Positions 1 to 64,000 of a DNA stretch of 64,000 nucleotides are shown here, in pieces (positions within the stretch are counted from its first letter, which is position 1; each line of letters begins with the position of its first letter). Source of the stretch: Saccharopolyspora soli (GTDB lineage: Bacteria > Actinomycetota > Actinomycetes > Mycobacteriales > Pseudonocardiaceae). The position numbers and the translations under genes were made by a program. The stretch is from positions 186,001-250,000 of the forward strand of contig NZ_JALBWV010000001.1 of assembly GCF_022678645.1 (NCBI RefSeq), written 5' to 3'. A model generated the notes under the pieces. It saw nothing but the letters and a program-made list of their open reading frames with translations. It did not search any database and was not told the origin of the DNA.

Positions 1-65
1 CGAATGAGCAGTCGCGGAATCGACAGCTCCAGGCGAAAAGGCTGACTGCTTACGAGGCTCCGCGC

Positions 66-1090
66 GTGCCTAGCCATGCGTGGGAGCTTGGCGAACTGAC
101 CCTCAACTTTGATCGGCGCCAAGGATCGGGACCTCGACCTCGACCTCTACCCGACCACGGCCCCGGCACCCGCTACACCCTGCGCTGGGGTCGGTCGGCG
201 TTGCGCGACTTCGCGGTGGTGCCGCCCGGCAAGGGGATCATGCACCAGGTGAGCCTGGATAAGCTCGCGCGCGTCGTCGTGGCCGAAGCGGGCTGGGCGT
301 ACCCCGACATCTGCGTCGGCACCGACTCGCACACCACCATGGTCAACGGCATCGGCGTGCTGGGCTGGGGGATAGGCGGAATCGAAGCCGAAGCGGCCAT
401 GCTCGGCGAGTCCATCAACATGCTGCTGCCCGCGGTCGTCGGCGTCCGGCTCACCGGCGCGCTGCCGGACGGGGCTACCGCGACGGACCTCGTGCTCACG
501 ATCACCGAACTGATGCGCGGGCACGGGGTCGTGAGCAAGATCGTCGAGTTCTACGGCGCGGGTGTCGGAGGGCTCTCGGTGCCCGACCACGAGCCCGGAG
601 TTCGGTTCGACCCGCGCCTACTTCCCGATCGACGCGGAAACGATCCGCTACCTGCGGTTCACCGGACGCGCAGCCGACCAGGTCGCGCTCATCGAGGCGT
701 ACGCGAAGGCGCAAGGCTTGTGGCACCAGCCGGAATCGGTCGCCGACTACACGGAAACGGTCGAATTCGACCTGAGCACCGTGCAGCCGTCGCTGGCCGG
801 ACCACGACGGCCCCAGGACCGAGTTCCGCTGCGCGACGCATCGCGGAATTTCCGCACCGCACTCGCCGAATCATCACCCGATGCGGACCCAGCCACGACC
901 ATCCCGCTGCAACTGAACGGCACCGAGCACGCACTGCACCACGGCGTCGTGGGAATCGCGGCGATCACCTCGTGCACGAACACGTCGAACCCGGCCGTGA
1001 TGATCACCGCCGGTCTGCTGGCGCGCAACGCGGTGCGGCGCGGGCCGCGGAGCAAGCCGTCGGGAGGTGTTGCGCGCGGCCGTCGGTGCA
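66..1090 (+). pseudogene. Aconitate hydratase remnant
   Basis: The reading frame carries unmistakable aconitase blocks: [11 protein letters not shown], then [11 protein letters not shown] with [18 protein letters not shown] (about 319-410), and, in a different frame, [17 protein letters not shown] (about 620-672) and the first iron-sulfur cysteine motif [10 protein letters not shown] (about 965-995). Between about 570 and 600 the frame shifts and a few residues of the usual block are missing. The N-terminal part (about 150 residues) and everything after residues like LLARNAV, including the Cys-x-x-Cys that completes the 4Fe-4S cluster, are absent. It therefore cannot make active enzyme. It looks like a decayed internal fragment of an AcnA-type gene. 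A sequencing error could explain the frameshift but not both missing ends. Confidence 0.85.
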
Positions 1091-1124
1091 CGACCTTCAC
1101 CGAATCCGGAGAGTCTGCGGGTGG

Positions 1125-1142
1125 CGATTTCCCGCGAAATCG
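1125..1142. other. Small perfect hairpin
   Basis: Seven-base arms CGATTTC and GAAATCG flank a four-base loop. It shares its arm sequence with the larger hairpin at 1164-1189, so the two look like related structures. It lies between the aconitase remnant and the 3' end of the EamA gene. Confidence 0.4.
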
Positions 1143-1163
1143 TCACCCATCCCCCCACGAGGA

Positions 1164-1189
1164 GCGCCGATTTCGCGAGAAATCGGCGC
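1164..1189 (-). terminator. Terminator-like hairpin after EamA gene
   Basis: Perfect 11-base arms (GCGCCGATTTC and its complement) flank a GCGA loop, 9 bases past the stop codon of the minus-strand EamA gene. There is no U-tract, as is common for actinomycete terminators. Confidence 0.6.
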
Positions 1190-1197
1190 GTCCGCTC

Positions 1198-2097
1198 TCA
1201 CTGCCCAGCGCGGACTTCGGCTGCTACGGCGACCACGATCGTCGCGGCACCGGCTAGGACCACCGGGTGGAAGGGCTCGCGGAGGGCGAACACTCCGATC
1301 AGGTAGGCGACGACCGGGACCGCATAGGCGTAGGTGCTGACCAGGGCAACCGGGGCAGCCCGCAGCAGCCAGTTGTAGAGCACGAAACCGGCCAACGAAT
1401 CGATCAACACCAAGTAGCCGAGCGCGAGCCAGGAGCCGGTGGCGACTGCGGCAGGCGCGAAATCGCCCGGCTCGCCCCGGAAAACGCCGATGGCGAGCAG
1501 AACCAGGCCGCCGACCAGCAGTTGCACGACGGTCGCGGCCCGCGCGCCCGGCAGCGAACCCGACCGCGACGCCCACAGCGTCCCGCCCGCCCAACTGATC
1601 GCGGCGCCAACCACCACGAGCACCCACGCCGACCACCGGACACCGCCTCCTGAACCGGCGACCAGCACCACGACCACCCCGGCGAAGCCGACCAGCAGCC
1701 GCGCGACACCAGCCCGAGTTGGCCGATCACCGACGGCGACCCGCAGCACCACGACCCACAGCGGGACGACCGCCACCAGCAGAGCGGCGGTGCTGGCGAA
1801 GACGTGCTGCTCGGCGACGGCCACCATGCCCTGCGCGCCCAGCAAACAAACGCCGACCCCGGCGGCGGTGCTGAGTTGCCGACGGCTCAGCCCGCGCAGC
1901 GCGCTGGGCCGGGCGGCGCCGAGCACGATCCCGGCCACCACGAAGACAGTTCCGGAAGCCAGCAGCGGAGGCAGCGTCGCCACCATCACCCGCATCGCCG
2001 GGAACGACGAGCCCCAGCACAACCACAACCCCAGCATCGCCAGGACCACCGCGGTCGAAGCGCGTGGCCGAGACGAAGTCGTCACCGGAGAGGACAT
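1198..2097 (-). CDS. EamA/RhaT-type DMT superfamily transporter
   Basis: This 299-residue integral membrane protein has about ten hydrophobic segments arranged as two EamA repeats, the second beginning near residue 150 ([21 protein letters not shown]). The family exports metabolites or drugs across the cytoplasmic membrane; the substrate cannot be predicted. The start at 2097 is chosen because GGAGG sits 7-8 bases upstream and the typical N-terminus ([19 protein letters not shown]) follows. A longer frame reaching 2256 has no such site and would run through palindromes. The gene stands alone on the minus strand, followed by a strong hairpin. Confidence 0.85.
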
Positions 2098-2174
2098 CCC
2101 ACCGATCCTCCCAGGAATGTCCAACGATTTGCTCGATCCAGATCCGGAGTCCGCTGTGGACGGGCAAGGTCCAG

Positions 2175-2218
2175 TCGTGAGTGCGAAACCGGCCTCCAGC
2201 CCGGTTGTGCACTCACGA
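2175..2218. other. Two-part inverted repeat
   Basis: Outer arms TCGTGAGTGC / GCACTCACGA (2175-2184 and 2209-2218) and inner arms AACCGG / CCGGTT (2187-2192 and 2201-2206) form a bulged hairpin. It lies 16 bases from the terminator-like hairpin at 2235-2283, upstream of the EamA gene. The outer arm resembles the arms of the hairpin at 34991-35040 (both contain CGTGAGTG). Confidence 0.5.
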
Positions 2219-2234
2219 TCGCGTTCGGGTGAAG

Positions 2235-2283
2235 GGTGAGGGGCACCTTTTACCAAGTAAGTTGGTGAAGGGTGCCCCTCACC
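2235..2283 (-). terminator. Terminator-like hairpin after acyl-CoA dehydrogenase-like gene
   Basis: Long arms (GGTGAGGGGCACC and its complement) close a stem containing a further CCAA/TTGG pair around a short loop. It lies 40 bases past the 3' end of the minus-strand gene at 2323-3579 and ahead of the EamA gene, so it probably separates the two transcripts. Confidence 0.6.
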
Positions 2284-2322
2284 TGTTCCCGTCGCCGGTT
2301 GGGGTGACGAAGTGTGGGCTCG

Positions 2323-3579
2323 TTAGAAGGGGCTCTTGCGGAGTCCGAAGTGGACTTGGGCGATCTTCATCGCCGTCCACTGGTACTGGGCCGAGATGTG
2401 TCCTCGGTACATCGAGACGTCGCGGAAGTAGCGTTGGATCGGGTGTCCGGCTCGGGCCGCGGACGAGCCCGCGGAGCGGTAGAGCAGGCCCACCGCTTCG
2501 CTGGCCAGCTCACCGGCTCGCTGGATGATCCCGTACAGGCGGACGTCCTTCTCCATGGTGAAGGTGATTCCCCGTTCGACCAGATCCGCGCAGTACTCCA
2601 TGTACTGGTCGCAGGCTCGGATCACGATCGCCTCCGCCGCGTCGGTCATGGTCATGGCCATGCCGAGGTCGGCTTGGTGGTGCGGGTCGTCGCGGCGCAG
2701 GCCGAACGGCGGGAAGAGCATCGTCCGGGTGTTGATGATGTCCTCGTACTCGTCCACGGCGGCCTTGGCCGCGCCCACCATCGGCGTGACCAGGGCCAAG
2801 TGGAAGAACGCGGCGACCGGCCCGAGGTACATCGGGTTGCCGTGCAGCTCGTTGCCTTCCGAAGGCTTTTCGTAGTCGTGGTTCACCCAGTCGAACAGGC
2901 AGGTGCGGTGCGCGGGCACGAACACGTCGTCGGCGACCACGGTGTTCGAGCCGCTGCCGCGCAGACCGAGCGTGCCATCACCGCTCCAGTCGTCGAGCAC
3001 CCGGAACTCGCCGCGCGGGATGATCGCCGCGATGATCTCGGGCAGGCCGTCCGGCCCGACGCTGTCCTTGACGGTGGCGTTCACGGTGGCATACGTGGAG
3101 TAGGGGACACCGGACTGGTAAGGCGATGCGCCGGTCACCCGGAATCCGCCGTCGACCGGCGTGGCCTCGACCGCGCCCGCGACGCTGTGCGAGGACCGGA
3201 AGTACCCGGCCGGGTTGTTGAACACCTCGTCCTGTGCCTCGGCTGACCAGTGCGACGCGGTGGTCAGGTTGTGGTTGTGGCCGAGGCTGTAGCACCAACC
3301 GGTGGAGGGGTCGCCTCGGGAGATCTCGATGACCACCCGCGCGTAGGCGGACAGGTCCATTTCGAGCCCGCCGTATCGGCGCGGGGTCAGGATTCGGTAC
3401 AGGTCGGCGTCCATCAGGGCGTGGTGCACGTCTTCGTCGTAATGCCCCCTGGCCTCCGCGGCGTCCTGCTGCGCGCGGAGCATGGGGCGCAGGTCCGCGG
3501 CCCGCTGGACCAACTCGCGGGCCGTCGGTTCGTTGCCGACCGACCCGACCTGGTCAGCCAAGTGGTGCGTCAGATCCAC
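2323..3579 (-). CDS. Acyl-CoA dehydrogenase-fold flavoprotein (group D monooxygenase-like)
   Basis: The 418-residue product has the acyl-CoA dehydrogenase fold: helical N-domain (about 1-110), FAD/substrate middle domain containing SPYQSGVPYSTYATV and GLRGSGSNTVVADDVFVP (about 135-235), and helical C-domain. The LRGSGSNTV strand and the spacing resemble the HsaA/HpaB/DszC flavin-dependent oxygenase branch rather than true beta-oxidation enzymes, and I do not see the expected catalytic glutamate of a canonical dehydrogenase, but that judgement needs an alignment. The GTG start at 3579 is preceded by GAGGG at good spacing; the frame stays open to 4191 but that stretch looks non-coding. A partner flavin reductase is not visible nearby. 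Confidence 0.8.
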   Translation of the reverse strand: MDLTHHLADQVGSVGNEPTARELVQRAADLRPMLRAQQDAAEARGHYDEDVHHALMDADLYRILTPRRYGGLEMDLSAYARVVIEISRGDPSTGWCYSLGHNHNLTTASHWSAEAQDEVFNNPAGYFRSSHSVAGAVEATPVDGGFRVTGASPYQSGVPYSTYATVNATVKDSVGPDGLPEIIAAIIPRGEFRVLDDWSGDGTLGLRGSGSNTVVADDVFVPAHRTCLFDWVNHDYEKPSEGNELHGNPMYLGPVAAFFHLALVTPMVGAAKAAVDEYEDIINTRTMLFPPFGLRRDDPHHQADLGMAMTMTDAAEAIVIRACDQYMEYCADLVERGITFTMEKDVRLYGIIQRAGELASEAVGLLYRSAGSSAARAGHPIQRYFRDVSMYRGHISAQYQWTAMKIAQVHFGLRKSPF

Positions 3580-4045
3580 GATGCCCTCGCCTTCGACGTT
3601 GCGGTTGCCGGACTTCGCTGCTGGGTCGTTGCGGGTAACTCGAATCCGGTTCCCCGGCCGTTTGCTGTCGTACCAGAGTTCCAAGCCGCCCGGTAGTCGC
3701 TTTCCGCACGAAGGAGACCTGTTCGGGCCGCGCCAACCGAGTGGTAGATGGGCGAAACTCCGCGCAGGGGCCGGAAACTCCGTGCGGCTGCCGCGCTGAG
3801 CTGGTGAAACCCAGATTCCGGGCTTCGCTGAACCGGCGGGAACGTAGCCGCGCGGCCGGTCCCGATCCTGGCATCCCGCGGCAAACCGGACGCAGGCGTG
3901 CAGATGCTCTCCCAGGCGAGGTTTATCAGGTTCTTGACGGTCGTCGCGGAATGCTGCAATATCCTCAACGCACGACGAGGTGCATCCGGTTTCTCCCACG
4001 GTCGTCAGCACCTCGGACTCCATTGTGGACAGGACGAGGTCTGTT
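3580..4045. other. Divergent intergenic region
   Basis: This 466-base region separates the minus-strand flavoprotein from the plus-strand importer operon. The frames that cross it are long only through GC bias and match nothing I recognise. Apart from the promoter-like sequence at 3934-3962 I see no convincing structure. Confidence 0.6.
3934..3962 (+). promoter_or_regulatory. Possible promoter of the importer/hydantoinase operon
   Basis: TTGACG (3934-3939) is followed after 15-17 bases by TGCAAT or CAATAT (3955-3962), about 85 bases before the lipoprotein start. The -35 element is good and the -10 is weak. It sits in a locally AT-richer stretch. Confidence 0.35.
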
Positions 4046-5035
4046 ATGCCCTCTCGACGGTTTTCGCGGTTGCCGCGCGGTCTCCTGGTTCTCATCGCCG
4101 TACTTCTCGCGCTGGTCACCAGTGCCTGTGCCGGGGGCAGTGCGAACAACAGCAACACGATCACGCTCGGGCTCCCGGTCGAGGCCACCACGCTGGCCTC
4201 GGTCTACCTGGCCAACGAGCGGAACATGTGGGCCGAACGCGGTCTCACCGTCAACACCGTGACCTTCAAAGGCGACGCCGAACTGGCCAAAGCCGTGCTC
4301 TCCGGCGACGTCGACGTGGCGATCGGTTCGCTGACCGGGCCGCTGACCGCAGAAGAGGCTGGCCAGGACGTCAAGGTGTTCTACGGCGGTTTCGACATGA
4401 CCGCGTTCGCCTGGTACGGCACGCCCAACATCCGCAGCGTCGCCGACGGCAAGGGGCAGAAGTGGGGGGTGACCACCCTCGGCTCCTCCACCGACCTGCT
4501 CACCCGGTACGCGGTGGCGAAGGCCGGGCTGAACCCGGACACCGACATCAAGATCATCCAGGGCGGCGCGTCCGCCGCCCGGCTGGCGGCCATGCAGGCG
4601 GGCCAGTTGCAGGCCAACATCTTCACCCAGCCGCAGACGGTCTACGCCGAAAAGGCCGGCTACAACAAGATCCTGGACCTCAAGGACGTGGTGGACAGCT
4701 ACCCGATGCACGTGGTCTGGGGCAAGTCGTCCTTCCTGGACGGCAATCCGGACCGGGCCAAGCGGTTCGTCGACACGCTCTCCGCGGCGATGCAGATGAC
4801 CAAGGACCAGCCCGATGTCGCCGCGCAGGCGATGGCCACCGCGGTCAAGATCTCGCCGGAGGACGCGAAGGCCAGCATGACCGAGTGGATCGACCAGCTG
4901 TACCCCGACGGCCGGTTGCCGTCCCCGCAGGCGATGGACGCGTTCTGGGACATGGGCTTGCACGCCAAGGTCTTCAAGGCCCGCATCCCGGACTCGCAGT
5001 GGCTGGATCCCCGATTCCTGCCCGCGGCGAGCTGA
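4046..5035 (+). CDS. ABC transporter substrate-binding lipoprotein, NMT1/SsuA type
   Basis: The 329-residue product starts with a short basic stretch, a hydrophobic segment and the lipobox LVTSAC, so it should be a lipid-anchored extracytoplasmic binding protein. Motifs such as ITLGLPVEATTLASVYLANE and GDVDVAIGSLTGPL (about 25-100) are typical of the nitrate/sulfonate/taurine/thiamine-precursor binding family. It delivers solute to the permeases encoded at 5825-7356. The start at 4046 is preceded by AGGACGAGG; an upstream in-frame ATG at 3980 would place 22 extra residues before the signal peptide. The substrate is unknown; co-encoded HyuA/HyuB suggests a cyclic amide or related N-compound. 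Confidence 0.9.
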   Translation: MPSRRFSRLPRGLLVLIAVLLALVTSACAGGSANNSNTITLGLPVEATTLASVYLANERNMWAERGLTVNTVTFKGDAELAKAVLSGDVDVAIGSLTGPLTAEEAGQDVKVFYGGFDMTAFAWYGTPNIRSVADGKGQKWGVTTLGSSTDLLTRYAVAKAGLNPDTDIKIIQGGASAARLAAMQAGQLQANIFTQPQTVYAEKAGYNKILDLKDVVDSYPMHVVWGKSSFLDGNPDRAKRFVDTLSAAMQMTKDQPDVAAQAMATAVKISPEDAKASMTEWIDQLYPDGRLPSPQAMDAFWDMGLHAKVFKARIPDSQWLDPRFLPAAS

Positions 5036-5048
5036 CGGAAAGGTGACC

Positions 5049-5828
5049 ATGGCGCACATCTCCTTCGACCAGGTGCAGATCTCCTACCCCGGGAAGTCCG
5101 GCGCCTTCACCGCCGTGGACGGCTTCGCCGCCGACATCGAGGAGGGCGAGTTCGTCACCATCGTCGGCCCGAGCGGATGCGGGAAGTCCAGCGTGCTGAT
5201 GGCCGCGGACGGGCTCGTGCCAGTGGCCGGGGGCGCGATCCGCATCCAGGGCGAACCGATCACCAAGCCCGGACCCGACCGGGCCATGGTGTTCCAGGAC
5301 GCGTCGCTGATGCCGTGGCGCACCGTGCTGCACAACGTCGCCTTCGGGCTGGAACTCGCGGGTGTCGGCAAGGCCGACCGGCTGGCGACGGCGGGGACGT
5401 TCGTCGAACTGGTCGGCCTCGCCGGGCGCGAGGACAGCTACCCGCACGAGCTTTCCGGCGGCATGCGCCAGCGCGTGGGCATCGCCCGCGCCCTGGCGAT
5501 GGATCCGGCCGTGCTGCTGATGGACGAGCCCTTCGGCGCCCTCGACGCGCAAACCCGCGAGTTGATGGCTGGCGAGCTGCTGCGGATCTGGGATCTGGAC
5601 CGCAAGACGGTGCTGTTCGTGACGCACGGCATCGACGAGGCGATCTTCCTGGCGGACCGGGTGCTGGTCATGGGCCAGAGCCCGAGCCGGGTCATCGAGG
5701 TGATGGAGATCGACCTGCCCCGGCCGCGCGACGCGGCGGTGCGGGCCAGCGAGGCGTTCGGGCGGTACCGCACCCACCTCGCGGACCTGCTCTTCGGCAG
5801 CTCGGCAGAGACCCCGGTGGCGCGATGA
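5049..5828 (+). CDS. ABC transporter ATPase, SsuB/TauB type
   Basis: A 259-residue nucleotide-binding subunit: Walker A GPSGCGKSS (about 40-48), Q-loop VFQDASLMPWRTV, signature LSGGMRQR, Walker B VLLMDEPFGALD and switch histidine VTHGIDEA. The wording is typical of nitrate/sulfonate importers. It should power the heterodimeric permease encoded directly downstream. ATG at 5049 is preferred over GTG at 5043 because GGAAAGG lies 5 bases before it. The stop overlaps the next start in an ATGA tetranucleotide. Confidence 0.93.
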   Translation: MAHISFDQVQISYPGKSGAFTAVDGFAADIEEGEFVTIVGPSGCGKSSVLMAADGLVPVAGGAIRIQGEPITKPGPDRAMVFQDASLMPWRTVLHNVAFGLELAGVGKADRLATAGTFVELVGLAGREDSYPHELSGGMRQRVGIARALAMDPAVLLMDEPFGALDAQTRELMAGELLRIWDLDRKTVLFVTHGIDEAIFLADRVLVMGQSPSRVIEVMEIDLPRPRDAAVRASEAFGRYRTHLADLLFGSSAETPVAR

Positions 5829-6586
5829 TCGCGAGAATTCCGGTGCAGGCCCGGATCGTCGTCACCAGCGTGATCGTCGTGCTGGTGGGCTGGCAGCTGG
5901 CCGGTCAGTCCGGGCTGGTGGACACCAAGTTCACCAGCACGCCCACCGCGATCGCCCAGGCCGGGTGGGAACTGGCGCTTTCCGGCGAGCTGTGGAGCAA
6001 CGCGCAGATCACGCTGCTGGAATTCGTCGCCGGATTCGTGCTGGCGGTCGTCGTCGGGGTCCCGCTGGGCATGCTGATGGGTTGGCGGTTGCGGCTGCGG
6101 CAGACCCTGGAACCGGCCCTGGTCGCGCTCTACGTCACGCCGTCGTTGGCGCTGCTGCCGCTGATCGTGCTGGCGCTGGGCATCGGTCCCGCCGCCAAGA
6201 TCGCCATGGTGTTCATCGAGGCGGCGATCACGATCGCGGTGAACGCGATGGCCGGTATCCGGGAGACCGACCCGCGCCTGGTCCGGGCGGCGCGTTCGTT
6301 CTGCGCCAACGACTTCGCGGTGTTCCGCAAGGTGCTGTTCCCCAGCGCGATGCCCACCATCATGGCCGGGCTGCGGTTGGGCGCCGGGCGCGGGGTGATC
6401 GCGGTGATCGTGGCCGAGCTCTACGGCGGCACCCAGGGCATCGGCCTGCAGATTTCCAGCTACGGCCAGAGTTTCGTCATCGCCCCGCTGCTGTTCCTGA
6501 CGCTGCTCGTCGCGGTCTTCGGCTACTGCGTGACCACGTTGCTGCGCGTCACCGAACGCAGGTTCTCGTCCTGGAAGGGGGCCTGA
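5825..6586 (+). CDS. ABC transporter permease, SsuC/TauC type (first)
   Basis: A 253-residue membrane protein with about six helices and the EAA-like coupling loop near residues 155-175 (AARSFCANDFAVFRKVLFPSA). It overlaps the ATPase gene and the second permease gene by a few bases, so the three are translationally coupled. Having two distinct permease genes implies a heterodimeric channel instead of the usual SsuC homodimer. Confidence 0.9.
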   Translation: MIARIPVQARIVVTSVIVVLVGWQLAGQSGLVDTKFTSTPTAIAQAGWELALSGELWSNAQITLLEFVAGFVLAVVVGVPLGMLMGWRLRLRQTLEPALVALYVTPSLALLPLIVLALGIGPAAKIAMVFIEAAITIAVNAMAGIRETDPRLVRAARSFCANDFAVFRKVLFPSAMPTIMAGLRLGAGRGVIAVIVAELYGGTQGIGLQISSYGQSFVIAPLLFLTLLVAVFGYCVTTLLRVTERRFSSWKGA

Positions 6587-7356
6587 TGACCAGGCAGAGC
6601 CGGATCATCCCCGTCCTGCTGGGCGGCGGGTTCCTCGTCGCGGTCGCGGTCGTCTGGCAGCTGGCCGCCGCACTGGGGTTGATCAACTCGTTCCTGACCT
6701 CGTCGCCGCAGCTGATCTGGGAATCCCTGATCAGCCAAGGAACGTCTGGATTGCTGTTGCGCAGCATCGGTATCAGCGCGCTGGAGCTGCTGATCGGGTT
6801 CGTGCTGGCCGCCGTGGTGGGGGTCGTGCTCGGCCTGGTCATGGGCCGCTACCGGTACGTGGAGTACGCGATCGAGCCGTACGTCTGGCTGCTGTACTCG
6901 GCGCCGATCGTCGCGCTGTTCCCGCTGCTGGTGCTGATGCTCGGCCTCGGCAGCCCGACGGTCGTCGCGATCGCATTCCTGATGTCCGTGGTGCCGGTGA
7001 TCATCAACTCGATGCAGGGCGTGCGCAACGTCGATCCGCAGCTCGTGCGCGCGGCGAAGTCCTTCGGCGCGAGCGAAGCGGCACTGCTGCACAAGGTGAT
7101 CCTGCCCGGCTCGGTGCCGACCATCATGGCCGGACTGCGGCTCGGCGTCGGCCGCGCGCTCGTCGGCGTGGTGGTCGGCGAGTTCTTCGCCGGTGACGGC
7201 GGAATTGGTTACAACATCAGCTATTTCGCCGGGCACCTCGGCACCACCGATGTGCTCGCGTCGGTCTTCGTGGTGATCGTGGCCGGTGTCGGACTCAACG
7301 TGCTCGCCCGCCGGTTGGAAGGGCTGGCCGACTCCTGGCGTGCGAGTCTCGACTGA
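6586..7356 (+). CDS. ABC transporter permease, SsuC/TauC type (second)
   Basis: A 256-residue membrane protein homologous to the preceding permease (coupling loop VRAAKSFGASEAALLHKVILPGS, compare VRAARSFCANDFAVFRKVLFPSA). The start codon overlaps the previous stop (TGATG). It completes the importer made of the lipoprotein at 4046, the ATPase at 5049 and two permeases. It is followed within 15 bases by the HyuA gene, so transport and hydrolysis are in one transcript. Confidence 0.9.
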   Translation: MTRQSRIIPVLLGGGFLVAVAVVWQLAAALGLINSFLTSSPQLIWESLISQGTSGLLLRSIGISALELLIGFVLAAVVGVVLGLVMGRYRYVEYAIEPYVWLLYSAPIVALFPLLVLMLGLGSPTVVAIAFLMSVVPVIINSMQGVRNVDPQLVRAAKSFGASEAALLHKVILPGSVPTIMAGLRLGVGRALVGVVVGEFFAGDGGIGYNISYFAGHLGTTDVLASVFVVIVAGVGLNVLARRLEGLADSWRASLD

Positions 7357-7369
7357 CATGGAGCGCAAG

Positions 7370-9430
7370 ATGAAACAGATCGCCGCCGACATCGGCGGAA
7401 CCTTCACCGACTTGACCGCGGTGGACGAACACGGCGTGTTCAGCACGGCGAAAACGCTGACCACACCGCACGACCACGCCCAGGGCGTGCTGGACGGGCT
7501 GGACAAGCTCGGCGCGCACCTGCCCGACGCGGAGCTGTTCCTGCACGGATCCACCATCGCGATCAACACCGTGCTGCAGCGGGTCGGTGCCAAGACGGCG
7601 CTGATCACCACGGAGGGGTTCCGCGACGTCTACGAGATCGGTCGCGGCAACCGTTCGGAGCCCTACCACCTGTTCTTCGGCAAGCCGGTTCCGCTGGTGC
7701 GACGGCGGTTGCGTCGCGAGGTGCGCGAGCGGGTGCTGGCCGACGGTACGGTCCGCACTCCGCTGGATCTCGACGGGGCCGCTGCGCTGATCGGGGAGTT
7801 GCGCGCGGCCGGGGTGGAGTCGATCGCCGTCTGCCTGCTGCACTCCTACGCCAACCCGGACCACGAACTCGAACTCGGTCGGCTCATCGAACGGATGTGG
7901 CCGGAAGCGTACGTGACGCTGTCGCACCAGATCATGCGCGAGTACCGCGAGTACGAACGGACGTCGACGACGGTGCTCAACGCCTACGTCGGACCGGTGG
8001 TGTCGCGCTACCTCGACTCGCTGACCGATCGGTTGGCGCAGCGCGGATTCCAGGGGCGGCTGCTGATCATGCAGTCCAACGGCGGCATCATGTCCGTCGA
8101 GTCGGCCCGGCGCTCTCCGGTGCGGATGATGGAATCCGGGCCGGTCGCGGGCGTCATCGGGGCCGCCGCGCTGGCCGACGGGCTGGGCATGCCGCGGCTC
8201 ATCCCGTTCGACATGGGCGGTACGACCGCGAAGACCAGCCTCGTCAAGGACGGCGAGGTCGACATCAGCGCCGGCTACTTCATCGGGGGATACGCCACCG
8301 GGCATCCGATGTCGCTGCCGGTGGTGAACATCGTCGAAGTGGGCGCTGGCGGCGGCAGCATCGCCTGGGTGGACGCGGCGGGCGCGCTCAAGGTCGGCCC
8401 GCGCAGCGCGGGCGCCGCGCCCGGACCGGCCTGCTACGGACTGGGCGGGGACCGGCCCACCGTCACCGACGCCAACCTGATCCTCGGACGGCTGGGCGCG
8501 AGCCGGTTCCTCGGCGGCGAGATGAGCCTCGACCGGGCGGCGGCGGAGGCCGCGATCCAGGAGCACGTCGCCAAGCCGCTCGGGCTCGACCTGATCGCCG
8601 CGGCGCGGGGCATCGTCACCATCGCGGACGCGCAGATGTCCTTGGCGGTCCGGGCCGTTTCGGTGGAGAAGGGCGAGGACCCGAGGGAGTTCGCGCTCGT
8701 GGCGACCGGTGGCGCCGGGCCGCTGCACGCGGTCTCGATCGCCCGGGAACTCAACGTCGGCACGGTGGTCGTCCCGGTGCTGCCGGGCCAGTTCTCCGCC
8801 AAGGGCATGCTGTCCTCGCAGGTCCGGCACGACCTGACCCGCACCCAGCTGGCCGTCTTCGAGCCCGCCGCGGTCGAGCAGTACGCGGTGACCCTCAAGG
8901 ACCTGGCCGCCGAGGCGTCCGAGCGGCTGCGCGCCGACGTCGGCACACCCGCGCAATCGCCGATCGTGCAGCACTTCCTCGAACTGCGTTACCGGGGCCA
9001 GGAGTTCACCATCGCGGTGCCGGTGCCCGAGGAGGGCCTGTCGGCGGCGACCCACGCGGCGGTGCGCGCGGAGTTCGACGCGATGCACGAACGGCTCTAC
9101 GGGCACCAGGCCCCCGAGGAAACCGTGGAGGCCATCGGGATCCGCACGGTGATCTCCATGCCGTTGTCCTCGATTCCGGTCGAGACCGCCGCGGATCGCC
9201 CGAGCGGCGAGGCGCAGCCGGTGGAGACGCGGCCCGTGGTCCTGCACGGCGGCGGCCCGGACCCGGTGCCCTGTCCGGTCTACGACCGGGAAACCCTCGC
9301 GCCCGGACAGCGGATCGAGGGTCCGGCAGTGGTGCAGGAGGCCACCTCCTCGGTCGTGTTCTACGAAGGGGACGTCCTCACCGTCGCCACCGACCTTTCC
9401 CTCGTCATCGCAGTAGGGAGCCCAGCATGA
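7370..9430 (+). CDS. Hydantoinase/oxoprolinase family protein, subunit A (HyuA-like)
   Basis: The 686-residue product begins with the ASKHA-type phosphate motif DIGGTFTDL (residues 7-15), has a second one at IPFDMGGTTAKTS (about 280-292), and the family's GAGGGSIAW and GPACYG blocks. HyuA with HyuB forms ATP-dependent amidohydrolases that open hydantoins, N-methylhydantoin or 5-oxoproline; acetone carboxylase belongs to the same superfamily. The ATG at 7370 is preceded by GGAG at 6-7 bases; the ATG at 7358 has none. The stop overlaps the HyuB start (ATGA). The exact substrate is not readable from sequence. Confidence 0.9.
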   Translation: MKQIAADIGGTFTDLTAVDEHGVFSTAKTLTTPHDHAQGVLDGLDKLGAHLPDAELFLHGSTIAINTVLQRVGAKTALITTEGFRDVYEIGRGNRSEPYHLFFGKPVPLVRRRLRREVRERVLADGTVRTPLDLDGAAALIGELRAAGVESIAVCLLHSYANPDHELELGRLIERMWPEAYVTLSHQIMREYREYERTSTTVLNAYVGPVVSRYLDSLTDRLAQRGFQGRLLIMQSNGGIMSVESARRSPVRMMESGPVAGVIGAAALADGLGMPRLIPFDMGGTTAKTSLVKDGEVDISAGYFIGGYATGHPMSLPVVNIVEVGAGGGSIAWVDAAGALKVGPRSAGAAPGPACYGLGGDRPTVTDANLILGRLGASRFLGGEMSLDRAAAEAAIQEHVAKPLGLDLIAAARGIVTIADAQMSLAVRAVSVEKGEDPREFALVATGGAGPLHAVSIARELNVGTVVVPVLPGQFSAKGMLSSQVRHDLTRTQLAVFEPAAVEQYAVTLKDLAAEASERLRADVGTPAQSPIVQHFLELRYRGQEFTIAVPVPEEGLSAATHAAVRAEFDAMHERLYGHQAPEETVEAIGIRTVISMPLSSIPVETAADRPSGEAQPVETRPVVLHGGGPDPVPCPVYDRETLAPGQRIEGPAVVQEATSSVVFYEGDVLTVATDLSLVIAVGSPA

Positions 9431-11184
9431 GTGGCACTGTGCCAACCCCAGTCGACCCCATCACCCTCGAAGTGGTCCGGTGCGCGCTGGTGGCGTATTC
9501 CGACGAGATGGCCGCCGCCCTGCGTCGCACGGCGTACAACCCGATGATCTTCGAGGTCCAGGACTACTGCGTTGGGTTGGTGGACACCGCCGGGGAACTC
9601 ATCGCGCAGAACCTCGGCGGCCTGCCGATCTTCCTGGCCGACCTCGGCGTCTCGGTGGCCGACGGCATCGCCCGCTACGGGCTCGACGGGTTCGAGCCCG
9701 GCGACGCGATCGTGATGAACTACCCGTACGTCGCCGGTCAGCACCTCAACAACGTGGTCGTCTACACGCCGATCTTCGTGGACGGCCAGGTGGTGGCCTT
9801 CCCGGCAGTGCGCGCGCACTGGGTGGACATCGGTGGTTCGCGCATCGGCTTCGGCTCCACGGCCACGTCGGACATCTACTCCGAGGGGTTGCAGCTGCGC
9901 TCGATCAAGGTGCTGAAGGCCGGGAAGTGGGACGCCGACGTCCTGCAGATCCTCAAGGACAACATCCGGATGCCGGAGTCGTCGCTGGGCGACCTGCGGG
10001 CGGCGATCGCGGCCTGCCGACTCGGGGAGCGGCGGATCGCCGAACTCGCCGAGCGCTACGGCCTGGACACCGTGCTCAGCTGCGTCGAGGAGATGCGCAA
10101 CCAGTCCGAGCGGCTGTCGCGGGATGCGGTGGCGCGGATGGCCGACGGTGAGTACTTCGCGTCCTCCTGGATGGACAACGACGGTCAGCGGTTGGACGAC
10201 CCGATCCGGCTGGACATCCGGGTCGAGGTGGCGGGGGAGGAGTTGACCATCGACTTCTCCGACATCGCCGAGCAGGTCCAGGGCCCGCTCAACTCGGGCA
10301 AGTCGGGTGGCGTCGCGGCCGCGCGGGTCGCGTTCAAGGCGCTGACCCTGCCGACCCATCCGGTGGACGAGGGATCGTTCCGGAACCTGCACGTGATCCT
10401 GCCGGAAGGCAAGCTGCTCAACGCGAAGCCGCCAGCCGCGCTCGGGCAGTGGAGCATTTCGCTGCCGACCGTGGTGGACACGATCATCAAGGCACTTGCC
10501 CCGGCGCTGCCCGACCAGGTGCCCGCCGGGCACAAGGGCGACATGTCCGGCTTCACCTTCTACGGCGTCGACGAGCGGACCGGTTCGCGGTTCGTCTGCC
10601 TGAACATCAACGGCGGGGGCTGGGGTGGCCGTCCGGTCGGCGACGGGCCCAGCGCGTGCGTGTCGGTGTGCCAGGGCGACGTCCGCAACATCCCCATCGA
10701 AATCCAGGAAGCGCGCTATCCGCTCGTCTTCGCCAAGCACGAGTTGCGCGCCGACAGCGGTGGCGCCGGTCGGCACCGCGGCGGCCTCGGCCTGGAGATC
10801 GAAGCGCAGCCGCAGCAGGTGGTGTTCACCAACGTCGCCAACGAGCGCACCACGTGCCCGCCGTGGGGACTGCACGGCGGCCAGCCCGGGGCGGTCAACG
10901 ACACGATCGTCGCCCAGCCGGACGCCGAGCCGGTGCACGTCAAGAAGCACACCGGATTGCGGTTGGCGGCCGGTTCGTCGATCACCTTCCGCACCGCCGG
11001 TGGCGGTGGCTGGGGCGATCCCTTCGAACGTTCGGTGGCGGACGTGGTCGAGGACTTCCTGGACGGGTTCGTCTCCCGCGAGGCGGCACGGGACCGCTAC
11101 GGCGTGGTGCTGTCGGAAGACGGCGAGGTGGACCGGGAAGCCACCGAGGAACTGCGCAAGTCGGCCGATGTCGCTCGTCGCTGA
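9427..11184 (+). CDS. Hydantoinase/oxoprolinase family protein, subunit B (HyuB-like)
   Basis: The 585-residue product has the HyuB signature sequence: DPITLEVVRCALVAYSDEM near the N-terminus, GDAIVMNYPYVAGQHLNNV (about 95-115) and the Gly-rich end INGGGWGGRP and GGGGWGDPFERS. It should be the partner of the HyuA protein encoded immediately upstream with overlapping stop and start. Length matches the family. Its 3' end overlaps the next gene by 17 bases. Confidence 0.92.
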   Translation: MSGTVPTPVDPITLEVVRCALVAYSDEMAAALRRTAYNPMIFEVQDYCVGLVDTAGELIAQNLGGLPIFLADLGVSVADGIARYGLDGFEPGDAIVMNYPYVAGQHLNNVVVYTPIFVDGQVVAFPAVRAHWVDIGGSRIGFGSTATSDIYSEGLQLRSIKVLKAGKWDADVLQILKDNIRMPESSLGDLRAAIAACRLGERRIAELAERYGLDTVLSCVEEMRNQSERLSRDAVARMADGEYFASSWMDNDGQRLDDPIRLDIRVEVAGEELTIDFSDIAEQVQGPLNSGKSGGVAAARVAFKALTLPTHPVDEGSFRNLHVILPEGKLLNAKPPAALGQWSISLPTVVDTIIKALAPALPDQVPAGHKGDMSGFTFYGVDERTGSRFVCLNINGGGWGGRPVGDGPSACVSVCQGDVRNIPIEIQEARYPLVFAKHELRADSGGAGRHRGGLGLEIEAQPQQVVFTNVANERTTCPPWGLHGGQPGAVNDTIVAQPDAEPVHVKKHTGLRLAAGSSITFRTAGGGGWGDPFERSVADVVEDFLDGFVSREAARDRYGVVLSEDGEVDREATEELRKSADVARR

Positions 11185-12472
11185 GCTCGCCGACCGCGCG
11201 CACGCGGTCGCCCAGGAGCCCATTCCCGAACGGGTGCGCGAGGCAACCCAGGCGCACCTGGCGGACACCGTCGCGGCGGTGCTCGCCGGTCGCACCACGC
11301 TGCGAGAACCGGTCGAACGACTCGCCGACGGCCTGCAACTGGAGCCCGGGTCGCGACGCACCGCTTTCGTCGCTGGTGTGTACGCCAACGGCTGGGAGGT
11401 GGCCGGGATCCACCGCGCCGCCGTGCTGTGCCCCGGCTGCGTGGTGCTGCCAGCCACGCTCGCGGCACTGGAGATGCGTCCGGAGGTGAGCTGGGCGGAG
11501 TACCTGCACGCCTACCTCGCCGGGTACGAGGTCGCGCTCGCCGCAGCGCTCGCGGTGGGCGGGGACCGCCTCATCGCGCAAGGCTGGTGGCCGACCGCGC
11601 TGGTGGCGCCGCTCGGTGGCGCGGCGGCGGCGTCGATCCTGCTCGGCGAGCCGGTGGCGAAGACGGCGTCCGCGATCGCGCTCGCCGCGCAGCAGGCGGG
11701 TGGCGCGATCGCCGGTAGCACGGCCGATGCCAACGGGCGGTACCTGCTCAGCGGTCTCGCCGCCGAACGGGCGATCAGCGCAGTGCTGGCCGTGCGGGCG
11801 GGCTGGCGGGGACCACTGGACATCCTGGACGATCCGCGCTCGCCCCTGCTGCGCCAGCGCACCCCGCCGGATGGCTACTTGCTGCCGCAGACCAGCATGA
11901 AGGCGCACGCGGGCGCCAAGCACGTGCAGGCCGCGGTCGACGCATTGGCCACTGTGGACGGTTCCGATGTCCTCGGCATCCGGTGCGCTCTCCCGGCACA
12001 ACTGGTTCGCGCGGTGGATCGGCCGCCGCCGTTCGGCTCGCCGCTGAACGCGTTGGCCAGCGCCCAGTACATGCTGGCCGTCTCGGTCCGGCGCGGACGC
12101 TGCTCGCCCTGGGAGTTCCAGCCGGAGCTGTTGCGGGACAAGGCGATTCTCGACCTGGCGGGCCAGGTGCGGGTGGAAGGCGCGGACGACCTGTCGGCGG
12201 AGTACCCGGCGAGCTGGGGGGTGCGCGTGGAGGTCCGGACGACCTCCGGTGCGGTCCAGTTCGTGCGCCGCGACGCCCGCGGCGACCCCGGTCACGAACT
12301 GACCACCGCCGAACTCGTCGAGAAGATCGTTACACTGACCGGCCGGTCACTCGGCGACGAAACGGCCCGCGACCTGGCGACGGCGCTGCTCGGCGCCGAT
12401 CCCTCCCCAGCGGTGCTCACCACCCACGTGCTGCCGTTGCTGCGCCGACCGCACGCGTTTCAGGAGGCTTGA
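11168..12472 (+). CDS. MmgE/PrpD family protein
   Basis: The 434-residue product shows the PrpD fold: all-helical large domain with YLHAYLAGYEVALAAALAVGG and AAQQAGGAIAGS, then GYLLPQTSMKAHAGAKHVQAAVDA, the conserved region around the usual active-site lysine and histidine. Family members include 2-methylcitrate dehydratase, cis-aconitate decarboxylase and iminodisuccinate epimerase, so an isomerase or lyase role on a polar acid is plausible. Placed after HyuA/HyuB it may process the ring-opened product. The ATG at 11168 lies inside the end of HyuB; there is no clear ribosome-binding site, consistent with coupling. Confidence 0.82.
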   Translation: MSLVAELADRAHAVAQEPIPERVREATQAHLADTVAAVLAGRTTLREPVERLADGLQLEPGSRRTAFVAGVYANGWEVAGIHRAAVLCPGCVVLPATLAALEMRPEVSWAEYLHAYLAGYEVALAAALAVGGDRLIAQGWWPTALVAPLGGAAAASILLGEPVAKTASAIALAAQQAGGAIAGSTADANGRYLLSGLAAERAISAVLAVRAGWRGPLDILDDPRSPLLRQRTPPDGYLLPQTSMKAHAGAKHVQAAVDALATVDGSDVLGIRCALPAQLVRAVDRPPPFGSPLNALASAQYMLAVSVRRGRCSPWEFQPELLRDKAILDLAGQVRVEGADDLSAEYPASWGVRVEVRTTSGAVQFVRRDARGDPGHELTTAELVEKIVTLTGRSLGDETARDLATALLGADPSPAVLTTHVLPLLRRPHAFQEA

Positions 12473-13299
12473 TGCCCGGGGAAAGCCGCACACCGACGCC
12501 GCAGGCGGTCGTGATGACGATGCTGGGCCGGTACTGCGCGGTGGACAACCCGGCGATCTCGACCAACGGCTACATCGAGGTGCTGGCCCGGATCGGCCTG
12601 TCGGCGCAGGCCAGCAGGCTGACGCTGTCCCGGATGACCGAGCGGGGCCTGCTGCAGCGGCTGCGGCAGGGGCGGATCGCCTACTTCCGGGCCACCGAGG
12701 TCGGGCTGACGGTGGTGCGCAACCAGGAGAAGCGGACGTTCCACGACCCTGGTGCCACACCCGGCCCGGAAGGGGCCTGGACCATCCTGAGCTTCACGAT
12801 CCCGGAGTCGCAGCGCGCCAAGCGCCACCTGCTGCGGCGGCGGCTGACCTGGGAGGGCTTCGGCCTGCTGCGCGACGGGGTGTGGATCGCGCCGGGGGAC
12901 CACGACCTGAGCGAGATGGACGAGGCGCTGGCGGAGATGGGCATCGACCAGCGGATCGAGGCGTTCCTCGGATACCCGAAGTTCGACGACGTGCAGGGCA
13001 TGATCTCCCGGGTCTGGGAGCTCGACGCGCTTGCCGAGCGGTACCACGAGTTCCTGCGGCAATGGGATGTTCCGCAACCAGCACCGGAGGCCACCGACGA
13101 ACTCGGCCGGTACCTGCTGCTGATCAGCGGGTGGCGGACGCTGCTGCGGGAGACGCCGCGACTGCCCGCCACCCACCTCCCGGCGGACTGGCCAGCGGCG
13201 CGGTGCCAGGAGCTCTTCCGCACCCTGCACGATCAGTACGCGCCCGCCGCGGCGAAGTCGTTCGCCGAAATCCTGGTCGCCAACCAGGGGAGCGTCTGA
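12472..13299 (+). CDS. PaaX-family transcriptional regulator
   Basis: A 275-residue protein with an N-terminal winged helix (about 10-80, SRLTLSRMTERGLLQRLRQGRIAYF) followed by the PaaX middle domain (GAWTILSFTIPESQRAKRHLLRRRLTWEGFG) and C-terminal domain, the arrangement of the phenylacetyl-CoA-responsive repressor PaaX. Here no phenylacetate genes are present, so it more likely senses an acyl-CoA or acid from this operon. AGGAGG sits at 12462-12467 and the start overlaps the previous stop (TGATG), so it is the regulator cotranscribed with the importer and Hyu genes. Confidence 0.85.
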   Translation: MPGESRTPTPQAVVMTMLGRYCAVDNPAISTNGYIEVLARIGLSAQASRLTLSRMTERGLLQRLRQGRIAYFRATEVGLTVVRNQEKRTFHDPGATPGPEGAWTILSFTIPESQRAKRHLLRRRLTWEGFGLLRDGVWIAPGDHDLSEMDEALAEMGIDQRIEAFLGYPKFDDVQGMISRVWELDALAERYHEFLRQWDVPQPAPEATDELGRYLLLISGWRTLLRETPRLPATHLPADWPAARCQELFRTLHDQYAPAAAKSFAEILVANQGSV

Positions 13300-13399
13300 A
13301 TGCCCGTCCTCGGTCTTGTTCTTGGCAGCCCGGCCTACCGCATTCGCACCGCTACGCGGCAAGAATCCAACGGCAGGGCCTGACGAAAGGAGTTCTCCG

Positions 13400-14395
13400 A
13401 TGCGGATTGTCGACTCCCACTTCCACTGGTTCCCGCGGTCGCACTTCGAGCACATGGCGAACCGGCTGGAACACCCGCGCGCCGAACGCGTCGGCGATGG
13501 CTACAAGTACTTCTACAACGGGGGCCGCGGTTTCCTGCCGCTGCCCGCGGTTTGGTACGACCTGGAGGCCGGGCTCGCCGCCTCGGAAGCCGTCAGCGGG
13601 CCGGAAACGGTCGTCGTGTGCACGACCGGCGTGCTCGGCGGCCTGCTCGATCAGCTGCCCACGAACGACGCGATCGACGCAGCGTTCGCCTACAACGAGG
13701 AAATCGCGAAAGCGCAGCGAACCCACCGCGGTAAGTTCTTCGGCACCGCGGCGGTCCCGTTGCAGGACACCGCGCAGGCGCTGGCCGTGCTCGATCACGC
13801 GATCGCAGACCTGGACCTGCGCGGGGTGAACCTCGGGCCGGTGACCGCAGGTGAGCCGATCGACGCGGACCGGCTCGACCCCTTCTACGCGCGGGTCGCG
13901 GAACTGGGGGTGCCGCTGATCGTGCATCCGACGGACCTCGTGTTCGGCGAGATGCTGTCGGACTACGGCGACGCGTTGCAGCGGACGATCGGCCGACTCT
14001 TCGATTCGAGCGTCACGGTGCTGCGGCTGATCTTCGGCGGAATCATGGAACGCCACCCCGACCTGAAGATCATCCAGACCCACGGCGGCGGGCTGCTGCC
14101 CTACCAGGCCGGTCGCGTCGACAAGAACGCGCGGCAACCGCTGCCGCTGCCGCCCAGCGAATACCTGAAGCGGATCTTCGTCGACACGGTCACACCCCAG
14201 GCGCTCACGGTCCGCACGGCGCTGGAGTTCTACGGACCCGACAAGGTCATCTACGGCACGGACTACCCGTGCTGGAGCCCGCGGGCGGCGACCGACGTCC
14301 TGGACGAAGCGCAACTGAGTCCCGAACAACGCACCCGAATCCAGTCGACCAACGCGGACGCGGTGCTGAACCTCACCAGCGCGGCGCCCGCCTGA
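13400..14395 (+). CDS. Amidohydrolase, ACMSD-like
   Basis: A 331-residue TIM-barrel metal-dependent hydrolase: N-terminal DSHFHWFP supplies the HxH metal ligands, IVHPTD and IIQTHGGG the next histidines, and YGTDYPCW the catalytic aspartate. The family includes aminocarboxymuconate semialdehyde decarboxylase and other decarboxylases or hydrolases. GAAAGGAG lies 7-8 bases before the ATG at 13400. It follows the PaaX-type gene by 100 bases and ends the plus-strand operon, facing a terminator-like hairpin. Confidence 0.85.
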   Translation: MRIVDSHFHWFPRSHFEHMANRLEHPRAERVGDGYKYFYNGGRGFLPLPAVWYDLEAGLAASEAVSGPETVVVCTTGVLGGLLDQLPTNDAIDAAFAYNEEIAKAQRTHRGKFFGTAAVPLQDTAQALAVLDHAIADLDLRGVNLGPVTAGEPIDADRLDPFYARVAELGVPLIVHPTDLVFGEMLSDYGDALQRTIGRLFDSSVTVLRLIFGGIMERHPDLKIIQTHGGGLLPYQAGRVDKNARQPLPLPPSEYLKRIFVDTVTPQALTVRTALEFYGPDKVIYGTDYPCWSPRAATDVLDEAQLSPEQRTRIQSTNADAVLNLTSAAPA

Positions 14396-14410
14396 TCGCC
14401 TTCGTGCCGG

Positions 14411-14438
14411 GCTGCGGCGATTGGGAAATCGCCGCAGC
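14411..14438. terminator. Bidirectional terminator between convergent genes
   Basis: Perfect 12-base arms GCTGCGGCGATT and complement around GGGA, 15 bases after one stop codon and 6 bases before the other. The placement between convergent genes supports termination of both. Confidence 0.75.
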
Positions 14439-14444
14439 CGTCGC

Positions 14445-15035
14445 TCACCAGACGAACGTCGCGCCGAGCACCACGATCGCGACGATGACGTCCAACACCG
14501 CGCAGAACTCGGCCATCGAGCGCGTGACGACCCGCGCGACGCGGTGGTGGTAGACGTCCCAGGCGGCGTGCGCGAGCAGCCCGGCACCGACCAGCAGCCC
14601 CGCCCACATCGCGTCGGCGCTGGCGGCGATGATCGAGGCGGCGGTCAGCACGACCATCGCCGCGGTCTGCAGCGGTACCCCCCACGGCGGCCGTATCGCG
14701 CCTCTGATCAGGCCGTACGCCACCAGGACCGCGGCGATGACGAGCATCCACCACGACGCCCACGCCGGGGCCAAGCCGGGCACGGCGGTACCGATCCCGA
14801 TGACCACGAACGTTGCGAAGAACATCGGCCATGCCGCCGCACGCCGCTGAACCGCCGCGGCTGCGACGTAGACGAAACCGGATGCGGTGACCACCGGCGC
14901 GATGTCGGCAGCGTCGCCGCCAGCCGCGACGAACACGGCGAAGACGATGCCCGCGGCCGTGGGCCAGCGGTGGACGAGAGCCTGCGGGCGTCGGCCTTCG
15001 AGCCGGCCAGCAGTGCCTGTGGCGGTGACGTTCAT
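14445..15035 (-). CDS. Hypothetical membrane protein
   Basis: The 196-residue product has about six hydrophobic segments separated by short polar loops, with a conserved-looking AHAAWDVYHHRVARVVTRS loop near the C-terminus. I do not recognise the family. The start at 15035 is preceded by GGAGG-like sequence (complement of the CCTCC at 15040-15044). It lies just downstream of the GlxA-type regulator gene and on the same strand, 23 bases away, so the two are probably cotranscribed and the regulator may control it. Confidence 0.7.
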   Translation of the reverse strand: MNVTATGTAGRLEGRRPQALVHRWPTAAGIVFAVFVAAGGDAADIAPVVTASGFVYVAAAAVQRRAAAWPMFFATFVVIGIGTAVPGLAPAWASWWMLVIAAVLVAYGLIRGAIRPPWGVPLQTAAMVVLTAASIIAASADAMWAGLLVGAGLLAHAAWDVYHHRVARVVTRSMAEFCAVLDVIVAIVVLGATFVW

Positions 15036-15058
15036 GTTTCCTCCAGGCGAGGCATCGG

Positions 15059-16030
15059 TCAGGGCTGGGTGGCGAAGTGCCGTCGGTAGTGGTCGGGTGG
15101 CACGCCGAGGCGGCGCAGGAACGCGCGCCGCATCGTTTCGGCCGAGCCGAAGCCGCAGCGCGCCGCGGCCACGGTGACCAGGACGGGTTCGGATTCCAGC
15201 AGGCGGCGGGCCGCGTCCACCCGAACGTGCTCGACGTACTCCGCCGGTGACTGGCCCAGCGCGCGGTTGAACTCACGCGTGAAGTGGCGGACGCTCATGC
15301 CGACCTGGCGGGCGAGTTCGGGGACGCGGAGATCGGCGCTCGGATCGGCGTGGATGAGGTCCTGGGCGGCCCGAACCGACGAGCGCTGTGCCGGGGGCGC
15401 CCATGCTGGCGCGGCGAACTGGCTCTGCCCGCCTGGTCGGCGAACGAACACGAGCAGCTCACGAGCAACCTGCTGGGCGAGTTCGGGGCCGTGGTCGGCC
15501 TCGACGAGGGCGAGTGCGACGTCGATCCCGGCGGTCACCCCGCCCGAGGTCCACACCCGGCCCTCCCGCAGGTAGATCGCGTCGGGCCGCACCTGCACCG
15601 TCGGGTACTCGCGGGCCAAGGATCCGGCCCACCGCCAGTGCGTGGTGCTGGTGAGCCCGTCGAGCAATCCCGCTGCCGCCAACGGAAACGCCCCGGTGCA
15701 CACCGACACGACTCGTTCGGCGCGCGGGGCCGCGCGCCGCAGCCACTCGACGAACTCGGGCGCGTCGCGCCCCGCGCGGCGCACGCCCATCCCGCCGGGA
15801 ACGAGCAGGGTGCCGATCGGGCCGCGTTCGGGCAACGCCTCGGTGGCGACAAGACCCAGCCCGCTGTCCGCCGCGACGGCGCCAGGCTCGGCGGCTGCAA
15901 TCCGCACGGCGTAGCCGCCGGATCCGCCGCCGAAGGCGAGCAGCGCGGTCGCGACCGAGAACACCTCGTGCGGACCGGTGACGTCCAGCGGCTGGTAGCC
16001 GGTCAGGAGTGGGACGAGAACGTCGTGCAC
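15059..16030 (-). CDS. GlxA-family transcriptional regulator (DJ-1/PfpI plus AraC HTH)
   Basis: The 323-residue protein joins an N-terminal DJ-1/PfpI-like domain (about 1-180, TLLVPGGMGV and VVSVCTGAFPLAAAGLLDG with the nucleophile-elbow cysteine) to two AraC helix-turn-helix motifs (about 225-320, PELARQVGMSVRHFTREFNR and AARCGFGSAETMRRAFLRRLG). GlxA-type proteins activate amine or amide catabolism genes in several bacteria; the ligand here is unknown. The start is GTG at 16030 with only a weak upstream site, so an alternative start is possible. Confidence 0.85.
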   Translation of the reverse strand: MHDVLVPLLTGYQPLDVTGPHEVFSVATALLAFGGGSGGYAVRIAAAEPGAVAADSGLGLVATEALPERGPIGTLLVPGGMGVRRAGRDAPEFVEWLRRAAPRAERVVSVCTGAFPLAAAGLLDGLTSTTHWRWAGSLAREYPTVQVRPDAIYLREGRVWTSGGVTAGIDVALALVEADHGPELAQQVARELLVFVRRPGGQSQFAAPAWAPPAQRSSVRAAQDLIHADPSADLRVPELARQVGMSVRHFTREFNRALGQSPAEYVEHVRVDAARRLLESEPVLVTVAAARCGFGSAETMRRAFLRRLGVPPDHYRRHFATQP

Positions 16031-16127
16031 ACCTAAGATCTTCTGGGCACTTGGGAGATGGCGTCAATGACAGGTATCCCACGGATTGGGCCACGACCCG
16101 AGACCGAAGTCCCACTGGCGGATCGAG

Positions 16128-17210
16128 CTAGCGGAGGCAGTGGTAGAAGGCGATGTGCCGTTCGGCGGCCCGGTGCCAGGTGTGCTGGGCGGCGAGTTCC
16201 CGGCCCGCCGCCCGCCGGGCCGGGTTTTCGGTGGTGAGAGCGGAACCGAGTTCAGCCGCGAGGGTTTCCGGGGTGTCGCCGAAACCTGCGGTGCTGCCGA
16301 ACACTTCGCGCAGGACGGGTAGATCGCGGACGACGAGGGGAACACCTGCGGCGAGCGCTTCCATCGCGGCGAGGCCGAAACCTTCCTTGGTGGACGGGAA
16401 GGCGAACGCGGCGCTGCTGGCGACGAGGGCGGGGAGGTCGTCATCGGGGACCGGTCCGAGCACGATCGGCTCGACGCCCAGCTCCGCCGCTGTGGTTTCC
16501 CAGCGGGCCCGGTAGTCGCGGTAGTCGAAGAGGGTTTCCCCGCCCGCGACAACGAGTTTCACCTCGGGATGCGCGGTGCGCAGCAGCGCGTACGCGGCCA
16601 GCAGGTCGAGGGAGCCCTTGCGGGGCTCGATCCCGCCGACCGCGAGGACGTAGCGGCCGAGGCGGTCCTTCCAGCGGGCACGAGCGGCGGGATCGGTCAT
16701 CGCGAACCGTTCGTAGGCGACTCCGTTGGGGATGACGGTGGCCTTGATGCCCCAGCCGTCGGCGAGTTCGTCGGCGACCGATTTCGACACGCACACGTGG
16801 GCAGCAGGATCCACGATGGCGCGCTCGTGGCAGGCGGCCAACTCCGGCGTGGTGAAGTGGTCGATGTGGTGGACCGTGCGCACGCAGCGGCCGACGGCGT
16901 TGGCGCTGATGCAGTCCTGCGCGTGCACGACGTCATAGGCCGACGAGGTCGGCGCGAAGGCGTCGCGCAGCGTGGCGATGGAGCGCAGGACGCGCTCGCC
17001 GACCGTTTCCTGCGCTGGCCCGTCGGGAAAGGGCACGATCCGCAGTCGTACGGCGGGGTCGACCGGGCGGAAGAATCCGGAATCGCCGCCACGACCCAGC
17101 GTCCACACCGTCACGTCCTCGCCCGCTGCGGCCAGGGCCTCGGCGAGCGCCAAGGTGTGCACGACGCCGCCGCGCGGCTTGGTCGAATAGCTCAGCAGGG
17201 CGATCTTCAC
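16128..17210 (-). CDS. MSMEG_0565-type GT4 glycosyltransferase
   Basis: A 360-residue GT-B enzyme: N-domain SYSTKPRGGVVHTLALAEALAA binds acceptor, then VGGIEPRKGSLDLL and the retaining GT4 motif PSTKEGFGLAAMEALAAGVP with its two glutamates seven residues apart. A glycosyltransferase of this type is a regular member of Nit1C clusters in actinobacteria. It overlaps the upstream nitrilase-like gene by four bases and is the last gene of the minus-strand cluster. What it glycosylates is unknown. Confidence 0.85.
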   Translation of the reverse strand: MKIALLSYSTKPRGGVVHTLALAEALAAAGEDVTVWTLGRGGDSGFFRPVDPAVRLRIVPFPDGPAQETVGERVLRSIATLRDAFAPTSSAYDVVHAQDCISANAVGRCVRTVHHIDHFTTPELAACHERAIVDPAAHVCVSKSVADELADGWGIKATVIPNGVAYERFAMTDPAARARWKDRLGRYVLAVGGIEPRKGSLDLLAAYALLRTAHPEVKLVVAGGETLFDYRDYRARWETTAAELGVEPIVLGPVPDDDLPALVASSAAFAFPSTKEGFGLAAMEALAAGVPLVVRDLPVLREVFGSTAGFGDTPETLAAELGSALTTENPARRAAGRELAAQHTWHRAAERHIAFYHCLR

Positions 17211-18043
17211 CCGGTGCCTCCCCGGTAGGCGGACGGTCGGCGCTCGGCGAGGTGCCGCAGGACGCGGCGGGCCCGGTCGATCTCGGCGGCCACGTCGACC
17301 TCAGCGACGGCCAGGCCAGCCTTGGACCAGGTGCGGGCCAGGATGTCACCGCCGGGGCCGACCACTTTGGCCTGGCCGAGGAATCGCATGCCGCCCATCG
17401 TTCCGGTCTGGTTGGAGGAGGCGAGCACCACCTGGTTCTCGGCGGCCCGAGTCTGGTCGTACAGGTCGAAGAGCTTGGCCTGGCGGTCCTGCGCCATCCG
17501 CGCCGCGCGGTTGGTGATGCTGGTGGGCCACGCGGACAGGCAGGCGAGGATCTCGGCGCCGTCCAGGGCCGCGGAGCGAGCCGATTCCGGGAACGTCTTG
17601 TCGTAGTCGATGAGCATGCCGACCCGCCCAACCGGGGTGTCGAACGCGTCGAAGCGGTCGCCGGGCGCGTATGCGGCGACTTCGCCAGCCGGTAGGTGCA
17701 CCTTGCGGTGGCGGCCGAGCACGCCGTCGCCGCTGACGCAGACCGCTGCGTTGTAGCGCTCGTCGCCGCCGTCCTCGCAATAACCGACGCAGACGACCAT
17801 CTCGGCGGCCAGTCCGGCGACCTGGAGGATCAGCGGATCGTCCGGTTTGAGCGCCGGGGGCAGCGCTGCCGGATCCGGATGGCGCAGGTCGGCGAGGTAG
17901 CCGCCCAGGGCGGCGTCGGGCAGGACGAGCAGTCCGGCACCCGCCTTGCGGGCGTCCTCGATCAGCTTGGCGATCCGCGCCAGGTCGAACTCCAGGTCGC
18001 GGCCGAAGTGCGCAGCCACGGCTGCGATCCGGACGGTGCTCAT
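17207..18043 (-). CDS. Nitrilase-fold protein lacking catalytic Cys and Glu (pseudo-nitrilase)
   Basis: A 278-residue paralogue of the neighbouring nitrilase at 18179-19039: nearly every motif matches (MSTVRIAAVAAHFGRDLE, HRKVHLPAGE, DTPVGRVGMLI, FPESAR, SAWP). However, the nucleophile position reads LIDYDKTFPE where the neighbour has LICYDKAFPE, and the general-base position reads LPDAALGG where the neighbour has LPEACLGG. Only the lysine of HRKVH remains, so hydrolysis of nitriles or amides by the usual Glu-Lys-Cys mechanism is not expected. The frame is intact and codon use normal, arguing for a retained non-catalytic or altered role, for example a subunit of a mixed oligomer. GGAGAGGCGG lies just before its ATG, supplied by the repeat at 18051-18182. 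Confidence 0.88.
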   Translation of the reverse strand: MSTVRIAAVAAHFGRDLEFDLARIAKLIEDARKAGAGLLVLPDAALGGYLADLRHPDPAALPPALKPDDPLILQVAGLAAEMVVCVGYCEDGGDERYNAAVCVSGDGVLGRHRKVHLPAGEVAAYAPGDRFDAFDTPVGRVGMLIDYDKTFPESARSAALDGAEILACLSAWPTSITNRAARMAQDRQAKLFDLYDQTRAAENQVVLASSNQTGTMGGMRFLGQAKVVGPGGDILARTWSKAGLAVAEVDVAAEIDRARRVLRHLAERRPSAYRGGTG

Positions 18044-18050
18044 ACTGGTC

Positions 18051-18182
18051 CGCCTCTCCGCGATTCACAGTGGTGGTTGCGGCCACACGAATCTCGCGTT
18101 TCGGGGTTTCTTGTGGCTGGTTTGCGTCACGGTCCCCTGAGGTGCGGTTGAGGAGGACTCGGGTTGACACAGGGCTGCTCAT
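18051..18182 (-). repeat. Intergenic repeat family 1, copy A
   Basis: This 132-base stretch fills the gap between the two nitrilase genes. Read on the minus strand it matches 58482-58613 at 118 of 132 positions with no gaps; the longest identical run is about 33 bases. Its 5' end begins at an ATG that overlaps the stop codon of the active nitrilase (ATGA), and its 3' end lies 7 bases before the start of the pseudo-nitrilase, providing the purine-rich GGAGAGGCGG. The frame from that ATG does not stop until well inside the pseudo-nitrilase gene, so a peptide is doubtful here. Confidence 0.85.
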
Positions 18183-19039
18183 GCGCGGTTGGCTGCTGCG
18201 GTGTGCGGGTAGGCGTCCGGGCGTCGGTCGCGGAGGTGACCCATGAAGCGGCGGGCGGTTTCCAGGGCTTGCGGCACGTCGATTTCGGCGATCGCCATGC
18301 CCGGCGCGACCCCGGTGTCGGCGAGGATCTCCCCACCGGGATCGACCACCTTGGCGCTGCCCACGAAGCGCAGCGAACCGAACGTGCCCGCCTGGTTGGC
18401 GGAAACCCAAACCACCTGGTTCTCCAGCGCCCGTGCCCGGTCGAAGAGGTCGAACCGGCGTTTCCAGCGGTCCTGCGCCAGATCGGCCGCCGGGTTGGTG
18501 CGGGCCCCCGGCCAGGCGGAGATGCACACCCCGATCTCGGCGCCATCAAGCGCCAAGGCGCGCGCGGCCTCCGGAAACGCCTTGTCGTAGCAGATCAGCA
18601 TGCCGATCCGACCGACCGGCGTGTCGAAAGCGCGGAAGTTCGCCCCGGAGTCGTAGCTGGCGTCCTCATTCAGCGGCTGGTGCACCTTGCGGTGGTTGCC
18701 CAGCACGCCGTCGCCGGTGACGCACACCGCGCTGTTGTAGCGGCGGCCGTCCCCGCCTGCTTCGCAGTAGCCAGCGATCACGGTCAAATCGCCAGCGAGC
18801 TCGGCAAGTCGTCGAACCTCCGGGCCGTCCAACGCCAGCGGGGGAGGGCCCGGATCGTCAGCCGCTCCGGTCGCCGAGTCGAGGCTCAGCAAGTAGCCGC
18901 CCAAACATGCCTCGGGAAGCGCCAGCAACTGGACGCCGTCAGCGCGTGCCTGCTTGATCAACTGCTCGACGAGGACGAAGTCCGCCTCCAGGTCGCGGCC
19001 GAACTCCGCCGCGACGGCGGCCATTCGCAGCGTGCTCAC
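18179..19039 (-). CDS. Nitrilase (Nit1C type carbon-nitrogen hydrolase)
   Basis: A 286-residue nitrilase-superfamily enzyme with an intact triad: Glu in LPEACLGG (about 41), Lys in GNHRKVHQP (about 118) and Cys in GMLICYDKAFPEAAR (about 150). It should hydrolyse a nitrile or amide to acid and ammonia. In the Nit1C clusters this nitrilase is the namesake gene; the cluster has been tied to growth on cyanide as nitrogen source and to nitrogen-starvation responses in other bacteria. The GTG start overlaps the preceding stop (GTGA). The following repeat and pseudo-nitrilase look like products of a tandem duplication. Confidence 0.88.
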   Translation of the reverse strand: MSTLRMAAVAAEFGRDLEADFVLVEQLIKQARADGVQLLALPEACLGGYLLSLDSATGAADDPGPPPLALDGPEVRRLAELAGDLTVIAGYCEAGGDGRRYNSAVCVTGDGVLGNHRKVHQPLNEDASYDSGANFRAFDTPVGRIGMLICYDKAFPEAARALALDGAEIGVCISAWPGARTNPAADLAQDRWKRRFDLFDRARALENQVVWVSANQAGTFGSLRFVGSAKVVDPGGEILADTGVAPGMAIAEIDVPQALETARRFMGHLRDRRPDAYPHTAAANRA

Positions 19040-20502
19040 GCGGACCCCAATCCGGTCACCGGGCCGGTGACCGCCGGTGTGATCGCTCCGTCGGGCCAGC
19101 GCAGCCCGACGCCTTGCGCGGTGGTCAGCTCACCGCACACAGCACTCGTGGCCGGGCCCGCGGGCGGGGCCGGTGCCCCGGCTTCATCGGCCGTGAACAT
19201 CGCGAAGCCGGGGAAGCAGGTGAGCCAGTCGCCGACTGACGCTTCGCGCGGGCGCGGGACGGCGGCGACATCCAGCACCGCGCCGCAGCCGCTCGCCTCC
19301 GCGAGCATGCCGAGGGTGCCCGCGATTCCGGCCATGGAGACGTCCTTGGCCGCTGCGGGGCGCACCGCGGCGACGGCGGCGAGCATCGCGCGCAGCTCTT
19401 CGGCACTGCGGTAACTTGTCGAATCCCATTGCCGTCCCCAGTAGCTCGGCCGCCACGCGCCGCCGACGTCGGCAGTGAGCCGGACCTCCTGGCCGGGACG
19501 TCCGCCTCCGCCGGGCACGGGGTGGTCGGTGCGACCCAGGGCAGTCACGGCCAGCGCTGCCGGGACGCCGAGCTGGGTGTGCCCACCCAGCAGCGGGATT
19601 CGCCCGTACGCCTCGGCAGCTCGCTTCAGCCCGGACAGGATTCGGTTGGCATGCGAAGCGTCCCGTGCGCCGAGCGCGTCCAGCAGGCCGACGGGCGTGG
19701 CGCCCATCGCGGCGAGGTCGTTGACGTTGACCAGCACCGAGCACCATCCCGCCCACTCCGGATCGCGCTCCACAATGGACGGAACGATCGCGTCGCAGGC
19801 CGCCACCAGATCGCTGCCGGGCACCGGTGACCCATCGTCGCCGACGAAGCCCGAACCGCCGAGGGCATGATCCGAGCCGTTGCGGGCAAGCGCCGCGAGC
19901 AGCGGGCCGAGCTCGGCCTTGGTGGCGCAAGCCTGCGCGCTGATCCGGCCGACGTGCCACCGCATCAGCACATGGGGTTGCCCGGCCGTGTCGACGTCGC
20001 GGACGCGGTGCCAGCCGAGCCGGTTGAAGAGCACCTCGGCGCGCGGCTGCACAGTCGCCTCGAAACGAAGCGCGCCTTCGGCTTCCGCACGGGCGCAGGC
20101 CGCCCGGACCAGTGCGGGGCCGACGCCGCCGAGGCGTCGAGCGGATGGCGCGACGACCAGGCGACCGCCGTACCACCAGCCCAGATCGGGGCCGTCATCT
20201 ACCGGTCCGAGCCGCACACCGCCGAGCACTTCACCGGCGCTGTCGCGGGCCACCAGCACCACGGTGCGCGGATCGGCGTCCCGCTCGTCGAGATCGCTGG
20301 TTTCGAAAAGGCCCTGCTGCCGCACGAAGAACTCGTGCCGCTGGGCGCGGTATGCGGCCACCGCGGTCGGGTCTTCGGCCTGCTCGATCCGGAACGCGGC
20401 CTGCCGCGCCAGGGTTGCCCGATCACCGAGCAACGACAGGATGTCCGGTACCGGAGCGGACGCGTCGGCTCCCGTCAAGGTGAGCACATCGTCGAGTGCC
20501 AT
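19036..20502 (-). CDS. MSMEG_0567/sll0787-type GNAT plus AIR-synthase-like fusion
   Basis: A 488-residue fusion. Residues about 1-180 form a GNAT-type acetyltransferase domain (RLVVAPSARRLGGVGPALVRAACARAEAEG, the acetyl-CoA loop). Residues about 190-470 form a PurM/AIR-synthase-like domain (GWCSVLVNVNDLAAMGATP, GRIPLLGGHTQLGVP). In other Nit1C clusters these are either one fused gene or two genes. The ATP-dependent reaction is unknown. It is followed without gap by the nitrilase and preceded by the radical SAM gene, all on the minus strand. Confidence 0.88.
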   Translation of the reverse strand: MALDDVLTLTGADASAPVPDILSLLGDRATLARQAAFRIEQAEDPTAVAAYRAQRHEFFVRQQGLFETSDLDERDADPRTVVLVARDSAGEVLGGVRLGPVDDGPDLGWWYGGRLVVAPSARRLGGVGPALVRAACARAEAEGALRFEATVQPRAEVLFNRLGWHRVRDVDTAGQPHVLMRWHVGRISAQACATKAELGPLLAALARNGSDHALGGSGFVGDDGSPVPGSDLVAACDAIVPSIVERDPEWAGWCSVLVNVNDLAAMGATPVGLLDALGARDASHANRILSGLKRAAEAYGRIPLLGGHTQLGVPAALAVTALGRTDHPVPGGGGRPGQEVRLTADVGGAWRPSYWGRQWDSTSYRSAEELRAMLAAVAAVRPAAAKDVSMAGIAGTLGMLAEASGCGAVLDVAAVPRPREASVGDWLTCFPGFAMFTADEAGAPAPPAGPATSAVCGELTTAQGVGLRWPDGAITPAVTGPVTGLGSA

Positions 20503-20508
20503 CGGATG

Positions 20509-21609
20509 TCACCCGCCCGCCGTTCGCAGCACCGAACACGCCCCGCAGGCCGCGCAGCCCGCCTTCTGGTCCGCGCCGGACATCCCGGCCGCCCGCAGCC
20601 GCTCCGCGACCGCCTTGGTGACGTATCGCAGCAGTTCGGCGCTGGGGGCGCCGATTCCGTCCCGCGCGGCCAAGGTCCCGCGCATCGGGCGGAACGGGAC
20701 GACGAACGGGTACACGCCGCGCTCGATCAGCGAACGTGCGCCCGCGATCAGTTCGTCCGGATCCTCGCCCAGCCCGACCAGCAGGTAGGTGGAGACCCGG
20801 TTGTGTCCGAACACCCGGACCGCCTCGTCCCAGGCGGCCTCGTACTCGGCCAGCGCGACAGTGGACTTGCCCGGCATCCACCGCCGCCGCACTTCCTCGT
20901 CCAGCGACTCGACGTGGATGCCGATAGCGGTGGCGCCCGCCTCGCGCAACTCGCGGATCCACCGCAGCTCGCCGGGCGGTTCGCACTGCACCTGGATCGG
21001 CAATCCGGGCACGGCCGCGAGGACCGCCCGCACCGCGCGCACCAGATTGCGCGCGCCGCGGTCGGGCCCGGCAGTCGTGCCGGTGGTCATCACCATCTGC
21101 CGCACGCCGTCCAGCCGCACCGCCGCTTCGGCGACCTCGGCAAGCTGGGCCGGGGTCTTGGCCGCGACCGTGGCGCCGGAGCGCAGCGATTCCTCGATGG
21201 TGCAGAAGCGGCAGCGCTCGGATTCGCCGTAGCGGATGCAGGTTTGGACGACGGTGGTGGCCAGCACGTCCGCGCCGTGCAGCCGGGCGAGCTGCTCGTA
21301 GCGGACACCGTCTACTGTGGTCATATCGTAGAACTTCGGCCGCCGCACGGGCGAAATGGCCAGGCCGGTGTCCTCCTCGCCCAACCAGACCCGGCCATCG
21401 CGCACCGCATACGGGCTGGCTGGGTTGGTGGGCAGCGCGGCGTTGGCACCGTCGACGAGGACGTGCCCGTCGTCGCTGGGACCAGCTCCGTCCGGCCGCT
21501 TGACCGGTGCGTCCAACCGGATGCCGTGCAGGGCGAGCTCGGCGCGGGTCATGATCCGCACATCCACCGGTGTCCCGGTCATAGGTGTCTTGTCGGTGCC
21601 AACGCGCAC
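20509..21609 (-). CDS. MSMEG_0568-type radical SAM protein
   Basis: A 366-residue radical SAM enzyme. The cluster-binding cysteines lie in TCIRYGESERCRFCTIEE (about 123-140), with wider spacing between the first two than the classical CxxxCxxC, as is usual in this subfamily. Downstream blocks (VMTTGTTAGPDRG, QVQCEPPGEL, AIGIHVESLDEEVRRRWMPGK) fit the TIM barrel. A Cys-rich tail GCAACGACSV may bind an accessory cluster. GTG start at 21609 with GGAGG 6 bases upstream. The product is a core but biochemically unresolved part of Nit1C. Confidence 0.9.
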   Translation of the reverse strand: MRVGTDKTPMTGTPVDVRIMTRAELALHGIRLDAPVKRPDGAGPSDDGHVLVDGANAALPTNPASPYAVRDGRVWLGEEDTGLAISPVRRPKFYDMTTVDGVRYEQLARLHGADVLATTVVQTCIRYGESERCRFCTIEESLRSGATVAAKTPAQLAEVAEAAVRLDGVRQMVMTTGTTAGPDRGARNLVRAVRAVLAAVPGLPIQVQCEPPGELRWIRELREAGATAIGIHVESLDEEVRRRWMPGKSTVALAEYEAAWDEAVRVFGHNRVSTYLLVGLGEDPDELIAGARSLIERGVYPFVVPFRPMRGTLAARDGIGAPSAELLRYVTKAVAERLRAAGMSGADQKAGCAACGACSVLRTAGG

Positions 21610-21636
21610 AGCGCACCTCCCATCGAGAACGGGTTC

Positions 21637-22158
21637 TCAGAGCTGGTAGGTGGAATTGATGATCGCGCCCTTGCGGGCGTAGTGGATGATGGCGTCCTGC
21701 ACGTCCAGCGGGTGGGTGGGGATCACGCCTTCGATCAGGTCCTCCTCGCGGGCGCCGTGCAGCGAGAGCCCGAACCGGCAGCAGTAGACCTTGCCGCCCT
21801 CGGCGATGAAGGTCTTGAGCTGGTTGTTGATGTTGTGCTCGCCGGGGAAGGCCGAGTTTCCGGTGGTGGGGAAGCCGCGGGTCGCGAGGCAGTTGAGCGA
21901 GCCGGGGCCGTAGAAGTAGATGGCCGACTCGAAACCCTTGCGCAGCGCCCGAGTCGCCTGCAGCACGGCGACGAAGCTGACCGAGGACTCGTGGGCGATG
22001 CCGTGGACGAGGGTGAAGTACGTTTCGCCGTCTTCGGCCTCGTAGTCGGGGAAGACCTTGGTGGCCCCGTAGATGCTGGAGCCCTCGGGCAGGGCGGGGT
22101 GCGGGATCTCGCCCAGCGACTTCTGCTCCAGCTCGGTGAGTTCGACGGTGTCGGACAT
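21637..22158 (-). CDS. MSMEG_0572/sll0783-type nitrogen-starvation protein
   Basis: A 173-residue soluble protein (GSSIYGATKVFPDYEAEDGETYFTLV in two halves, VYCCRFGLSLHGAREEDLIEGVIPTHPLDVQDA) with the character of the family annotated as sll0783 in Synechocystis, a nitrogen-starvation-induced protein. The fold resembles DsrE/DsrF-like sulfur-relay proteins; the CCR pair near residue 125 is worth noting. AGGAGG precedes the ATG. It lies between the amidohydrolase and the radical SAM gene in the operon. Confidence 0.88.
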   Translation of the reverse strand: MSDTVELTELEQKSLGEIPHPALPEGSSIYGATKVFPDYEAEDGETYFTLVHGIAHESSVSFVAVLQATRALRKGFESAIYFYGPGSLNCLATRGFPTTGNSAFPGEHNINNQLKTFIAEGGKVYCCRFGLSLHGAREEDLIEGVIPTHPLDVQDAIIHYARKGAIINSTYQL

Positions 22159-22190
22159 GTGCGCCTCCTGGTGCTTCGTGGGAAAGGGGA

Positions 22191-23018
22191 TCAGTCGTAG
22201 AGCGCGGCGAACGTGTCGCGGAAGACCCGCCCGCCGAGGTCGCCGTCGCCCGCTGCGGCGCGCAGCCGGGCGTATTCGCCCGTGAAGTCGCCCCACGGCT
22301 GGTCGCTGGCGAAGAGCACGCGGTCGTGGCCGATACCGCGCTGCTCGATCTCCTGCGCCAGCCAGTACGGCGCGAAGCCGATGGCCCAGGAGAGGTCTGT
22401 GTAGACGCGCTTCCCGGCGGCGATCCAGTCGAAGAAGCGCGAACCGCCGAGCTTGATGTGGCCGCTCATGCCGCCACCGAAGTGCACCAGGTGCACCGGC
22501 ACGCGGTCGGCGTACCACTCCACCAGCTTCCCGACCTCGTCGATGTCGGAAGCGGCGCCGGGGGAGGTGTGCACGTGGACCACCAGGCCGTGCCGCTCGG
22601 CCTCGTGGAAGATCCGATCCAGCAGCGGGCGGCATGCCGGGTCGCCGGGCGATCCGCCGAGCAGGAAGCTCAGTTTCAGCGCCCGGACCCCGGCTTCGCC
22701 AGCGAGGGCGAGGGCGCCCGCGGTGCGGTGCTCGTCCTCGGGCCGAGCCGAAACCCACAGCCCGGCGCGGATGCGGTCGTCGGCCTGCGCGGCCTCGATC
22801 ACCAACTCGTTGAAGGAGAACGCGACATCCGGGTCCGGCACGCCGTAGTTGGGCAGCACCAGGGCGCGTTCCGTGCCTTCGGCGTCGAGGTCGGCCAGCA
22901 GTTGCTTGACGCTGGCGCGGGCGGTCGTGTCGGGGTTGACGGGCGGACCGCCGTAGAACGGGAACGAGGGCAGCACACCGATGTGCCGGTGCGCGTCGAA
23001 GACGTGGTGCGCGGTCAC
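22191..23018 (-). CDS. Amidohydrolase inserted in the Nit1C cluster
   Basis: A 275-residue amidohydrolase-2 family TIM barrel: FDAHRHIG supplies an HxH-like metal site (His-Arg-His), then VVHVHTSPG and VHLVHFGGG, and FASDQPWGD with the terminal aspartate. It is related to the lactonase/decarboxylase branch. GTG start at 23018 with GGAGGG upstream. It sits between the flavoprotein and sll0783-like genes, with 15 and 32 base gaps, so it is part of the operon. I am not sure it belongs to the standard cluster. Confidence 0.83.
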   Translation of the reverse strand: MTAHHVFDAHRHIGVLPSFPFYGGPPVNPDTTARASVKQLLADLDAEGTERALVLPNYGVPDPDVAFSFNELVIEAAQADDRIRAGLWVSARPEDEHRTAGALALAGEAGVRALKLSFLLGGSPGDPACRPLLDRIFHEAERHGLVVHVHTSPGAASDIDEVGKLVEWYADRVPVHLVHFGGGMSGHIKLGGSRFFDWIAAGKRVYTDLSWAIGFAPYWLAQEIEQRGIGHDRVLFASDQPWGDFTGEYARLRAAAGDGDLGGRVFRDTFAALYD

Positions 23019-23033
23019 GGTACGACGCCCTCC

Positions 23034-24344
23034 TCAGCTCATCAGGGGCCCGGCGGGCAGCGCCGGGGCCGAACCGGTCAGCGCGCCGCACACGTCGGTG
23101 CGCCGACCGGCGGCGTCGATGCGTTCGGCCAGGTACGCCGCGTCCCGGCCGACGGCCTCCAGCCGACCGGAACCCCAGGTGTGCTGCCAGGGCAATCCCA
23201 GGAAGTACAGGCCGGGCGCGCTGGTCACGCCGCGCCAATGGGTCGGATAACCGCGGCCGTCGAAGACCGGCACCTCGATCCACCGGTAGTCGGCGCGGAA
23301 ACCGGTCGACCAGATCACCGAGGTGATACCGGCCGCGGCCAGCTCCAGCCGTCGCGGCTGGCACACCGGGTCCGGCGCCCAGACCGGCACGTACTGCGGC
23401 TCCTCCGGCGCGTCGATGCCGCGTGCCTCGATGTGCCGGTCGATGGCGTCCTTGATGGACTCGGCGACAGCATCAGCCGCGTCGAGATTGCGCTTCAGAT
23501 CGGCGTCGAACTCCACGCGCCCCCCGACGATGCCGGTCAACCGGCCGTACAACCGCATGCCCTGGACGGCGAACGCGCGCAGGTCGATGTCCCGACCGCC
23601 GTCGCGGCCGGTCACGTAGTGGTTGACCCGCTTCCGCACGCCTTCGGCGTCGGAGAATTCGTCGATGGTCTTGGCGTAGTGCCCCATGTCCGCCAACCAG
23701 GCCACGCAGTCCCGGCCCCGGTAGCGACGGGCGACGCGCGGCGCACTGCCGACGGCCAGGTGCACCTGGCGTCCGGCGAGGTGCAGGTCCTCCGCGATCT
23801 GGGCACCGGACTGCCCGCTGCCGACGACGAGCACCGCGCCAGCGGGCAGCGCATCCGGGCTGCGGTAGTCGGCGGAGTGCAGCTGGTGGACCGCGCCGGG
23901 CAGTCGTTCGGCGATCCGGGGCGTGCTGGGGGTGTGGTACGCACCGGTGGCCACCACGACCTGTTCCGCGGTCAGTTCTCCGGCGGTCGTGTCCAGCTGG
24001 TACATGCCGGTCCCCGTGCGGCGCAGCCTGGTGACGCGCACCCCCTCGACGACCGGGGGCCGGAAGTGCGCGGCGTAAGCCTCCAAATAGGACACGACCG
24101 CATCGCGGCGCATGAAGCCGTCCGGATCCTGCCCCCGGTACGGGAAACCGGGCAGCGAACACTGCCAGTTCGGCGTGACCAGGCAGAACGAGTCCCAGCG
24201 CCGGGACCGCCAGTCGTGCGCCAACTGGTGCGCCTCCAGCACGATGTGCTCGATACCGCGCTCGCGCAGGCAGAAACTCGCGGACAGCCCGGCTTGTCCG
24301 CCGCCGATGACGGCGACCGGGAAGTGCCCTCCGGCGAAGTTCAT
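23034..24344 (-). CDS. MSMEG_0569-type flavin-dependent oxidoreductase
   Basis: A 436-residue two-dinucleotide-domain flavoprotein: FAD motif AVIGGGQAGLSAS (about 10-22), the FMO-like WRSRRWDSFCLVTPNW region, NAD(P) motif VVGSGQSGAQIAEDLHLAG (about 175-193) and a C-terminal ATG-like IWSTGFRADYRWI. It resembles flavin monooxygenases and MSMEG_0569-type members of Nit1C, so it may oxygenate the nitrogen compound before nitrilase action. Start overlaps the preceding stop (ATGA). Confidence 0.88.
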   Translation of the reverse strand: MNFAGGHFPVAVIGGGQAGLSASFCLRERGIEHIVLEAHQLAHDWRSRRWDSFCLVTPNWQCSLPGFPYRGQDPDGFMRRDAVVSYLEAYAAHFRPPVVEGVRVTRLRRTGTGMYQLDTTAGELTAEQVVVATGAYHTPSTPRIAERLPGAVHQLHSADYRSPDALPAGAVLVVGSGQSGAQIAEDLHLAGRQVHLAVGSAPRVARRYRGRDCVAWLADMGHYAKTIDEFSDAEGVRKRVNHYVTGRDGGRDIDLRAFAVQGMRLYGRLTGIVGGRVEFDADLKRNLDAADAVAESIKDAIDRHIEARGIDAPEEPQYVPVWAPDPVCQPRRLELAAAGITSVIWSTGFRADYRWIEVPVFDGRGYPTHWRGVTSAPGLYFLGLPWQHTWGSGRLEAVGRDAAYLAERIDAAGRRTDVCGALTGSAPALPAGPLMS

Positions 24345-24646
24345 CGTCGGCTCCCGCTGGCGGGCAGCAGGGCCTCGACGGTGACGGGGGCTTCGGGTTG
24401 GCCGGTGAATGCGGCAGCGGTGGTCTCGATCTCGATCAGCTGGTCGGCGGCCGCGGCGCAGGCTACCCCGTACCTGGCCCGCACCCGCGCGCTGGCAATT
24501 CCGAGCGCCTGCCGACTCCGCGCCACGAAATCGGCGACGGAATAGACCGCACCGGGTTCGAAATAGTCCGCGATCACGGTCGAAGGGGAATAGCAACGCT
24601 GGATTTCACCGTCCGGCCAGCGCACCCGGAAGTACATCTCAGGCAT
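24341..24646 (-). CDS. MSMEG_0570-type small nitrogen-starvation protein
   Basis: A 101-residue acidic protein beginning MPEMYFRVRWPDGEIQRCYSP, which matches the family annotated MSMEG_0570 in Nit1C clusters (a small alpha/beta protein of about 95 residues). ATG at 24646 is preferred over 24649 because GGAGG lies 5 bases upstream. It is the first gene of the minus-strand Nit1C transcript; the 215 bases upstream are AT-richer than the surroundings and must hold the promoter. Confidence 0.82.
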   Translation of the reverse strand: MPEMYFRVRWPDGEIQRCYSPSTVIADYFEPGAVYSVADFVARSRQALGIASARVRARYGVACAAAADQLIEIETTAAAFTGQPEAPVTVEALLPASGSRR

Positions 24647-24861
24647 CATGTCCTCCAGGCAGGACATCGAGTTGACGGCAGCGTCGTCGCTGTTCCTGGG
24701 TGCAATTCCAGCCAGTTCGGATTACCGATCCGAGGCATCCGGAATAATGCGGAGTTACTGGATGTGCCGCCAAGTTACGGCCGCGATCAACCGAGCGTTG
24801 AAATCAGCGTCGTAAAAAATTTGGGTGCGCACCGGCGACGCCGTCAAATCCGCGATCGCGG

Positions 24862-25296
24862 TCACCGGCTCCGCGGCATCGCCACGGTGTAGCAAACCGC
24901 ATTCCCCGACAGCGCCACCGTGCCGTCATCGCGGGTGACGGTCACCGCGAGCTTGGTGATGGGTTTGTCGGTTCGGACGTCGGTGATCTCGACCCGGCCG
25001 GTGATCGTGTCGCCGGGGCGCACCGGCGCGGTGAAGTCGAACTGGGTGTTGAGGAACACCGTGCCCGGTCCGGGCAATTTCTCGGCGACGACCGCGTTGA
25101 GGATCGCGCTCGTGACGCCACCCTGCACGACGATCTCGCCGAACCGGGAGGCGGCCGCGGCATCGGCGTCGTAGTGCAGCGGGTTGCGGTCGCCGCTGAT
25201 CTCGGTGAACAGTTCGATGTCGCGGGCGGTGACCCGCCTGCTCAGCTCGGCGATGTCCCCGACCGCGGGTGCGCCGCGCGGCCAGCACGAGCTCAT
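24862..25296 (-). CDS. MaoC-family (R)-specific enoyl-CoA hydratase-like protein
   Basis: A 144-residue hot-dog protein containing TEISGDRNPLHYDADAAAAS (about 35-54), which carries the hydratase-2 catalytic Asp and His (GDxNPxH), and FDFTAPVRPGDTITGRVEI later. It should hydrate an enoyl-thioester or act as a related dehydratase. Its ATG overlaps the stop of the MFS gene (ATGA) and AGGAGG is well placed, so transport and hydration are coupled. Confidence 0.88.
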   Translation of the reverse strand: MSSCWPRGAPAVGDIAELSRRVTARDIELFTEISGDRNPLHYDADAAAASRFGEIVVQGGVTSAILNAVVAEKLPGPGTVFLNTQFDFTAPVRPGDTITGRVEITDVRTDKPITKLAVTVTRDDGTVALSGNAVCYTVAMPRSR

Positions 25297-26510
25297 GACG
25301 TTCCTCCTCGCGGTTGTCCGCGCCGGACGGCGTGACCCGCCCGGCCGCCCAGCGCCCGCATGGCGAGCGCGCCGAGAATCGGACCGGGCGCGAGCACGAG
25401 GAAGGCGTAGCGCCAGCCGACGGTTTCGGCGAGCACGGGCACGAGGTTGATCGTGACGACGGTCAGCAGGAAACCGATCGCGGTCTGCGCGGTCAGCGCG
25501 GTACCGATGTAACGGGAGTCGGCGACCTCGCTGAGGGCCGTGGAGAACACGCCGGAATCCGCGATCACCGCCGCGCCCCAGACCACCAGCAGCACAACCA
25601 GCACCGGCCATGCCGCGCCGTAGACCAGCGGCGAGACCAGGCAGCAGGCGCCGCTGACGACGAGGGCCGCGCCTGCTGCGGGAGCCCGTCCGAAGCGGTC
25701 GGCTGCCCACCCGCCCAGCAGACAGCCGAACACCCCGGCAACGCCGATGGCCACGAACGACACCACCCCGACGGTCATCCGACCGGCGGCGGTGGCTGCG
25801 GCGACGAACGAGGGCAGCCAAGTCCACAGCGCGTACAGCTCCCACATGTGGCCGAAGTAGCCGAGGTTGGCCAGCCTCGGACCGCGTTCCCGGAACATGT
25901 CGAGCGCGTACCTCGGCCGGTGCTGCACCACGCTGCTCGCCAGGTGCGGTCCCGGTCGCACGAGCGTCGCGGCCAGCAGCGCGGCACCGACTCCGATGCC
26001 TGCCGCGGTGAACAGCACGCCCTGCCACGCCAGGTCGCCGAGGCCGTTGATCAGTTGCGGAAGCGCGGAACCGACGGTGAGCGCACCGATGAGCACGCCG
26101 AGCGCCAGCCCGCGGCCGGTCGAGCCGAACCACGACGCGATCAGCTTCATGCCCACCGGATAGACCCCGGCGAGGAAGAAACCCGTGCACAACCGGCAGA
26201 GCACGGCGGGGCCGAAGCCGTTTGCCAGCACCGGAACCGCAGCGGTCGCGGCCACCGCGCCGAGCGCGGCGCACGCGGCGACGCGCTGCGGCGGGAAGCG
26301 GTCGGGCACGTTGAACGCGGCCGAGGTGATCGCACCCGCGACGAACCCGACCTGCACCGAGGCGGTGAGCCAGACGGCCTGCGTGTCGCTGATGTGCCAC
26401 ACCCCGCGCAGCGCGGGCACGACCGCGGACGCGGAGAACCACATCGCCATGCCGAGCACCTGCATCGCGGCGATCAGGCCGAGCTGCACGTACCGGTTGT
26501 CAAGTGCCAT
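25293..26510 (-). CDS. MFS transporter
   Basis: A 405-residue membrane protein with about twelve helices; the first (LGLIAAMQVLGMAMWFSASAVVP) and the loop GGWAADRFGRAP between helices 8 and 9, an MFS A-motif-like sequence, identify the family. Substrate unknown, possibly an organic acid given the coupled MaoC gene. The start at 26510 has GGAG at 7 bases; the frame extends to 26591 without a better site. Confidence 0.87.
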   Translation of the reverse strand: MALDNRYVQLGLIAAMQVLGMAMWFSASAVVPALRGVWHISDTQAVWLTASVQVGFVAGAITSAAFNVPDRFPPQRVAACAALGAVAATAAVPVLANGFGPAVLCRLCTGFFLAGVYPVGMKLIASWFGSTGRGLALGVLIGALTVGSALPQLINGLGDLAWQGVLFTAAGIGVGAALLAATLVRPGPHLASSVVQHRPRYALDMFRERGPRLANLGYFGHMWELYALWTWLPSFVAAATAAGRMTVGVVSFVAIGVAGVFGCLLGGWAADRFGRAPAAGAALVVSGACCLVSPLVYGAAWPVLVVLLVVWGAAVIADSGVFSTALSEVADSRYIGTALTAQTAIGFLLTVVTINLVPVLAETVGWRYAFLVLAPGPILGALAMRALGGRAGHAVRRGQPRGGTS

Positions 26511-26655
26511 GCAACGCTCCAGCCGGTCTTGCGAACGCACGCCCCGGTCCGCGTGCGCCCGCCATGACGCCAATCCCTCGACATCTACCACGCCGACAAC
26601 GATTGTCCAGCGCTCGCGTCACCCCTGCCCGCCACCCGGTGGATGCGTTCGAGAT

Positions 26656-26710
26656 GTCAGTTTTGCCCAAAACTCGCAACCGAAAACCGGCATAACGCCG
26701 CGTCAGTTTT
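26656..26710. promoter_or_regulatory. Palindrome and direct repeat upstream of MFS gene
   Basis: AGTTTT-GCCC-AAAACT (26659-26674) is a perfect inverted repeat, and GTCAGTTTT occurs twice (26656-26664 and 26702-26710). The region is AT-rich compared with its surroundings and lies between two minus-strand genes, upstream of the MFS-MaoC pair. It could be an operator, but no cognate regulator is adjacent. Confidence 0.35.
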
Positions 26711-26772
26711 AGGTGGAACTGCTCGCCGATTCAACTACCGGCGCATCGGCTGTGCACCGACAGAGTTGTTGA

Positions 26773-27486
26773 TCAAAGTCGGCCGTATTTCGCGTAGACG
26801 TCGGCGACCGGGACGCCGGCCTGCACCTCCTCCCGGACCTTGTCCTCGATGTCCTTCGCTTCCTCGGACTTCGCGAGCACTTCTTCGAGTGCGTCTTTGG
26901 GGATCACCAACACGCCGTCTTCATCGCCGAAGATCCAGTCACCTGGGTTGACCCGCACCTGGCTGCTGAGCGTGCCCGTCATCGAGACCGGCACCTCCAG
27001 GTCGTGGATCCTCGACCGCCGCAACGACTCGATCGGCGTCGTGTAGCGCGCGAAGACCGACAGGCCGTCGATCTCGCGCACCAGGCGACCGTCCCGGATG
27101 CCGCCGTCGATGACCACGCCGGTCGCCCCGCGAGCTCGGCTGGCGTTGCTCATCAGCTCGCCCCAGATACCGCTCTGGCGCTCGCCCGCGGCACCCACGA
27201 CCGCCACGCATCCCGCGTACATGTGGGTGAAGACCCCGAAGTCCGCCAGTTTCGCGTTCGGCGGCATCTCGCTGCGCTCCCGCATGTCCGGACTGGCCAT
27301 CACGGTGTACGCCGGTCCGGCCACCTGCATCGATCGGTCCAGGGGCGCGATCGCGAGGTCGAGGCACTGGTTCGGCAGCCCCAACTCGTCCATGATGTCG
27401 TACACCACGGCCGAGTACAGGCCCTTCAGCCGCTTCGCGCTCCGCGCGATCCCATCGGCGTCGGGTCGTGCGCTTGCGGTCGTCAT
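26773..27486 (-). CDS. RraA-family aldolase/decarboxylase
   Basis: A 237-residue member of the RraA/HMG-aldolase family: GERQSGIWGELMSNASRARG followed by GVVIDGGIRDGRLV supplies the metal-binding and catalytic residues of 4-hydroxy-4-methyl-2-oxoglutarate or 4-carboxy-4-hydroxy-2-oxoadipate aldolase. Directly downstream of a sugar-acid-dehydratase-like gene, it likely cleaves or decarboxylates the resulting 2-oxo acid. GGAGG precedes the ATG. It is the last gene of the sugar-type operon. Confidence 0.85.
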   Translation of the reverse strand: MTTASARPDADGIARSAKRLKGLYSAVVYDIMDELGLPNQCLDLAIAPLDRSMQVAGPAYTVMASPDMRERSEMPPNAKLADFGVFTHMYAGCVAVVGAAGERQSGIWGELMSNASRARGATGVVIDGGIRDGRLVREIDGLSVFARYTTPIESLRRSRIHDLEVPVSMTGTLSSQVRVNPGDWIFGDEDGVLVIPKDALEEVLAKSEEAKDIEDKVREEVQAGVPVADVYAKYGRL

Positions 27487-27499
27487 GTCCTGCCTCCCG

Positions 27500-28654
27500 T
27501 CACTCGAACAAGCTGTAACCGGACACGGCGTGCGCGCGCACGCCGTCCATGTCGAGTTCGACCCCGATACCCGGTGCATCGGGAAGGTCGATGTACCCGT
27601 CCTTGACGATGGAGCCGCCGTCCGGGCCCACCACGTAGCTGTCCCACACCTCCCGCTCCTCAAGCGCGTGCCACTCCTGCACCAGGAAGTTGGGGATCGC
27701 CGCGCACTGGTGCGAGGTGGCCATCGTGCCGAGCGGGGTGGAGACCAGGTGCGGCGCGAACGGGACGTAGTGCATCTCGGCGAGGTTGGCGATCTTCTTG
27801 CTCTCGGCCAGCCCACCGCACTTCGGCACGTCCGGCATCACCACGTCGACCGCGCCGCGTTCCAGCAGGTCCCGGAAACCCCAGCGGAGGTAGAGGTTCT
27901 CGCCCGCGCAGATCGGGGTGCGGGTCTGGGCGCGGACGCGGACCAGCGCGTCGATGTTCTCGGCCGGGATCGGCTCCTCCAACCACATCAGGTTGAACGG
28001 CTCCAACTCCCAGGCGATCCGGCAGGCGCTGGGCACGTCGTAGCGCGCGTGCATGTCGATGCACAGGTCGATGTCCGGGCCAACCGCTTCCCGGACCGCG
28101 GCGACCCGTTCGACCATCGTGCGCAGTTCGGCGGCGTTCAGCGTGTGGTTGAACTCGTCGAACTTCGCCGGGTGGCTCAGGTCGTCGATGTCGAACTTGA
28201 GCGCGGTGAAGCCCTCCTCGACCATCCGGCGGGCCCGGTCGGCGCAACCCGCGGCCGAACCGGCGGGGTCGTCCCCGTCGCCGCAGTCGGCGTAGAGCCT
28301 GATGCGGTCCCGGAACTTCCCGCCGAGCAGCCGGTACACCGGCAACCCGGCGGCCTTGCCAGCCAGATCCCACAGGGCCAGTTCGATCCCGCTCAGGGCG
28401 ATCACGAACACGCCAGCCTGCGGACCGGCGAACACGTGCCCGCGCCGGAGCTTCTCCCAGCAGCGCTCGACGTTTCGCGGATCCTCGCCGATCAGGTCGT
28501 CTTTGAGGGTGTGGATCAGGCCGACCACAGCCGCCGCTCCCGCATCGGGATTGGCCTCCCCGAATCCGCTGATGCCCTCATCGGTATCGATGCGCACCAA
28601 CGTGGCCTCACCGTGGTAAGCGACAACGGCCGTCGTGACGTTGACGATCCTCAT
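27500..28654 (-). CDS. Mandelate racemase/muconate lactonizing enzyme family dehydratase
   Basis: A 384-residue enolase-superfamily enzyme: capping domain about 1-120, then barrel ligands in CIDMHARYD (about 203-211), LEEPIP (about 231) and CAGENLY (about 257), with the C-terminal histidine in PFAPHLVSTPLG. The Asp-Met-His-Ala-Arg wording resembles galactonate/mannonate dehydratase-like subgroups, so a sugar-acid dehydratase role is likely. AGGTGG lies before the ATG at 28654. It follows the intergenic repeat at 28685-28852 and precedes the RraA gene by 13 bases. Confidence 0.86.
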   Translation of the reverse strand: MRIVNVTTAVVAYHGEATLVRIDTDEGISGFGEANPDAGAAAVVGLIHTLKDDLIGEDPRNVERCWEKLRRGHVFAGPQAGVFVIALSGIELALWDLAGKAAGLPVYRLLGGKFRDRIRLYADCGDGDDPAGSAAGCADRARRMVEEGFTALKFDIDDLSHPAKFDEFNHTLNAAELRTMVERVAAVREAVGPDIDLCIDMHARYDVPSACRIAWELEPFNLMWLEEPIPAENIDALVRVRAQTRTPICAGENLYLRWGFRDLLERGAVDVVMPDVPKCGGLAESKKIANLAEMHYVPFAPHLVSTPLGTMATSHQCAAIPNFLVQEWHALEEREVWDSYVVGPDGGSIVKDGYIDLPDAPGIGVELDMDGVRAHAVSGYSLFE

Positions 28655-28684
28655 GCTCCACCTTTCGAACAACCTGGCTCTGGA

Positions 28685-28852
28685 CTCGTTTTGCGTGGCG
28701 GCGCGGGTAGCGGAACCTCAGAAGCCATCTCGGTCCGGGATCCCCGACATCAGGTATGCCGATACACCACGTCGTGGCTGTCCTCCCGAGACGACCTCTG
28801 AGAACCCGCGGCGGTGCAAGCGCCTTGCATGGGCTAAGCGGCTGCGCCGCTT
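28685..28852 (+). repeat. Intergenic repeat family 2, copy C (structured)
   Basis: This stretch matches the reverse complement of 60382-60545, with identical blocks such as CTCGTTTTGCGTGGCGG near one end and GAACCCGCGGCGGTGCAAGC near the other. It can fold as nested stems: outer CTCAGA/TCTGAG (28717-28722, 28797-28802), inner TCTCGG/CCGAGA (28728-28733, 28786-28791), a small GTAT/ATAC hairpin (28754-28765) and a distal AAGCGG/CCGCTT hairpin (28836-28852). The other copy keeps the same stems with compensatory changes. It lies upstream of the dehydratase gene, between it and the SDR gene. Confidence 0.88.
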
Positions 28853-28864
28853 CAGAACAAGAAC

Positions 28865-29638
28865 TCAGGAGAGGAGTTGTCCGCCGGAGACGTTGATCTC
28901 GACGCCGACCGCGTGCTGAGCCCGGTCGGAGGCCAGGAAGACGACCCAGTTGGCCACGTCGTCGGCCTGCCCGACGCGGCCGATCAAGGTGCGCTCGCGG
29001 ACCCTGTCGTACGCGCCGGGCTGCGACATCCACCCCTGCGTCATCGGCGTTTCGATGTTGCCCGGCGAGACGCAGTTGACGTTGATGTTGTACGGCGCCG
29101 CGAACCGCGCCAAATCCTTGGTGTAGGACAGGATTCCGCCGAACGCCGCGTCGTAGCCGGGGATGCCCGCGCTCACCCCGTGCGCGGTGAACGAGCACAT
29201 GTTGACGATCTTGCCGTAGCGGCGCTCCATCATCTTCGGCAGCACGGTCTGGCAACCGAGGAAGACACCGGTCAGGTGCCCGTCGATCTGCCGGTGCCAT
29301 TCCGCGTCGTCGGTCTCCAGGTGCCCGCTGACCGGAGCTGGCGCCGGACCGGCGATGTTGCACAAGATGTCGATCTCGCCCAGGTCGCGCTCGACGGATC
29401 CGACGAGTTCCCGCCAGCCGTCGCGGCTGGTCACGTCGAGCGGATAAGCCCGGCACGAGCCCGATCCGCCGTCGAGTTCTCCGATCACCGCGGAGACACC
29501 GGCTTCGTTCAGGTCGGCACCGCCGACCCGCGCTCCCTCGGCTGCCAGCGTCGTCGCGACCGCCCGCGCCAGACCGGACGCGGCGCCGGTCACCACCGCC
29601 ACCTTGCCGTCGAGTGACAGATCCACGATTTCTCCCAT
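28865..29638 (-). CDS. SDR-fold protein with altered catalytic motifs
   Basis: A 257-residue short-chain dehydrogenase-fold protein. The cofactor motif reads TGAASGLA, where the last glycine of the usual TGxxxGxG is alanine. The active-site segment reads GYDAAFGG, so the lysine of YxxxK is phenylalanine; the usual NNAG motif reads CNIAG. The serine region is CSFTAHG. The remainder (CVSPGNIETPM, VFLASDRA, INVSGGQLL) is ordinary. It sits directly after the ABC permease genes, so a role in the sugar pathway is likely, but normal NAD(P)H redox chemistry is doubtful. ATG at 29638 has GGAGA upstream; an alternative start is 29674. Confidence 0.82.
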   Translation of the reverse strand: MGEIVDLSLDGKVAVVTGAASGLARAVATTLAAEGARVGGADLNEAGVSAVIGELDGGSGSCRAYPLDVTSRDGWRELVGSVERDLGEIDILCNIAGPAPAPVSGHLETDDAEWHRQIDGHLTGVFLGCQTVLPKMMERRYGKIVNMCSFTAHGVSAGIPGYDAAFGGILSYTKDLARFAAPYNINVNCVSPGNIETPMTQGWMSQPGAYDRVRERTLIGRVGQADDVANWVVFLASDRAQHAVGVEINVSGGQLLS

Positions 29639-29657
29639 CTTCTCCAGCCGTGCCGGG

Positions 29658-30542
29658 TCAGCCTCGAACCGCACCGGCGACGAGTCCCTTGACGAGATAG
29701 CTCTGCGCGAACCAGACGAACAGCAACGTCGGAACGACCATCAGGACACCGGCCGCCGACATCGGGCCCCAGTCGATGCCGAACTGGGTGACGAAGTTGG
29801 TCAGCCCGACCGGCAGGGTCTGGGCGGCCTCGCTGAAGGTCAGCGTGAGCGCGATCAGCAGATCGTTCCAGGTGAACAGGAACGTCAACACCGCGCTCGC
29901 GGCCAGCCCTGGGCCGATCAGCGGCGCCACGACCAGCACCAGCCGCTTGACCACGCCCGCTCCGTCGATCTCCGCGGACTCCTCGATCTCCCTGGGCAGG
30001 TCCTGGATGAAGGCCATCAGCAGCCAGATCGCGACCGGGAGTTTCGCGGCGGTGTGGGTGAGGATCAGCGCCCAGACCGAGTCCAGCATCCCGATCGAGG
30101 AGAACACCGCGAACAGTGGGATCGCGAAGGCGATGACCGGGATCATCCGCATCACCAGCAGCACGCCGACGATGACCTTGACGCCGGGCAACCGGATCCG
30201 CGCCAGCGCGTAGGCGGCGGGCAGCGCCAGGACCGTCACGAGCACGACCGTGGCCAGCGATACCACCACGGAGTTCACCAGGTAGTCGGCCATGTTGTAG
30301 TCGCTGAAGACCTTGATGTACTGGCTGAGCGTGACCGACTTCGGGATCAGTTCCACCGGCGTCGCGAAGATCTCGTCCGTCGTCCGCAGCGATGTCACGA
30401 TCAGCCACAGCAGTGGGAAGATCGACAGGAAGACCGTCCCGACGAGCACCACGTAGCGCGCCACCAGGCCCGCGTTCACCCGCCTGCCGCGGGTCAGCGC
30501 GGATCCCGTCGTGTTCCGGGTTTCGAAGGCCAGCTCGGTCAT
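29658..30542 (-). CDS. CUT1 ABC sugar permease (MalG-like)
   Basis: A 294-residue permease with six helices and the EAA loop EIEESAEIDGAGVVKRLVLVVAPL (about 190-215). It is the second membrane subunit of a carbohydrate-type ABC importer and its start overlaps the MalF-like stop (ATGA). No ATPase gene is present in this operon. Confidence 0.9.
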   Translation of the reverse strand: MTELAFETRNTTGSALTRGRRVNAGLVARYVVLVGTVFLSIFPLLWLIVTSLRTTDEIFATPVELIPKSVTLSQYIKVFSDYNMADYLVNSVVVSLATVVLVTVLALPAAYALARIRLPGVKVIVGVLLVMRMIPVIAFAIPLFAVFSSIGMLDSVWALILTHTAAKLPVAIWLLMAFIQDLPREIEESAEIDGAGVVKRLVLVVAPLIGPGLAASAVLTFLFTWNDLLIALTLTFSEAAQTLPVGLTNFVTQFGIDWGPMSAAGVLMVVPTLLFVWFAQSYLVKGLVAGAVRG

Positions 30543-31444
30543 GTCAACGCCCTCCGCGCGGTCAGCCAGGGAATCCCGTACAGCAGTGCCAGGAGGATCA
30601 GCGAGATCACCAGGGCGACGTAGGAAACCGCTGCCGCATGGCCGAAATCGACGCTCTGGAACGCCAGTTTGTACGCCTCGACGGTCAGCAGGTTCGACGC
30701 GTTGCCCGGCCCGCCCTGGGTCATCAACCAGACCACGTCGAAGGTTCGGAACAGATCGATGATCCGGATCATCAGCGCGATCACGATCACCGGTCGCACC
30801 AGCGGCAGGATGACCGACCAGAACGTCCGCCAGCTGGACGCGCCGTCGATCGCCGCCGCCTCCACCGGCTCCTTGGGAACCGCCTGCAGTCCGGCGAGGA
30901 ACAGCAGGACCAGCAACGGAGTGTTCTGCCAGGCGCTGGCGATGATGATCGACACCAGCGCCCAGCCGGGATCGGACAGCCACGGGATCACCGGGAGGCC
31001 GACCGCCTTCAGCACGCCGTCGATCAGGCCGTACTGCTCGTTGAACAACCAGCGGAAGTTCAACCCCACCACCGCCGGGGCCACCATCGGCGGGATCAGC
31101 AGCAGCGTCCGCGCCGGGCGCAACCCGCGCAGCTTGCTGTTGAGCAGTACGGCGATCGCCATCCCGGCCACGCATTCCACCAGCAGCGACACCACCGTGA
31201 ACACCACCTGGTTGCGCAGCGTCGGCCCGAACGACATGCCGGTGAACACGTCGAGGTAGTTGCCGAATCCGACGAAATCACTGTTGGTCGCATCGAGATC
31301 CCACCGGAAGAAGCTCTTGACGAGCGAAAAACCCAGCGGGTAAAGGAAAACCGCCAGCATGAGCAGCAGTGCTGGCACGGCCAGCGCGTATCCGCTCAGC
31401 CACGCGGGACGACCGCGCGACCGCTGCGGAGCAGTCGTCGTCAT
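30539..31444 (-). CDS. CUT1 ABC sugar permease (MalF-like)
   Basis: A 301-residue permease with six predicted helices and the coupling loop VEAAAIDGASSWRTFWSVILPLV (about 210-232), typical of MalF/UgpA. It pairs with the permease at 29658-30542 and the lipoprotein at 31447-32754; its start lies 3 bases past the lipoprotein stop. Confidence 0.9.
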   Translation of the reverse strand: MTTTAPQRSRGRPAWLSGYALAVPALLLMLAVFLYPLGFSLVKSFFRWDLDATNSDFVGFGNYLDVFTGMSFGPTLRNQVVFTVVSLLVECVAGMAIAVLLNSKLRGLRPARTLLLIPPMVAPAVVGLNFRWLFNEQYGLIDGVLKAVGLPVIPWLSDPGWALVSIIIASAWQNTPLLVLLFLAGLQAVPKEPVEAAAIDGASSWRTFWSVILPLVRPVIVIALMIRIIDLFRTFDVVWLMTQGGPGNASNLLTVEAYKLAFQSVDFGHAAAVSYVALVISLILLALLYGIPWLTARRALT

Positions 31445-31446
31445 GA

Positions 31447-32754
31447 TCAGCGCACCGTCCCTTCCTGCCGCAGGATCCGGGTGCTCTCCCTAGCGGCGGC
31501 GTCCAGGGCGGCCTTCGGGCTCAGCTGGTCGCTCAACGCGCTCTGCACGGCGGTCTGCACCACCGTGGACACCTTGTCGAAGCCGGGAACTTTGGGCCAT
31601 TCCTTGCCGTTCTCGATCGTCGTCCGCAGGTCTTCGAGCCACTTGCGCTCCGCGCCCCCGGACTCGTTGGTGACCTGTTCGGCGATGCTCCGGCGGCTGG
31701 GGTAGTACTTGAACTTCTGGTACTGCTCGACCAGGGCGTTCGGGCTGACGGTGAACTTGATGAATTCGGCGGCGGCCTCCTTCTTCGCGGAGAACCGGTT
31801 GATCGCCATCGCGTGCGCGATCGCGCAGGAGATGCCGGTCCGGTAGCTGGCCAGCGGCGCGGTGCCGAACTTGCCAGCGGTCTTGGCCGACGACGGGTCC
31901 CCGTAGGTCGCATACGCCCCCGGCCAGTCGAAGACGGTCGCGCAGATCTCGTTGGAGAAGTTGGCCGAGTTCTCGTTCCACTGGTACGTGACGGAATCGG
32001 CGGGCACGACTTCGTAGCGCTTGATCAGGTCGCGGTAGAAGGTCAGCGCTTCCACGCCCGCCGGGGAGTTGAACGCGACGTTGTTGTCCGCGTCGAGCCA
32101 GTCGCCCCCGGCCTGCCAGAGGAAGTCGGCGAACTGCCGTTGCGCGGGGTCGCCCGAGCCGGGCAGGACCAGCCCGTACCGATCGCCGCCGGTGAGCTTG
32201 CGGCCCACGTCGATCAGCTCGTCCCAGGTTTTGGCGGGCTGGATCGAGTGCGCCGCGTACAGATCGGTCCGGTAGTACTGCGAACGTGAGTCCATGTTCC
32301 GCGGGATCGCCGCCAGCTGCCCGTTCGCGGAGTTGGTGAGTGCGGCCAGCGACACCGGGAAGAAGTCCGCCAGGTCGGCGTCCGTGAAAAACCTGTTGAG
32401 CGGCTCGAAATGGGGAAAGAACGCGCCGATCTGCGCGGTGTGCGTGCTGTAGACGTCGTACTGCGCGCTGCGTGCCGCCGAGAGCGTGATCTCCTTCGAC
32501 AGCAGCGGGGTGAATTGCAGCAGGTCGTAGTTGACGGTGATGCCGGTCCGCGCCCGGAACTCGGCCGCCATCTTCGCCCAGTACGGCGGATAGCTGGTGC
32601 CACCGGTGATGAGCAGCGCGTTGATCTCGTCGGCACCCGCCTCGTCGGCTGCTGTCGAGCACGCGGACAACAACGGAGCGGCACTCAACAGCGCCATCGA
32701 TCTGCCCAGGAAATCACGTCTGCTCAGGGCGCTCGCATGGTGCGTACCTCGCAT
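31447..32754 (-). CDS. Sugar-type ABC substrate-binding lipoprotein (Tat-like signal)
   Basis: A 435-residue binding protein. The N-terminus has SRRDFLGRS followed by a hydrophobic stretch and the lipobox LLSACS, suggesting export by the Tat pathway and lipid anchoring. The mature part has the two-lobe pattern of CUT1 binding proteins (INALLITGGTSYPPYWAKMA, LYAAHSIQPAKTWDELIDVGRKL, AINRFSAKKEAAAEFIKF). AGGAGG precedes the ATG. It is the first gene of the minus-strand operon and diverges from the GntR regulator gene. The ligand is unknown; downstream enzymes point to a sugar or sugar acid. Confidence 0.88.
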   Translation of the reverse strand: MRGTHHASALSRRDFLGRSMALLSAAPLLSACSTAADEAGADEINALLITGGTSYPPYWAKMAAEFRARTGITVNYDLLQFTPLLSKEITLSAARSAQYDVYSTHTAQIGAFFPHFEPLNRFFTDADLADFFPVSLAALTNSANGQLAAIPRNMDSRSQYYRTDLYAAHSIQPAKTWDELIDVGRKLTGGDRYGLVLPGSGDPAQRQFADFLWQAGGDWLDADNNVAFNSPAGVEALTFYRDLIKRYEVVPADSVTYQWNENSANFSNEICATVFDWPGAYATYGDPSSAKTAGKFGTAPLASYRTGISCAIAHAMAINRFSAKKEAAAEFIKFTVSPNALVEQYQKFKYYPSRRSIAEQVTNESGGAERKWLEDLRTTIENGKEWPKVPGFDKVSTVVQTAVQSALSDQLSPKAALDAAARESTRILRQEGTVR

Positions 32755-32993
32755 ACCAAAACCTCCTCGTTGAGGTCTTGCCGCTGCCTTCGCGTAATCG
32801 GGTCGCCTCCGCCAGCGCCCGGTCGAGCTGCCCGGTACTGCTGGTGGGGGAGCGCCAGCAGGTCACCTCGGCGTCCCGCCGACGCCGTGGCGGGCCGAGA
32901 TCTGGAACCGAACGAGTCGAAGTTGGACGGCCGAAGGGCGGAATCTCGCGGGGAAATCGGAAAACCGTGCTGTAGTTCCCAACGATGGGTTTA

Positions 32994-33006
32994 CTTGTCC
33001 GATAAG
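32994..33006. promoter_or_regulatory. Candidate GntR (FadR-type) operator
   Basis: CTTGTCCGATAAG is an inverted repeat with one mismatched pair around a central base, in the AT-rich stretch between the divergent lipoprotein and GntR genes. FadR-type GntR regulators commonly bind short palindromes of this kind next to their own gene. It lies 27 bases before the GntR start, so it would allow autoregulation. Confidence 0.45.
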
Positions 33007-33032
33007 CTGATGACATGCCTAGGAGACAAGAG

Positions 33033-33773
33033 ATGCCGGATGGTGTCAAGCTCCGCACTCTCCCGACCCAGGTGGCGGCGCTGCTGACCCGGCGGATCGT
33101 GGACGGCGAGTTCTCCGACGGACTGGCGCCGTCAGAGCTCGAAATCTCCCAGGAGTTCGGCGTCTCCCGCGTGGTGGCCCGCGATGCGCTCAAGATGCTT
33201 GCCGCGCTGGACATCGTGGAGATCTCCCAAGGCCGCCGCGTCGTCGTCCGGCCGCAGGCCGAATGGGACTACCTGGATCCGCTGCTCGCCGAATGGTTGC
33301 CCCCCGAGCACGTCGACGAACTGCTCGGGGAGTTGCACCAGATGCGGGTGCTGCTGGAGCCGGAACTGGCCGCGATGGCCGCCACCAGCATCACCGACGA
33401 GACCCTGGCCAGGCTCCAGGAGGACCTGGACCGGATGGCCGACCTGGAGTCCGATCCGGACCACTACCTCGACGCCGACCACGAGTTCCACATGCAGATC
33501 TGCCGCGCGGCGAACAACCGGATCCTCGACCGGATCATGTACTCCGCGCGGTGGCTGCTCACCGCCAGCCGACGGGTGACCAACGAGGCCCCCGATAGCC
33601 TGCGCCGGGCAACCTCGGCCCATGCCCAGATCTTCGCGGCGCTGCAGTCGCGGGACCCAGAAGCTGCCAGGGCGGCGATGCGTTCGCACCTCCAGCGGAA
33701 CTTCCCGATCCTCGCGGAACAGAAGCGCAAGCACGGGCGGGCCAAAAGACCGGCTCGCTCAGCAAGGCAGTAA
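33033..33773 (+). CDS. GntR-family regulator, FadR/FCD type
   Basis: A 246-residue regulator: winged helix about 5-70 (VAALLTRRIVDGEF, ELEISQEFGVSRVVARDALKML) and an all-helical FCD ligand domain with the usual metal-binding residues in DADHEFHMQICRAANN and ATSAHAQIFAAL. The ATG at 33033 is preferred because AGGAG lies 7 bases upstream; an ATG at 33015 has none. It faces the sugar-type operon and most likely represses it and itself, responding to a sugar acid. Confidence 0.88.
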   Translation: MPDGVKLRTLPTQVAALLTRRIVDGEFSDGLAPSELEISQEFGVSRVVARDALKMLAALDIVEISQGRRVVVRPQAEWDYLDPLLAEWLPPEHVDELLGELHQMRVLLEPELAAMAATSITDETLARLQEDLDRMADLESDPDHYLDADHEFHMQICRAANNRILDRIMYSARWLLTASRRVTNEAPDSLRRATSAHAQIFAALQSRDPEAARAAMRSHLQRNFPILAEQKRKHGRAKRPARSARQ

Positions 33774-33816
33774 CTCGGCTCCTCGATGTCCGAAACCGAC
33801 GGGAAGGCGGAAAAGC

Positions 33817-34953
33817 ATGGCGGGGAACGGGAGAACGGAGCCGATCCGGCTCGGGCTGATCGGAACCGGGCTGGCCGTCGCGCAGTTGCACTGGAAGGCG
33901 CTGCGGCAGCTCACCGACCGGTTCGTCGTCACGGCGTTCGCCGATCGGTCCGCCCGCCAGGGCGAGCACTTCTCGTCCTACAGCGGCGTCGACCTGGCCG
34001 ACTTCACCGCCGACTACCACCAGCTGCTGGCCCGCGACGACGTGGAGGCGGTGCTGATCTCGGTGCCGATTCCGGACCTCTACCAGGTAGCGAAGGACTC
34101 GCTGGCCGCTGGCAAGCACGTGGTCTGCGAGAAGCCGACCGGCACCGACGAGCGGCAGGCGCGGCAGTTCCTGGCGCTGGCCGACGAGTACCCGGACCGG
34201 ACGATCCTGATCGGGGAGAACTTCTTCTACCGCGACGACATCCGCTTCGCGCGTGCCCTGCTCGACGACGACGCCATCGGCGAGGTGCACCTGATGGCCT
34301 GGCGGGTGGCCGGGCAGATCGTGCCGCAGGAGGGCAGGTTCAACGGGACGCCCTGGCGGCTGCGACCGCAGTACCGCGGCGGCATGCACCTGGACATCGG
34401 CATCCACCACATCGCCCAGATCCGGATGCTCTGCGGTGATCCCGTCCGGGCCCACGGCGCGGTCCAGTGGGCCAACAGCACGATCGACTCGCCCTCGGAC
34501 CTGACGCTGAACCTGGTCTTCGCCAGCGGCGCCATCGGCAACTACACGGCCAGCTACCCGGAGATCGCGATCCCACCGGAACCCAACGACATGCGGCTGT
34601 ACGGCACGGAAGGCGTGCTGACCCTGGACGAGACGAACGCGCAACGCCGGGTGACGCTGATCCGCCCCGACGGGACGACGGAGACCAACCTCTTCCGCGG
34701 GATGGACAACGGCTACTACAACGAACTCAGCAACTTCGCCGACGCGATCCGACACGGCGCCGAGGTCGTCGGGACGATCCAGCAGAGCGTCACGAACATG
34801 CTGGTCATCCTGCGAGCAATGGATTCGGCCGAACAGGGCGTGGTGACATCGCTGGCCGACGCCAGTCCCGGCGGCGTGCCGCTGTGGCGACCGCACGGAG
34901 CGACCGGCCTGTTCGACGGCCTACCCGGTGAACGCGCCGCGACTCCGGCCTAG
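33817..34953 (+). CDS. Gfo/Idh/MocA-family oxidoreductase
   Basis: A 378-residue NAD(P)-dependent oxidoreductase: Rossmann motif LGLIGTGLAVAQLHWKAL (about 12-29), CEKPTG (about 103) with the catalytic lysine, and GGMHLDIGIHHIAQIR (about 185-200) with the conserved Asp and His. Such enzymes oxidise or epimerise sugars and inositols. It follows the GntR gene by 43 bases, so it probably belongs to the same regulon as the sugar-type importer and could provide the first oxidation. AAGGCGG lies before the ATG. Confidence 0.87.
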   Translation: MAGNGRTEPIRLGLIGTGLAVAQLHWKALRQLTDRFVVTAFADRSARQGEHFSSYSGVDLADFTADYHQLLARDDVEAVLISVPIPDLYQVAKDSLAAGKHVVCEKPTGTDERQARQFLALADEYPDRTILIGENFFYRDDIRFARALLDDDAIGEVHLMAWRVAGQIVPQEGRFNGTPWRLRPQYRGGMHLDIGIHHIAQIRMLCGDPVRAHGAVQWANSTIDSPSDLTLNLVFASGAIGNYTASYPEIAIPPEPNDMRLYGTEGVLTLDETNAQRRVTLIRPDGTTETNLFRGMDNGYYNELSNFADAIRHGAEVVGTIQQSVTNMLVILRAMDSAEQGVVTSLADASPGGVPLWRPHGATGLFDGLPGERAATPA

Positions 34954-34990
34954 GAACCGTTTCCGCAGCTGTGGCCAGCGAAGCGGGCTG

Positions 34991-35040
34991 GCGTCGTGAG
35001 TGGCTATGGCCGTTCTAGCGGCCAAAAACACTCACGACGC
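34991..35040. terminator. Bidirectional terminator between convergent genes
   Basis: Perfect outer arms GCGTCGTGAGTG / CACTCACGACGC (34991-35002, 35029-35040) enclose an inner TGGCCG/CGGCCA stem and an A-run. It lies 38 bases after one gene and 6 bases from the stop of the convergent IclR gene. Both strands would terminate here. Confidence 0.7.
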
Positions 35041-35045
35041 CCTGC

Positions 35046-35822
35046 TCAAAGCTTGGCGTGCAGCAGTTCCTGGATGGCGCCTGCCGTTGCCATGACCCTG
35101 GGGGCGAGTTCACGTGCCGCCGCGGCGTCCATCCGGCTGGCGGGCACCACGACCGCGATTGCCGCCAGGGGGGCACCGGTGAGGTCGCGAACCGCGGTCG
35201 CGACGGCGCTGATCCCCTGCTCACCCTCCTCCAGGTTGATCGCGTAGCCGTCCTGGCGGATCGCGTCCAGTTCCTTTTCGAGTTCCGCCCAGGACCCGAC
35301 CGAGGATTCGGTGCGCACCGCCAGGTCCTGGTCGGCGTACCGCCGAGCGAGCTCGGGCTGGGACAGGGCGGCGAGCAGCGCCTTGCCCCCGGCCGTGCAG
35401 TTGGCGGGCAGCACGATCCCGGTGCGCCCACCGACCCGCACGGATCGGGTGCCCTCCACGCAGTCGATGAACCTGATGTCGCGGCCTTCCAGCAGCGATA
35501 GGCTCACGGTCTCCTGGGTTTCGTCGCGCAACTCCTGGAGCACGGGCTGGGCGACGCGGCGGATGTCGATCCGCCCGATCGCGGCCAGACCGATCTCGTT
35601 GAGCACCGGCCCCGGTCGGTAGGCGCCGTTCGCCTTGTCCTGCATCGCGAAACCGTGCGCGCGCAGGGCGGACAGCAGCCGGTGGGCGGTGGACCGCGCC
35701 ACCCCGAGGACTTCGGCGGCCTCGGCGACCCGCAGCGCGCGGCGGTCACCCAGCAGGGCCAGCAGGTGCAGCGCGTTGTCCACCGAGCTCAGGCCGCCCG
35801 ATTTGGCTGGAACATTCGGCAT
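35046..35822 (-). CDS. IclR-family transcriptional regulator
   Basis: A 258-residue regulator with an N-terminal winged helix (about 12-70, VAEAAEVLGVARSTAHRLLSAL) and an IclR effector domain (QETVSLSLLEGRDIRFIDCVEGTRSVRV, GGKALLAALS). IclR regulators often control aromatic acid catabolism with a small acid as ligand. It is divergent from the gentisate-type operon at 35882, with only 59 bases between the starts, so it probably governs that operon and itself. Confidence 0.9.
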   Translation of the reverse strand: MPNVPAKSGGLSSVDNALHLLALLGDRRALRVAEAAEVLGVARSTAHRLLSALRAHGFAMQDKANGAYRPGPVLNEIGLAAIGRIDIRRVAQPVLQELRDETQETVSLSLLEGRDIRFIDCVEGTRSVRVGGRTGIVLPANCTAGGKALLAALSQPELARRYADQDLAVRTESSVGSWAELEKELDAIRQDGYAINLEEGEQGISAVATAVRDLTGAPLAAIAVVVPASRMDAAAARELAPRVMATAGAIQELLHAKL

Positions 35823-35845
35823 GAAGGAATTATACCTCCAGGTTC

Positions 35846-35860
35846 TTCCTACATGAGGAA
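35846..35860. promoter_or_regulatory. Candidate IclR operator
   Basis: TTCCTACATGAGGAA is a perfect inverted repeat (five-base arms, five-base spacer) in the 59-base divergent promoter region. The flanking GGAATTATACCTCC and GGAATTACTCC half-elements suggest further related sites. Confidence 0.45.
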
Positions 35861-35881
35861 TTACTCCTTACTGTCGCTGCT

Positions 35882-37129
35882 GTGCTGGTTTCCGAAGATC
35901 TCCCCGTGATCGTGGTCGGCGCAGGACCGGTGGGCATGACGGCGGCCGCCTCGCTGGCGAGCGCGGGCATCCCGACCGCGGTGGTCGAAGCGACCCCCGA
36001 GCCGCAGCCGGACTGGCGGGCGTCCACCTTCCACGCGGCCACCATGGAGTTGCTGGAGCACATCGACATCACCGGCCGGATGCTGGCGGAAGGGCTGGTG
36101 GTGCCGAAGTACCAGTTCCGGGACCGGCACGACGGGCTGATCGCCGAGTTCGACCTGGGACTGCTGGCGGATGAGACCAAGTTCCCGTTCCGGCTGCAAC
36201 TGAACCAGCAGCGCCTGGTGCGGTTCCTGTTCGACCGGCTGATCGCCGATGATCTCGTCGACCTCCGCTTCGGATCGCGCCTGGTAGGGGTCGAGAACAC
36301 CGGTGGGGGAGTCGAAGCCGTCATCGAGACGTCCACCGGCGAGCAGCGGTTGCGCGGCTCGTACCTCATCGGCGCGGACGGGGCCGGTAGCACCGTGCGC
36401 AAGCAGTTGGACCTGGCGTTCGAGGGCGTCACGTACTCGGAGCGGTTCCTGATCCTCAGCACGCCGGTCGACCTGCGGGAGCAGGTTCCCGGGATCGCCG
36501 AGGTCAACTACGTGGCGGACCCGGTGGAGTGGCTGTTCATCCTGCACACCCCCGAGGCTTGGCGGCTGCTGTATCCGGTGCCCGCCGAGGTCAGCACCGA
36601 GCAGGCCACCGACCCCGCGGAGATGCAGCGGCACCTGCAGAACTGGTCGGCCCGCGCGGACGGCTACCCGATCATCGACCACCAGATCTACAACGTGCAC
36701 CAGCGGGTGGCGGAGTCCTTCCGCAGCGGCCGCGTGCTGCTGGTCGGCGACGCCGCCCACGTCAACAGCCCGGTGGGTGGTGTCGGGCTCAACAGCGGCA
36801 TCCACGACGCCATGGACCTCACCCGGCGACTGGTGCGGATCCTCGCCGACGGCGCTGCTGAAGACGCCGAACTGGACGCGTTCAACCGCTTCCGCCGACG
36901 CATCGCGCTGGAGTACGTCCAGGCGGACACGCAGCGCAACACCGACCGGCTGCGGGAGACCGACCCGGAATCGCGCCGCGCCAACCAGCGAGAACTGCGA
37001 GAGCTGGCGGCCGATGCGGACCGGGCCCGCGACTGGCTGCGCCGGGTTTCGCTGCTGGAAAGCGTGCGGAAGTTCGGCATCGGTACGCCACCTGACGAGC
37101 ACGCCGAGTTGGAAGGAGCGCAGTCATGA
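35882..37129 (+). CDS. FAD-dependent aromatic hydroxylase (group A)
   Basis: A 415-residue flavoprotein monooxygenase: GxGxxG motif VVGAGPVGMTAAASL (about 11-25), GADGAGSTVRKQL (about 163-175) and the second FAD motif GRVLLVGDAAHVNSPVGG (about 283-300). It belongs to the UbiH/TfdB/PheA family that hydroxylates phenols and hydroxybenzoates using NAD(P)H. Next to a gentisate-dioxygenase-like gene, formation of gentisate or a substituted gentisate is the natural guess. GTG start at 35882 with little leader. Overlaps the next gene (ATGA). Confidence 0.85.
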   Translation: MLVSEDLPVIVVGAGPVGMTAAASLASAGIPTAVVEATPEPQPDWRASTFHAATMELLEHIDITGRMLAEGLVVPKYQFRDRHDGLIAEFDLGLLADETKFPFRLQLNQQRLVRFLFDRLIADDLVDLRFGSRLVGVENTGGGVEAVIETSTGEQRLRGSYLIGADGAGSTVRKQLDLAFEGVTYSERFLILSTPVDLREQVPGIAEVNYVADPVEWLFILHTPEAWRLLYPVPAEVSTEQATDPAEMQRHLQNWSARADGYPIIDHQIYNVHQRVAESFRSGRVLLVGDAAHVNSPVGGVGLNSGIHDAMDLTRRLVRILADGAAEDAELDAFNRFRRRIALEYVQADTQRNTDRLRETDPESRRANQRELRELAADADRARDWLRRVSLLESVRKFGIGTPPDEHAELEGAQS

Positions 37130-38214
37130 CCGTCGAACAAGACGTGGACCAGGAACTCGCCGCGTTCTACCAGGACCTGGACGTGGTCGACCTTGCTCCA
37201 CTGTGGACTATCACGGAGCAGTTGCTCACCCCGGTACCGCAACCGAAGTCCATCCCGTGGCTGTGGCGGGCCAGCACGTACGTGCCGTTGGCCGAACGCG
37301 CCATCAAACTGGTGCCGATCGAACGCGGCGGCGAGCGCCGAGTGCTGAGCCTGCGCAATCCGGGCTTGGGCGGCCGTCCCTACGCGGCCGGAACCCTGTG
37401 GGGCGCGGTGCAATGCCTGGGTCCCCACGAGAGCGCCCCCGCGCACCGGCACACCCCAGGTGCGATTCGCTTCGTCATCTCCGGTGAGGGCGTGTTCACC
37501 ACGGTGAACGGGGACGCCTGCGACATGCGCGCCGGTGACCTCGTCCTCACACCGGGGATGGCGTGGCACGACCACTCGAACACCACCGGCCACAACATGC
37601 TCTGGTTCGACGGCCTGGACCTGCCGATGGTGGAGGCCCTGGACGGCATCTTCTTCGAACCGCACCCCGACCTCAACCAAGCCGTGGACGGCGAGCACAA
37701 CCGCTCCGAACGGCAGTACGCCGACACCTGCCGCCGGTACGCAACCGGTTCGGTGCAGACCGAACTCGACCCGACGCCCTCTCCGCTGCTGATCTACCGC
37801 TGGGCCGACACCGACGAACGCCTGCGGCAGGAGGCGGGCAAGCAGTCCGGCGCGCCTTCGGTCGCCGTCGAGTACATCAACCCCCGGTCCGGGGCGAGCG
37901 TGCTGCCGACGCTGGCCTGCGGCGTGCAACGGGTGTTCGCCGGTCAGCACACGCTTCCGGTGCGGCGCACTGGAAACTGGATCTACGTGGTGCGCGCGGG
38001 CGCGGGCCACAGCGTGATCGACGGACAGCGCTTCGACTGGGAGACCGGCGACATGTTCGTGGTGCCCTCCTGGTCGGCGGTCGAGCACCACGCCGCGGAG
38101 CAGGCGGACTTCTTCACACTCAGCGACACCCCGGTGCTGCGGGCCTTGGGCGTCCACCGCGAACAGGCCCTCGACACCCCGCAGGCCGTGACCGGCACGT
38201 TCACCCCCCGCTGA
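37126..38214 (+). CDS. Gentisate 1,2-dioxygenase-like bicupin
   Basis: A 362-residue bicupin. The N-terminal cupin carries the probable Fe(II) ligands in APAHRHTPGAIRFV (His107 and His109) and PGMAWHDHSN (His148). The C-terminal cupin (residues about 270-345) has weaker metal motifs, as usual for the family. Gentisate and 1-hydroxy-2-naphthoate dioxygenases cleave the ring next to the carboxyl group, giving maleylpyruvate-type products. Length matches. Start overlaps the hydroxylase stop. Confidence 0.85.
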   Translation: MTVEQDVDQELAAFYQDLDVVDLAPLWTITEQLLTPVPQPKSIPWLWRASTYVPLAERAIKLVPIERGGERRVLSLRNPGLGGRPYAAGTLWGAVQCLGPHESAPAHRHTPGAIRFVISGEGVFTTVNGDACDMRAGDLVLTPGMAWHDHSNTTGHNMLWFDGLDLPMVEALDGIFFEPHPDLNQAVDGEHNRSERQYADTCRRYATGSVQTELDPTPSPLLIYRWADTDERLRQEAGKQSGAPSVAVEYINPRSGASVLPTLACGVQRVFAGQHTLPVRRTGNWIYVVRAGAGHSVIDGQRFDWETGDMFVVPSWSAVEHHAAEQADFFTLSDTPVLRALGVHREQALDTPQAVTGTFTPR

Positions 38215-38225
38215 AAGGACTCCTC

Positions 38226-39095
38226 GTGAAGCTGGCGCTGTTCAACGACTTCCGGCTCGGTGCGGTCACCGAGGACGGAATCGTCGACGTCACGGCGGCG
38301 CTGCCGTACCCGCACGATCCCGATCCGGTCACCGCCGGGTGGTGGCGCGCGCTGTGCCGGGATTTCCCGGGACTCGCAACCGATCTCAAGACCGTCGCCG
38401 AGGCGGGCACCCCGGTCCCGCTGGAGCAGGTCCGCCTGCGGGAACCGGTGCTGAACCCGTCGAAGATCATCGCCTGCGCGTGCAACTACCGCGACCACGT
38501 CGAAGAGATGCACGCCGTGCAGGAGCGCACCCTGGGCCACGTCGAGTCCTGGATGATGGACTTCGACGTGTTCCTCAAGTCGCCGTCGGCGATCAGCGGG
38601 CCGACCGAGGACATCGTGCTGCCCGCCGAAGTGGTCGCCGCTGGCCAGGAGATCCACCACGAGTCGGAGCTGGTGATCGTGATCGGGGCTGGCGGCAAGG
38701 ACATCCCCGAGGGCGAGGCGCTGGACCACGTGCTGGGCTACACGATCGGACTGGACATCACGGTGCGCAGCGCCGCGGACCGGTCGCGGCGCAAGAGCTA
38801 CGACACGTTCGCGCCGATCGGTCCGTGGATCACCACCGCCGACGAAGCCGGTGATCCGGCCGACTTCGAGATCGACCTGGTGCTCAACGGCGACGACCAC
38901 CGCCAGCACGTGCACACCAAGGATCTGATCACGCCGATCCCGGCGATCATCTCCTACGCCTCGCGGATGATGACCCTGCTACCCGGCGACGTGGTGTTCA
39001 CCGGCGCCCCGCCCGGTGTGGGACCGATCAGCGCCGGGGACGTGCTGGAGACCAGGATCAGCCGCCTCGGCGACATGACGTTGCGGGTGCGCTGA
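38226..39095 (+). CDS. Fumarylacetoacetate hydrolase-family protein
   Basis: A 289-residue FAH-fold enzyme: KIIACACNYRDHVEE, FLKSPSAISGPTEDIVLP, the metal ligands around HHESELVIVIGAGGKDI (about 140-156) and DITVRSAADRSRRKSYDTFAPIGPW. In gentisate pathways this family hydrolyses maleylpyruvate or fumarylpyruvate to pyruvate and a four-carbon acid. GTG start at 38226 has AAAGGA upstream. No maleylpyruvate isomerase gene is visible in the window. The stop codon lies in a tandem repeat (39085-39120). Confidence 0.85.
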   Translation: MKLALFNDFRLGAVTEDGIVDVTAALPYPHDPDPVTAGWWRALCRDFPGLATDLKTVAEAGTPVPLEQVRLREPVLNPSKIIACACNYRDHVEEMHAVQERTLGHVESWMMDFDVFLKSPSAISGPTEDIVLPAEVVAAGQEIHHESELVIVIGAGGKDIPEGEALDHVLGYTIGLDITVRSAADRSRRKSYDTFAPIGPWITTADEAGDPADFEIDLVLNGDDHRQHVHTKDLITPIPAIISYASRMMTLLPGDVVFTGAPPGVGPISAGDVLETRISRLGDMTLRVR

Positions 39096-39120
39096 CACGG
39101 GTGCGCTGACACGGGTGCGC
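39085..39120. repeat. 14-base tandem repeat over a stop codon
   Basis: The unit GGGTGCGCTGACAC occurs about 2.6 times in a row. The first unit contains the last sense codon and stop of the FAH gene, so the stop is duplicated in phase shift. It looks like recent slippage. Confidence 0.85.
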
Positions 39121-39218
39121 CCCGCAGCGGTGCGTAGCAACCTGGCACCCTGTCCGCCGAACTCGTCAGGATCCATCCCGCGCTTCCAGCCCCACTTGGA
39201 CAACCAACGGAGGTTGAC

Positions 39219-40601
39219 ATGGCTGATCGCTCGATCGACGTCCGCGCCGAACTCGACGAGGCGCCGCTACGACCGTTCCACTGGAAGCTCGTCGCGCTGG
39301 TCTTCCTGGCCATCTTGTTCGACGGCTACGACATCCTGGCACCGTCCTACGTCATCCACTTCGTCGCCAAGCCCTGGGGACTCAGCCCGGCTCAGTCCGG
39401 CCTGCTCGTCTCGGCGGGCCTGGTCGGAGTGATGATCGGCTCATTGGCGCACGGCGTGGTCGCCGACCGGGTCGGTCGGCGACCGACCATGATCGGCGGG
39501 TTGCTCATCTCCGGGGTGTTCAGCCTGCTGACCGCGACTTCCGCCAACTCCTACGAGAGCTTCGTCATCATCCGGTTGATCACGGGCATCGGGCTCGGCG
39601 TGGTCATGCCGCTGGGCACCGCCTACATCAACGAATACCTGCCGAACCGCAGTCGGTTTCGGTTGGCGACGTTGGCCGCGGCGGGGTTCTCGCTCGGTGG
39701 TGTCCTCGCCTCGATCATGGGCATCCTGTTCACCGAGCAGTACGGCTGGCAGTTCCTGTTCTACTTCGGCTCCGCCGCGGGGCTGATCGGGCTGCTGTTC
39801 ATCGCGGTGTTCCCGGAGTCGACCGAATACCTGGTGTCGCGCGGCAAGACCGAGCAGGCCGCCCGGCTGATGGCCAAGGTGCGCCCGGACCGGGCCGAGC
39901 TCTACCACGAACTTCCCTTCGCCCGAGCGGGAAAGACCGGTCGGGCACGCGGCGACTGGATGATCCCGCTGCGCAAACCCTATGTGGTGGCCACCATCGC
40001 GCTGTGGTGCTCGGCGTTCTTCCTGCTGTTCATCAACTACGGGCTGTCCAGCTGGACACCGACCCTGATGATCGAGCGCGGCGGAAACTTCGCGCTGGGC
40101 TTCGGTTTCGGTGCGGCGCTGCACAGCGTGCCGTTCCTGGGTGGGATCGTCTGCGGCTACGTCGCCGACCGGTGGCTGGGGCGGCGGTTGAGCCTCGGCG
40201 TTTGGTGCGGGCTCGGTGCGCTCGTGACGTTGAGCGTGGTGATCACGCACGACCCGATCCTGAACATCATCGCGATCGCGCTAGCCGGGTTCTTCCTGAT
40301 CGGCGGGCAGTTCATGCTCAACAACACCTGCGCGATGACCTACCCGGTGAACGCCCGAGGCACCGGAACCGGCTACATGCTGGGCATGGGTCGGCTCGGC
40401 GGGATTCTCGGCCCGTACATCGGAGGTCTGGTGCTCGGCGCCTCCAACAACAACACCAACGTGCCGTTCATCGTGGTCGCGATCGCGGCGGTGCTGACCA
40501 TGGTCGCCGCTGCGTTCATCATCGTTTCGCGCAAGGCGGACCAGGACGCGGATGTTTCCGGCGATGCCGCGCTCGCCCCTCCGGAGCCGTCCAAGCCGTG
40601 A
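39219..40601 (+). CDS. MFS aromatic acid:H+ symporter (AAHS type)
   Basis: A 460-residue transporter with twelve helices. LFDGYDILAPSYVI in helix 1 carries the DGYD motif and GVVADRVGRRPTM the loop 2-3 A-motif of the AAHS family (PcaK, BenK, GenK). It should import an aromatic acid for the adjacent gentisate-type pathway. The ATG at 39219 is preceded by GGAGG 5-6 bases upstream, 123 bases after the FAH gene. Confidence 0.88.
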   Translation: MADRSIDVRAELDEAPLRPFHWKLVALVFLAILFDGYDILAPSYVIHFVAKPWGLSPAQSGLLVSAGLVGVMIGSLAHGVVADRVGRRPTMIGGLLISGVFSLLTATSANSYESFVIIRLITGIGLGVVMPLGTAYINEYLPNRSRFRLATLAAAGFSLGGVLASIMGILFTEQYGWQFLFYFGSAAGLIGLLFIAVFPESTEYLVSRGKTEQAARLMAKVRPDRAELYHELPFARAGKTGRARGDWMIPLRKPYVVATIALWCSAFFLLFINYGLSSWTPTLMIERGGNFALGFGFGAALHSVPFLGGIVCGYVADRWLGRRLSLGVWCGLGALVTLSVVITHDPILNIIAIALAGFFLIGGQFMLNNTCAMTYPVNARGTGTGYMLGMGRLGGILGPYIGGLVLGASNNNTNVPFIVVAIAAVLTMVAAAFIIVSRKADQDADVSGDAALAPPEPSKP

Positions 40602-40612
40602 GGCCGCGCCGC

Positions 40613-40653
40613 GCGCCGAAGCCACTGCGACTTGGTCGCGGTGGCTTCGGCGC
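40613..40653. terminator. Bidirectional terminator between convergent genes
   Basis: Arms of about 19 bases (GCGCCGAAGCCAC outermost) with a single mismatch around a three-base loop, 11 bases after the transporter stop and 43 bases before the end of the convergent methyltransferase gene. Confidence 0.75.
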
Positions 40654-40695
40654 AACACGTGCGAAAGACCGGGCTGAGCCGGAGGATTGGCTCCC

Positions 40696-41577
40696 TCAGC
40701 TGTCGCGCTTGCGCCCGAGGCCCCCGAAGAAGATGTAGTTCTCCGGGTTGTCCAGGGTCTCGTTGTCCGGCCGCCACTCCGGCACGAAGACCGCACCCGG
40801 CGCCACCAGCTCGTAGCCGTCGAACAGCCCGGTGATCCAGGCGCGCGACCGGGCCACGGCCGGGTTGCTGCTGGTCGCGTACAGCGCTTCCAGCTTGCGC
40901 ATGTCGTCCGGCCGGGCGTCACCGGTGGCGTGGGTGATCGCCAGGTAGCTGCCGTCCGGGAGCGCCTGCCGGTACTGGGCGACCAGCTCCGCTGGTCCGG
41001 CGCTGTCCGGGATGAAGTGCACGAGGGCCAGCATCAGCAGCATGATCGGCTCGGAGAAGTCCAGCAGGTCGCTCGCCTGCTCCAGCAGTTGCTCGGGCTG
41101 GCACATGTCCGCGCGGATGATCGAGGCGTGCTCGTTGCTGTCCAGGATGAGCTTGCTGTGCTCGACGGCGACCGCTTCGTTGTCGACGTAGAGGACTCGG
41201 GCACCGGGGTCGACCTCTTGCGCGATCTCGTGGACGTTGCCGACCGTCGGGATGCCCGACCCGATGTCGAGGAACTGGCGCACACCGGCATCGAGACCGT
41301 GCACGACCGCGCGTCGCAAGAACGAACGGTTGGCGCGACACGCCACGTCCACACCGGGGAACACCTGCTTCGCCTTGGCGGCGAACTCCCGGTCGACCTC
41401 GAAGTTGTGGGCACCGCCCAACAACGCGTCGTACACCCGCGCAGCGCTGGGTGTGTCGAGGTCAGCTCCGTCCGGAATCCAGTTCGTGTCGCGATCCAAC
41501 AGTGGTCCGTTCTCGCCAGAGGGTGATTGGTTGTCGTAGTGACGCTCACGCAGGTCGTGACAGACGGAGAGCAACAC
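40696..41577 (-). CDS. SAM-dependent methyltransferase, Methyltransf_19 family
   Basis: A roughly 293-residue protein of the actinomycete-specific S-adenosyl methyltransferase family (PF04672): DTPSAARVYDALLGGAHNFEVDREF, QFLDIGSGIPTVGNVHEIAQ (SAM-binding glycine loop), VLYVDNEAVAVEH and RADMCQPEQLL. These proteins are numerous in actinomycetes and their targets are mostly unknown. The start is uncertain; GTG at 41577 gives family-typical length but has no clear ribosome-binding site. It is a single gene, unrelated by strand to its neighbours. Confidence 0.83.
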   Translation of the reverse strand: MLLSVCHDLRERHYDNQSPSGENGPLLDRDTNWIPDGADLDTPSAARVYDALLGGAHNFEVDREFAAKAKQVFPGVDVACRANRSFLRRAVVHGLDAGVRQFLDIGSGIPTVGNVHEIAQEVDPGARVLYVDNEAVAVEHSKLILDSNEHASIIRADMCQPEQLLEQASDLLDFSEPIMLLMLALVHFIPDSAGPAELVAQYRQALPDGSYLAITHATGDARPDDMRKLEALYATSSNPAVARSRAWITGLFDGYELVAPGAVFVPEWRPDNETLDNPENYIFFGGLGRKRDS

Positions 41578-41784
41578 CTGACGTAGCGCGCTGCCCAGCG
41601 AGTGCGCGTGATCACCTACGTGCGACGCGGTGACTGTATAGCACCGCGAGCACACGGACGGTACACCCAGTCGTGGAGCGCAACGGCGTGAGCGGACATC
41701 CGGGCGCGGACCAGTCCCGACGTGGCTTGACACGCCATCGCGGGTGCGGATGAATGGCCTCGTGGCGACGATGCTGGGACGCTC

Positions 41785-42729
41785 ATGAAGGAGCACGGGT
41801 CCTCTCTGGCGAACCTGGATCTCAACCTGCTCGTCTTCCTCCGCGAGTTGCTCCGCGCCCGCAACGTCACCCGAGCGGCCGAGCGCATCGGCGTCACCCA
41901 ACCGACGACGAGCGCCGCGTTGGCCCGGCTGCGCAGGCACTTCGACGACGAACTGCTCGTCCGGCGCCGGGGTGGCTACGTGCTGTCCCCGCTGGCCGTG
42001 GAACTGGCCGCCCAGATCGAGCCGCTGTGCGAGGCGGCGGAGCGGCTGTTCACCACGGCTCCGTTCGACCCGGCCACCACCCGGCGCGAGTACAAGCTGC
42101 TCATGCCGGACTACGTGCTGGACGCCGTGGGGGAGGCGGTTTCCCGAGCGCTTTACGCCCAAGCACAGGGGGCGAAGCTGCACGTCATGCTCGTGACTGG
42201 CGCTTTGCCCTCCGACGCCGTGGAAGCGCTTCGGCTCATCGACGGGCTCGCCTCGGCCCCGACCGCGCGGCTGAAGTTGTCCGGACTGCGCTGCGCGGAG
42301 CTCTTCCGCGACCGTTGGGTGTGCGTGGTCGACGCGGACACCGTGCCGATCAACCGGACGCGGCTGGAGACCGCCGAGCTGGAGCGCAGGCCGTGGGTCG
42401 TCCCGCACCACCCCGGCGGCGACTACCCGCCCACCGCCCCGCTCGCGCCGCTGATGATGGCGCTGGCGGTGAACCCCGAGGTCGCGGTGCGGGTGGACAG
42501 CTACCGCGCCACTCCGCACTTCGTGGCGGGCACCGATCGCGTCGCCGTCATCCAGGAGCGGCTCGCCCGCCGGTTCGCCAACCGGACCGATCTGCGGATC
42601 CTCGAATACCCCGGTGAACCCGAGCCGATCGTGGAATGCCTTTGGTGGCACGAGAAGCACGAGACCGATCCGGCGCACCGCTGGATGCGCGAGACCATCC
42701 GCGCCGCCGCCCAGAACTCGGGGCCATAG
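41785..42729 (+). CDS. LysR-family transcriptional regulator
   Basis: A 314-residue regulator: helix-turn-helix about 15-65 (NVTRAAERIGVTQPTTSAALARLRRHFDDELLVRR) and a NodD-like effector domain. The wording LDLNLLVFLRELLRARNVT is typical of the NodD/LinR-type LysR branch. It precedes the Rieske-amidohydrolase operon on the same strand by 70 bases, so it may activate it, though it is not divergent as LysR regulators often are. Confidence 0.88.
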   Translation: MKEHGSSLANLDLNLLVFLRELLRARNVTRAAERIGVTQPTTSAALARLRRHFDDELLVRRRGGYVLSPLAVELAAQIEPLCEAAERLFTTAPFDPATTRREYKLLMPDYVLDAVGEAVSRALYAQAQGAKLHVMLVTGALPSDAVEALRLIDGLASAPTARLKLSGLRCAELFRDRWVCVVDADTVPINRTRLETAELERRPWVVPHHPGGDYPPTAPLAPLMMALAVNPEVAVRVDSYRATPHFVAGTDRVAVIQERLARRFANRTDLRILEYPGEPEPIVECLWWHEKHETDPAHRWMRETIRAAAQNSGP

Positions 42730-42799
42730 AGCGCATCGATGGTCCGCATCCCGATTTTCTTCTTCCTTACTGGCCAACGCTTTTCTTAATGTCGAATTC

Positions 42800-43276
42800 A
42801 TGAGAATCGTGGTGGCCAGGCTCGACGAGTTCCCGCCTGGCGAGCGCAAGCTCGTGCAGGCGGGACGACGGTCGATCGGCGTGTTCCGGATCGGCGACCG
42901 CTTCTACGCCCTCAACAACTACTGCCCGCACCAGGGCGGCCCGCTGTGCGTCGGCCGCACCAAGCCGTGGGTCCAGTCCTCGGGACCGGGTGAGTACCAG
43001 ATGGCCGGGGAAGAGGCGCTGGTCGCTTGTCCTTGGCACGGCTGGGAATACGACCTCGAGACCGGCCAATCGTTCCTCGGACCGGGCGAACCGCCCGTTC
43101 GCACCTACGACGTGAGCGTCGAATCCGCCGAGTCCTCGGCGGAGCCCAAGGGCGGACGGATGCCGGGCCCCTACGTCGCGGAGACCTTCCCAGTGCACGT
43201 CGAAGACGCCTACGTCGTGGTCGACACCAGCCCTCGCCCGGTCAAGCCGGGCACCGCACCCGGAGGTGAGAAATGA
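42800..43276 (+). CDS. Rieske [2Fe-2S] ferredoxin-like protein
   Basis: A 158-residue protein with the Rieske ligands Cys42-Pro-His44 in NYCPHQGGPLC and Cys76-Pro-Trp-His79 in ACPWHGWEYDLETG. An insertion between the two halves (RTKPWVQSSGPGEYQMAGE) separates them more than in dioxygenase ferredoxins. It is small and soluble, so it could be an electron carrier or a Rieske domain subunit; no terminal oxygenase is seen. No ribosome-binding site is clear; the upstream 60 bases are AT-rich and hold the promoter. The stop overlaps the next start (ATGA). Confidence 0.87.
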   Translation: MRIVVARLDEFPPGERKLVQAGRRSIGVFRIGDRFYALNNYCPHQGGPLCVGRTKPWVQSSGPGEYQMAGEEALVACPWHGWEYDLETGQSFLGPGEPPVRTYDVSVESAESSAEPKGGRMPGPYVAETFPVHVEDAYVVVDTSPRPVKPGTAPGGEK

Positions 43277-44388
43277 CCAGCACGGCAGCAACTGAGACGC
43301 CCGTCCGCGCCGGTGCTCGCGCCGCCTACACGATCGTCGACGCCGACATCCACCCGCACGCGTTGGCCCGCGACATCCTGCCCCGGCTGGACGCCCGGCA
43401 CCAGCGGCGGTTCGAGATGTTCGGCAGCCGGGTGCCCGGACCGCCGGAGATCTACCCGCGGGTGCGCAACGCCGGTTTCCGGCTCGACGCCTGGCCGGAG
43501 GGCGGTGCGCCGGGCAGCGACCTCCGGACGATGCAGGACCAGTTGCTCGACGAGTTCGACATCGATCACGGGGTCCTCATCCCGTTGCAGGGGCACAGCT
43601 GGGGCGTGGAGGAGCCGGAGTACGCCGCCGCGCTCTGCCGCGCCCTCAACGATTGGATCGCCGAGGAGTGGCTGGACCGGGAACCGCGCCTGCGCAGCTC
43701 CATCGCGGTTTCGATCGAGTCGCCGGAATTCGCAGCAGAGGAGATCCACCGCCGCGCCGGGGATCCGCGGTTCGTCCAGGTGCTGCTGTCGACCGGCGGC
43801 GAGTCGCTGTTCGGGCGGCGCAGGTATTGGCCGATCTACGCCGCCGCGGCCGAAGCCGGGCTGCCGATCGCCGCGCACACCGGCGGGCTGGAACAGCACC
43901 GGGGCGCGGGCTGGCCGTCGTTCTACCTCGAAGAGCACGTCTGGAACGGCAACACGATGGCCGCGCTGGTGATGAGCATGCTCACGGAGGGCGTCTTCAC
44001 GGAGTTCCCATCGCTGCAGGTCGTCTGCGTCGAAGGCGGGATCGCCTGGATGGGGCCGCTGATGTGGGCGCTCGACGAGGCGTGGGGGCAGCTGCGCGAG
44101 GACGTTCCGCACCTGCGGCGGCCTCCGTCGGAGTACATCCGCGAGCACATCTGGTTCACCACCCAGCCCATCGAGGAGCCCGAGGACCTCGGGCAGCTGG
44201 AGACCGCGCTGCGGCACATCGGGATGAGCGATCGGATCATGTTCGCCTCCGACTACCCGCACTGGGACTTCGACTCGCCGCGACTCGCCCCGCGGCTGCT
44301 GCCAGCCCCCGTGCGCGAGCAGGTGATGGGTGCCAACGCCTGCCGACTGTACGGATTGCCGGAACGGAAGACGGAGGTTGCTCGATGA
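43273..44388 (+). CDS. Amidohydrolase-2 family protein (first)
   Basis: A 371-residue TIM-barrel enzyme: VDADIHPHAL at the N-terminus (His-Pro-His metal ligands), ALVMSMLTEGVF and VCVEGGIAWM in the middle, and MFASDYPHWDFDSP (about 320-333) with the terminal Asp and His. It is ACMSD-related, so decarboxylation or ring-cleavage-product hydrolysis is likely. It is translationally coupled on both sides. Confidence 0.85.
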   Translation: MTSTAATETPVRAGARAAYTIVDADIHPHALARDILPRLDARHQRRFEMFGSRVPGPPEIYPRVRNAGFRLDAWPEGGAPGSDLRTMQDQLLDEFDIDHGVLIPLQGHSWGVEEPEYAAALCRALNDWIAEEWLDREPRLRSSIAVSIESPEFAAEEIHRRAGDPRFVQVLLSTGGESLFGRRRYWPIYAAAAEAGLPIAAHTGGLEQHRGAGWPSFYLEEHVWNGNTMAALVMSMLTEGVFTEFPSLQVVCVEGGIAWMGPLMWALDEAWGQLREDVPHLRRPPSEYIREHIWFTTQPIEEPEDLGQLETALRHIGMSDRIMFASDYPHWDFDSPRLAPRLLPAPVREQVMGANACRLYGLPERKTEVAR

Positions 44389-45455
44389 CCGCGCCCACCG
44401 TCGTCGGTGCGGTCGACACCGACGTGCACTGCGCACCAGCGAGGCTCGCTGATCTGGAGCCCTACCTCGACGAGTACTGGCGCGGCTACGTGCTCGACGC
44501 GGGGATGTCGTTCTCCCCGACGCAGGGCGGGGCGTATCCACCGCTGGCGTCCACGAGTGCCACTCCGCTCGCCCGCGCAGCGGGGATCTTCCCACCGAGC
44601 ACAGTGGACGATCTGCGCGCACAACTGCTCGATCCGCATTCGCTGCGCACTGCGGTGCTGAACTGCACGAGCTCGTTCAACTGCAACCGCAACCCGTACT
44701 ACGAAGCAGCGCTGACCCGCGCGATCAACGACTGGCTGATCGAGGAATGGCTCGGCAAGGACGACCGGCTGCGGGCGAGCATGGTGGTCCCGACGCTCGA
44801 CGCGAACGCCGCCGTCGCGGAGATCGAGCGCATCGGCGATCATCCGGGGATCGTCCAGGTGCTCCTTCCGGTGCGCGTCGATGCGCCGTGGGGCAACGTG
44901 CGGCACCGGCCGATCCTGCGCGCCGCGGCGGAGCGGGGACTGGTGGTCGGACTGCACGCATGGGGCCGGGTGGGCAACGCGCCGACCTCCAGCGGCTTCA
45001 CGCACACCTATCTGGAGGACTACCTGGCCAACTCCCAGATCATCGTGCATGCGCAGGTGACCAGCCTGGTGACCGAGGGCGTGTTCGCCGAGCTCCCCGA
45101 TCTGCGCGTCGTCCTGCTGGAGTGCGGGTTCTCCTGGCTGCCCACGTTGTTGTGGCGGTTCGACAAGGACTGGAAGGGGGTTTGGCGAGAGGTCCCGTGG
45201 CTCGGCAAGAAGCCCGCCGAGGTCGTCCGCGAGCACATCCGGCTCACGACGGCGCCCGCACACCTCCCGCACGACCCCGTGCAGGTGCGGGAGGCATTGG
45301 ACCTGCTCGACGCGGGGGCGGTGCTCATGCACGCCAGCGACTACCCGCACGACCACGGCGACGGTGGCGGGCGGTTGCTCGCCGCACTCACCGACGCCGA
45401 ACGGGACGCGGTGCTGAGCGGGAACGCGCTGGACTGGTACGGGCTCGACCGCTGA
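44385..45455 (+). CDS. Amidohydrolase-2 family protein (second)
   Basis: A 356-residue paralogue of the preceding gene's product: VDTDVHCAP replaces the HxH motif with His-Cys-Ala, so one N-terminal metal ligand seems altered, while VHAQVTSLVTEGVF and MHASDYPHDHGD match the first copy. The pair may form a hetero-oligomer. GGAGG lies 8 bases before the ATG at 44385; start and stop overlap neighbouring genes (ATGA and TGATG). Confidence 0.83.
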   Translation: MTAPTVVGAVDTDVHCAPARLADLEPYLDEYWRGYVLDAGMSFSPTQGGAYPPLASTSATPLARAAGIFPPSTVDDLRAQLLDPHSLRTAVLNCTSSFNCNRNPYYEAALTRAINDWLIEEWLGKDDRLRASMVVPTLDANAAVAEIERIGDHPGIVQVLLPVRVDAPWGNVRHRPILRAAAERGLVVGLHAWGRVGNAPTSSGFTHTYLEDYLANSQIIVHAQVTSLVTEGVFAELPDLRVVLLECGFSWLPTLLWRFDKDWKGVWREVPWLGKKPAEVVREHIRLTTAPAHLPHDPVQVREALDLLDAGAVLMHASDYPHDHGDGGGRLLAALTDAERDAVLSGNALDWYGLDR

Positions 45456-46321
45456 TGTTCGAGAGTTTCGAGACTCGGGACGTGCCGACCCCGGCAGGGG
45501 CGAGGATCCGGGTGCGCGTGGGCGGCAGCGGGGCGCCGGTACTGCTGCTGCACGGCTACCCGCAGACCGCTGCGATGTGGCACCACGTCGCGCCCGGCCT
45601 CGCCCGTGACCGGACGGTGGTGGTCGCCGACCTGCGTGGCTACGGCGACAGCACGCCGCCGCCGGACGAGGTCGACGAGGTGGCGGCGTTCGGCAAGCGG
45701 GCCATGGCAGCCGACCAGCTCGCGGTCATGAGCGCGCTCGGCTTCGACCGGTTCGCCGTAGTCGGCCACGACAGGGGAGCGCGCTGCGCCTATCGCCTGG
45801 CGCTCGACCACCCCGAGGCGGTGACCGCGCTCGCGGTGCTCGACATCCTGCCCACCGCCGACGTCTTCGCCCGCGTCGACGCCGGGTTCGCCCGCGCTGC
45901 GTGGCACTGGTTCTTCCTCGCGCAGCCGGGCGATCTGCCGGAGCGGCTGATCGCCGCGGACCCCGACGCTTTCTTCCTCCGCGGCGCCAGCGAGCTGTTC
46001 GCACCAGAGGCGCTTGCGGCCTATCGCGCGGCGTGCCGCAGACCATCGGTGATCCACGCGATGTGCCAGGACTACCGCGCTGGGGCCACCGTCGACGTCG
46101 CCGACGACGAAGCCGACCGAGGCCGCCGGACGATCACCTGCCCAACACTGGTCCTCTGGGGCACCCGCGGACCGCTGGGCCGCGAGCCCGACGTCCTCGA
46201 CGTCTGGCGGCGGTGGGCGCCCGAGGCGCGCGGTCACGTGCTGGACTGCGGGCACTACCTCGCCGAGGAACGGCCGGAGGAAACCCTCGCCGAGCTACAG
46301 GAGTTCCTGCGGAGTTCTTGA
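45455..46321 (+). CDS. Alpha/beta hydrolase, fluoroacetate dehalogenase-like
   Basis: A 288-residue hydrolase: oxyanion region LLLHGYPQTAAMWHHVAP, nucleophile elbow VVGHDRGARCAYRL (Asp with Arg at +1 and +4), WHWFFLAQP (about 148-156) and QDYRAGATVD, and the C-terminal acid/base region ending in GHYLAEE. In the Rhodopseudomonas fluoroacetate dehalogenase the corresponding Asp, two Arg, His-Trp and Tyr bind carboxylate and halide; all appear to be present here. This is known from that family and matches by inspection, but epoxide hydrolases share the fold. It ends the operon. Confidence 0.82.
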   Translation: MFESFETRDVPTPAGARIRVRVGGSGAPVLLLHGYPQTAAMWHHVAPGLARDRTVVVADLRGYGDSTPPPDEVDEVAAFGKRAMAADQLAVMSALGFDRFAVVGHDRGARCAYRLALDHPEAVTALAVLDILPTADVFARVDAGFARAAWHWFFLAQPGDLPERLIAADPDAFFLRGASELFAPEALAAYRAACRRPSVIHAMCQDYRAGATVDVADDEADRGRRTITCPTLVLWGTRGPLGREPDVLDVWRRWAPEARGHVLDCGHYLAEERPEETLAELQEFLRSS

Positions 46322-46335
46322 CCTGCTGCGGTCGT

Positions 46336-47370
46336 TCAGTCGGCGTGTGTCCCCGCTCGGGGTTGCGCGTCGAACTTCGCCGGAAGAGTGGTGCGCAGGG
46401 CCTGGCCGTTCCGCGTGGCCAGGAACCGGTCCACGGCATCACGTCCGTTGCGGATCAGCGTGTCGCGGCTGTCCGGGGAGATGTCGAATTCGGTGATCCC
46501 CACATCGGAGGTGTCGACGGTGATCATCCGGTCGCGGACCTCGGGACGGCTGAGCTGGGTCTGGTCGTGTCCGACAACTGCCGTGATGAGCACCTTCTTG
46601 AGCAACTCGAACGGCGGCGGCAGCGGCAGGCCGAGCCCTGGGAAGACCTCGCCGATCCCCTTGGGCAGATCGGGGAGCAGGCGGATGCCGAAGGTGGGCC
46701 AACGGCGCCGGACTCCGTCGGCGCGGTCGAAGATCTCAACGGCGAAGTTCGACAGCACCGCACCGTCCACGATCAGCGACACCTCGCCGGTGACCGGATC
46801 GGTGAGCCGCTGCGGCTCGAAGAACAGCGGCAGCGACATCGACATCCGCACCGCCTCGGCGACCGACTGGCTATCGGGGTCCAGGTGGAGCAGGTGGTAG
46901 TCCCAGGGCAGCCGCAGCAGTCGGCCGTGCGTGATGTCGGTGACCAGCACGACGAGCTTGTACCGCTGGTCCGGCCGCAGCGTGGCGTCATCGCCGTCGG
47001 CGTCCTCGTCGTGGCGGCGGAGATCGCCGAACGTCGCGGCGCCGAGGGCGCGCAGCTCGCGATCCAACCAGTCCTGCAGGTAATCGCCAGCGTAGGCGCC
47101 ACTGCGGGTGACCAGCGCCAGTCCTTCGCTGATCAGCGGCAGACCGGGCCGTCGCCGGTCGGGTATCCGCGACAGGTCCAGGCATCCCAGGACGTTCCGG
47201 ATCCGCGCCGCGTCGGCTCCCGCAGCGGCGAGCGCGCCCACCATCGCGCCTGCGGACGTCCCGGCGATCCGGGGGAAGCGGTAGCCGTGTTCCAGCAGCC
47301 GGATGACGGCCGCCACGGTGCCGAGTCCTTTGACCCCTCCGCCTTCGAGCACGAGATCCGCTTGCGGCAT
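46336..47370 (-). CDS. Patatin-like phospholipase
   Basis: A 344-residue patatin-fold protein: the oxyanion motif LEGGGVKGLG (about 8-17), the nucleophile motif GTSAG (about 37-41), and the dyad aspartate in VDGAVLSN (about 201). It should be a serine lipid acyl hydrolase. The motif set is complete. The start at 47370 has AAAGGGCGGGC upstream. It is convergent with the hydrolase gene and separated by 14 bases. Confidence 0.87.
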   Translation of the reverse strand: MPQADLVLEGGGVKGLGTVAAVIRLLEHGYRFPRIAGTSAGAMVGALAAAGADAARIRNVLGCLDLSRIPDRRRPGLPLISEGLALVTRSGAYAGDYLQDWLDRELRALGAATFGDLRRHDEDADGDDATLRPDQRYKLVVLVTDITHGRLLRLPWDYHLLHLDPDSQSVAEAVRMSMSLPLFFEPQRLTDPVTGEVSLIVDGAVLSNFAVEIFDRADGVRRRWPTFGIRLLPDLPKGIGEVFPGLGLPLPPPFELLKKVLITAVVGHDQTQLSRPEVRDRMITVDTSDVGITEFDISPDSRDTLIRNGRDAVDRFLATRNGQALRTTLPAKFDAQPRAGTHAD

Positions 47371-48563
47371 GCCCGCCCTTTCCGTTCACCACGCACCACG
47401 GCTGCGGACCTCACGATCCTGCACCGGCAACGCCGTCGCCGCGCAACCGTCCAGGAAAAACCTGAACAGGTGGTCGCCGACGGTCGAGCTCGCAGCGATC
47501 CGCCGCCGCGGTTTCCGGAATTGTCCGCTTCGTACTCCGCGGTGTCCTCATTGGACGCCGTCGTCGAACGGCCCGCCGGTGTGTTGGCGATCCGCGGCAC
47601 CCCATTCGGGTGATCTTCGCGGTTCGGTACGCACGGGCGAGCAACACAGCGGGGCCAACACGTGGTGTCGGTATGTGCTCATGCAACTACCAGTCGTAAG
47701 CTTGCGGCGGTGGCGACGGCCTGGGGGGACACCGTGCGCCACCGCCGTTGGGAAGGGAACCGACCCCTCCGGTGGCTGCAGGGGGCGGGCCCCGGGGGTC
47801 GGCCCCCGAAAGAAGGGGCGCGGGATTGGTCGCGGCCGTGGACCGGTCGCGATCATTCCCACGCGCAAGCTACGCGCTGTCAGATCGGGTGTCCTGTTGA
47901 AGAGAGCAGGGCTGCTACCGCCCACGTGGGGGAGCACTGCGGGCCGGTCGCAATCGATCGGGCAGCCATCGGCCGTGTGCTGACCTGCGTCAACGCATGA
48001 TCCGCAGCGCCGAATCCGATGCCTGGCCCGGCTGCGGCGGGTGGCCGCGCACCGTCCGCGCGGCAGCTGTGGCGATCGGGTTGCTCCAGCTCAGCAGGGC
48101 CGTCTCACTCGTTCGGCTGGTTTAGGCGTCGGCTGACTCCTTCGGGGCACGCCGAAGCTCGCTTCGGCCACCGCGTCCGGGTGAACGCACGAGCCGGTGG
48201 CGGAGTCCTTGGCCACCACGGCAGTTCCGGTCGCAGGCTGATCGCTCGACAGTGTCGGAGAACGGCCCGTTAGTCTCGCCCGGCGCGGCCGGAGCCGGGA
48301 ATGCGCACCGGCCCGATCGGGTCGGGCGCGAACTCCGGCGCGTGGCGCCCGGTCCTGAGCTCGCGGACGGGCGATGGCGCAAATCCGCTCGATCGTGGGA
48401 CAGAGCCTTATCACGCTGCACGAATGCCTCCGTCGCGGAGACGTTATCGCCGCGTGGCCGGATCCGTGGCCGCGGTGCGCCCTGCCCGAGTTTGCCGGGT
48501 GCGGTACTACTCGGCTGGCATCTCGCTGGACACCCTCCCCAGCACACCCGGAAAGGTTGGCGC
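47371..48563. other. Gene-poor region with hairpins
   Basis: About 1.2 kb without a gene I can support. Frames in it (for example 47662-48000 on the plus strand) lack recognisable domains. Visible structures are the hairpin CGGGGG/CCCCCG at 47793-47808 within a G/C-homopolymeric stretch, and GCCGAAG-CTCG-CTTCGGC at 48151-48168. It could contain promoters for the patatin gene (minus) and the small gene at 48564 (plus), or decayed genes. Confidence 0.6.
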
Positions 48564-49022
48564 ATGAGCGTGGCTGATGTGTCTTTCGAACGGTATCCGC
48601 AGACGGGCGTGGTGCGTGTGCGCGAGCTCATGCGGCGCTGCGCGGCCACTCACGATCACGCCGAACGGGCCGCACTGCTGGAGTGCATGGCCGACGAGCT
48701 CGACCGCGCGGCCGAGGGCGCGCCGCAAGAGCTGGCCATGGTGCTGCACGGACAGGCTGGCATGGTGCGGTTCTTCGCCGATCTGCAACGACGCGACCGG
48801 GCCTACCTCGCCACTGCCACCAGCGGCGGGCGTGACCTGCAACCGTGACATGCCGAGGGTGCCGATCGCGGCGACCCGGCAGTCGATCACGGCGTCGAGC
48901 TCGACCAGGCGTTGCTGGATCAGCTCGGCCTCCGCCGGGCAGGCGTCGGAGAGCTGCACGACGAGCTGGCCGTACTCGGCCAGCAGCATCGGCAGTTCCT
49001 CCGGCAGGTCGAATCGAGACAT
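48507..49022 (-). CDS. Hypothetical protein, overlaps antisense small gene
   Basis: GGGAGGG lies just before the ATG at 49022 and the first about 60 residues (MSRFDLPEELPMLLAEYGQL, then VVQLSDACPAEAELIQQRLV) look like a real helical protein. The rest of the frame runs antisense to the plus-strand gene at 48564-48848, where its composition is that of a mirror frame. The gene may be real in its 5' part, with the long tail an accident, or truncated by a lost stop. I do not recognise a family. Confidence 0.4.
   Translation of the reverse strand: MSRFDLPEELPMLLAEYGQLVVQLSDACPAEAELIQQRLVELDAVIDCRVAAIGTLGMSRLQVTPAAGGSGEVGPVASLQIGEEPHHASLSVQHHGQLLRRALGRAVELVGHALQQCGPFGVIVSGRAAPHELAHTHHARLRIPFERHISHAHAPTFPGVLGRVSSEMPAE
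48564..48848 (+). CDS. Small hypothetical helical protein
   Basis: A 94-residue frame with GGAAAGG 7-8 bases before its ATG and high third-position GC. The product looks all-helical with heptad-like spacing (RVRELMRRCAATHDHAERAA, LLECMADELDRAAEG, ELAMVLHGQAGMVRFFADLQ). I do not recognise the family. It lies wholly antisense to the 3' part of the minus-strand frame at 48507-49022. Confidence 0.5.
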   Translation: MSVADVSFERYPQTGVVRVRELMRRCAATHDHAERAALLECMADELDRAAEGAPQELAMVLHGQAGMVRFFADLQRRDRAYLATATSGGRDLQP

Positions 49023-49138
49023 CTCCAAGCCCTCCCGCACCCGCGTACCCTGCCGATATTGCGGTCCTGGGCCGTCCCCGGCCAGTTGACCGCACCGGTG
49101 TCCCGGGCCAGTTCAGCCAACCGTGCGCCGCGCTGGGC

Positions 49139-49939
49139 TCAGTCCGGGTCGGAAAGGCCGAGCGCGTCGGAAATGGCTTCGTAGAGGTCCCGGTATCGCG
49201 ACGTGAACCGCAGTTCGCGGGCGTTGCGCGGCCGGTCGAGCGTTACCGGGAACTCCGCGCGCACCCGTCCTGGCGCCGGGTTCATGACGACGACCCGGTC
49301 GGCGAGCAGCAGCGCTTCATCGACGTCGTGCGTCACGAAGATCACGGTGGTGCGCAGTTCTTCCCACAGCAGCAGGAATTCCGCGCCGATGCGCCGCCGG
49401 GTCAGGGCGTCGAGCGGCCCGAACGGCTCGTCCATGAGGAACAGCACCGGGTCCGCGGCGAGTGTTCGCGCGAGGGCGACGCGTTTGCGCATGCCGCCGG
49501 AGAGCTGGCGGGGCAGGTAGTTCGCGAACTCGGTGAGGCCGACTTGGTCGAGCAGTTCGCGGATCCGCACGTTCTGCTCGGCGCGGCTGCCGCCCGCGAC
49601 CTGGAGGGGCAGCCGCACGTTCTCGTGCACGGTGCGCCAGGGCAGCAGGGCGTCGTTCTGGAACAGCATTCCCACCCCGGCTGGCGGCCCGGTGACCGGC
49701 TGCCCACCGATGCGAGCGCCGCCGGTCGCCGGTTCGACGAGCCCAGCGACGGCCTTGAGCAGCGTCGACTTGCCGCATCCGCTCGGACCGACCAGCGCGA
49801 CGAATTCCCCTGCGGTGACGCTGAGTTCGGCTCCGTCGAGGGCGAGGTGACGGCCGCTGCGGGTGCGGTAGGCGACGCGCAGGTCCTGCACGGCGACCTC
49901 GGCTGGCGGTGTGGGATTGCGGATGTCGGGCATCGTCAT
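49139..49939 (-). CDS. ABC transporter ATPase, SsuB/TauB type
   Basis: A 266-residue ATPase: Walker A GPSGCGKSTLLK (about 51-62), Q-loop LFQNDALLPWRTV, signature QLSGGMRKRVALA, Walker B LFLMDEPFGPLDA and VTHDVDEALLLADRV. Wording is typical of sulfonate/taurine/nitrate importers. It overlaps the lipoprotein gene (ATGA) and is the last gene of the organosulfur operon. Confidence 0.92.
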   Translation of the reverse strand: MTMPDIRNPTPPAEVAVQDLRVAYRTRSGRHLALDGAELSVTAGEFVALVGPSGCGKSTLLKAVAGLVEPATGGARIGGQPVTGPPAGVGMLFQNDALLPWRTVHENVRLPLQVAGGSRAEQNVRIRELLDQVGLTEFANYLPRQLSGGMRKRVALARTLAADPVLFLMDEPFGPLDALTRRRIGAEFLLLWEELRTTVIFVTHDVDEALLLADRVVVMNPAPGRVRAEFPVTLDRPRNARELRFTSRYRDLYEAISDALGLSDPD

Positions 49940-50895
49940 GGTCGTCCCAAGAGGCGGAAGTCGAAGGCGTCGGCGAATGCCGGGATCTTGTCCTGCTGCG
50001 TCTGTCCAACTTGGACCAGCACCTGCGTGGTGTCCCGATAGGGCCCCTCGTCGATGGTGAGCCCGGCGGGTGCCTGGTCGAGCGTTGCCTGGAGCACGGC
50101 TGCCAGCACCTGCTGGCTCAGTCCGGGTGCTTGCTGCTGCGCGGCGGCCAGCAGGCTCGTCGGGTCGGACTCCGCGCGGTCCTGCGTGGCGCGCAAGGCT
50201 TTGACGAAGGCCCGCATGGCGGGCTGGTGGTCGTCGACCCAGGAGGATTTGGCGATCACCGCGAGGGCGACGTAGCGGAACGACGGCTGCCAGGTCACGG
50301 TGAACTTGCCGGACTGGACCATGGTCGTCAGCAGTGGATCGCTGACCATTCCGGCGGCGGCGCCACCCTTCTCGATCGTGGCCTGCATGGTGGCTCCGGT
50401 TCCGGCGCCCACCACGCGCAGTCCTTTGTAGGCGATCCCGGCTTCGGCGGCCGCCCGCTGGAGTTCGGTGTCCGACAGGCTTCCTGGCGCGGTGACGGCA
50501 ACGGACTTGCCAGCGAGGTCGGCGACCTGCGCCACCGGGGCCGAGGTCGGGCTGACCAGGGAGTAGGGCGGTTTCTCGCTGACCACCGCGTAGCCCTTGA
50601 CGTCGAGCCCCTTGGCCCGGTTGTTCACGATGTGCTCGCCTGCTCCGACGAAGGCGTCGATGCTGCCGCCAGCCAGTGCCTGCACGGCGTCGGAGCCGCT
50701 GTCGAAGCAGGTCTTCTGCGCCTGGAGGCCGTCCGGCAGGCCGCCTTCGTCGATGGTGATGGCGGCCAGGCTGATGCCGCCGCAGACGATGCCGACCCGG
50801 ATGGACGGTGGTCCGGCCTCGGCGGAGCAGCCGGTGGCGACTGCGGCGGTGATTGCCAGGGCAGCGGCCCAGCGCCAGCGCTTGGTGCGGGTCAT
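49936..50895 (-). CDS. ABC substrate-binding lipoprotein, SsuA/TauA-like
   Basis: A 319-residue protein with signal peptide and lipobox AVATGCS. The mature part (IRVGIVCGGISLAAITIDEGG, GGSIDAFVGAGEHIVNNRAK) belongs to the NMT1/SsuA-type binding family. It delivers the substrate to the permease at 50945-51826. Given the co-encoded monooxygenase and leader peptide, an organosulfur compound is the likely ligand. Confidence 0.87.
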   Translation of the reverse strand: MTRTKRWRWAAALAITAAVATGCSAEAGPPSIRVGIVCGGISLAAITIDEGGLPDGLQAQKTCFDSGSDAVQALAGGSIDAFVGAGEHIVNNRAKGLDVKGYAVVSEKPPYSLVSPTSAPVAQVADLAGKSVAVTAPGSLSDTELQRAAAEAGIAYKGLRVVGAGTGATMQATIEKGGAAAGMVSDPLLTTMVQSGKFTVTWQPSFRYVALAVIAKSSWVDDHQPAMRAFVKALRATQDRAESDPTSLLAAAQQQAPGLSQQVLAAVLQATLDQAPAGLTIDEGPYRDTTQVLVQVGQTQQDKIPAFADAFDFRLLGRP

Positions 50896-50944
50896 AGGTC
50901 GTTCCTCGCATTTCGGTGCAGGTCTCAGACGAGTGCTGGAGTGG

Positions 50945-51826
50945 TCAGTGGTGGCGCAGTACCCGGCGCTCGGCCCATTTGAGGAGTTGGTCGAGGACGA
51001 TCGCCAGCACCGTGATCACGGCAAGACCGGCGAAAACCCCGGTCACGTCGAGCAATCCGGAGGAGTACTTGATGTAGTAGCCGAGACCGGCGCTGGCGGC
51101 GATCATCTCGGCGATGACGGCACCGATGAGCGCGATGCCGATGGACAGCCGCAGCGCGGTGATCAACCACGGCACCAGCGAGGGCAGCACGATCCAGTAC
51201 CCGGTTTGCCAGCGCCGGGCGCGGAACGAGCGGGCCACGTCGAGCAGATCGGGGTCGATCTCCCGCACGCCCTGGTAGACGTTGTAGAAGATAACGAACA
51301 GCACCATCGTCACGACCATGGTGATCTTCGAGAGCAGCCCGACGCCGAACCACACGATGAACAACGGCGCGAGCGCCACCCGAGGCAGGCTGTAGAGCGC
51401 CATCAGGTACGGCAGCAGCCATCCGCTGAGCAACTGGGAGAAACCGAGGACGATCCCGAGCAGCATGCCGATCGGCACGCCCACCAGCAGTCCGATGGCC
51501 ACCTCGACGAGGGTCTGGGTGAGGTGCGGCCACAGCTCGCCGCTGGTGACCAGCTCGGCGAGTCGACCGGCGATCGCGGCGGGCGAGGACACGTAGAACG
51601 CGGGAACGATCCGGTCCGAGGTGAGCTGCCAGGCGCCGAGCACGACCACCGCCACGGCGAACCGGCCAACCAGGACGGCGCGGCGGAAGCGCACCGCGTG
51701 CCTGCGGTCGCGTTCGAGAAGTTCGTCTCCGATCGTGGAAACGCCACCTGGGCGCTGCCGGCCGCTGTCATCGGGCGGCGCAGCGTGCGTGGCGGAAGCC
51801 GTTCCGCCGGAACTGCGGGCGCTCAC
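50945..51826 (-). CDS. ABC transporter permease, SsuC/TauC type
   Basis: A 293-residue permease with six helices and the coupling loop LLDVARSFRARRWQTGYWIVLPSLVPWL (about 190-217). GTG at 51826 is chosen because GGAGG lies 7 bases upstream and the stop of the rhodanese gene overlaps it (GTGA). The N-terminal about 50 residues are polar and low complexity, probably cytoplasmic. Confidence 0.88.
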   Translation of the reverse strand: MSARSSGGTASATHAAPPDDSGRQRPGGVSTIGDELLERDRRHAVRFRRAVLVGRFAVAVVVLGAWQLTSDRIVPAFYVSSPAAIAGRLAELVTSGELWPHLTQTLVEVAIGLLVGVPIGMLLGIVLGFSQLLSGWLLPYLMALYSLPRVALAPLFIVWFGVGLLSKITMVVTMVLFVIFYNVYQGVREIDPDLLDVARSFRARRWQTGYWIVLPSLVPWLITALRLSIGIALIGAVIAEMIAASAGLGYYIKYSSGLLDVTGVFAGLAVITVLAIVLDQLLKWAERRVLRHH

Positions 51827-52656
51827 CGTGGATCCTCCACTGTGGAGGGTTCCGGTCCGGTTGCCACCGGGCGATCGGGATCGGCGCTCCACGCGGAGAA
51901 CGAGCCGACGTACAGCGGTGCTGTGAAGCCGAGATGCGCCAGCACCGCGACCCCGAATGCGCCAGCGACACCGCCCCCGCAGGACATTCCCGGAACCGGT
52001 GCACCAGGCGCGGCGAGCCCGTAGTGCGCACGCAACTCAGCGGCGTCGCGCAAGGTGCCATCCGGACCGAGTGCGTCTCGGGAGCTGATGTTGCGGGCGT
52101 TCGGAATGTGTCCAGCGTGGAACGCGTCCTCCGCCCGCGCGTCGATCAGCAGGTTCCGGGCCGCTAGTTCGGCGGCCTCGTCGGTGTTCAGCTCGGGCAG
52201 CGCGCCGCCGCGCAGTGTCACGTCACCGGGCGGAACGTCATCGGCCAGCGCTCCCAGCGCGCGACCAACGGCCGTCCACGCGCGCAGCCCGCCGTCGAGG
52301 ATGCGGACCCGTTCTAGACCCGCCCAGCGCAGCACCCACCAGGCTCGGGCCGCGACCAGCCCGCTGCGATCGTCATAGACCACCGCAGTGGAGTCGTTGC
52401 GCAAACCCCAGCGCCGGGCGGCGCGTTGCAGCTCGTCGATCCGAGGCAGGGGACGGCGGCCCTGGGCGGGTGGCGCGTCGTTCCGGGCGAGTTCCGTGAC
52501 CAGGTCGACGGCGACCGCGCCGGGCAGATGACCGATCGGATCGGCACTGCTCGCGCCGTCCGGTTCGCGGCGAACTTCCAGCAGCCGCACGTCGTCCCGG
52601 TTCTTGTCGAGCAGGTCAGCGAGTTCGGACGCGCTGACGAACACCGGCGCGCTCAT
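51823..52656 (-). CDS. Sulfurtransferase (tandem rhodanese)
   Basis: A 277-residue protein with two rhodanese domains. The C-terminal one carries the active cysteine in PGMSCGGGVAGAFGVAVLAHLG (about residue 231), the persulfide site; the N-terminal one (LLEVRREPDGASSADPIGHLPGAVAVDL) is structural. It resembles thiosulfate or 3-mercaptopyruvate sulfurtransferases and could handle sulfane sulfur or sulfite released by the co-encoded monooxygenase. It overlaps both neighbours by four bases. Confidence 0.87.
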   Translation of the reverse strand: MSAPVFVSASELADLLDKNRDDVRLLEVRREPDGASSADPIGHLPGAVAVDLVTELARNDAPPAQGRRPLPRIDELQRAARRWGLRNDSTAVVYDDRSGLVAARAWWVLRWAGLERVRILDGGLRAWTAVGRALGALADDVPPGDVTLRGGALPELNTDEAAELAARNLLIDARAEDAFHAGHIPNARNISSRDALGPDGTLRDAAELRAHYGLAAPGAPVPGMSCGGGVAGAFGVAVLAHLGFTAPLYVGSFSAWSADPDRPVATGPEPSTVEDPR

Positions 52657-54026
52657 TCGGGCACCGCCGCGGTCGCCGCTGCGGCGGTGAACCGGTTGCG
52701 CGGCCGCCGCAAACCGAGGTGGTCGCGCAACGTCGTACCCGCGTATTCGCGGTGGTGCAGCCCGCGTCGCTGGAGCTCCGGAACCACGAGGTCGACGAAC
52801 GCTTCGACGCCGTGCGGCACCCGCGGTGGGAAGATCATGAACCCGTCGGCCGCGCCGGTGCTGAACCACTCCTCCAGGACATCGGCCACCTTCGTCGGCG
52901 ACCCGACGACCTCCTTGAACAAACCGCCGCGGACCAGAGCGGCGGTGACCTCCGCGACCGTCACGCGCTCGTGTCCGTAGAGCTCGCGAGCCGACGCCAC
53001 GAGCTGGCTCGCCTCGGGAGGAAGACCGGCGAGCTCGACGACGTCATCCAGCGGTGCATCTCCCCGCGCCGCAGCGAGATCGGTGCCGAGGACGTCGGAC
53101 AGCTGCGCGCGTCCAGCCGTTCCCGTTTCCAGCAAGCCTTGCAACGTCGAGTACGCCTCCCGCGCGGCGCTTTCCGTCTCCGCCACGTAGACGGCCATGC
53201 CCGGAATGATGAGCTGCTCCGATGGTTCGCGGCCGTGCTGGGCCAACCGGCCCTTCAGGTCCGCGTAGTAGGCGCGAGCGTCAGCCAGCCCGAGCCGCGA
53301 CGAATTGGTGAACCGCAGATCCGAGTACTCCGCACCGAGTTCGCGGGAGCGCTCGGATGCGCCCGCGTTGACGATCGGAAGCTGGCCCTGGACGGGACGT
53401 TCGACGTTCAACGGCCCGGCGACGGAGAAGAACTCGCCCTGGAAGTCGATGCGGTGCACCCGTTCTGGATCCACGAACTGGCCGGTCGCGGGATCGGCCA
53501 CCCGGGCATCGTCCTCCCAGCTGTCCCACAGCAACCGCAGGACCTGGATGTACTCGGTGGCCCAGTCGTAGCGGCGGGCGTTGTCCCAATGCTGTTCGCG
53601 CCCGAAGTTGCGGGCCGCCTCGACGTTCTTGCCGGTCACGATGTTCAACCCCACCCGGCCGCGGCTGAGGTGATCGATGGTCGCCGTCGCCCGCGCGACG
53701 TTGTAGGGGTCCGAATACGTGGTGTTGATCGTGGTGATCAGGCCGATCCGCTCGGTCACCCCGGCGATGTTCGCGGCCAGCGTCAACGCCTCCGGTCGCA
53801 GGACTTCGTTGGGCGCCGCGAACTGGGACGCGGTCAGCCCGACCAACCGGTCGCCGATGAAGAAGAAGTCGAACACGCCGCGCTCGGCGGTGCGCGCGGC
53901 CTGTTGCAGCAGGGCCGGATTCGAGTTGCCGTCGCTGCGGGATCCGGGGATCCGCCAAGCCGCGGGATGAAAACCAGTCGGCCAGATGGTCAGGCCGAGA
54001 TGCATGCGTCGAGAAGGTTCGGACAT
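52653..54026 (-). CDS. FMN-dependent monooxygenase, NtaA/SnaA/DszA family
   Basis: A 457-residue TIM-barrel luciferase-like monooxygenase with the family's GLNIVTGKNVEAARNFG block (about 127-143) and GEFFSVAGPLNVERPVQGQLP. Relatives are DszA, NtaA, SnaA and other two-component enzymes that use reduced FMN to cleave C-S or C-N bonds. With an SsuABC-type importer, rhodanese and a cysteine leader peptide, desulfurisation of an organosulfur compound is the likely job. A flavin reductase is not in the operon. ATG at 54026; the site upstream is poor, and Met at 54005 is an alternative. Confidence 0.88.
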   Translation of the reverse strand: MSEPSRRMHLGLTIWPTGFHPAAWRIPGSRSDGNSNPALLQQAARTAERGVFDFFFIGDRLVGLTASQFAAPNEVLRPEALTLAANIAGVTERIGLITTINTTYSDPYNVARATATIDHLSRGRVGLNIVTGKNVEAARNFGREQHWDNARRYDWATEYIQVLRLLWDSWEDDARVADPATGQFVDPERVHRIDFQGEFFSVAGPLNVERPVQGQLPIVNAGASERSRELGAEYSDLRFTNSSRLGLADARAYYADLKGRLAQHGREPSEQLIIPGMAVYVAETESAAREAYSTLQGLLETGTAGRAQLSDVLGTDLAAARGDAPLDDVVELAGLPPEASQLVASARELYGHERVTVAEVTAALVRGGLFKEVVGSPTKVADVLEEWFSTGAADGFMIFPPRVPHGVEAFVDLVVPELQRRGLHHREYAGTTLRDHLGLRRPRNRFTAAAATAAVPE

Positions 54027-54129
54027 GACGAGAACTGCCCTTCGGCACAGGGGAAGCAGTCGCCCGACGATGGGCGCCGCGACGAGGGAGCTGACAGAGA
54101 ACCGGAGAATCGCGCGGAAAACGACCTCG

Positions 54130-54159
54130 GGTTGAGCCGCCTCGGCGGCGAGCTCAACC
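54130..54159 (-). promoter_or_regulatory. Attenuator-like hairpin after leader peptide
   Basis: Perfect arms GGTTGAGC / GCTCAACC (54130-54137 and 54152-54159) with a further GCC/GGC-rich pairing inside. On the minus strand it begins 5 bases after the leader peptide stop and about 100 bases before the monooxygenase start. This is the expected position for a hairpin whose formation is controlled by ribosome stalling in the leader. Confidence 0.55.
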
Positions 54160-54164
54160 GCGGT

Positions 54165-54296
54165 TCAGCCGCGACACAGGCAGGCGGTGACCAGCAACAG
54201 GTCCACGCACCGGCGCCGGACCAGCAGGACGGCGCTCGAAGCGGCGCCGCGGGTCGCGCCCCAGGACCGGCGCGCGTCCATCAGCCCCTCGGCCAT
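54165..54296 (-). CDS. Cysteine-rich leader peptide upstream of sulfur operon
   Basis: A 43-residue frame with a very strong AGGAGGGAGG before its ATG. Its end reads VLLVRRRCVDLLLVTACLCR-G, matching the actinomycete family of putative leader peptides whose C-terminus resembles RRHVDLxRVxSALCR and which lie upstream of sulfur and cysteine metabolism operons. Three cysteines lie near the end (RRRC, ACLC). When cysteinyl-tRNA is scarce, ribosomes would pause there and change folding of the downstream mRNA. The family regulation is established knowledge; its action here is inference. Confidence 0.78.
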   Translation of the reverse strand: MAEGLMDARRSWGATRGAASSAVLLVRRRCVDLLLVTACLCRG

Positions 54297-54320
54297 GCGC
54301 CTCCCTCCTGAGCACGAGAT

Positions 54321-54342
54321 CGCGTATACGAACGTATACGCG
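54321..54342. promoter_or_regulatory. 22-base perfect palindrome, candidate GntR operator
   Basis: Ten-base arms CGCGTATACG and CGTATACGCG are separated by AA. It lies 25 bases upstream of the leader peptide start and 36 bases downstream of the GntR gene's stop. Two GTATAC cores 10 bases apart are typical of FadR-type GntR sites. It would overlap the promoter of the sulfur operon. Confidence 0.65.
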
Positions 54343-54377
54343 GGGTAGGTACGGGTCAACGCGCCGGTTTTCCCGTC

Positions 54378-55031
54378 TCAGCCAGTGGACAGCCGAACGA
54401 GAGTCGCCACTCGCAGATCGCGCATCCGCACCAGGTGTTCGGACATCGCCGCGCGAGCGCGCTCGCCATCCGTCTCGCGCACCGCGTCGAGCACCGCTTC
54501 GTGCTCCTCGACCGTCCGGTCGACGACCTTCGCCGCCGAGCGATCCGGTCGGTACACGGTCAGCAGGTCGTCGAGCTGCTCAAGCGTCGAGGCGATGACC
54601 TCGCTGCGCGCGGCGGCCCGCAGCGCGCGGTGGAACTGCTCGTTCAGCCCGACGTGCGTCGCCGGGTCCGTCGCCGCGCGGCGGGCATCCAGCAGGTGGT
54701 CGAGCCGTTCGAGGTCGAGGCTGCCCCGACGCTCGGCGGCCAGCGCGGCCGCAGTCGTCTCCAGCGGGATGCGGGCCTCGTAGATCGCCAAGATCTCCTC
54801 CGCCGAACGCTCCCGGACCACGAACCCGCGGGCGGAGCGCTCGATCAGCCGGTCCTGCGCCAACCGGGCCAGCGCCTCGCGCATCGGAGTCCGGGAAACG
54901 CCGTACATCTTGCCGAGCGCGGTCTCCAGCAGCACCGTCCCCGGCGGGAACCGCCCGCTGAGCAGATCCGACTTGACCCGGAGGTAGTGCACGTCGGCCG
55001 ACGATCCGCCGCTGACGCTGTCCGCGCCCAA
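54378..55031 (-). CDS. GntR-family regulator, FadR/FCD type
   Basis: A 217-residue regulator: winged helix about 13-75 (YLRVKSDLLSGRFPPGTVLL, KMYGVSRTPMREALARLAQDRLIERS) and an FCD domain with the ligand motif AATDPATHVGLNEQFHRALRAAAR. The start is TTG at 55031 with GGAGGAACGG directly upstream; a later start is possible. Divergent from the SDR at 55198, and upstream on the same strand of the sulfur operon, so it may control either. The palindrome at 54321-54342 is a candidate site. Confidence 0.82.
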   Translation of the reverse strand: MGADSVSGGSSADVHYLRVKSDLLSGRFPPGTVLLETALGKMYGVSRTPMREALARLAQDRLIERSARGFVVRERSAEEILAIYEARIPLETTAAALAAERRGSLDLERLDHLLDARRAATDPATHVGLNEQFHRALRAAARSEVIASTLEQLDDLLTVYRPDRSAAKVVDRTVEEHEAVLDAVRETDGERARAAMSEHLVRMRDLRVATLVRLSTG

Positions 55032-55080
55032 CCGTTCCTCCCGCCTCCACCGAATTCCGGGAGGTCAGCCTACCTGCCAC

Positions 55081-55098
55081 CGGGCGGTGACCCGCCCG
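55081..55098. promoter_or_regulatory. Perfect palindrome in divergent GntR/SDR promoter
   Basis: CGGGCGG-TGAC-CCGCCCG, with perfect seven-base arms, lies between the GntR start (55031) and the SDR start (55198). It could be an operator or a small hairpin; its GC-only arms make chance occurrence less unlikely than the others. Confidence 0.35.
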
Positions 55099-55197
55099 CC
55101 GAGGAGAACTCCCGGTTGGTGGTCGCAGCACTCGGCGGTGCAAGTCGGAGAAAGCGTGGCAGCCTGGCATTCGTTGCCGAGATCGGGAGGACGACTG

Positions 55198-55956
55198 ATG
55201 GGGTCGATGACCGGCAAGGCGGGGCTGGTGACCGGCGCGGCTAGCGGGATCGGGCGTGCCACCGCGATCCGCGCTGGCCAGGAGGGTGCGCGGGTGCTCG
55301 TGTCGGATTTGCCGTCCGCACGTGCCGAAGGCGAAGAGACCGTCCGGCTGGTCAGGGCGGCGGGCGGCGAGGCCGAATTCCAGTCTTGCGATGTTTCGCG
55401 TGCCGAGGACCAGGAGGCGTTGGTGGCGGGTGTCGTCGAGCGGTTCGGTACGCTCGATTTCGCGCACAACAACGCCGGGATCAGCTCAAGCGGGCGGCTG
55501 CTCGCGGATGTCGAGGACGAGGACTTCGACAGGATCATCGCGGTGAACCTGCGTGGGGTCTTCCTCGGGATGAAGCACCAGATCCGGCAGATGCTGCGCG
55601 GTGGGGGCGGATCCATCGTCAACACGGCGTCCAACGCGGGCCTGCGCGGAGTGAAGCGGCTGGGGCCTTACACGGCCGCCAAGCACGGACTCGTCGGCTT
55701 GACCAAGAACGCGGCCGTCGAGTACGCCGAGCACGGCATCCGGGTCAACGCCGTCGCTCCGGGGACGATCATGACGGGCTTCGCCCGCGGCGTCACCCCC
55801 GAGCGACTGAAGGAGATCATGAAGCCGCAGGCCCTGCAACGGATCGGGGAGCCCGAGGAGGTGGCCGCGGCCGTCGTTTGGCTGCTCTCCGACGACGCGT
55901 CGTTCGTGACGGGTGCGACGCTGCCGGTGGACGCGGGGTCCCTCGCGGGCTGGTGA
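55198..55956 (+). CDS. Short-chain dehydrogenase/reductase
   Basis: A 252-residue classical SDR: TGAASGIG (about 13-20), HNNAG (about 91-95), the catalytic serine in NTASNAG (about 142-148) and GPYTAAKHG with Tyr and Lys intact. NADH or NADPH preference is not clear; Asp after the second strand (VLVSDLPS) favours NAD. Divergent from the GntR gene, so probably regulated by it. GGGAGG lies 7 bases before the ATG. Confidence 0.9.
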   Translation: MGSMTGKAGLVTGAASGIGRATAIRAGQEGARVLVSDLPSARAEGEETVRLVRAAGGEAEFQSCDVSRAEDQEALVAGVVERFGTLDFAHNNAGISSSGRLLADVEDEDFDRIIAVNLRGVFLGMKHQIRQMLRGGGGSIVNTASNAGLRGVKRLGPYTAAKHGLVGLTKNAAVEYAEHGIRVNAVAPGTIMTGFARGVTPERLKEIMKPQALQRIGEPEEVAAAVVWLLSDDASFVTGATLPVDAGSLAGW

Positions 55957-56063
55957 GAGCAGTCCACGACGATCCATTGTGGACGTGGCATGCGGTGCCA
56001 CTTTCCGCTGGTGACGCACGGTAGATGACGAGCCGCCACTAGGTGAGAGGCGAGCGCACTCTA

Positions 56064-56116
56064 ATTCTTGACTGTTCGGTACACTAAAATTTATTGTGTA
56101 CCGAACGGTCAAGAAT
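56064..56116. promoter_or_regulatory. Long near-perfect palindrome, candidate TetR-type operator
   Basis: Two 21-base arms, beginning ATTCTTGACTGTTCGGTACAC and its complement, differ at only one position and flank an 11-base A/T spacer. Each arm carries GTTCGGTAC or GTACCGAAC, typical half-site wording for TetR-family regulators. It lies 46 bases before the SDR at 56163 and is the most AT-rich block nearby (with TAAAAT in the centre as a possible -10). No TetR gene is in the window. Confidence 0.6.
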
Positions 56117-56162
56117 GGACGAGAACCGCGCTCAGCCGAGCGCCGGATGGAGGGACGTGGCG

Positions 56163-56918
56163 ATGTCGAAGCCTCTCAAGGGAAAGGTGGCTCTGGTCAC
56201 GGGTGGCTCGCGCGGACTGGGTGCGGCGACCGCGCGGTCCCTGGGCGGTGCTGGCGCGGATGTCGCGATCACCTATGTGAACTCGGCCGACAAGGCGTTC
56301 GAAGTCGTCGCGGAACTGGAAGCCGACGGCGTCCGGGCGAGCGCTTTCCAGGCCGACCAAGCCAATGCCAGCACGGCTGGAAAGTTGATCGACGATGTCG
56401 TGACCCGGTTCGGCGGGCTGGACATCCTGGTCAACAACGCCGCGGTGTCAGTGGAGCAGGGCAGGCCGATCGACGATCCGGACGCCGACGTCGCCGCACT
56501 GGACCGAATGTACGCGACCAACTACACCGGCATCGTGGCCATCATCCGCGCGGCGGCGAAGGTGATGCGCGACAACGGGCGGATCGTCAATGTTGGCTCG
56601 GGCATCGCCTCCCGCGTCGGAGTTCCCGGACTCGCCGACTACGCCGCGACCAAGGCCGGTTTGGTGGGTTACACGAAGGGTGCCGCTCGCGACCTGGCAC
56701 CGCGGGGCATCACGGTCAACGTCGTGCAGGCCGGGCTCATGCAGACCAGCATGCAGCCGCCGGATCCGGAGACCCTCAAGTTCATGTTGTCCGGCCTGTC
56801 GATCCAGCGGGTCGGCGACCCGGCCGAGATCGCCGCCGCGATCACCTTCCTGGCCACCCCGGCTGCCTCCTACATCACCGGCGCGGTGCTCGACTCAGAC
56901 GGTGGATACACCGCCTGA
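56163..56918 (+). CDS. Short-chain dehydrogenase/reductase
   Basis: A 251-residue classical SDR: TGGSRGLG (about 14-21), VNNAA (about 94-98), NVGSGIA (serine) and DYAATKAGL with Tyr and Lys intact. The basic N-terminal TGGSRG suggests NADP(H) use as in FabG-like enzymes. GGAGGG lies 8 bases upstream. The operator-like palindrome at 56064-56116 precedes it, so it is probably repressed by a regulator encoded elsewhere. Confidence 0.9.
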   Translation: MSKPLKGKVALVTGGSRGLGAATARSLGGAGADVAITYVNSADKAFEVVAELEADGVRASAFQADQANASTAGKLIDDVVTRFGGLDILVNNAAVSVEQGRPIDDPDADVAALDRMYATNYTGIVAIIRAAAKVMRDNGRIVNVGSGIASRVGVPGLADYAATKAGLVGYTKGAARDLAPRGITVNVVQAGLMQTSMQPPDPETLKFMLSGLSIQRVGDPAEIAAAITFLATPAASYITGAVLDSDGGYTA

Positions 56919-57127
56919 GCCCGCGGTTGCGTTGATGCCGCGCTAGCCGCGATCCTCAAGGACGTCGGCCCGGACCGCTGGCCGCGTTGATCCGTTCGAC
57001 GGGCGTTGCTGATGACCGGCGGTTCGGCCTGGCGGACAGCCGAACGTTGATCTCCTCCTCTGATGCGGTGTATACGGAGGAGAGCTGCGCCGGAGCCGCG
57101 CGGATACCTCGACGGAGGCGACGTCAG

Positions 57128-58414
57128 ATGGACACGGGAGAGCAGACCGAGGAAACGATCTTCACCTGGGGCGCGCCACCGCTGAAGTTCGGTGCCGGTG
57201 CCGCCGATGAGATCGGTTTCGACCTCGCCCAGCACGGCGTCAACCGGGTGCTCGTCGTCACCGATCCGGGCATCGTGGCCACCGGCGTCCCCCAGCGCAT
57301 CGCCGACGCCCTCAACCGCTACGACATCACCGCCGAGATCTTCGACGGCGTGCACGTCGAACCCACCGACGACAGCTTCGCCAAGGCCGTCGGCTACGCC
57401 GACGAGCAGGGGCCGTGGGACGGGTTCATCGCGGTCGGCGGGGGTTCGTCGATCGACACCGCGAAGGCGGTCAACCTGCTCACCACGTACCCCGGCGAGC
57501 TGATGGACTACGTCAACAAACCGGTCGGGCTCGCCAAGCACCCGCCGGGGCCGCTCAAGCCGCTCGTGGCGGTGCCCACCACCGCGGGCACCGGGTCGGA
57601 GAGCACCGCGATGTGCATCCTCGACGTGCTGTCGATGAAGGTGAAGACCGGGATCAGCCACTGGCGCCTGCGGCCGACGCTCGCCGTGGTCGACCCGCTG
57701 CTGACCATGAGCGTGCCGCCGGAGGTGACCGCCGCGACCGGGATGGACGTGGTGTGCCACGCGCTGGAGTCCTACACCTCGCGGGATTACCGGTCATTCC
57801 GGCGCAAGGCTCCCGAAGAGCGGGTCACCTACTGCGGTTCGAACCCGGTGTCGGACCTTTGGTGCGAGCACGCGCTCGGCCTCATCGCGCGCTCGTTCCG
57901 GCGAGCGGTGCGCGACGGCGCTACCGACGTCGAGGCGCGCTCGGACATGATGATGGCGGCGACCTTCGCCGGGATGGGCTTCGGCAATGCCGGGGTGCAC
58001 ATCCCGCACGCCAACGCCTACCCGATCGCGGGCATGGTGACCGATTTCGTCCCCGCCGGTTATCCGCCGGACGAGCCGATCGTGCCGCACGGGATGGCGG
58101 TGTCGCTGACCGCGCCGGAGGCGTTCCGGTTCACCTTCTCCGCGGCGCCGCAGCGGCACCAGCGGGCCGCCGAACTGCTGGCCCCGGACCAGTCCGGGAT
58201 CGACCCGGCCGAGCAGTTGCCCCGCGCGCTGATCGACCTGATGCGCGACATCGGGATCCCCAACGGCATCGGCGCGGTCGGCTACGCCGAGCGCGATGTG
58301 CCGAACCTGGTGCCAGGCACCATGAAGCAGCAACGGCTGCTGGCGACCTGTCCACGGGAGGTGGGCGAGGACGAGATCGCCGAGATCCTCACCAAGTCGC
58401 TGCGGAACTGGTGA
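57128..58414 (+). CDS. Iron-containing alcohol dehydrogenase, hydroxyacid-oxoacid transhydrogenase-like
   Basis: A 428-residue group III alcohol dehydrogenase. N-terminal IFTWGAPPLKFGAGAADEIG and the strand GFIAVGGGSSIDTAKAVNLL (NAD loop) resemble the ADHFE1/HOT branch. Metal ligands sit in AATGMDVVCHALESY and HIPHANAYPIA and VPHGMAVSL. It likely oxidises a hydroxy acid or alcohol. GGAGG lies about 10 bases before the ATG. A single GTATAC at 57070-57075 upstream resembles half of the palindrome at 54321-54342. Confidence 0.87.
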   Translation: MDTGEQTEETIFTWGAPPLKFGAGAADEIGFDLAQHGVNRVLVVTDPGIVATGVPQRIADALNRYDITAEIFDGVHVEPTDDSFAKAVGYADEQGPWDGFIAVGGGSSIDTAKAVNLLTTYPGELMDYVNKPVGLAKHPPGPLKPLVAVPTTAGTGSESTAMCILDVLSMKVKTGISHWRLRPTLAVVDPLLTMSVPPEVTAATGMDVVCHALESYTSRDYRSFRRKAPEERVTYCGSNPVSDLWCEHALGLIARSFRRAVRDGATDVEARSDMMMAATFAGMGFGNAGVHIPHANAYPIAGMVTDFVPAGYPPDEPIVPHGMAVSLTAPEAFRFTFSAAPQRHQRAAELLAPDQSGIDPAEQLPRALIDLMRDIGIPNGIGAVGYAERDVPNLVPGTMKQQRLLATCPREVGEDEIAEILTKSLRNW

Positions 58415-58481
58415 GGGCGATGCCGAGGTGCGAATGCGGCGCGCGCTCCAGTACCACGCCGGACCCGACGTAGGAGAACGG

Positions 58482-58613
58482 ATGAGTAACCCGGTGTCAA
58501 CCGCAGTCCTCCTCAACCGCACCTCAGGGGACCGTGAAGCAAGCCAGCCACCAGAAACCGCGAAACGCGAGATTCGTGTGGACGTAACCACCACTGAAAA
58601 ACGCGGAGAGGCG
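58482..58613 (+). repeat. Intergenic repeat family 1, copy B
   Basis: This stretch is the plus-strand match of the reverse complement of 18051-18182 (118 of 132 positions, no gaps). Here a 51-codon frame starts at 58482 with GTAGGAG upstream and ends at a TGA that overlaps the acyl-CoA synthetase start (ATGA, 58634-58637). The peptide would begin MSNPVSTAVLLNRTSGDREA. Ten of the twelve changed codons between copies are non-synonymous, so selection on a peptide is not evident; a DNA or RNA element is at least as likely. Confidence 0.85.
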
Positions 58614-58633
58614 GTACTGGAGGCGGAACTGGC

Positions 58634-60292
58634 ATGAGCGTGTACGACGAGCGGCCCTGGCTCGCCCGCTACGACGCGGGACAACCTGCCGACATCGAGA
58701 TCGAGTACCCGAATGCCCTGGCGATGTTCGCGGCGGCGGTTGGTCGGGCTTCGGATGCGACGGTCATCCGGTACTTCGACGGGCGGATCACGGTCCGGGA
58801 GCTGGACGACCTCTCCGACGCCTTCGCCTGCGCCCTGGTCGATCGCGGCATGCGGCGCGGTGACCGGATCGGCCTGTTCCTGCAGAACGTTCCGCAGTTC
58901 CTGATCGCCCTGCTGGCGGTCTGGAAGGCCGGATGCATCGCGGTGGCGATCAACCCGATGAACAAGGAGCGCGAACTCGGCCTGCTGCTGCGGGATTCCG
59001 GCGCGCGGGGCCTGGTGTGCCTGGAAGGTCTGCACGAGTCCGCGGCACGCGCGGTCATCGCCGACACCGACGTCGAGTTGACGGTCACGACTTCGGAGCT
59101 GGAGTACCAGACGCGCGACGATTCGCGCGTTTTCGCCGGTGTGCAACGACTTTCCTGCGAAGGCGCGGCCGACATGGCGACGCTGATCGAGGACTTCCGC
59201 GGGAAGCGGCCGGACCCGGTCGACTTCGCGCCGGAGGACGTCGCGGTGCTCACCTACACCTCGGGGACCACCGGTCCGCCGAAGGGCGCCATGAACACGC
59301 ACCGCAACGTGGTCTTCAACGCCCAGACCTACCGGGATTGGATCGGGCTGGACTCCGGCGACGTGATCCTCGGCGTCGCACCGCTGTTCCACATCACCGG
59401 CCTGATCGGGCACGCCGCGCTCGCGCTGCTGCTACCAGCACCGCTCGTGCTGACCTACCGGTTCGAGCCGTCGCTGACCGTCGAAGCGATCCGCGACGAG
59501 CAGGCGACCTTCACGGTCGGCGCGATCACGGTGTTCATCGCGCTGATGAACGCACCGGGAGCCGCCCGCGCGGACCTGGCCAGCCTGCACAAGATCTACT
59601 CCGGCGGCGCACCGATCCCGCCGAGCACGACGCGCGCGTTCCGCGACCAGTTCGGGCAGTACATCCACAACATCTACGGGCTGACCGAAACGACGTCGCC
59701 GTCGCACGGTGTTCCGCTGAACGCGACGGCACCGGTGGACTCGACCTCGGGTGCGCTCTCCGTCGGGGTTCCGGTCTACAGCACGGTGGTCCGGATCGTC
59801 GACGACGAGGGCGAGGACCTGCCACCGGGGGAGATCGGCGAGCTGGTGACGGCCGGGCCACAGGTGGTGCCCGGCTACTGGCAGAAACCGGAGGAGACCG
59901 CCAACGCCCTGCCGGGCGGGGCGCTGCGCACCGGCGACGTCGGATACATGGACGCCGACGGCTGGTTCTACCTCGTCGACCGCAAGAAGGACCAGATCAA
60001 CGCGGCCGGATACAAGGTCTGGCCCCGCGAGGTGGAGGACGTGCTCTACGAGCACGACGCGATCCGGGAGGCAGCCGTCGTCGGCGTCCCCGACGCCTAC
60101 CGCGGCGAAACGGTCAAGGCGTACGTGAGCCTGGGCCAGGGAAAGCACGTCGAACCAGGCGAACTCGTCGAGTTCTGCAGGCAGCGCATGGCCGCCTACA
60201 AGTACCCGCGCGAGGTCGAGATCCTCGACGAGCTGCCGAAAACCGTCACCGGCAAGCTCCTGCGCCGCGAACTGCGCGCCCGCGACGCCTGA
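58634..60292 (+). CDS. Acyl-CoA synthetase / AMP-forming ligase
   Basis: A 552-residue ANL-superfamily enzyme: P-loop TYTSGTTGPPKGAM (about 211-224), GLTETTSPS (about 351), RTGDVGYMDADGWFYLVDRKKD (about 431-452), and C-terminal PKTVTGKLLRREL with the catalytic lysine. It should activate an organic acid to its CoA thioester via an acyl adenylate. Preceded by an iron alcohol dehydrogenase and two SDRs, it may complete an oxidation pathway. The repeat at 58482-58613 supplies the region just upstream of its start. Confidence 0.92.
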   Translation: MSVYDERPWLARYDAGQPADIEIEYPNALAMFAAAVGRASDATVIRYFDGRITVRELDDLSDAFACALVDRGMRRGDRIGLFLQNVPQFLIALLAVWKAGCIAVAINPMNKERELGLLLRDSGARGLVCLEGLHESAARAVIADTDVELTVTTSELEYQTRDDSRVFAGVQRLSCEGAADMATLIEDFRGKRPDPVDFAPEDVAVLTYTSGTTGPPKGAMNTHRNVVFNAQTYRDWIGLDSGDVILGVAPLFHITGLIGHAALALLLPAPLVLTYRFEPSLTVEAIRDEQATFTVGAITVFIALMNAPGAARADLASLHKIYSGGAPIPPSTTRAFRDQFGQYIHNIYGLTETTSPSHGVPLNATAPVDSTSGALSVGVPVYSTVVRIVDDEGEDLPPGEIGELVTAGPQVVPGYWQKPEETANALPGGALRTGDVGYMDADGWFYLVDRKKDQINAAGYKVWPREVEDVLYEHDAIREAAVVGVPDAYRGETVKAYVSLGQGKHVEPGELVEFCRQRMAAYKYPREVEILDELPKTVTGKLLRRELRARDA

Positions 60293-60381
60293 GCTCGGCA
60301 CTCCTGAATCAGTCCCTGGATGGTTGATTTCTGATTGGGCCGCAGCCGCGATACCCCACGCGACGGCGGGTGAGCTGCCGC

Positions 60382-60545
60382 AAGCGCGCAGCGCTTAACC
60401 CACCCTCGCCGCTTGCACCGCCGCGGGTTCTGAGCGGTTTTCTCGCGAGGACAGCCCCTCCGCCGCGTATTGGACATACATCAGGGGCTCCCACAGTCGA
60501 GAAGGCCGCTCAGGTTCCGCCACCCGCACCGCCACGCAAAACGAG
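60382..60545 (-). repeat. Intergenic repeat family 2, copy D (structured)
   Basis: Reverse-complement match of 28685-28852. Stems: outer CTGAGCGG/CCGCTCAG (60430-60437, 60506-60513), inner TTCTCG/CGAGAA (60440-60445, 60498-60503), GTAT/ATAC (60467-60479) and AAGCGC/GCGCTT (60382-60396). Compared with copy C the third and sixth pairs of the outer stem and the last pair of the distal hairpin change on both sides together. It lies between two convergent genes, so a simple 5' leader role is unlikely here. Confidence 0.88.
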
Positions 60546-60560
60546 CCTGAAATCAACTAT

Positions 60561-61499
60561 TTAGAAGACGATGACCAACCGACCGCGCGTGCCACCGGCT
60601 TCGAGAGTCCGGTGCGCTTCGCCCGCCTGCTCGGGCTCGAACGTCCGGGCCACCCGCAGGGTGATCGCACCGTCCTCGACCTGCTGGCGCAGCCGGTCGA
60701 GCTTCGCGTTCTCGCGGAAGTACTCGCGCACGAACACCGGGTGGTACTTCACATTCCGCTCCGCCTCGCCGTCGAATCCGCGAACCGTCGCCACACCACC
60801 ACCGTCTCGCACGGCGGGAACCACCAACTCGTTCAGCAATGCGGTGTCGACCACGCCGTGCACCCCTTCGGGCTCGACCTCGCGGATCCGGGCGGCCACA
60901 TCGTCGCCCCGGTCGACCACGACGTCCGCACCCAGGCTCCGCACCAGTTCGCGGTCGCGCTCGGCGGCGTCGGCGATCACCTGAAGGCCGTCGGCTTTGG
61001 CGAGTTGGATCGCGTAACCACCGAGTGCACCGGCGGCACCCGTCACGGCGAGCACTTGGCCAGCGTCCAGCGCGAGCATGTCCAACGCCATCCGGGCGGT
61101 CAGCCCGTTCATCGGCAACGTCGACGCGGCCACGTCGTCCACCCCGGCCGGGACGCGAACGACCGATTCCGCTGGCAGGACCAGGCTTTCGGAGTACCCG
61201 CCGTGCGACCCGCGGGGCACCACTATCGCCATCACGTGATCGCCCACCCGCAGATCGGTCTGCGCGCCCGCGCCGATCTCGTCGAGCACCCCGGCCACGT
61301 CCATCCCCGGCACGTACGGCGGCGGATGCTCGGCCAACAACTCGGCCCGAGCCCCGTTGCGGATGAAGGTGTCGGTCGGGTTGACCGTGGCGGCGTGCAC
61401 CCGGATGCGCACCTCGCCGGTACTGGCATGCCGCTCGGGCACATCGACGACGCGAAGGGCCTCCGGCCCACCGAACTCGGTTACTCCAACAGCTCGCAT
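60561..61499 (-). CDS. Zinc-type quinone oxidoreductase / MDR-family reductase
   Basis: A 312-residue medium-chain reductase lacking structural zinc ligands: GroES-like N-domain (VHAATVNPTDTFIRNGARA, YVPGMDVAGVLDEIGAGA), cofactor loop VTGAAGALGGYAIQLAKADG (about 148-167). Family members reduce quinones or enones with NADPH. The start at 61499 gives the typical N-terminus MRAVGVTEFGGPEALRVVDVP; the site upstream is weak. Divergent from the GntR gene at 61718. Confidence 0.88.
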   Translation of the reverse strand: MRAVGVTEFGGPEALRVVDVPERHASTGEVRIRVHAATVNPTDTFIRNGARAELLAEHPPPYVPGMDVAGVLDEIGAGAQTDLRVGDHVMAIVVPRGSHGGYSESLVLPAESVVRVPAGVDDVAASTLPMNGLTARMALDMLALDAGQVLAVTGAAGALGGYAIQLAKADGLQVIADAAERDRELVRSLGADVVVDRGDDVAARIREVEPEGVHGVVDTALLNELVVPAVRDGGGVATVRGFDGEAERNVKYHPVFVREYFRENAKLDRLRQQVEDGAITLRVARTFEPEQAGEAHRTLEAGGTRGRLVIVF

Positions 61500-61647
61500 A
61501 CCGAGCACAATTCCAGACCGCGCCGAGGTATTCCTGGCCCGGCACCGGAACCGACCGAGCAGTGGGCGGATTGCGCGGTTCGGGCGCGGCCGTCGAGATT
61601 GATCAACAATCTCTTTGCGTGTTGTCCGTGGTATGTCCGTTAACTGA

Positions 61648-61696
61648 GCCAAATTTGGCGTATGGGCTGCTGGATATTGGCCTTGATTGTTGAACA
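61648..61696. promoter_or_regulatory. Palindromes in the divergent oxidoreductase/GntR promoter
   Basis: GCCAAATTTGGC (61648-61659) is a perfect 12-base palindrome and TGTTGAACA (61688-61696) a second short one. The AT-rich region between 61600 and 61710 separates the divergent genes, so these are candidate regulator or promoter sites; TTGATT near 61683 could be a -35. Confidence 0.4.
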
Positions 61697-61717
61697 GTCT
61701 GACGTTAACGTGGGGGC

Positions 61718-62446
61718 GTGCCGTCGGATGGAAGTGGATCTGCGGAGGCGTTGAGCGCGACCAGCCGAGTCGTCGATGTGCTCCGCGCGCGCATCCTGGA
61801 GGGGGCGCTCGTGCCGGGCGCGGCGCTGCGGGAGATATCGGTTGCCGCCGAGTTGGACGTCTCGCGCAACACGCTCCGGGAGGCGCTGCGGCTGTTGGCT
61901 TCCGAGGGGTTGGTCACCCAGGAGCCGAACCGAGGGGTGTTCGTCAAGACCTTCACCGCCTCGGAGGTCCGCGACATCTACCGCACCCGGCGAGTCCTGG
62001 AGATGCAGGCGGCCACCGAGAGCGCGGTGGCCGACGAGGAACGGTTCGCCGCGATGGAATCTGCGGTCGTCGCGAAGGAGCGGGCCGAGCAAGCACGCCG
62101 GTGGCGCGAGGCCGGAACGGCGAGCCTGCGCTTCCACCAGGCGTTGATAGCGGTCCTGGGCAGTTGTCGGCTCGACGAGTTCTTCCGGACGCTGCTCGCC
62201 CAGCTGCGATTGGCGTGGGCCGAGTCGTGTGACGAGGAGCAGTTCCAGCGTGGTTGGGCGGCCCGTGATCGGGAGTTGTTCGAGCTGCTGCGGCAAGGGC
62301 GCCGCTCCCAGAGCGTCGGTGTTCTGCTGATCTACCTGGAGGACTCCGAACGGCAGGTGCTCGATGGGCTTCGTCGGGCCCGAAGTGTGCAACAGCGGGG
62401 AAATGTGGGCGGTGCGTTCCTCGCGCACGAGTCAGGGGAGGAATGA
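61718..62446 (+). CDS. GntR-family regulator, FadR/FCD type
   Basis: A 242-residue regulator: winged helix about 15-80 (VVDVLRARILEGALVPGAAL, AAELDVSRNTLREALRLLASEG) and a helical FCD domain (EVRDIYRTRRVLEMQAATES, SLRFHQALIAVLGS). GTG start at 61718; the site upstream is G-rich. It is cotranscribed with the DUF1989 gene, which begins 2 bases after its stop, and divergent from the quinone oxidoreductase gene. Confidence 0.87.
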   Translation: MPSDGSGSAEALSATSRVVDVLRARILEGALVPGAALREISVAAELDVSRNTLREALRLLASEGLVTQEPNRGVFVKTFTASEVRDIYRTRRVLEMQAATESAVADEERFAAMESAVVAKERAEQARRWREAGTASLRFHQALIAVLGSCRLDEFFRTLLAQLRLAWAESCDEEQFQRGWAARDRELFELLRQGRRSQSVGVLLIYLEDSERQVLDGLRRARSVQQRGNVGGAFLAHESGEE

Positions 62447-62447
62447 G

Positions 62448-63302
62448 ATGGGATCACCCGCGGCTTCGTACCAGCCGACAGTTGGCAGCGTCATGGACGT
62501 CGACCGGGACTTCTACGACCGGCTCGCCCAGCACACCGAGAGCCGGACGCTCGTCGAACGCTTCGTGATCCCGATCCGGTCGGGTCGCGCATGGGAAGTG
62601 CCCGCTGGTTGGTTGTGCCGGGTGAGCACCCCGGAAGGACCGCAATGCGGGGACTTCAACGTCTGGAACCGGCACAACCCGCGGGAGCGCCTGTGGGCGT
62701 CGCGCACTCGCCAGTTGCAGAGCGCGCACGTGACCCAGTACGACCGGCTCTGGTCAACGCTGCCGCACTTGCGCCCGCTGTTGACGATCACGGCCGATTC
62801 CCTGGAGTGGTACGGGGTGGACAGCGATGGTGCTCGGGTGCACGACCTGCTCGGCTCGCGGTGCGATCCGTACGTCAACCGGATCCTCACCGGCGAGGAC
62901 TTCGACTTCCACTGCCACTCGAACCTGACTCGCGCTGTGCTGCCGTACGGTTTGACCGAGTTCGACGTGCACGACGTGCTGAACATCTTCACCTGCACCG
63001 GTCTCAACGACCGGGACGAGTACTACATGAAGCCGTCACCGGCGGAGGCGGGCGACTTCTTCGAGTTCTTCGCGGAGCAGGACCTGCTCTGCGCGTTGTC
63101 CACCTGCCCGGCCGGTGATCTCTCGATTCCGTTCTGGGGCCCCGATGCTCGCGATCCCATCGAGGTGTGCCGACCGCTCGCCGTGGAGGTCTACCGCCCT
63201 GCGGACGAGCTGACGGACGGCTGGAGCACGCCACCCATCGCCGCCTACCGAGGTCTGCACGGCATGGCACTGCCGGAGCGGCCCACGGGCCAGCCCGGCT
63301 AG
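62448..63302 (+). CDS. DUF1989 (urea carboxylase-associated) family protein
   Basis: A 284-residue DUF1989 protein: GPQCGDFNVWN (about 61-71), AHVTQYDRLWSTLPHLRPLLTI (about 90-111), FHCHSNLTRAVLPYG and NIFTCTGLNDRDEYYMKPS, the conserved Cys and His residues of the family. Such proteins accompany urea carboxylase/allophanate hydrolase in other bacteria and are implicated in amine or guanidine nitrogen metabolism; none of those genes is nearby here. GGAGG lies 7 bases upstream. Paired with the GntR regulator. Confidence 0.85.
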   Translation: MGSPAASYQPTVGSVMDVDRDFYDRLAQHTESRTLVERFVIPIRSGRAWEVPAGWLCRVSTPEGPQCGDFNVWNRHNPRERLWASRTRQLQSAHVTQYDRLWSTLPHLRPLLTITADSLEWYGVDSDGARVHDLLGSRCDPYVNRILTGEDFDFHCHSNLTRAVLPYGLTEFDVHDVLNIFTCTGLNDRDEYYMKPSPAEAGDFFEFFAEQDLLCALSTCPAGDLSIPFWGPDARDPIEVCRPLAVEVYRPADELTDGWSTPPIAAYRGLHGMALPERPTGQPG

Positions 63303-63513
63303 CGGCGTCTTGCCCGGCGAACATCCACATAGGACTGGCTGGCCGGTGGATTTCGGTCATAGCTGGCGATTCGGGCGGTCGTTCGGTGCGCGGGCACGCC
63401 GTCGTCGTCGGGTCGATCGCATCTGTTGGACTTCGAGGTCGGGGTTTGGGCAGAGTGGGCATGTTCGCGATCTGATCGCGGACGCCTTCGTCGGTCGACA
63501 CGAGAGGACTTCG

Positions 63514-64000
63514 ATGGACTACGTCGCCGCACCCGACCGCTACCGCACAGCGATGCGGTACCGCCGCACCGGCCGGTCGGGACTCGACCTCCCCGTGCTG
63601 TCCCTCGGGTACTGGCACAACTTCGGCGACGACCGTCCCTTCGAGGTTCAGCGGGCCATCGCACGCCGCGCCTTCGACCTCGGGATCACGCACCACGACC
63701 TCGCGAACAACTACGGGCCGCCCTACGGCGCCGCTGAGATCAACTTCGGCCGCCTGATGCGGGAGGACTTCGCGCCGTACCGCGACGAGCTGGTGATCTC
63801 CACGAAGGCCGGGTGGGACATGTGGCCCGGCCCCTACGGGCAGGGTGGTGGTTCGCGCAAGTACGTGCTCGCCTCCCTCGACCAGTCGCTGCGGCGGATG
63901 GGGCTGGACTACGTCGACATCTTCTACTCGCACCGGCTCGACGAGAGCACGCCGCTGGAGGAGACGATGGGTGCGCTCGACACCGCGGTGCGCCAAGGCA
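63514..64000 (+). CDS. Aldo/keto reductase (partial, cut by window end)
   Basis: The first 162 residues of an aldo/keto reductase: RYRRTGRSGLDLPVLSLG, ARRAFDLGITHHDLANNYGPPYGAAE (the Asp and Tyr of the active site), the lysine in VISTKAGW and YVDIFYSHRLDE. It resembles the MgrA/YghZ-like branch that reduces glyceraldehyde 3-phosphate and related aldehydes (GGGSRKYVLASLDQSLRRMGLDYVDI). GAGAGGA precedes the ATG at 63514. The gene runs off the right end of the window. Confidence 0.88.
   Translation, partial: MDYVAAPDRYRTAMRYRRTGRSGLDLPVLSLGYWHNFGDDRPFEVQRAIARRAFDLGITHHDLANNYGPPYGAAEINFGRLMREDFAPYRDELVISTKAGWDMWPGPYGQGGGSRKYVLASLDQSLRRMGLDYVDIFYSHRLDESTPLEETMGALDTAVRQG

Follow-up and report, generated by a model that had tools for sequence, protein, structure and literature searches.

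A large family of short mobile elements with a covarying core at the 3' ends of genes in Pseudonocardiaceae

Introduction

Most bacterial MITEs are regarded as decaying leftovers of insertion sequences, and MITEs are commonly palindromic. ERIC, Correia/NEMIS, RUP and BOX are palindromic repeats dispersed between genes, and their transcripts can fold. The REP/BIME repeats, which are associated with RAYT transposases, are extragenic, palindromic, present in many copies and often located 3' of genes. REPs are about 20-40 bp long and, to our knowledge, lack inverted ends with a target duplication.

Two repeats in the window (the whole stretch of 64,000 nucleotides of Saccharopolyspora soli DNA analysed here) are members of a large family of short mobile elements from a single family of soil-dwelling actinobacteria. 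Like the MITEs of the IS5 superfamily, whose target is TNA, these elements are short, showed no transposase of their own nearby, carry inverted ends in their better-kept copies and, at some pairs of ends, TNA-type direct repeats, reach a high copy number and occur in internal-deletion forms. Unlike those MITEs, they contain a covarying core of about 165 nt, have several end types, are spread over 13 genera and lie at stop codons preferentially in one orientation. ERIC, Correia/NEMIS, RUP and BOX, compared from their descriptions (the database searched was Rfam), are alike in being dispersed palindromes but differ in sequence, host and size. The REP/BIME repeats are similar in location and palindromy, whereas the core of the element described here measures about 165 nt and is bounded by ends at which the target is repeated.

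The two copies had been said to match no described family that was known, and no Rfam family reached its gathering score in the stretches searched: the window gave no match, and none came near threshold at copy A, at locus L204 or at four other loci. The best candidate was DUF3800-IV, which is alike in having covarying stems with conserved loops; its score of 18.2 bits at copy A (E 1.9), against a gathering score of 60.7, is that of a chance match. In the openly available full-text literature, which holds few subscription papers, we found no description of the element or of matching MITEs of Saccharopolyspora or Pseudonocardia.

The two copies in the window

The two repeats had been predicted to be reverse-complement copies of a single element, and one covariance model (R1, built exclusively from copies in other genomes) covers both at full length. 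The third-best R1 match within the window scored 16.4 bits. The features of the two copies, and the genes that stop beside them, are as follows.

28689..28853, + strand: conserved core of copy A (model R1, 157.5 bits, E 7.8e-32, positions 1-165 of 165)
28717..28732, + strand: left arm of the main stem (S1) of copy A, pairing with 28787-28802; stem backed by 47 copies
28787..28802, + strand: right arm of S1 of copy A, from sequence and 47-copy covariation
28836..28852, + strand: distal hairpin of copy A, AAGCGGC-TGC-GCCGCTT (helix 5, 99.1% paired in 47 copies)
28865..29674, - strand: SDR gene, whose stop codon is separated from the right end of core A by about 11 nt
60323..60331, - strand: opposite arm of the outer inverted repeat of copy B, GAAATCAAC
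60381..60541, - strand: conserved core of copy B (model R1, 157.0 bits, E 9.8e-32, positions 1-165 of 165)
60382..60396, - strand: distal hairpin of copy B, AAGCGC-TGC-GCGCTT
60430..60445, - strand: right arm of S1 of copy B
60498..60513, - strand: left arm of S1 of copy B, pairing with 60430-60445
60549..60557, - strand: outer inverted repeat of copy B, GTTGATTTC, a candidate element end; the ends of L081 are similar
60561..61652, - strand: zinc-type dehydrogenase gene, whose stop TAA precedes the left end of core B by 19 nt

The right stem arm, the hairpin and the opposite arm of the outer repeat of copy B were read from the sequence. The paired differences that had been reported between the copies are all present: the third pair of the outer stem is C-G in copy A and G-C in copy B, the sixth is A-T in copy A and C-G in copy B, and the distal hairpin is AAGCGG/CCGCTT in the one and AAGCGC/GCGCTT in the other. 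When folded alone, copy A gave a z of -4.2 and copy B a z of -3.2, and in each case 0 of 200 shuffles were as good. The original prediction spanned the shared core only, and beyond it the ends of the copies differ: those of copy A are decayed ends of what we call type 1 and those of copy B are the 9-bp GTTGATTTC inverted repeat. The gene contexts agree with the earlier description, as copy A lies between two '-' genes, 3' of the SDR gene and 5' of an MR/MLE-type dehydratase gene, and copy B lies between convergent genes.

Copy number and taxonomic range

The 20-base 5' core was observed at 250 places in the genome from which the window comes (G000; 9.35 Mb in 184 contigs) against 2 places for the reversed pattern, with up to 3 mismatches allowed. 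Exact-pattern matches were also found in S. shandongensis and S. elongata. Of 360 candidates from a first look, 40 were scored by BLAST. BLAST matches were obtained in 20 of 21 other Saccharopolyspora genomes and in none of 19 genomes of other genera. The resulting impression of a Saccharopolyspora-only repeat was overturned by the covariance model, with which 56 of 200 Pseudonocardiaceae genomes and 13 of 46 genera were positive (at most 14 best matches per genome). A draw of 200 genomes from across the order gave 12 positives, all of them Pseudonocardiaceae, under stricter filters by which weak matches were lost and with the best 14 matches per genome. Homologues in actinomycete genomes, which a search with a covariance model had been proposed to reveal, were found in large numbers.

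Structure and covariation of the core

In the orientation of copy A, the order within the core is TTTTGCGTGGCGGTGCGGGTnGCGGAACCTCAG, a stem interrupted by two internal loops and capped by a terminal loop, CTGAGAACCCGCGGCGGTGC, a spacer that varies and, last, the hairpin AAGCGGC-TNC-GCCGCTT. Copies were collected through sequence similarity or because they matched the 5' core or the 5' arm of the stem, and this inflates conservation at the 5' side.

Our alignment of copies from other species (A2) holds 47 of 70 eligible cores; 60 were retrieved and 13 of those were removed by hand without a recorded rule. In this alignment 94.1% of the cells are paired compared with 82.3% in shuffles. Changes on both sides were observed in 193 cells, compared with 62.7 in shuffles and at most 30 in slid controls, and are found in 19 of the 41 pairs; many copies share changes by descent and the cell counts therefore overstate the number of independent events. 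The covariation score is 0.270 against 0.078 in shuffles, and none of 500 shuffles reached any of five covariation measures, with slid versions far lower; the structure was defined from these same sequences, which favours it over its slid versions, and the shuffles ignore the relatedness of the copies.

Pairing of stems S1 to S4 extends to 53 copies from other genera, with 2021 Watson-Crick, 63 A.C, 19 G.T and 63 other cells, in an alignment (A3) that was fitted to the model and from which the last 3 of 56 rows, partial reverse matches, had been removed. Loop motifs, for example GCGGAACC and GCTGTCCTCGC, are nearly fixed in these genera. The covariation that had been claimed from the two window copies is proved by the 47 other-species copies and not by A and B alone. 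Of the wider claim, selection on a folded RNA or a cruciform, the selection on a fold is supported by covariation far above shuffles and slid controls.

Paired changes might also appear in an ordinary MITE without a selected fold, by templated correction of one arm from the other and by the founding of subfamilies. The sharing of changes by descent fits such an origin. So does the larger number of broken S1 pairs in the copies of the source genome (79 of 1248 cells) than in those of other species (15 of 1248), in tallies from which 2 of 80 and 18 of 96 copies pairing at fewer than 12 of the 16 arm positions were dropped (no anchor, or inserts in an arm), a rule that favours pairing; the S3 and S4 tallies also needed a minimum of pairing. 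However, the covarying pairs differ both within and between the 13 genera, and the unpaired motifs match the stems in conservation, a result that templated correction leaves unexplained. Between the left and right arms of the type-1 ends, moreover, consistent mismatches persist that were never corrected. We regard an ordinary MITE as quite improbable.

A subgroup of copies of the source genome (L031, L038, L040, L060, L062, L090, L135, L136 and L188) has an extra hairpin-like insert that ends in CCAGTGGGCACAG or CCGCATGGCACCG and is located in the right arm of the main stem.

Ends, insertion sites and mobility

The elements are about 210 nt long, and several end types were observed outside the core, which overturned the notion of a repeat with a single set of ends. 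The inverted ends of type 1 have the form GAGCCTGTCTT...AAGACAGGC. Terminal inverted repeats are thus present in type-1 copies, decayed in copy A and represented by the 9-bp outer repeat alone in copy B. Among 25 paired ends from loci of the source genome, identical triplets were found at the expected offset in 8-9 pairs compared with 0-2 off the diagonal. TNA stands on both sides in 9 of these 25 pairs, and the two triplets agree in 8 of the 9 (shuffle mean 5.1, p = 0.03). Other end types carry other direct repeats.

One clean insertion is that of L020, a reverse copy whose flanking gene pair is conserved in the six relatives examined. The site is without the element in four of them (G008, G017, G013 and G014), and G005 and G006 hold unrelated sequence of 89 and 131 nt there and are not clean empty sites. 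In the filled site of the source genome, the element is bordered on both sides by TGA, the triplet with which the left gene stops. The direct repeat spans TCTGAGT, and its exact length is therefore not fixed. An empty site together with TGA at both ends indicates that the element moves like a MITE.

A target-site duplication had been suggested as a check on the ends of the two window copies. It was found, with an empty site, at this one other member of the family and not at copies A and B, whose ends are decayed or without a matching duplication; at copy B, which has the outer inverted repeat GTTGATTTC, no matching target duplication was seen. All 7 of 7 close orthologues of the gene adjacent to copy B stop at the same codon and are without the element. 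For the dehydratase gene beside copy A, the search for usable orthologues gave only short or weak matches.

Forms with internal deletions that keep both ends were seen at a minimum of 8 of the 20 loci inspected, and forms without the main stem persist. In L180, L181 and L183 the deletion lies between two GCGGTGC repeats that flank the main stem.

Inverted ends in type-1 copies, a target duplication with an empty site at one locus, the absence of an internal transposase and a high copy number are all features of MITEs. The MITE-like reading, which together with a small RNA had been preferred to a riboswitch for the two copies, gains support from the homologues, the inverted ends, and the empty site and repeated target found within the family.

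A search with PF13586 for an autonomous partner gave 7 matches. Our searches identified no autonomous element with identical ends. L175 in the source genome is an IS5-type element with DUF4096 and DDE_Tnp_1 domains, whose ends GAGCCTGTTCTTGAACTTG resemble GAGCCTGTCTTCGAACTCG of the type-1 copies. The ends are similar but not identical, the adjacent triplets are TGA and TCA, and no core was found inside it. A transposase beside the core was sought with four query proteins, the L175 transposase and three other ORFs of transposase loci, and no relative of any of them was present at the loci holding a core. Likewise, no full-length element of about 1 kb with type-1 ends was seen by eye among 84 end-like places.

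Placement at the 3' ends of genes

The copies are located close to stop codons, preferentially at the left end of the core. Among the 164 copies whose flanks were long enough, 101 have a stop codon no more than 30 nt from the left end of the core, 28 from the right end and 115 from either end; at up to 120 nt from either end the count is 151. In 91 of the 164 copies the stop lies 12-25 nt before the left end. A stop near the left end only was observed in 62 copies and near the right end only in 24 (p = 5e-5), and between co-directional genes the two orientations occur 72 and 27 times (p = 7e-6). These counts rest on gene calls from a simple rule of open frame and G+C3, and the copies in them are not all independent. 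The co-directional gene has its 3' end on the left in 122 of the 163 copies for which both genes were called. In other genera, the left stop is within 30 nt in 38 of 53 copies compared with 8 of 53 on the right. Copy B has the majority orientation and copy A the minority one, with its right end beside the SDR stop.

Only 14 of the 163 copies are flanked by divergent gene pairs. This location rules out a riboswitch or other 5' leader, and a riboswitch had indeed been judged the poorer fit. A standard intrinsic terminator, with a U-run, was also considered, and no U-run was seen behind the hairpins in the aligned copies. Inspected by eye, these copies have A-rich sequence on the '+' strand and AGCCCACC on the '-' strand after the distal hairpin.

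The 129 adjacent stop codons comprise 91 TGA, 26 TAG and 12 TAA. TAG is not a TNA triplet.

Orthologous sites

We found 22 pairs of copies at matching places, after the same gene, in different genomes. In the 11 pairs whose flanks and core are at least 90% identical, conserved columns changed at 19 of 1077 positions (1.8%) and variable columns at 28 of 446 (6.3%; p = 1.2e-5); the columns were classed on the basis of other copies. The flanks of the same pairs diverge by 2.0% on the left and 3.5% on the right. The same pattern, with most change in the variable columns, would result from ectopic gene conversion, and the column result therefore supports selection in place and does not prove it. 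In the remaining 11 pairs the core is more diverged than the flanks and the copies belong to different subtypes, as repeated insertion or conversion gives. Since these deep pairs carry different subtypes behind the same stop, some shared sites may be repeated insertions, which weakens retention at orthologous sites as proof of a host function. Taken together, the element is real, numerous and mobile in origin, and it is very probably selected for its fold.

These pairs bear on a further explanation, in which the core is a structured RNA adopted by the host, as a protein-bound, 3'-UTR or antisense module of many genes, and transposition is merely the means of its spread. Such a module would account for the 22 pairs behind the same gene, for the slower change of conserved columns at fixed sites, and for unpaired motifs that are invariant across genera alongside covarying stems. 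Yet the copies turn over, as that of copy B is absent in 7 of 7 orthologues and that of L020 in 4 of 6 relatives, and the deep pairs differ in subtype behind the same stop. We consider a module maintained by the host in this way to be somewhat unlikely.

A separate observation concerns L207 in G014 and L368/L341 in another genus, which lie beside what is apparently the same gene. Their flanks are 79% and 73% identical, and the cores are very different, with 13-14 fully compensated pairs.

Strand and nature of the folded molecule

The departures from Watson-Crick pairing in S1 are asymmetric. In the middle of S1 (columns 37-42), the 53 other-genus copies have 47 A.C, 2 G.T and 5 other cells on the '+' strand, and an A.C on '+' is a G.U or G.T on '-'. 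The nearly exclusive G.U on the '-' strand would also fit a host RNA. Over the whole of S1, A.C exceeds G.T by 102 to 15 in other species, where 61 of the 102 come from one position, and by 89 to 38 in the source genome. Outside S1 there is little asymmetry (46 against 34 and 52 against 30). One-sided changes in the orthologous pairs comprise 32 A.C, 14 G.T and 27 other.

The excess of A.C over G.T in S1 is only suggestive of the '-' strand, which consensus folding favours as well; it conflicts with single-sequence folding energy, which favours '+' in 61 of 78 other-species copies, and with gene context, which also favours '+'.

GNA triloops are very stable in DNA, and the distal loop is GNA on the '-' strand. 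Both kinds of wobble pair are, in addition, rare outside S1 and about equal on the two strands (34 G.T and 46 A.C against 1643 Watson-Crick cells in other species). Both observations fit a single-stranded DNA or a cruciform that is recognised by a transposase or a host factor during transposition or replication. However, the single clean insertion is what a double-strand DDE process with a repeated target would leave, and we know of no DDE transposition that requires a folded internal strand. Internal-deletion forms with both ends also exist, and these may have moved after they lost the core. A role of the fold as DNA is in our view unlikely.

An RNA-seq study of S. erythraea (PMC3610266), in the part accessible to us, describes pervasive transcription, with antisense transcription enriched at gene 3' ends. 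That pattern, as far as this part of the study goes, is compatible with RNA made from the elements and is not evidence for it, and it would also suit a host RNA.

Origin and role of the core

We think it probable that the element is a non-autonomous IS5-like MITE in which selection maintains the single-strand fold of a core of about 165 nt, a fold that would act at the 3' ends of genes. An IS5-family transposase (DUF4096/DDE_Tnp_1) would move the element in trans and would duplicate a TNA triplet, which in a G+C-rich genome would often be a TGA or TAA stop. Retention of the core would be explained by an action of the folded form, most likely as RNA, at the 3' end of the host gene. The core may act there as a transcript-end module in termination, end protection or antisense transcription, so that insertions at these sites would be tolerable or useful. 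The copy number, the type-1 inverted ends, at least one clean insertion, the bias to 3' ends and the covariation of the core are observed. Several observations stand against this explanation: the many copies with other or decayed ends, the 26 TAG codons among the 129 adjacent stops, the failure of our searches to identify an autonomous partner with identical ends, the lack of a clean duplication at copies A and B, the unrelated sequence at the L020 site in G005 and G006, the conflicting indications of strand, the persistence of forms without the main stem and the missing U-run.

The core is better kept than the ends, covaries strongly, is common to several genera and is biased to 3' ends, unlike what is expected of a decaying leftover. 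If it acts as RNA, then an uncatalogued 3' module is shared by hundreds of genes per genome, in a family with many antibiotic producers. A tentative extension, which we hold to be possible, is that the element is a mobile structured-RNA module with an uncatalogued fold, present in at least 13 genera of Pseudonocardiaceae, that was installed behind the stops of at least 100 genes per genome and then selected. In that case a transposon would have distributed a common 3'-end regulatory element genome-wide. The existence of both empty and filled orthologous sites would then make the family a tractable case of transposons seeding regulation.

Other palindromes in the window and around element copies

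A palindrome, CGATTTCGCGCGAAATCG, has two near-copies in the window at 1125-1142 and 1168-1185, with none expected in shuffles. It was also observed in L099 and within the extra sequence of G005 and G006 at the L020 site, and is probably another dispersed repeat. An inverted pair resembling GTGAAGGGCACCTTT is found in the window at 2236-2250 and 2268-2282, and palindromes like GTGAAGGGCACCTTT flank the element copies L064, L078 and L159, as if these had been inserted at the centre of the palindrome. Similarly, the copy in L093 (about 1440-1760) is located within a near-perfect inverted repeat, GCTCGTGAG...CTCACGAGC, and resembles an insertion at the centre of a terminator-like palindrome.
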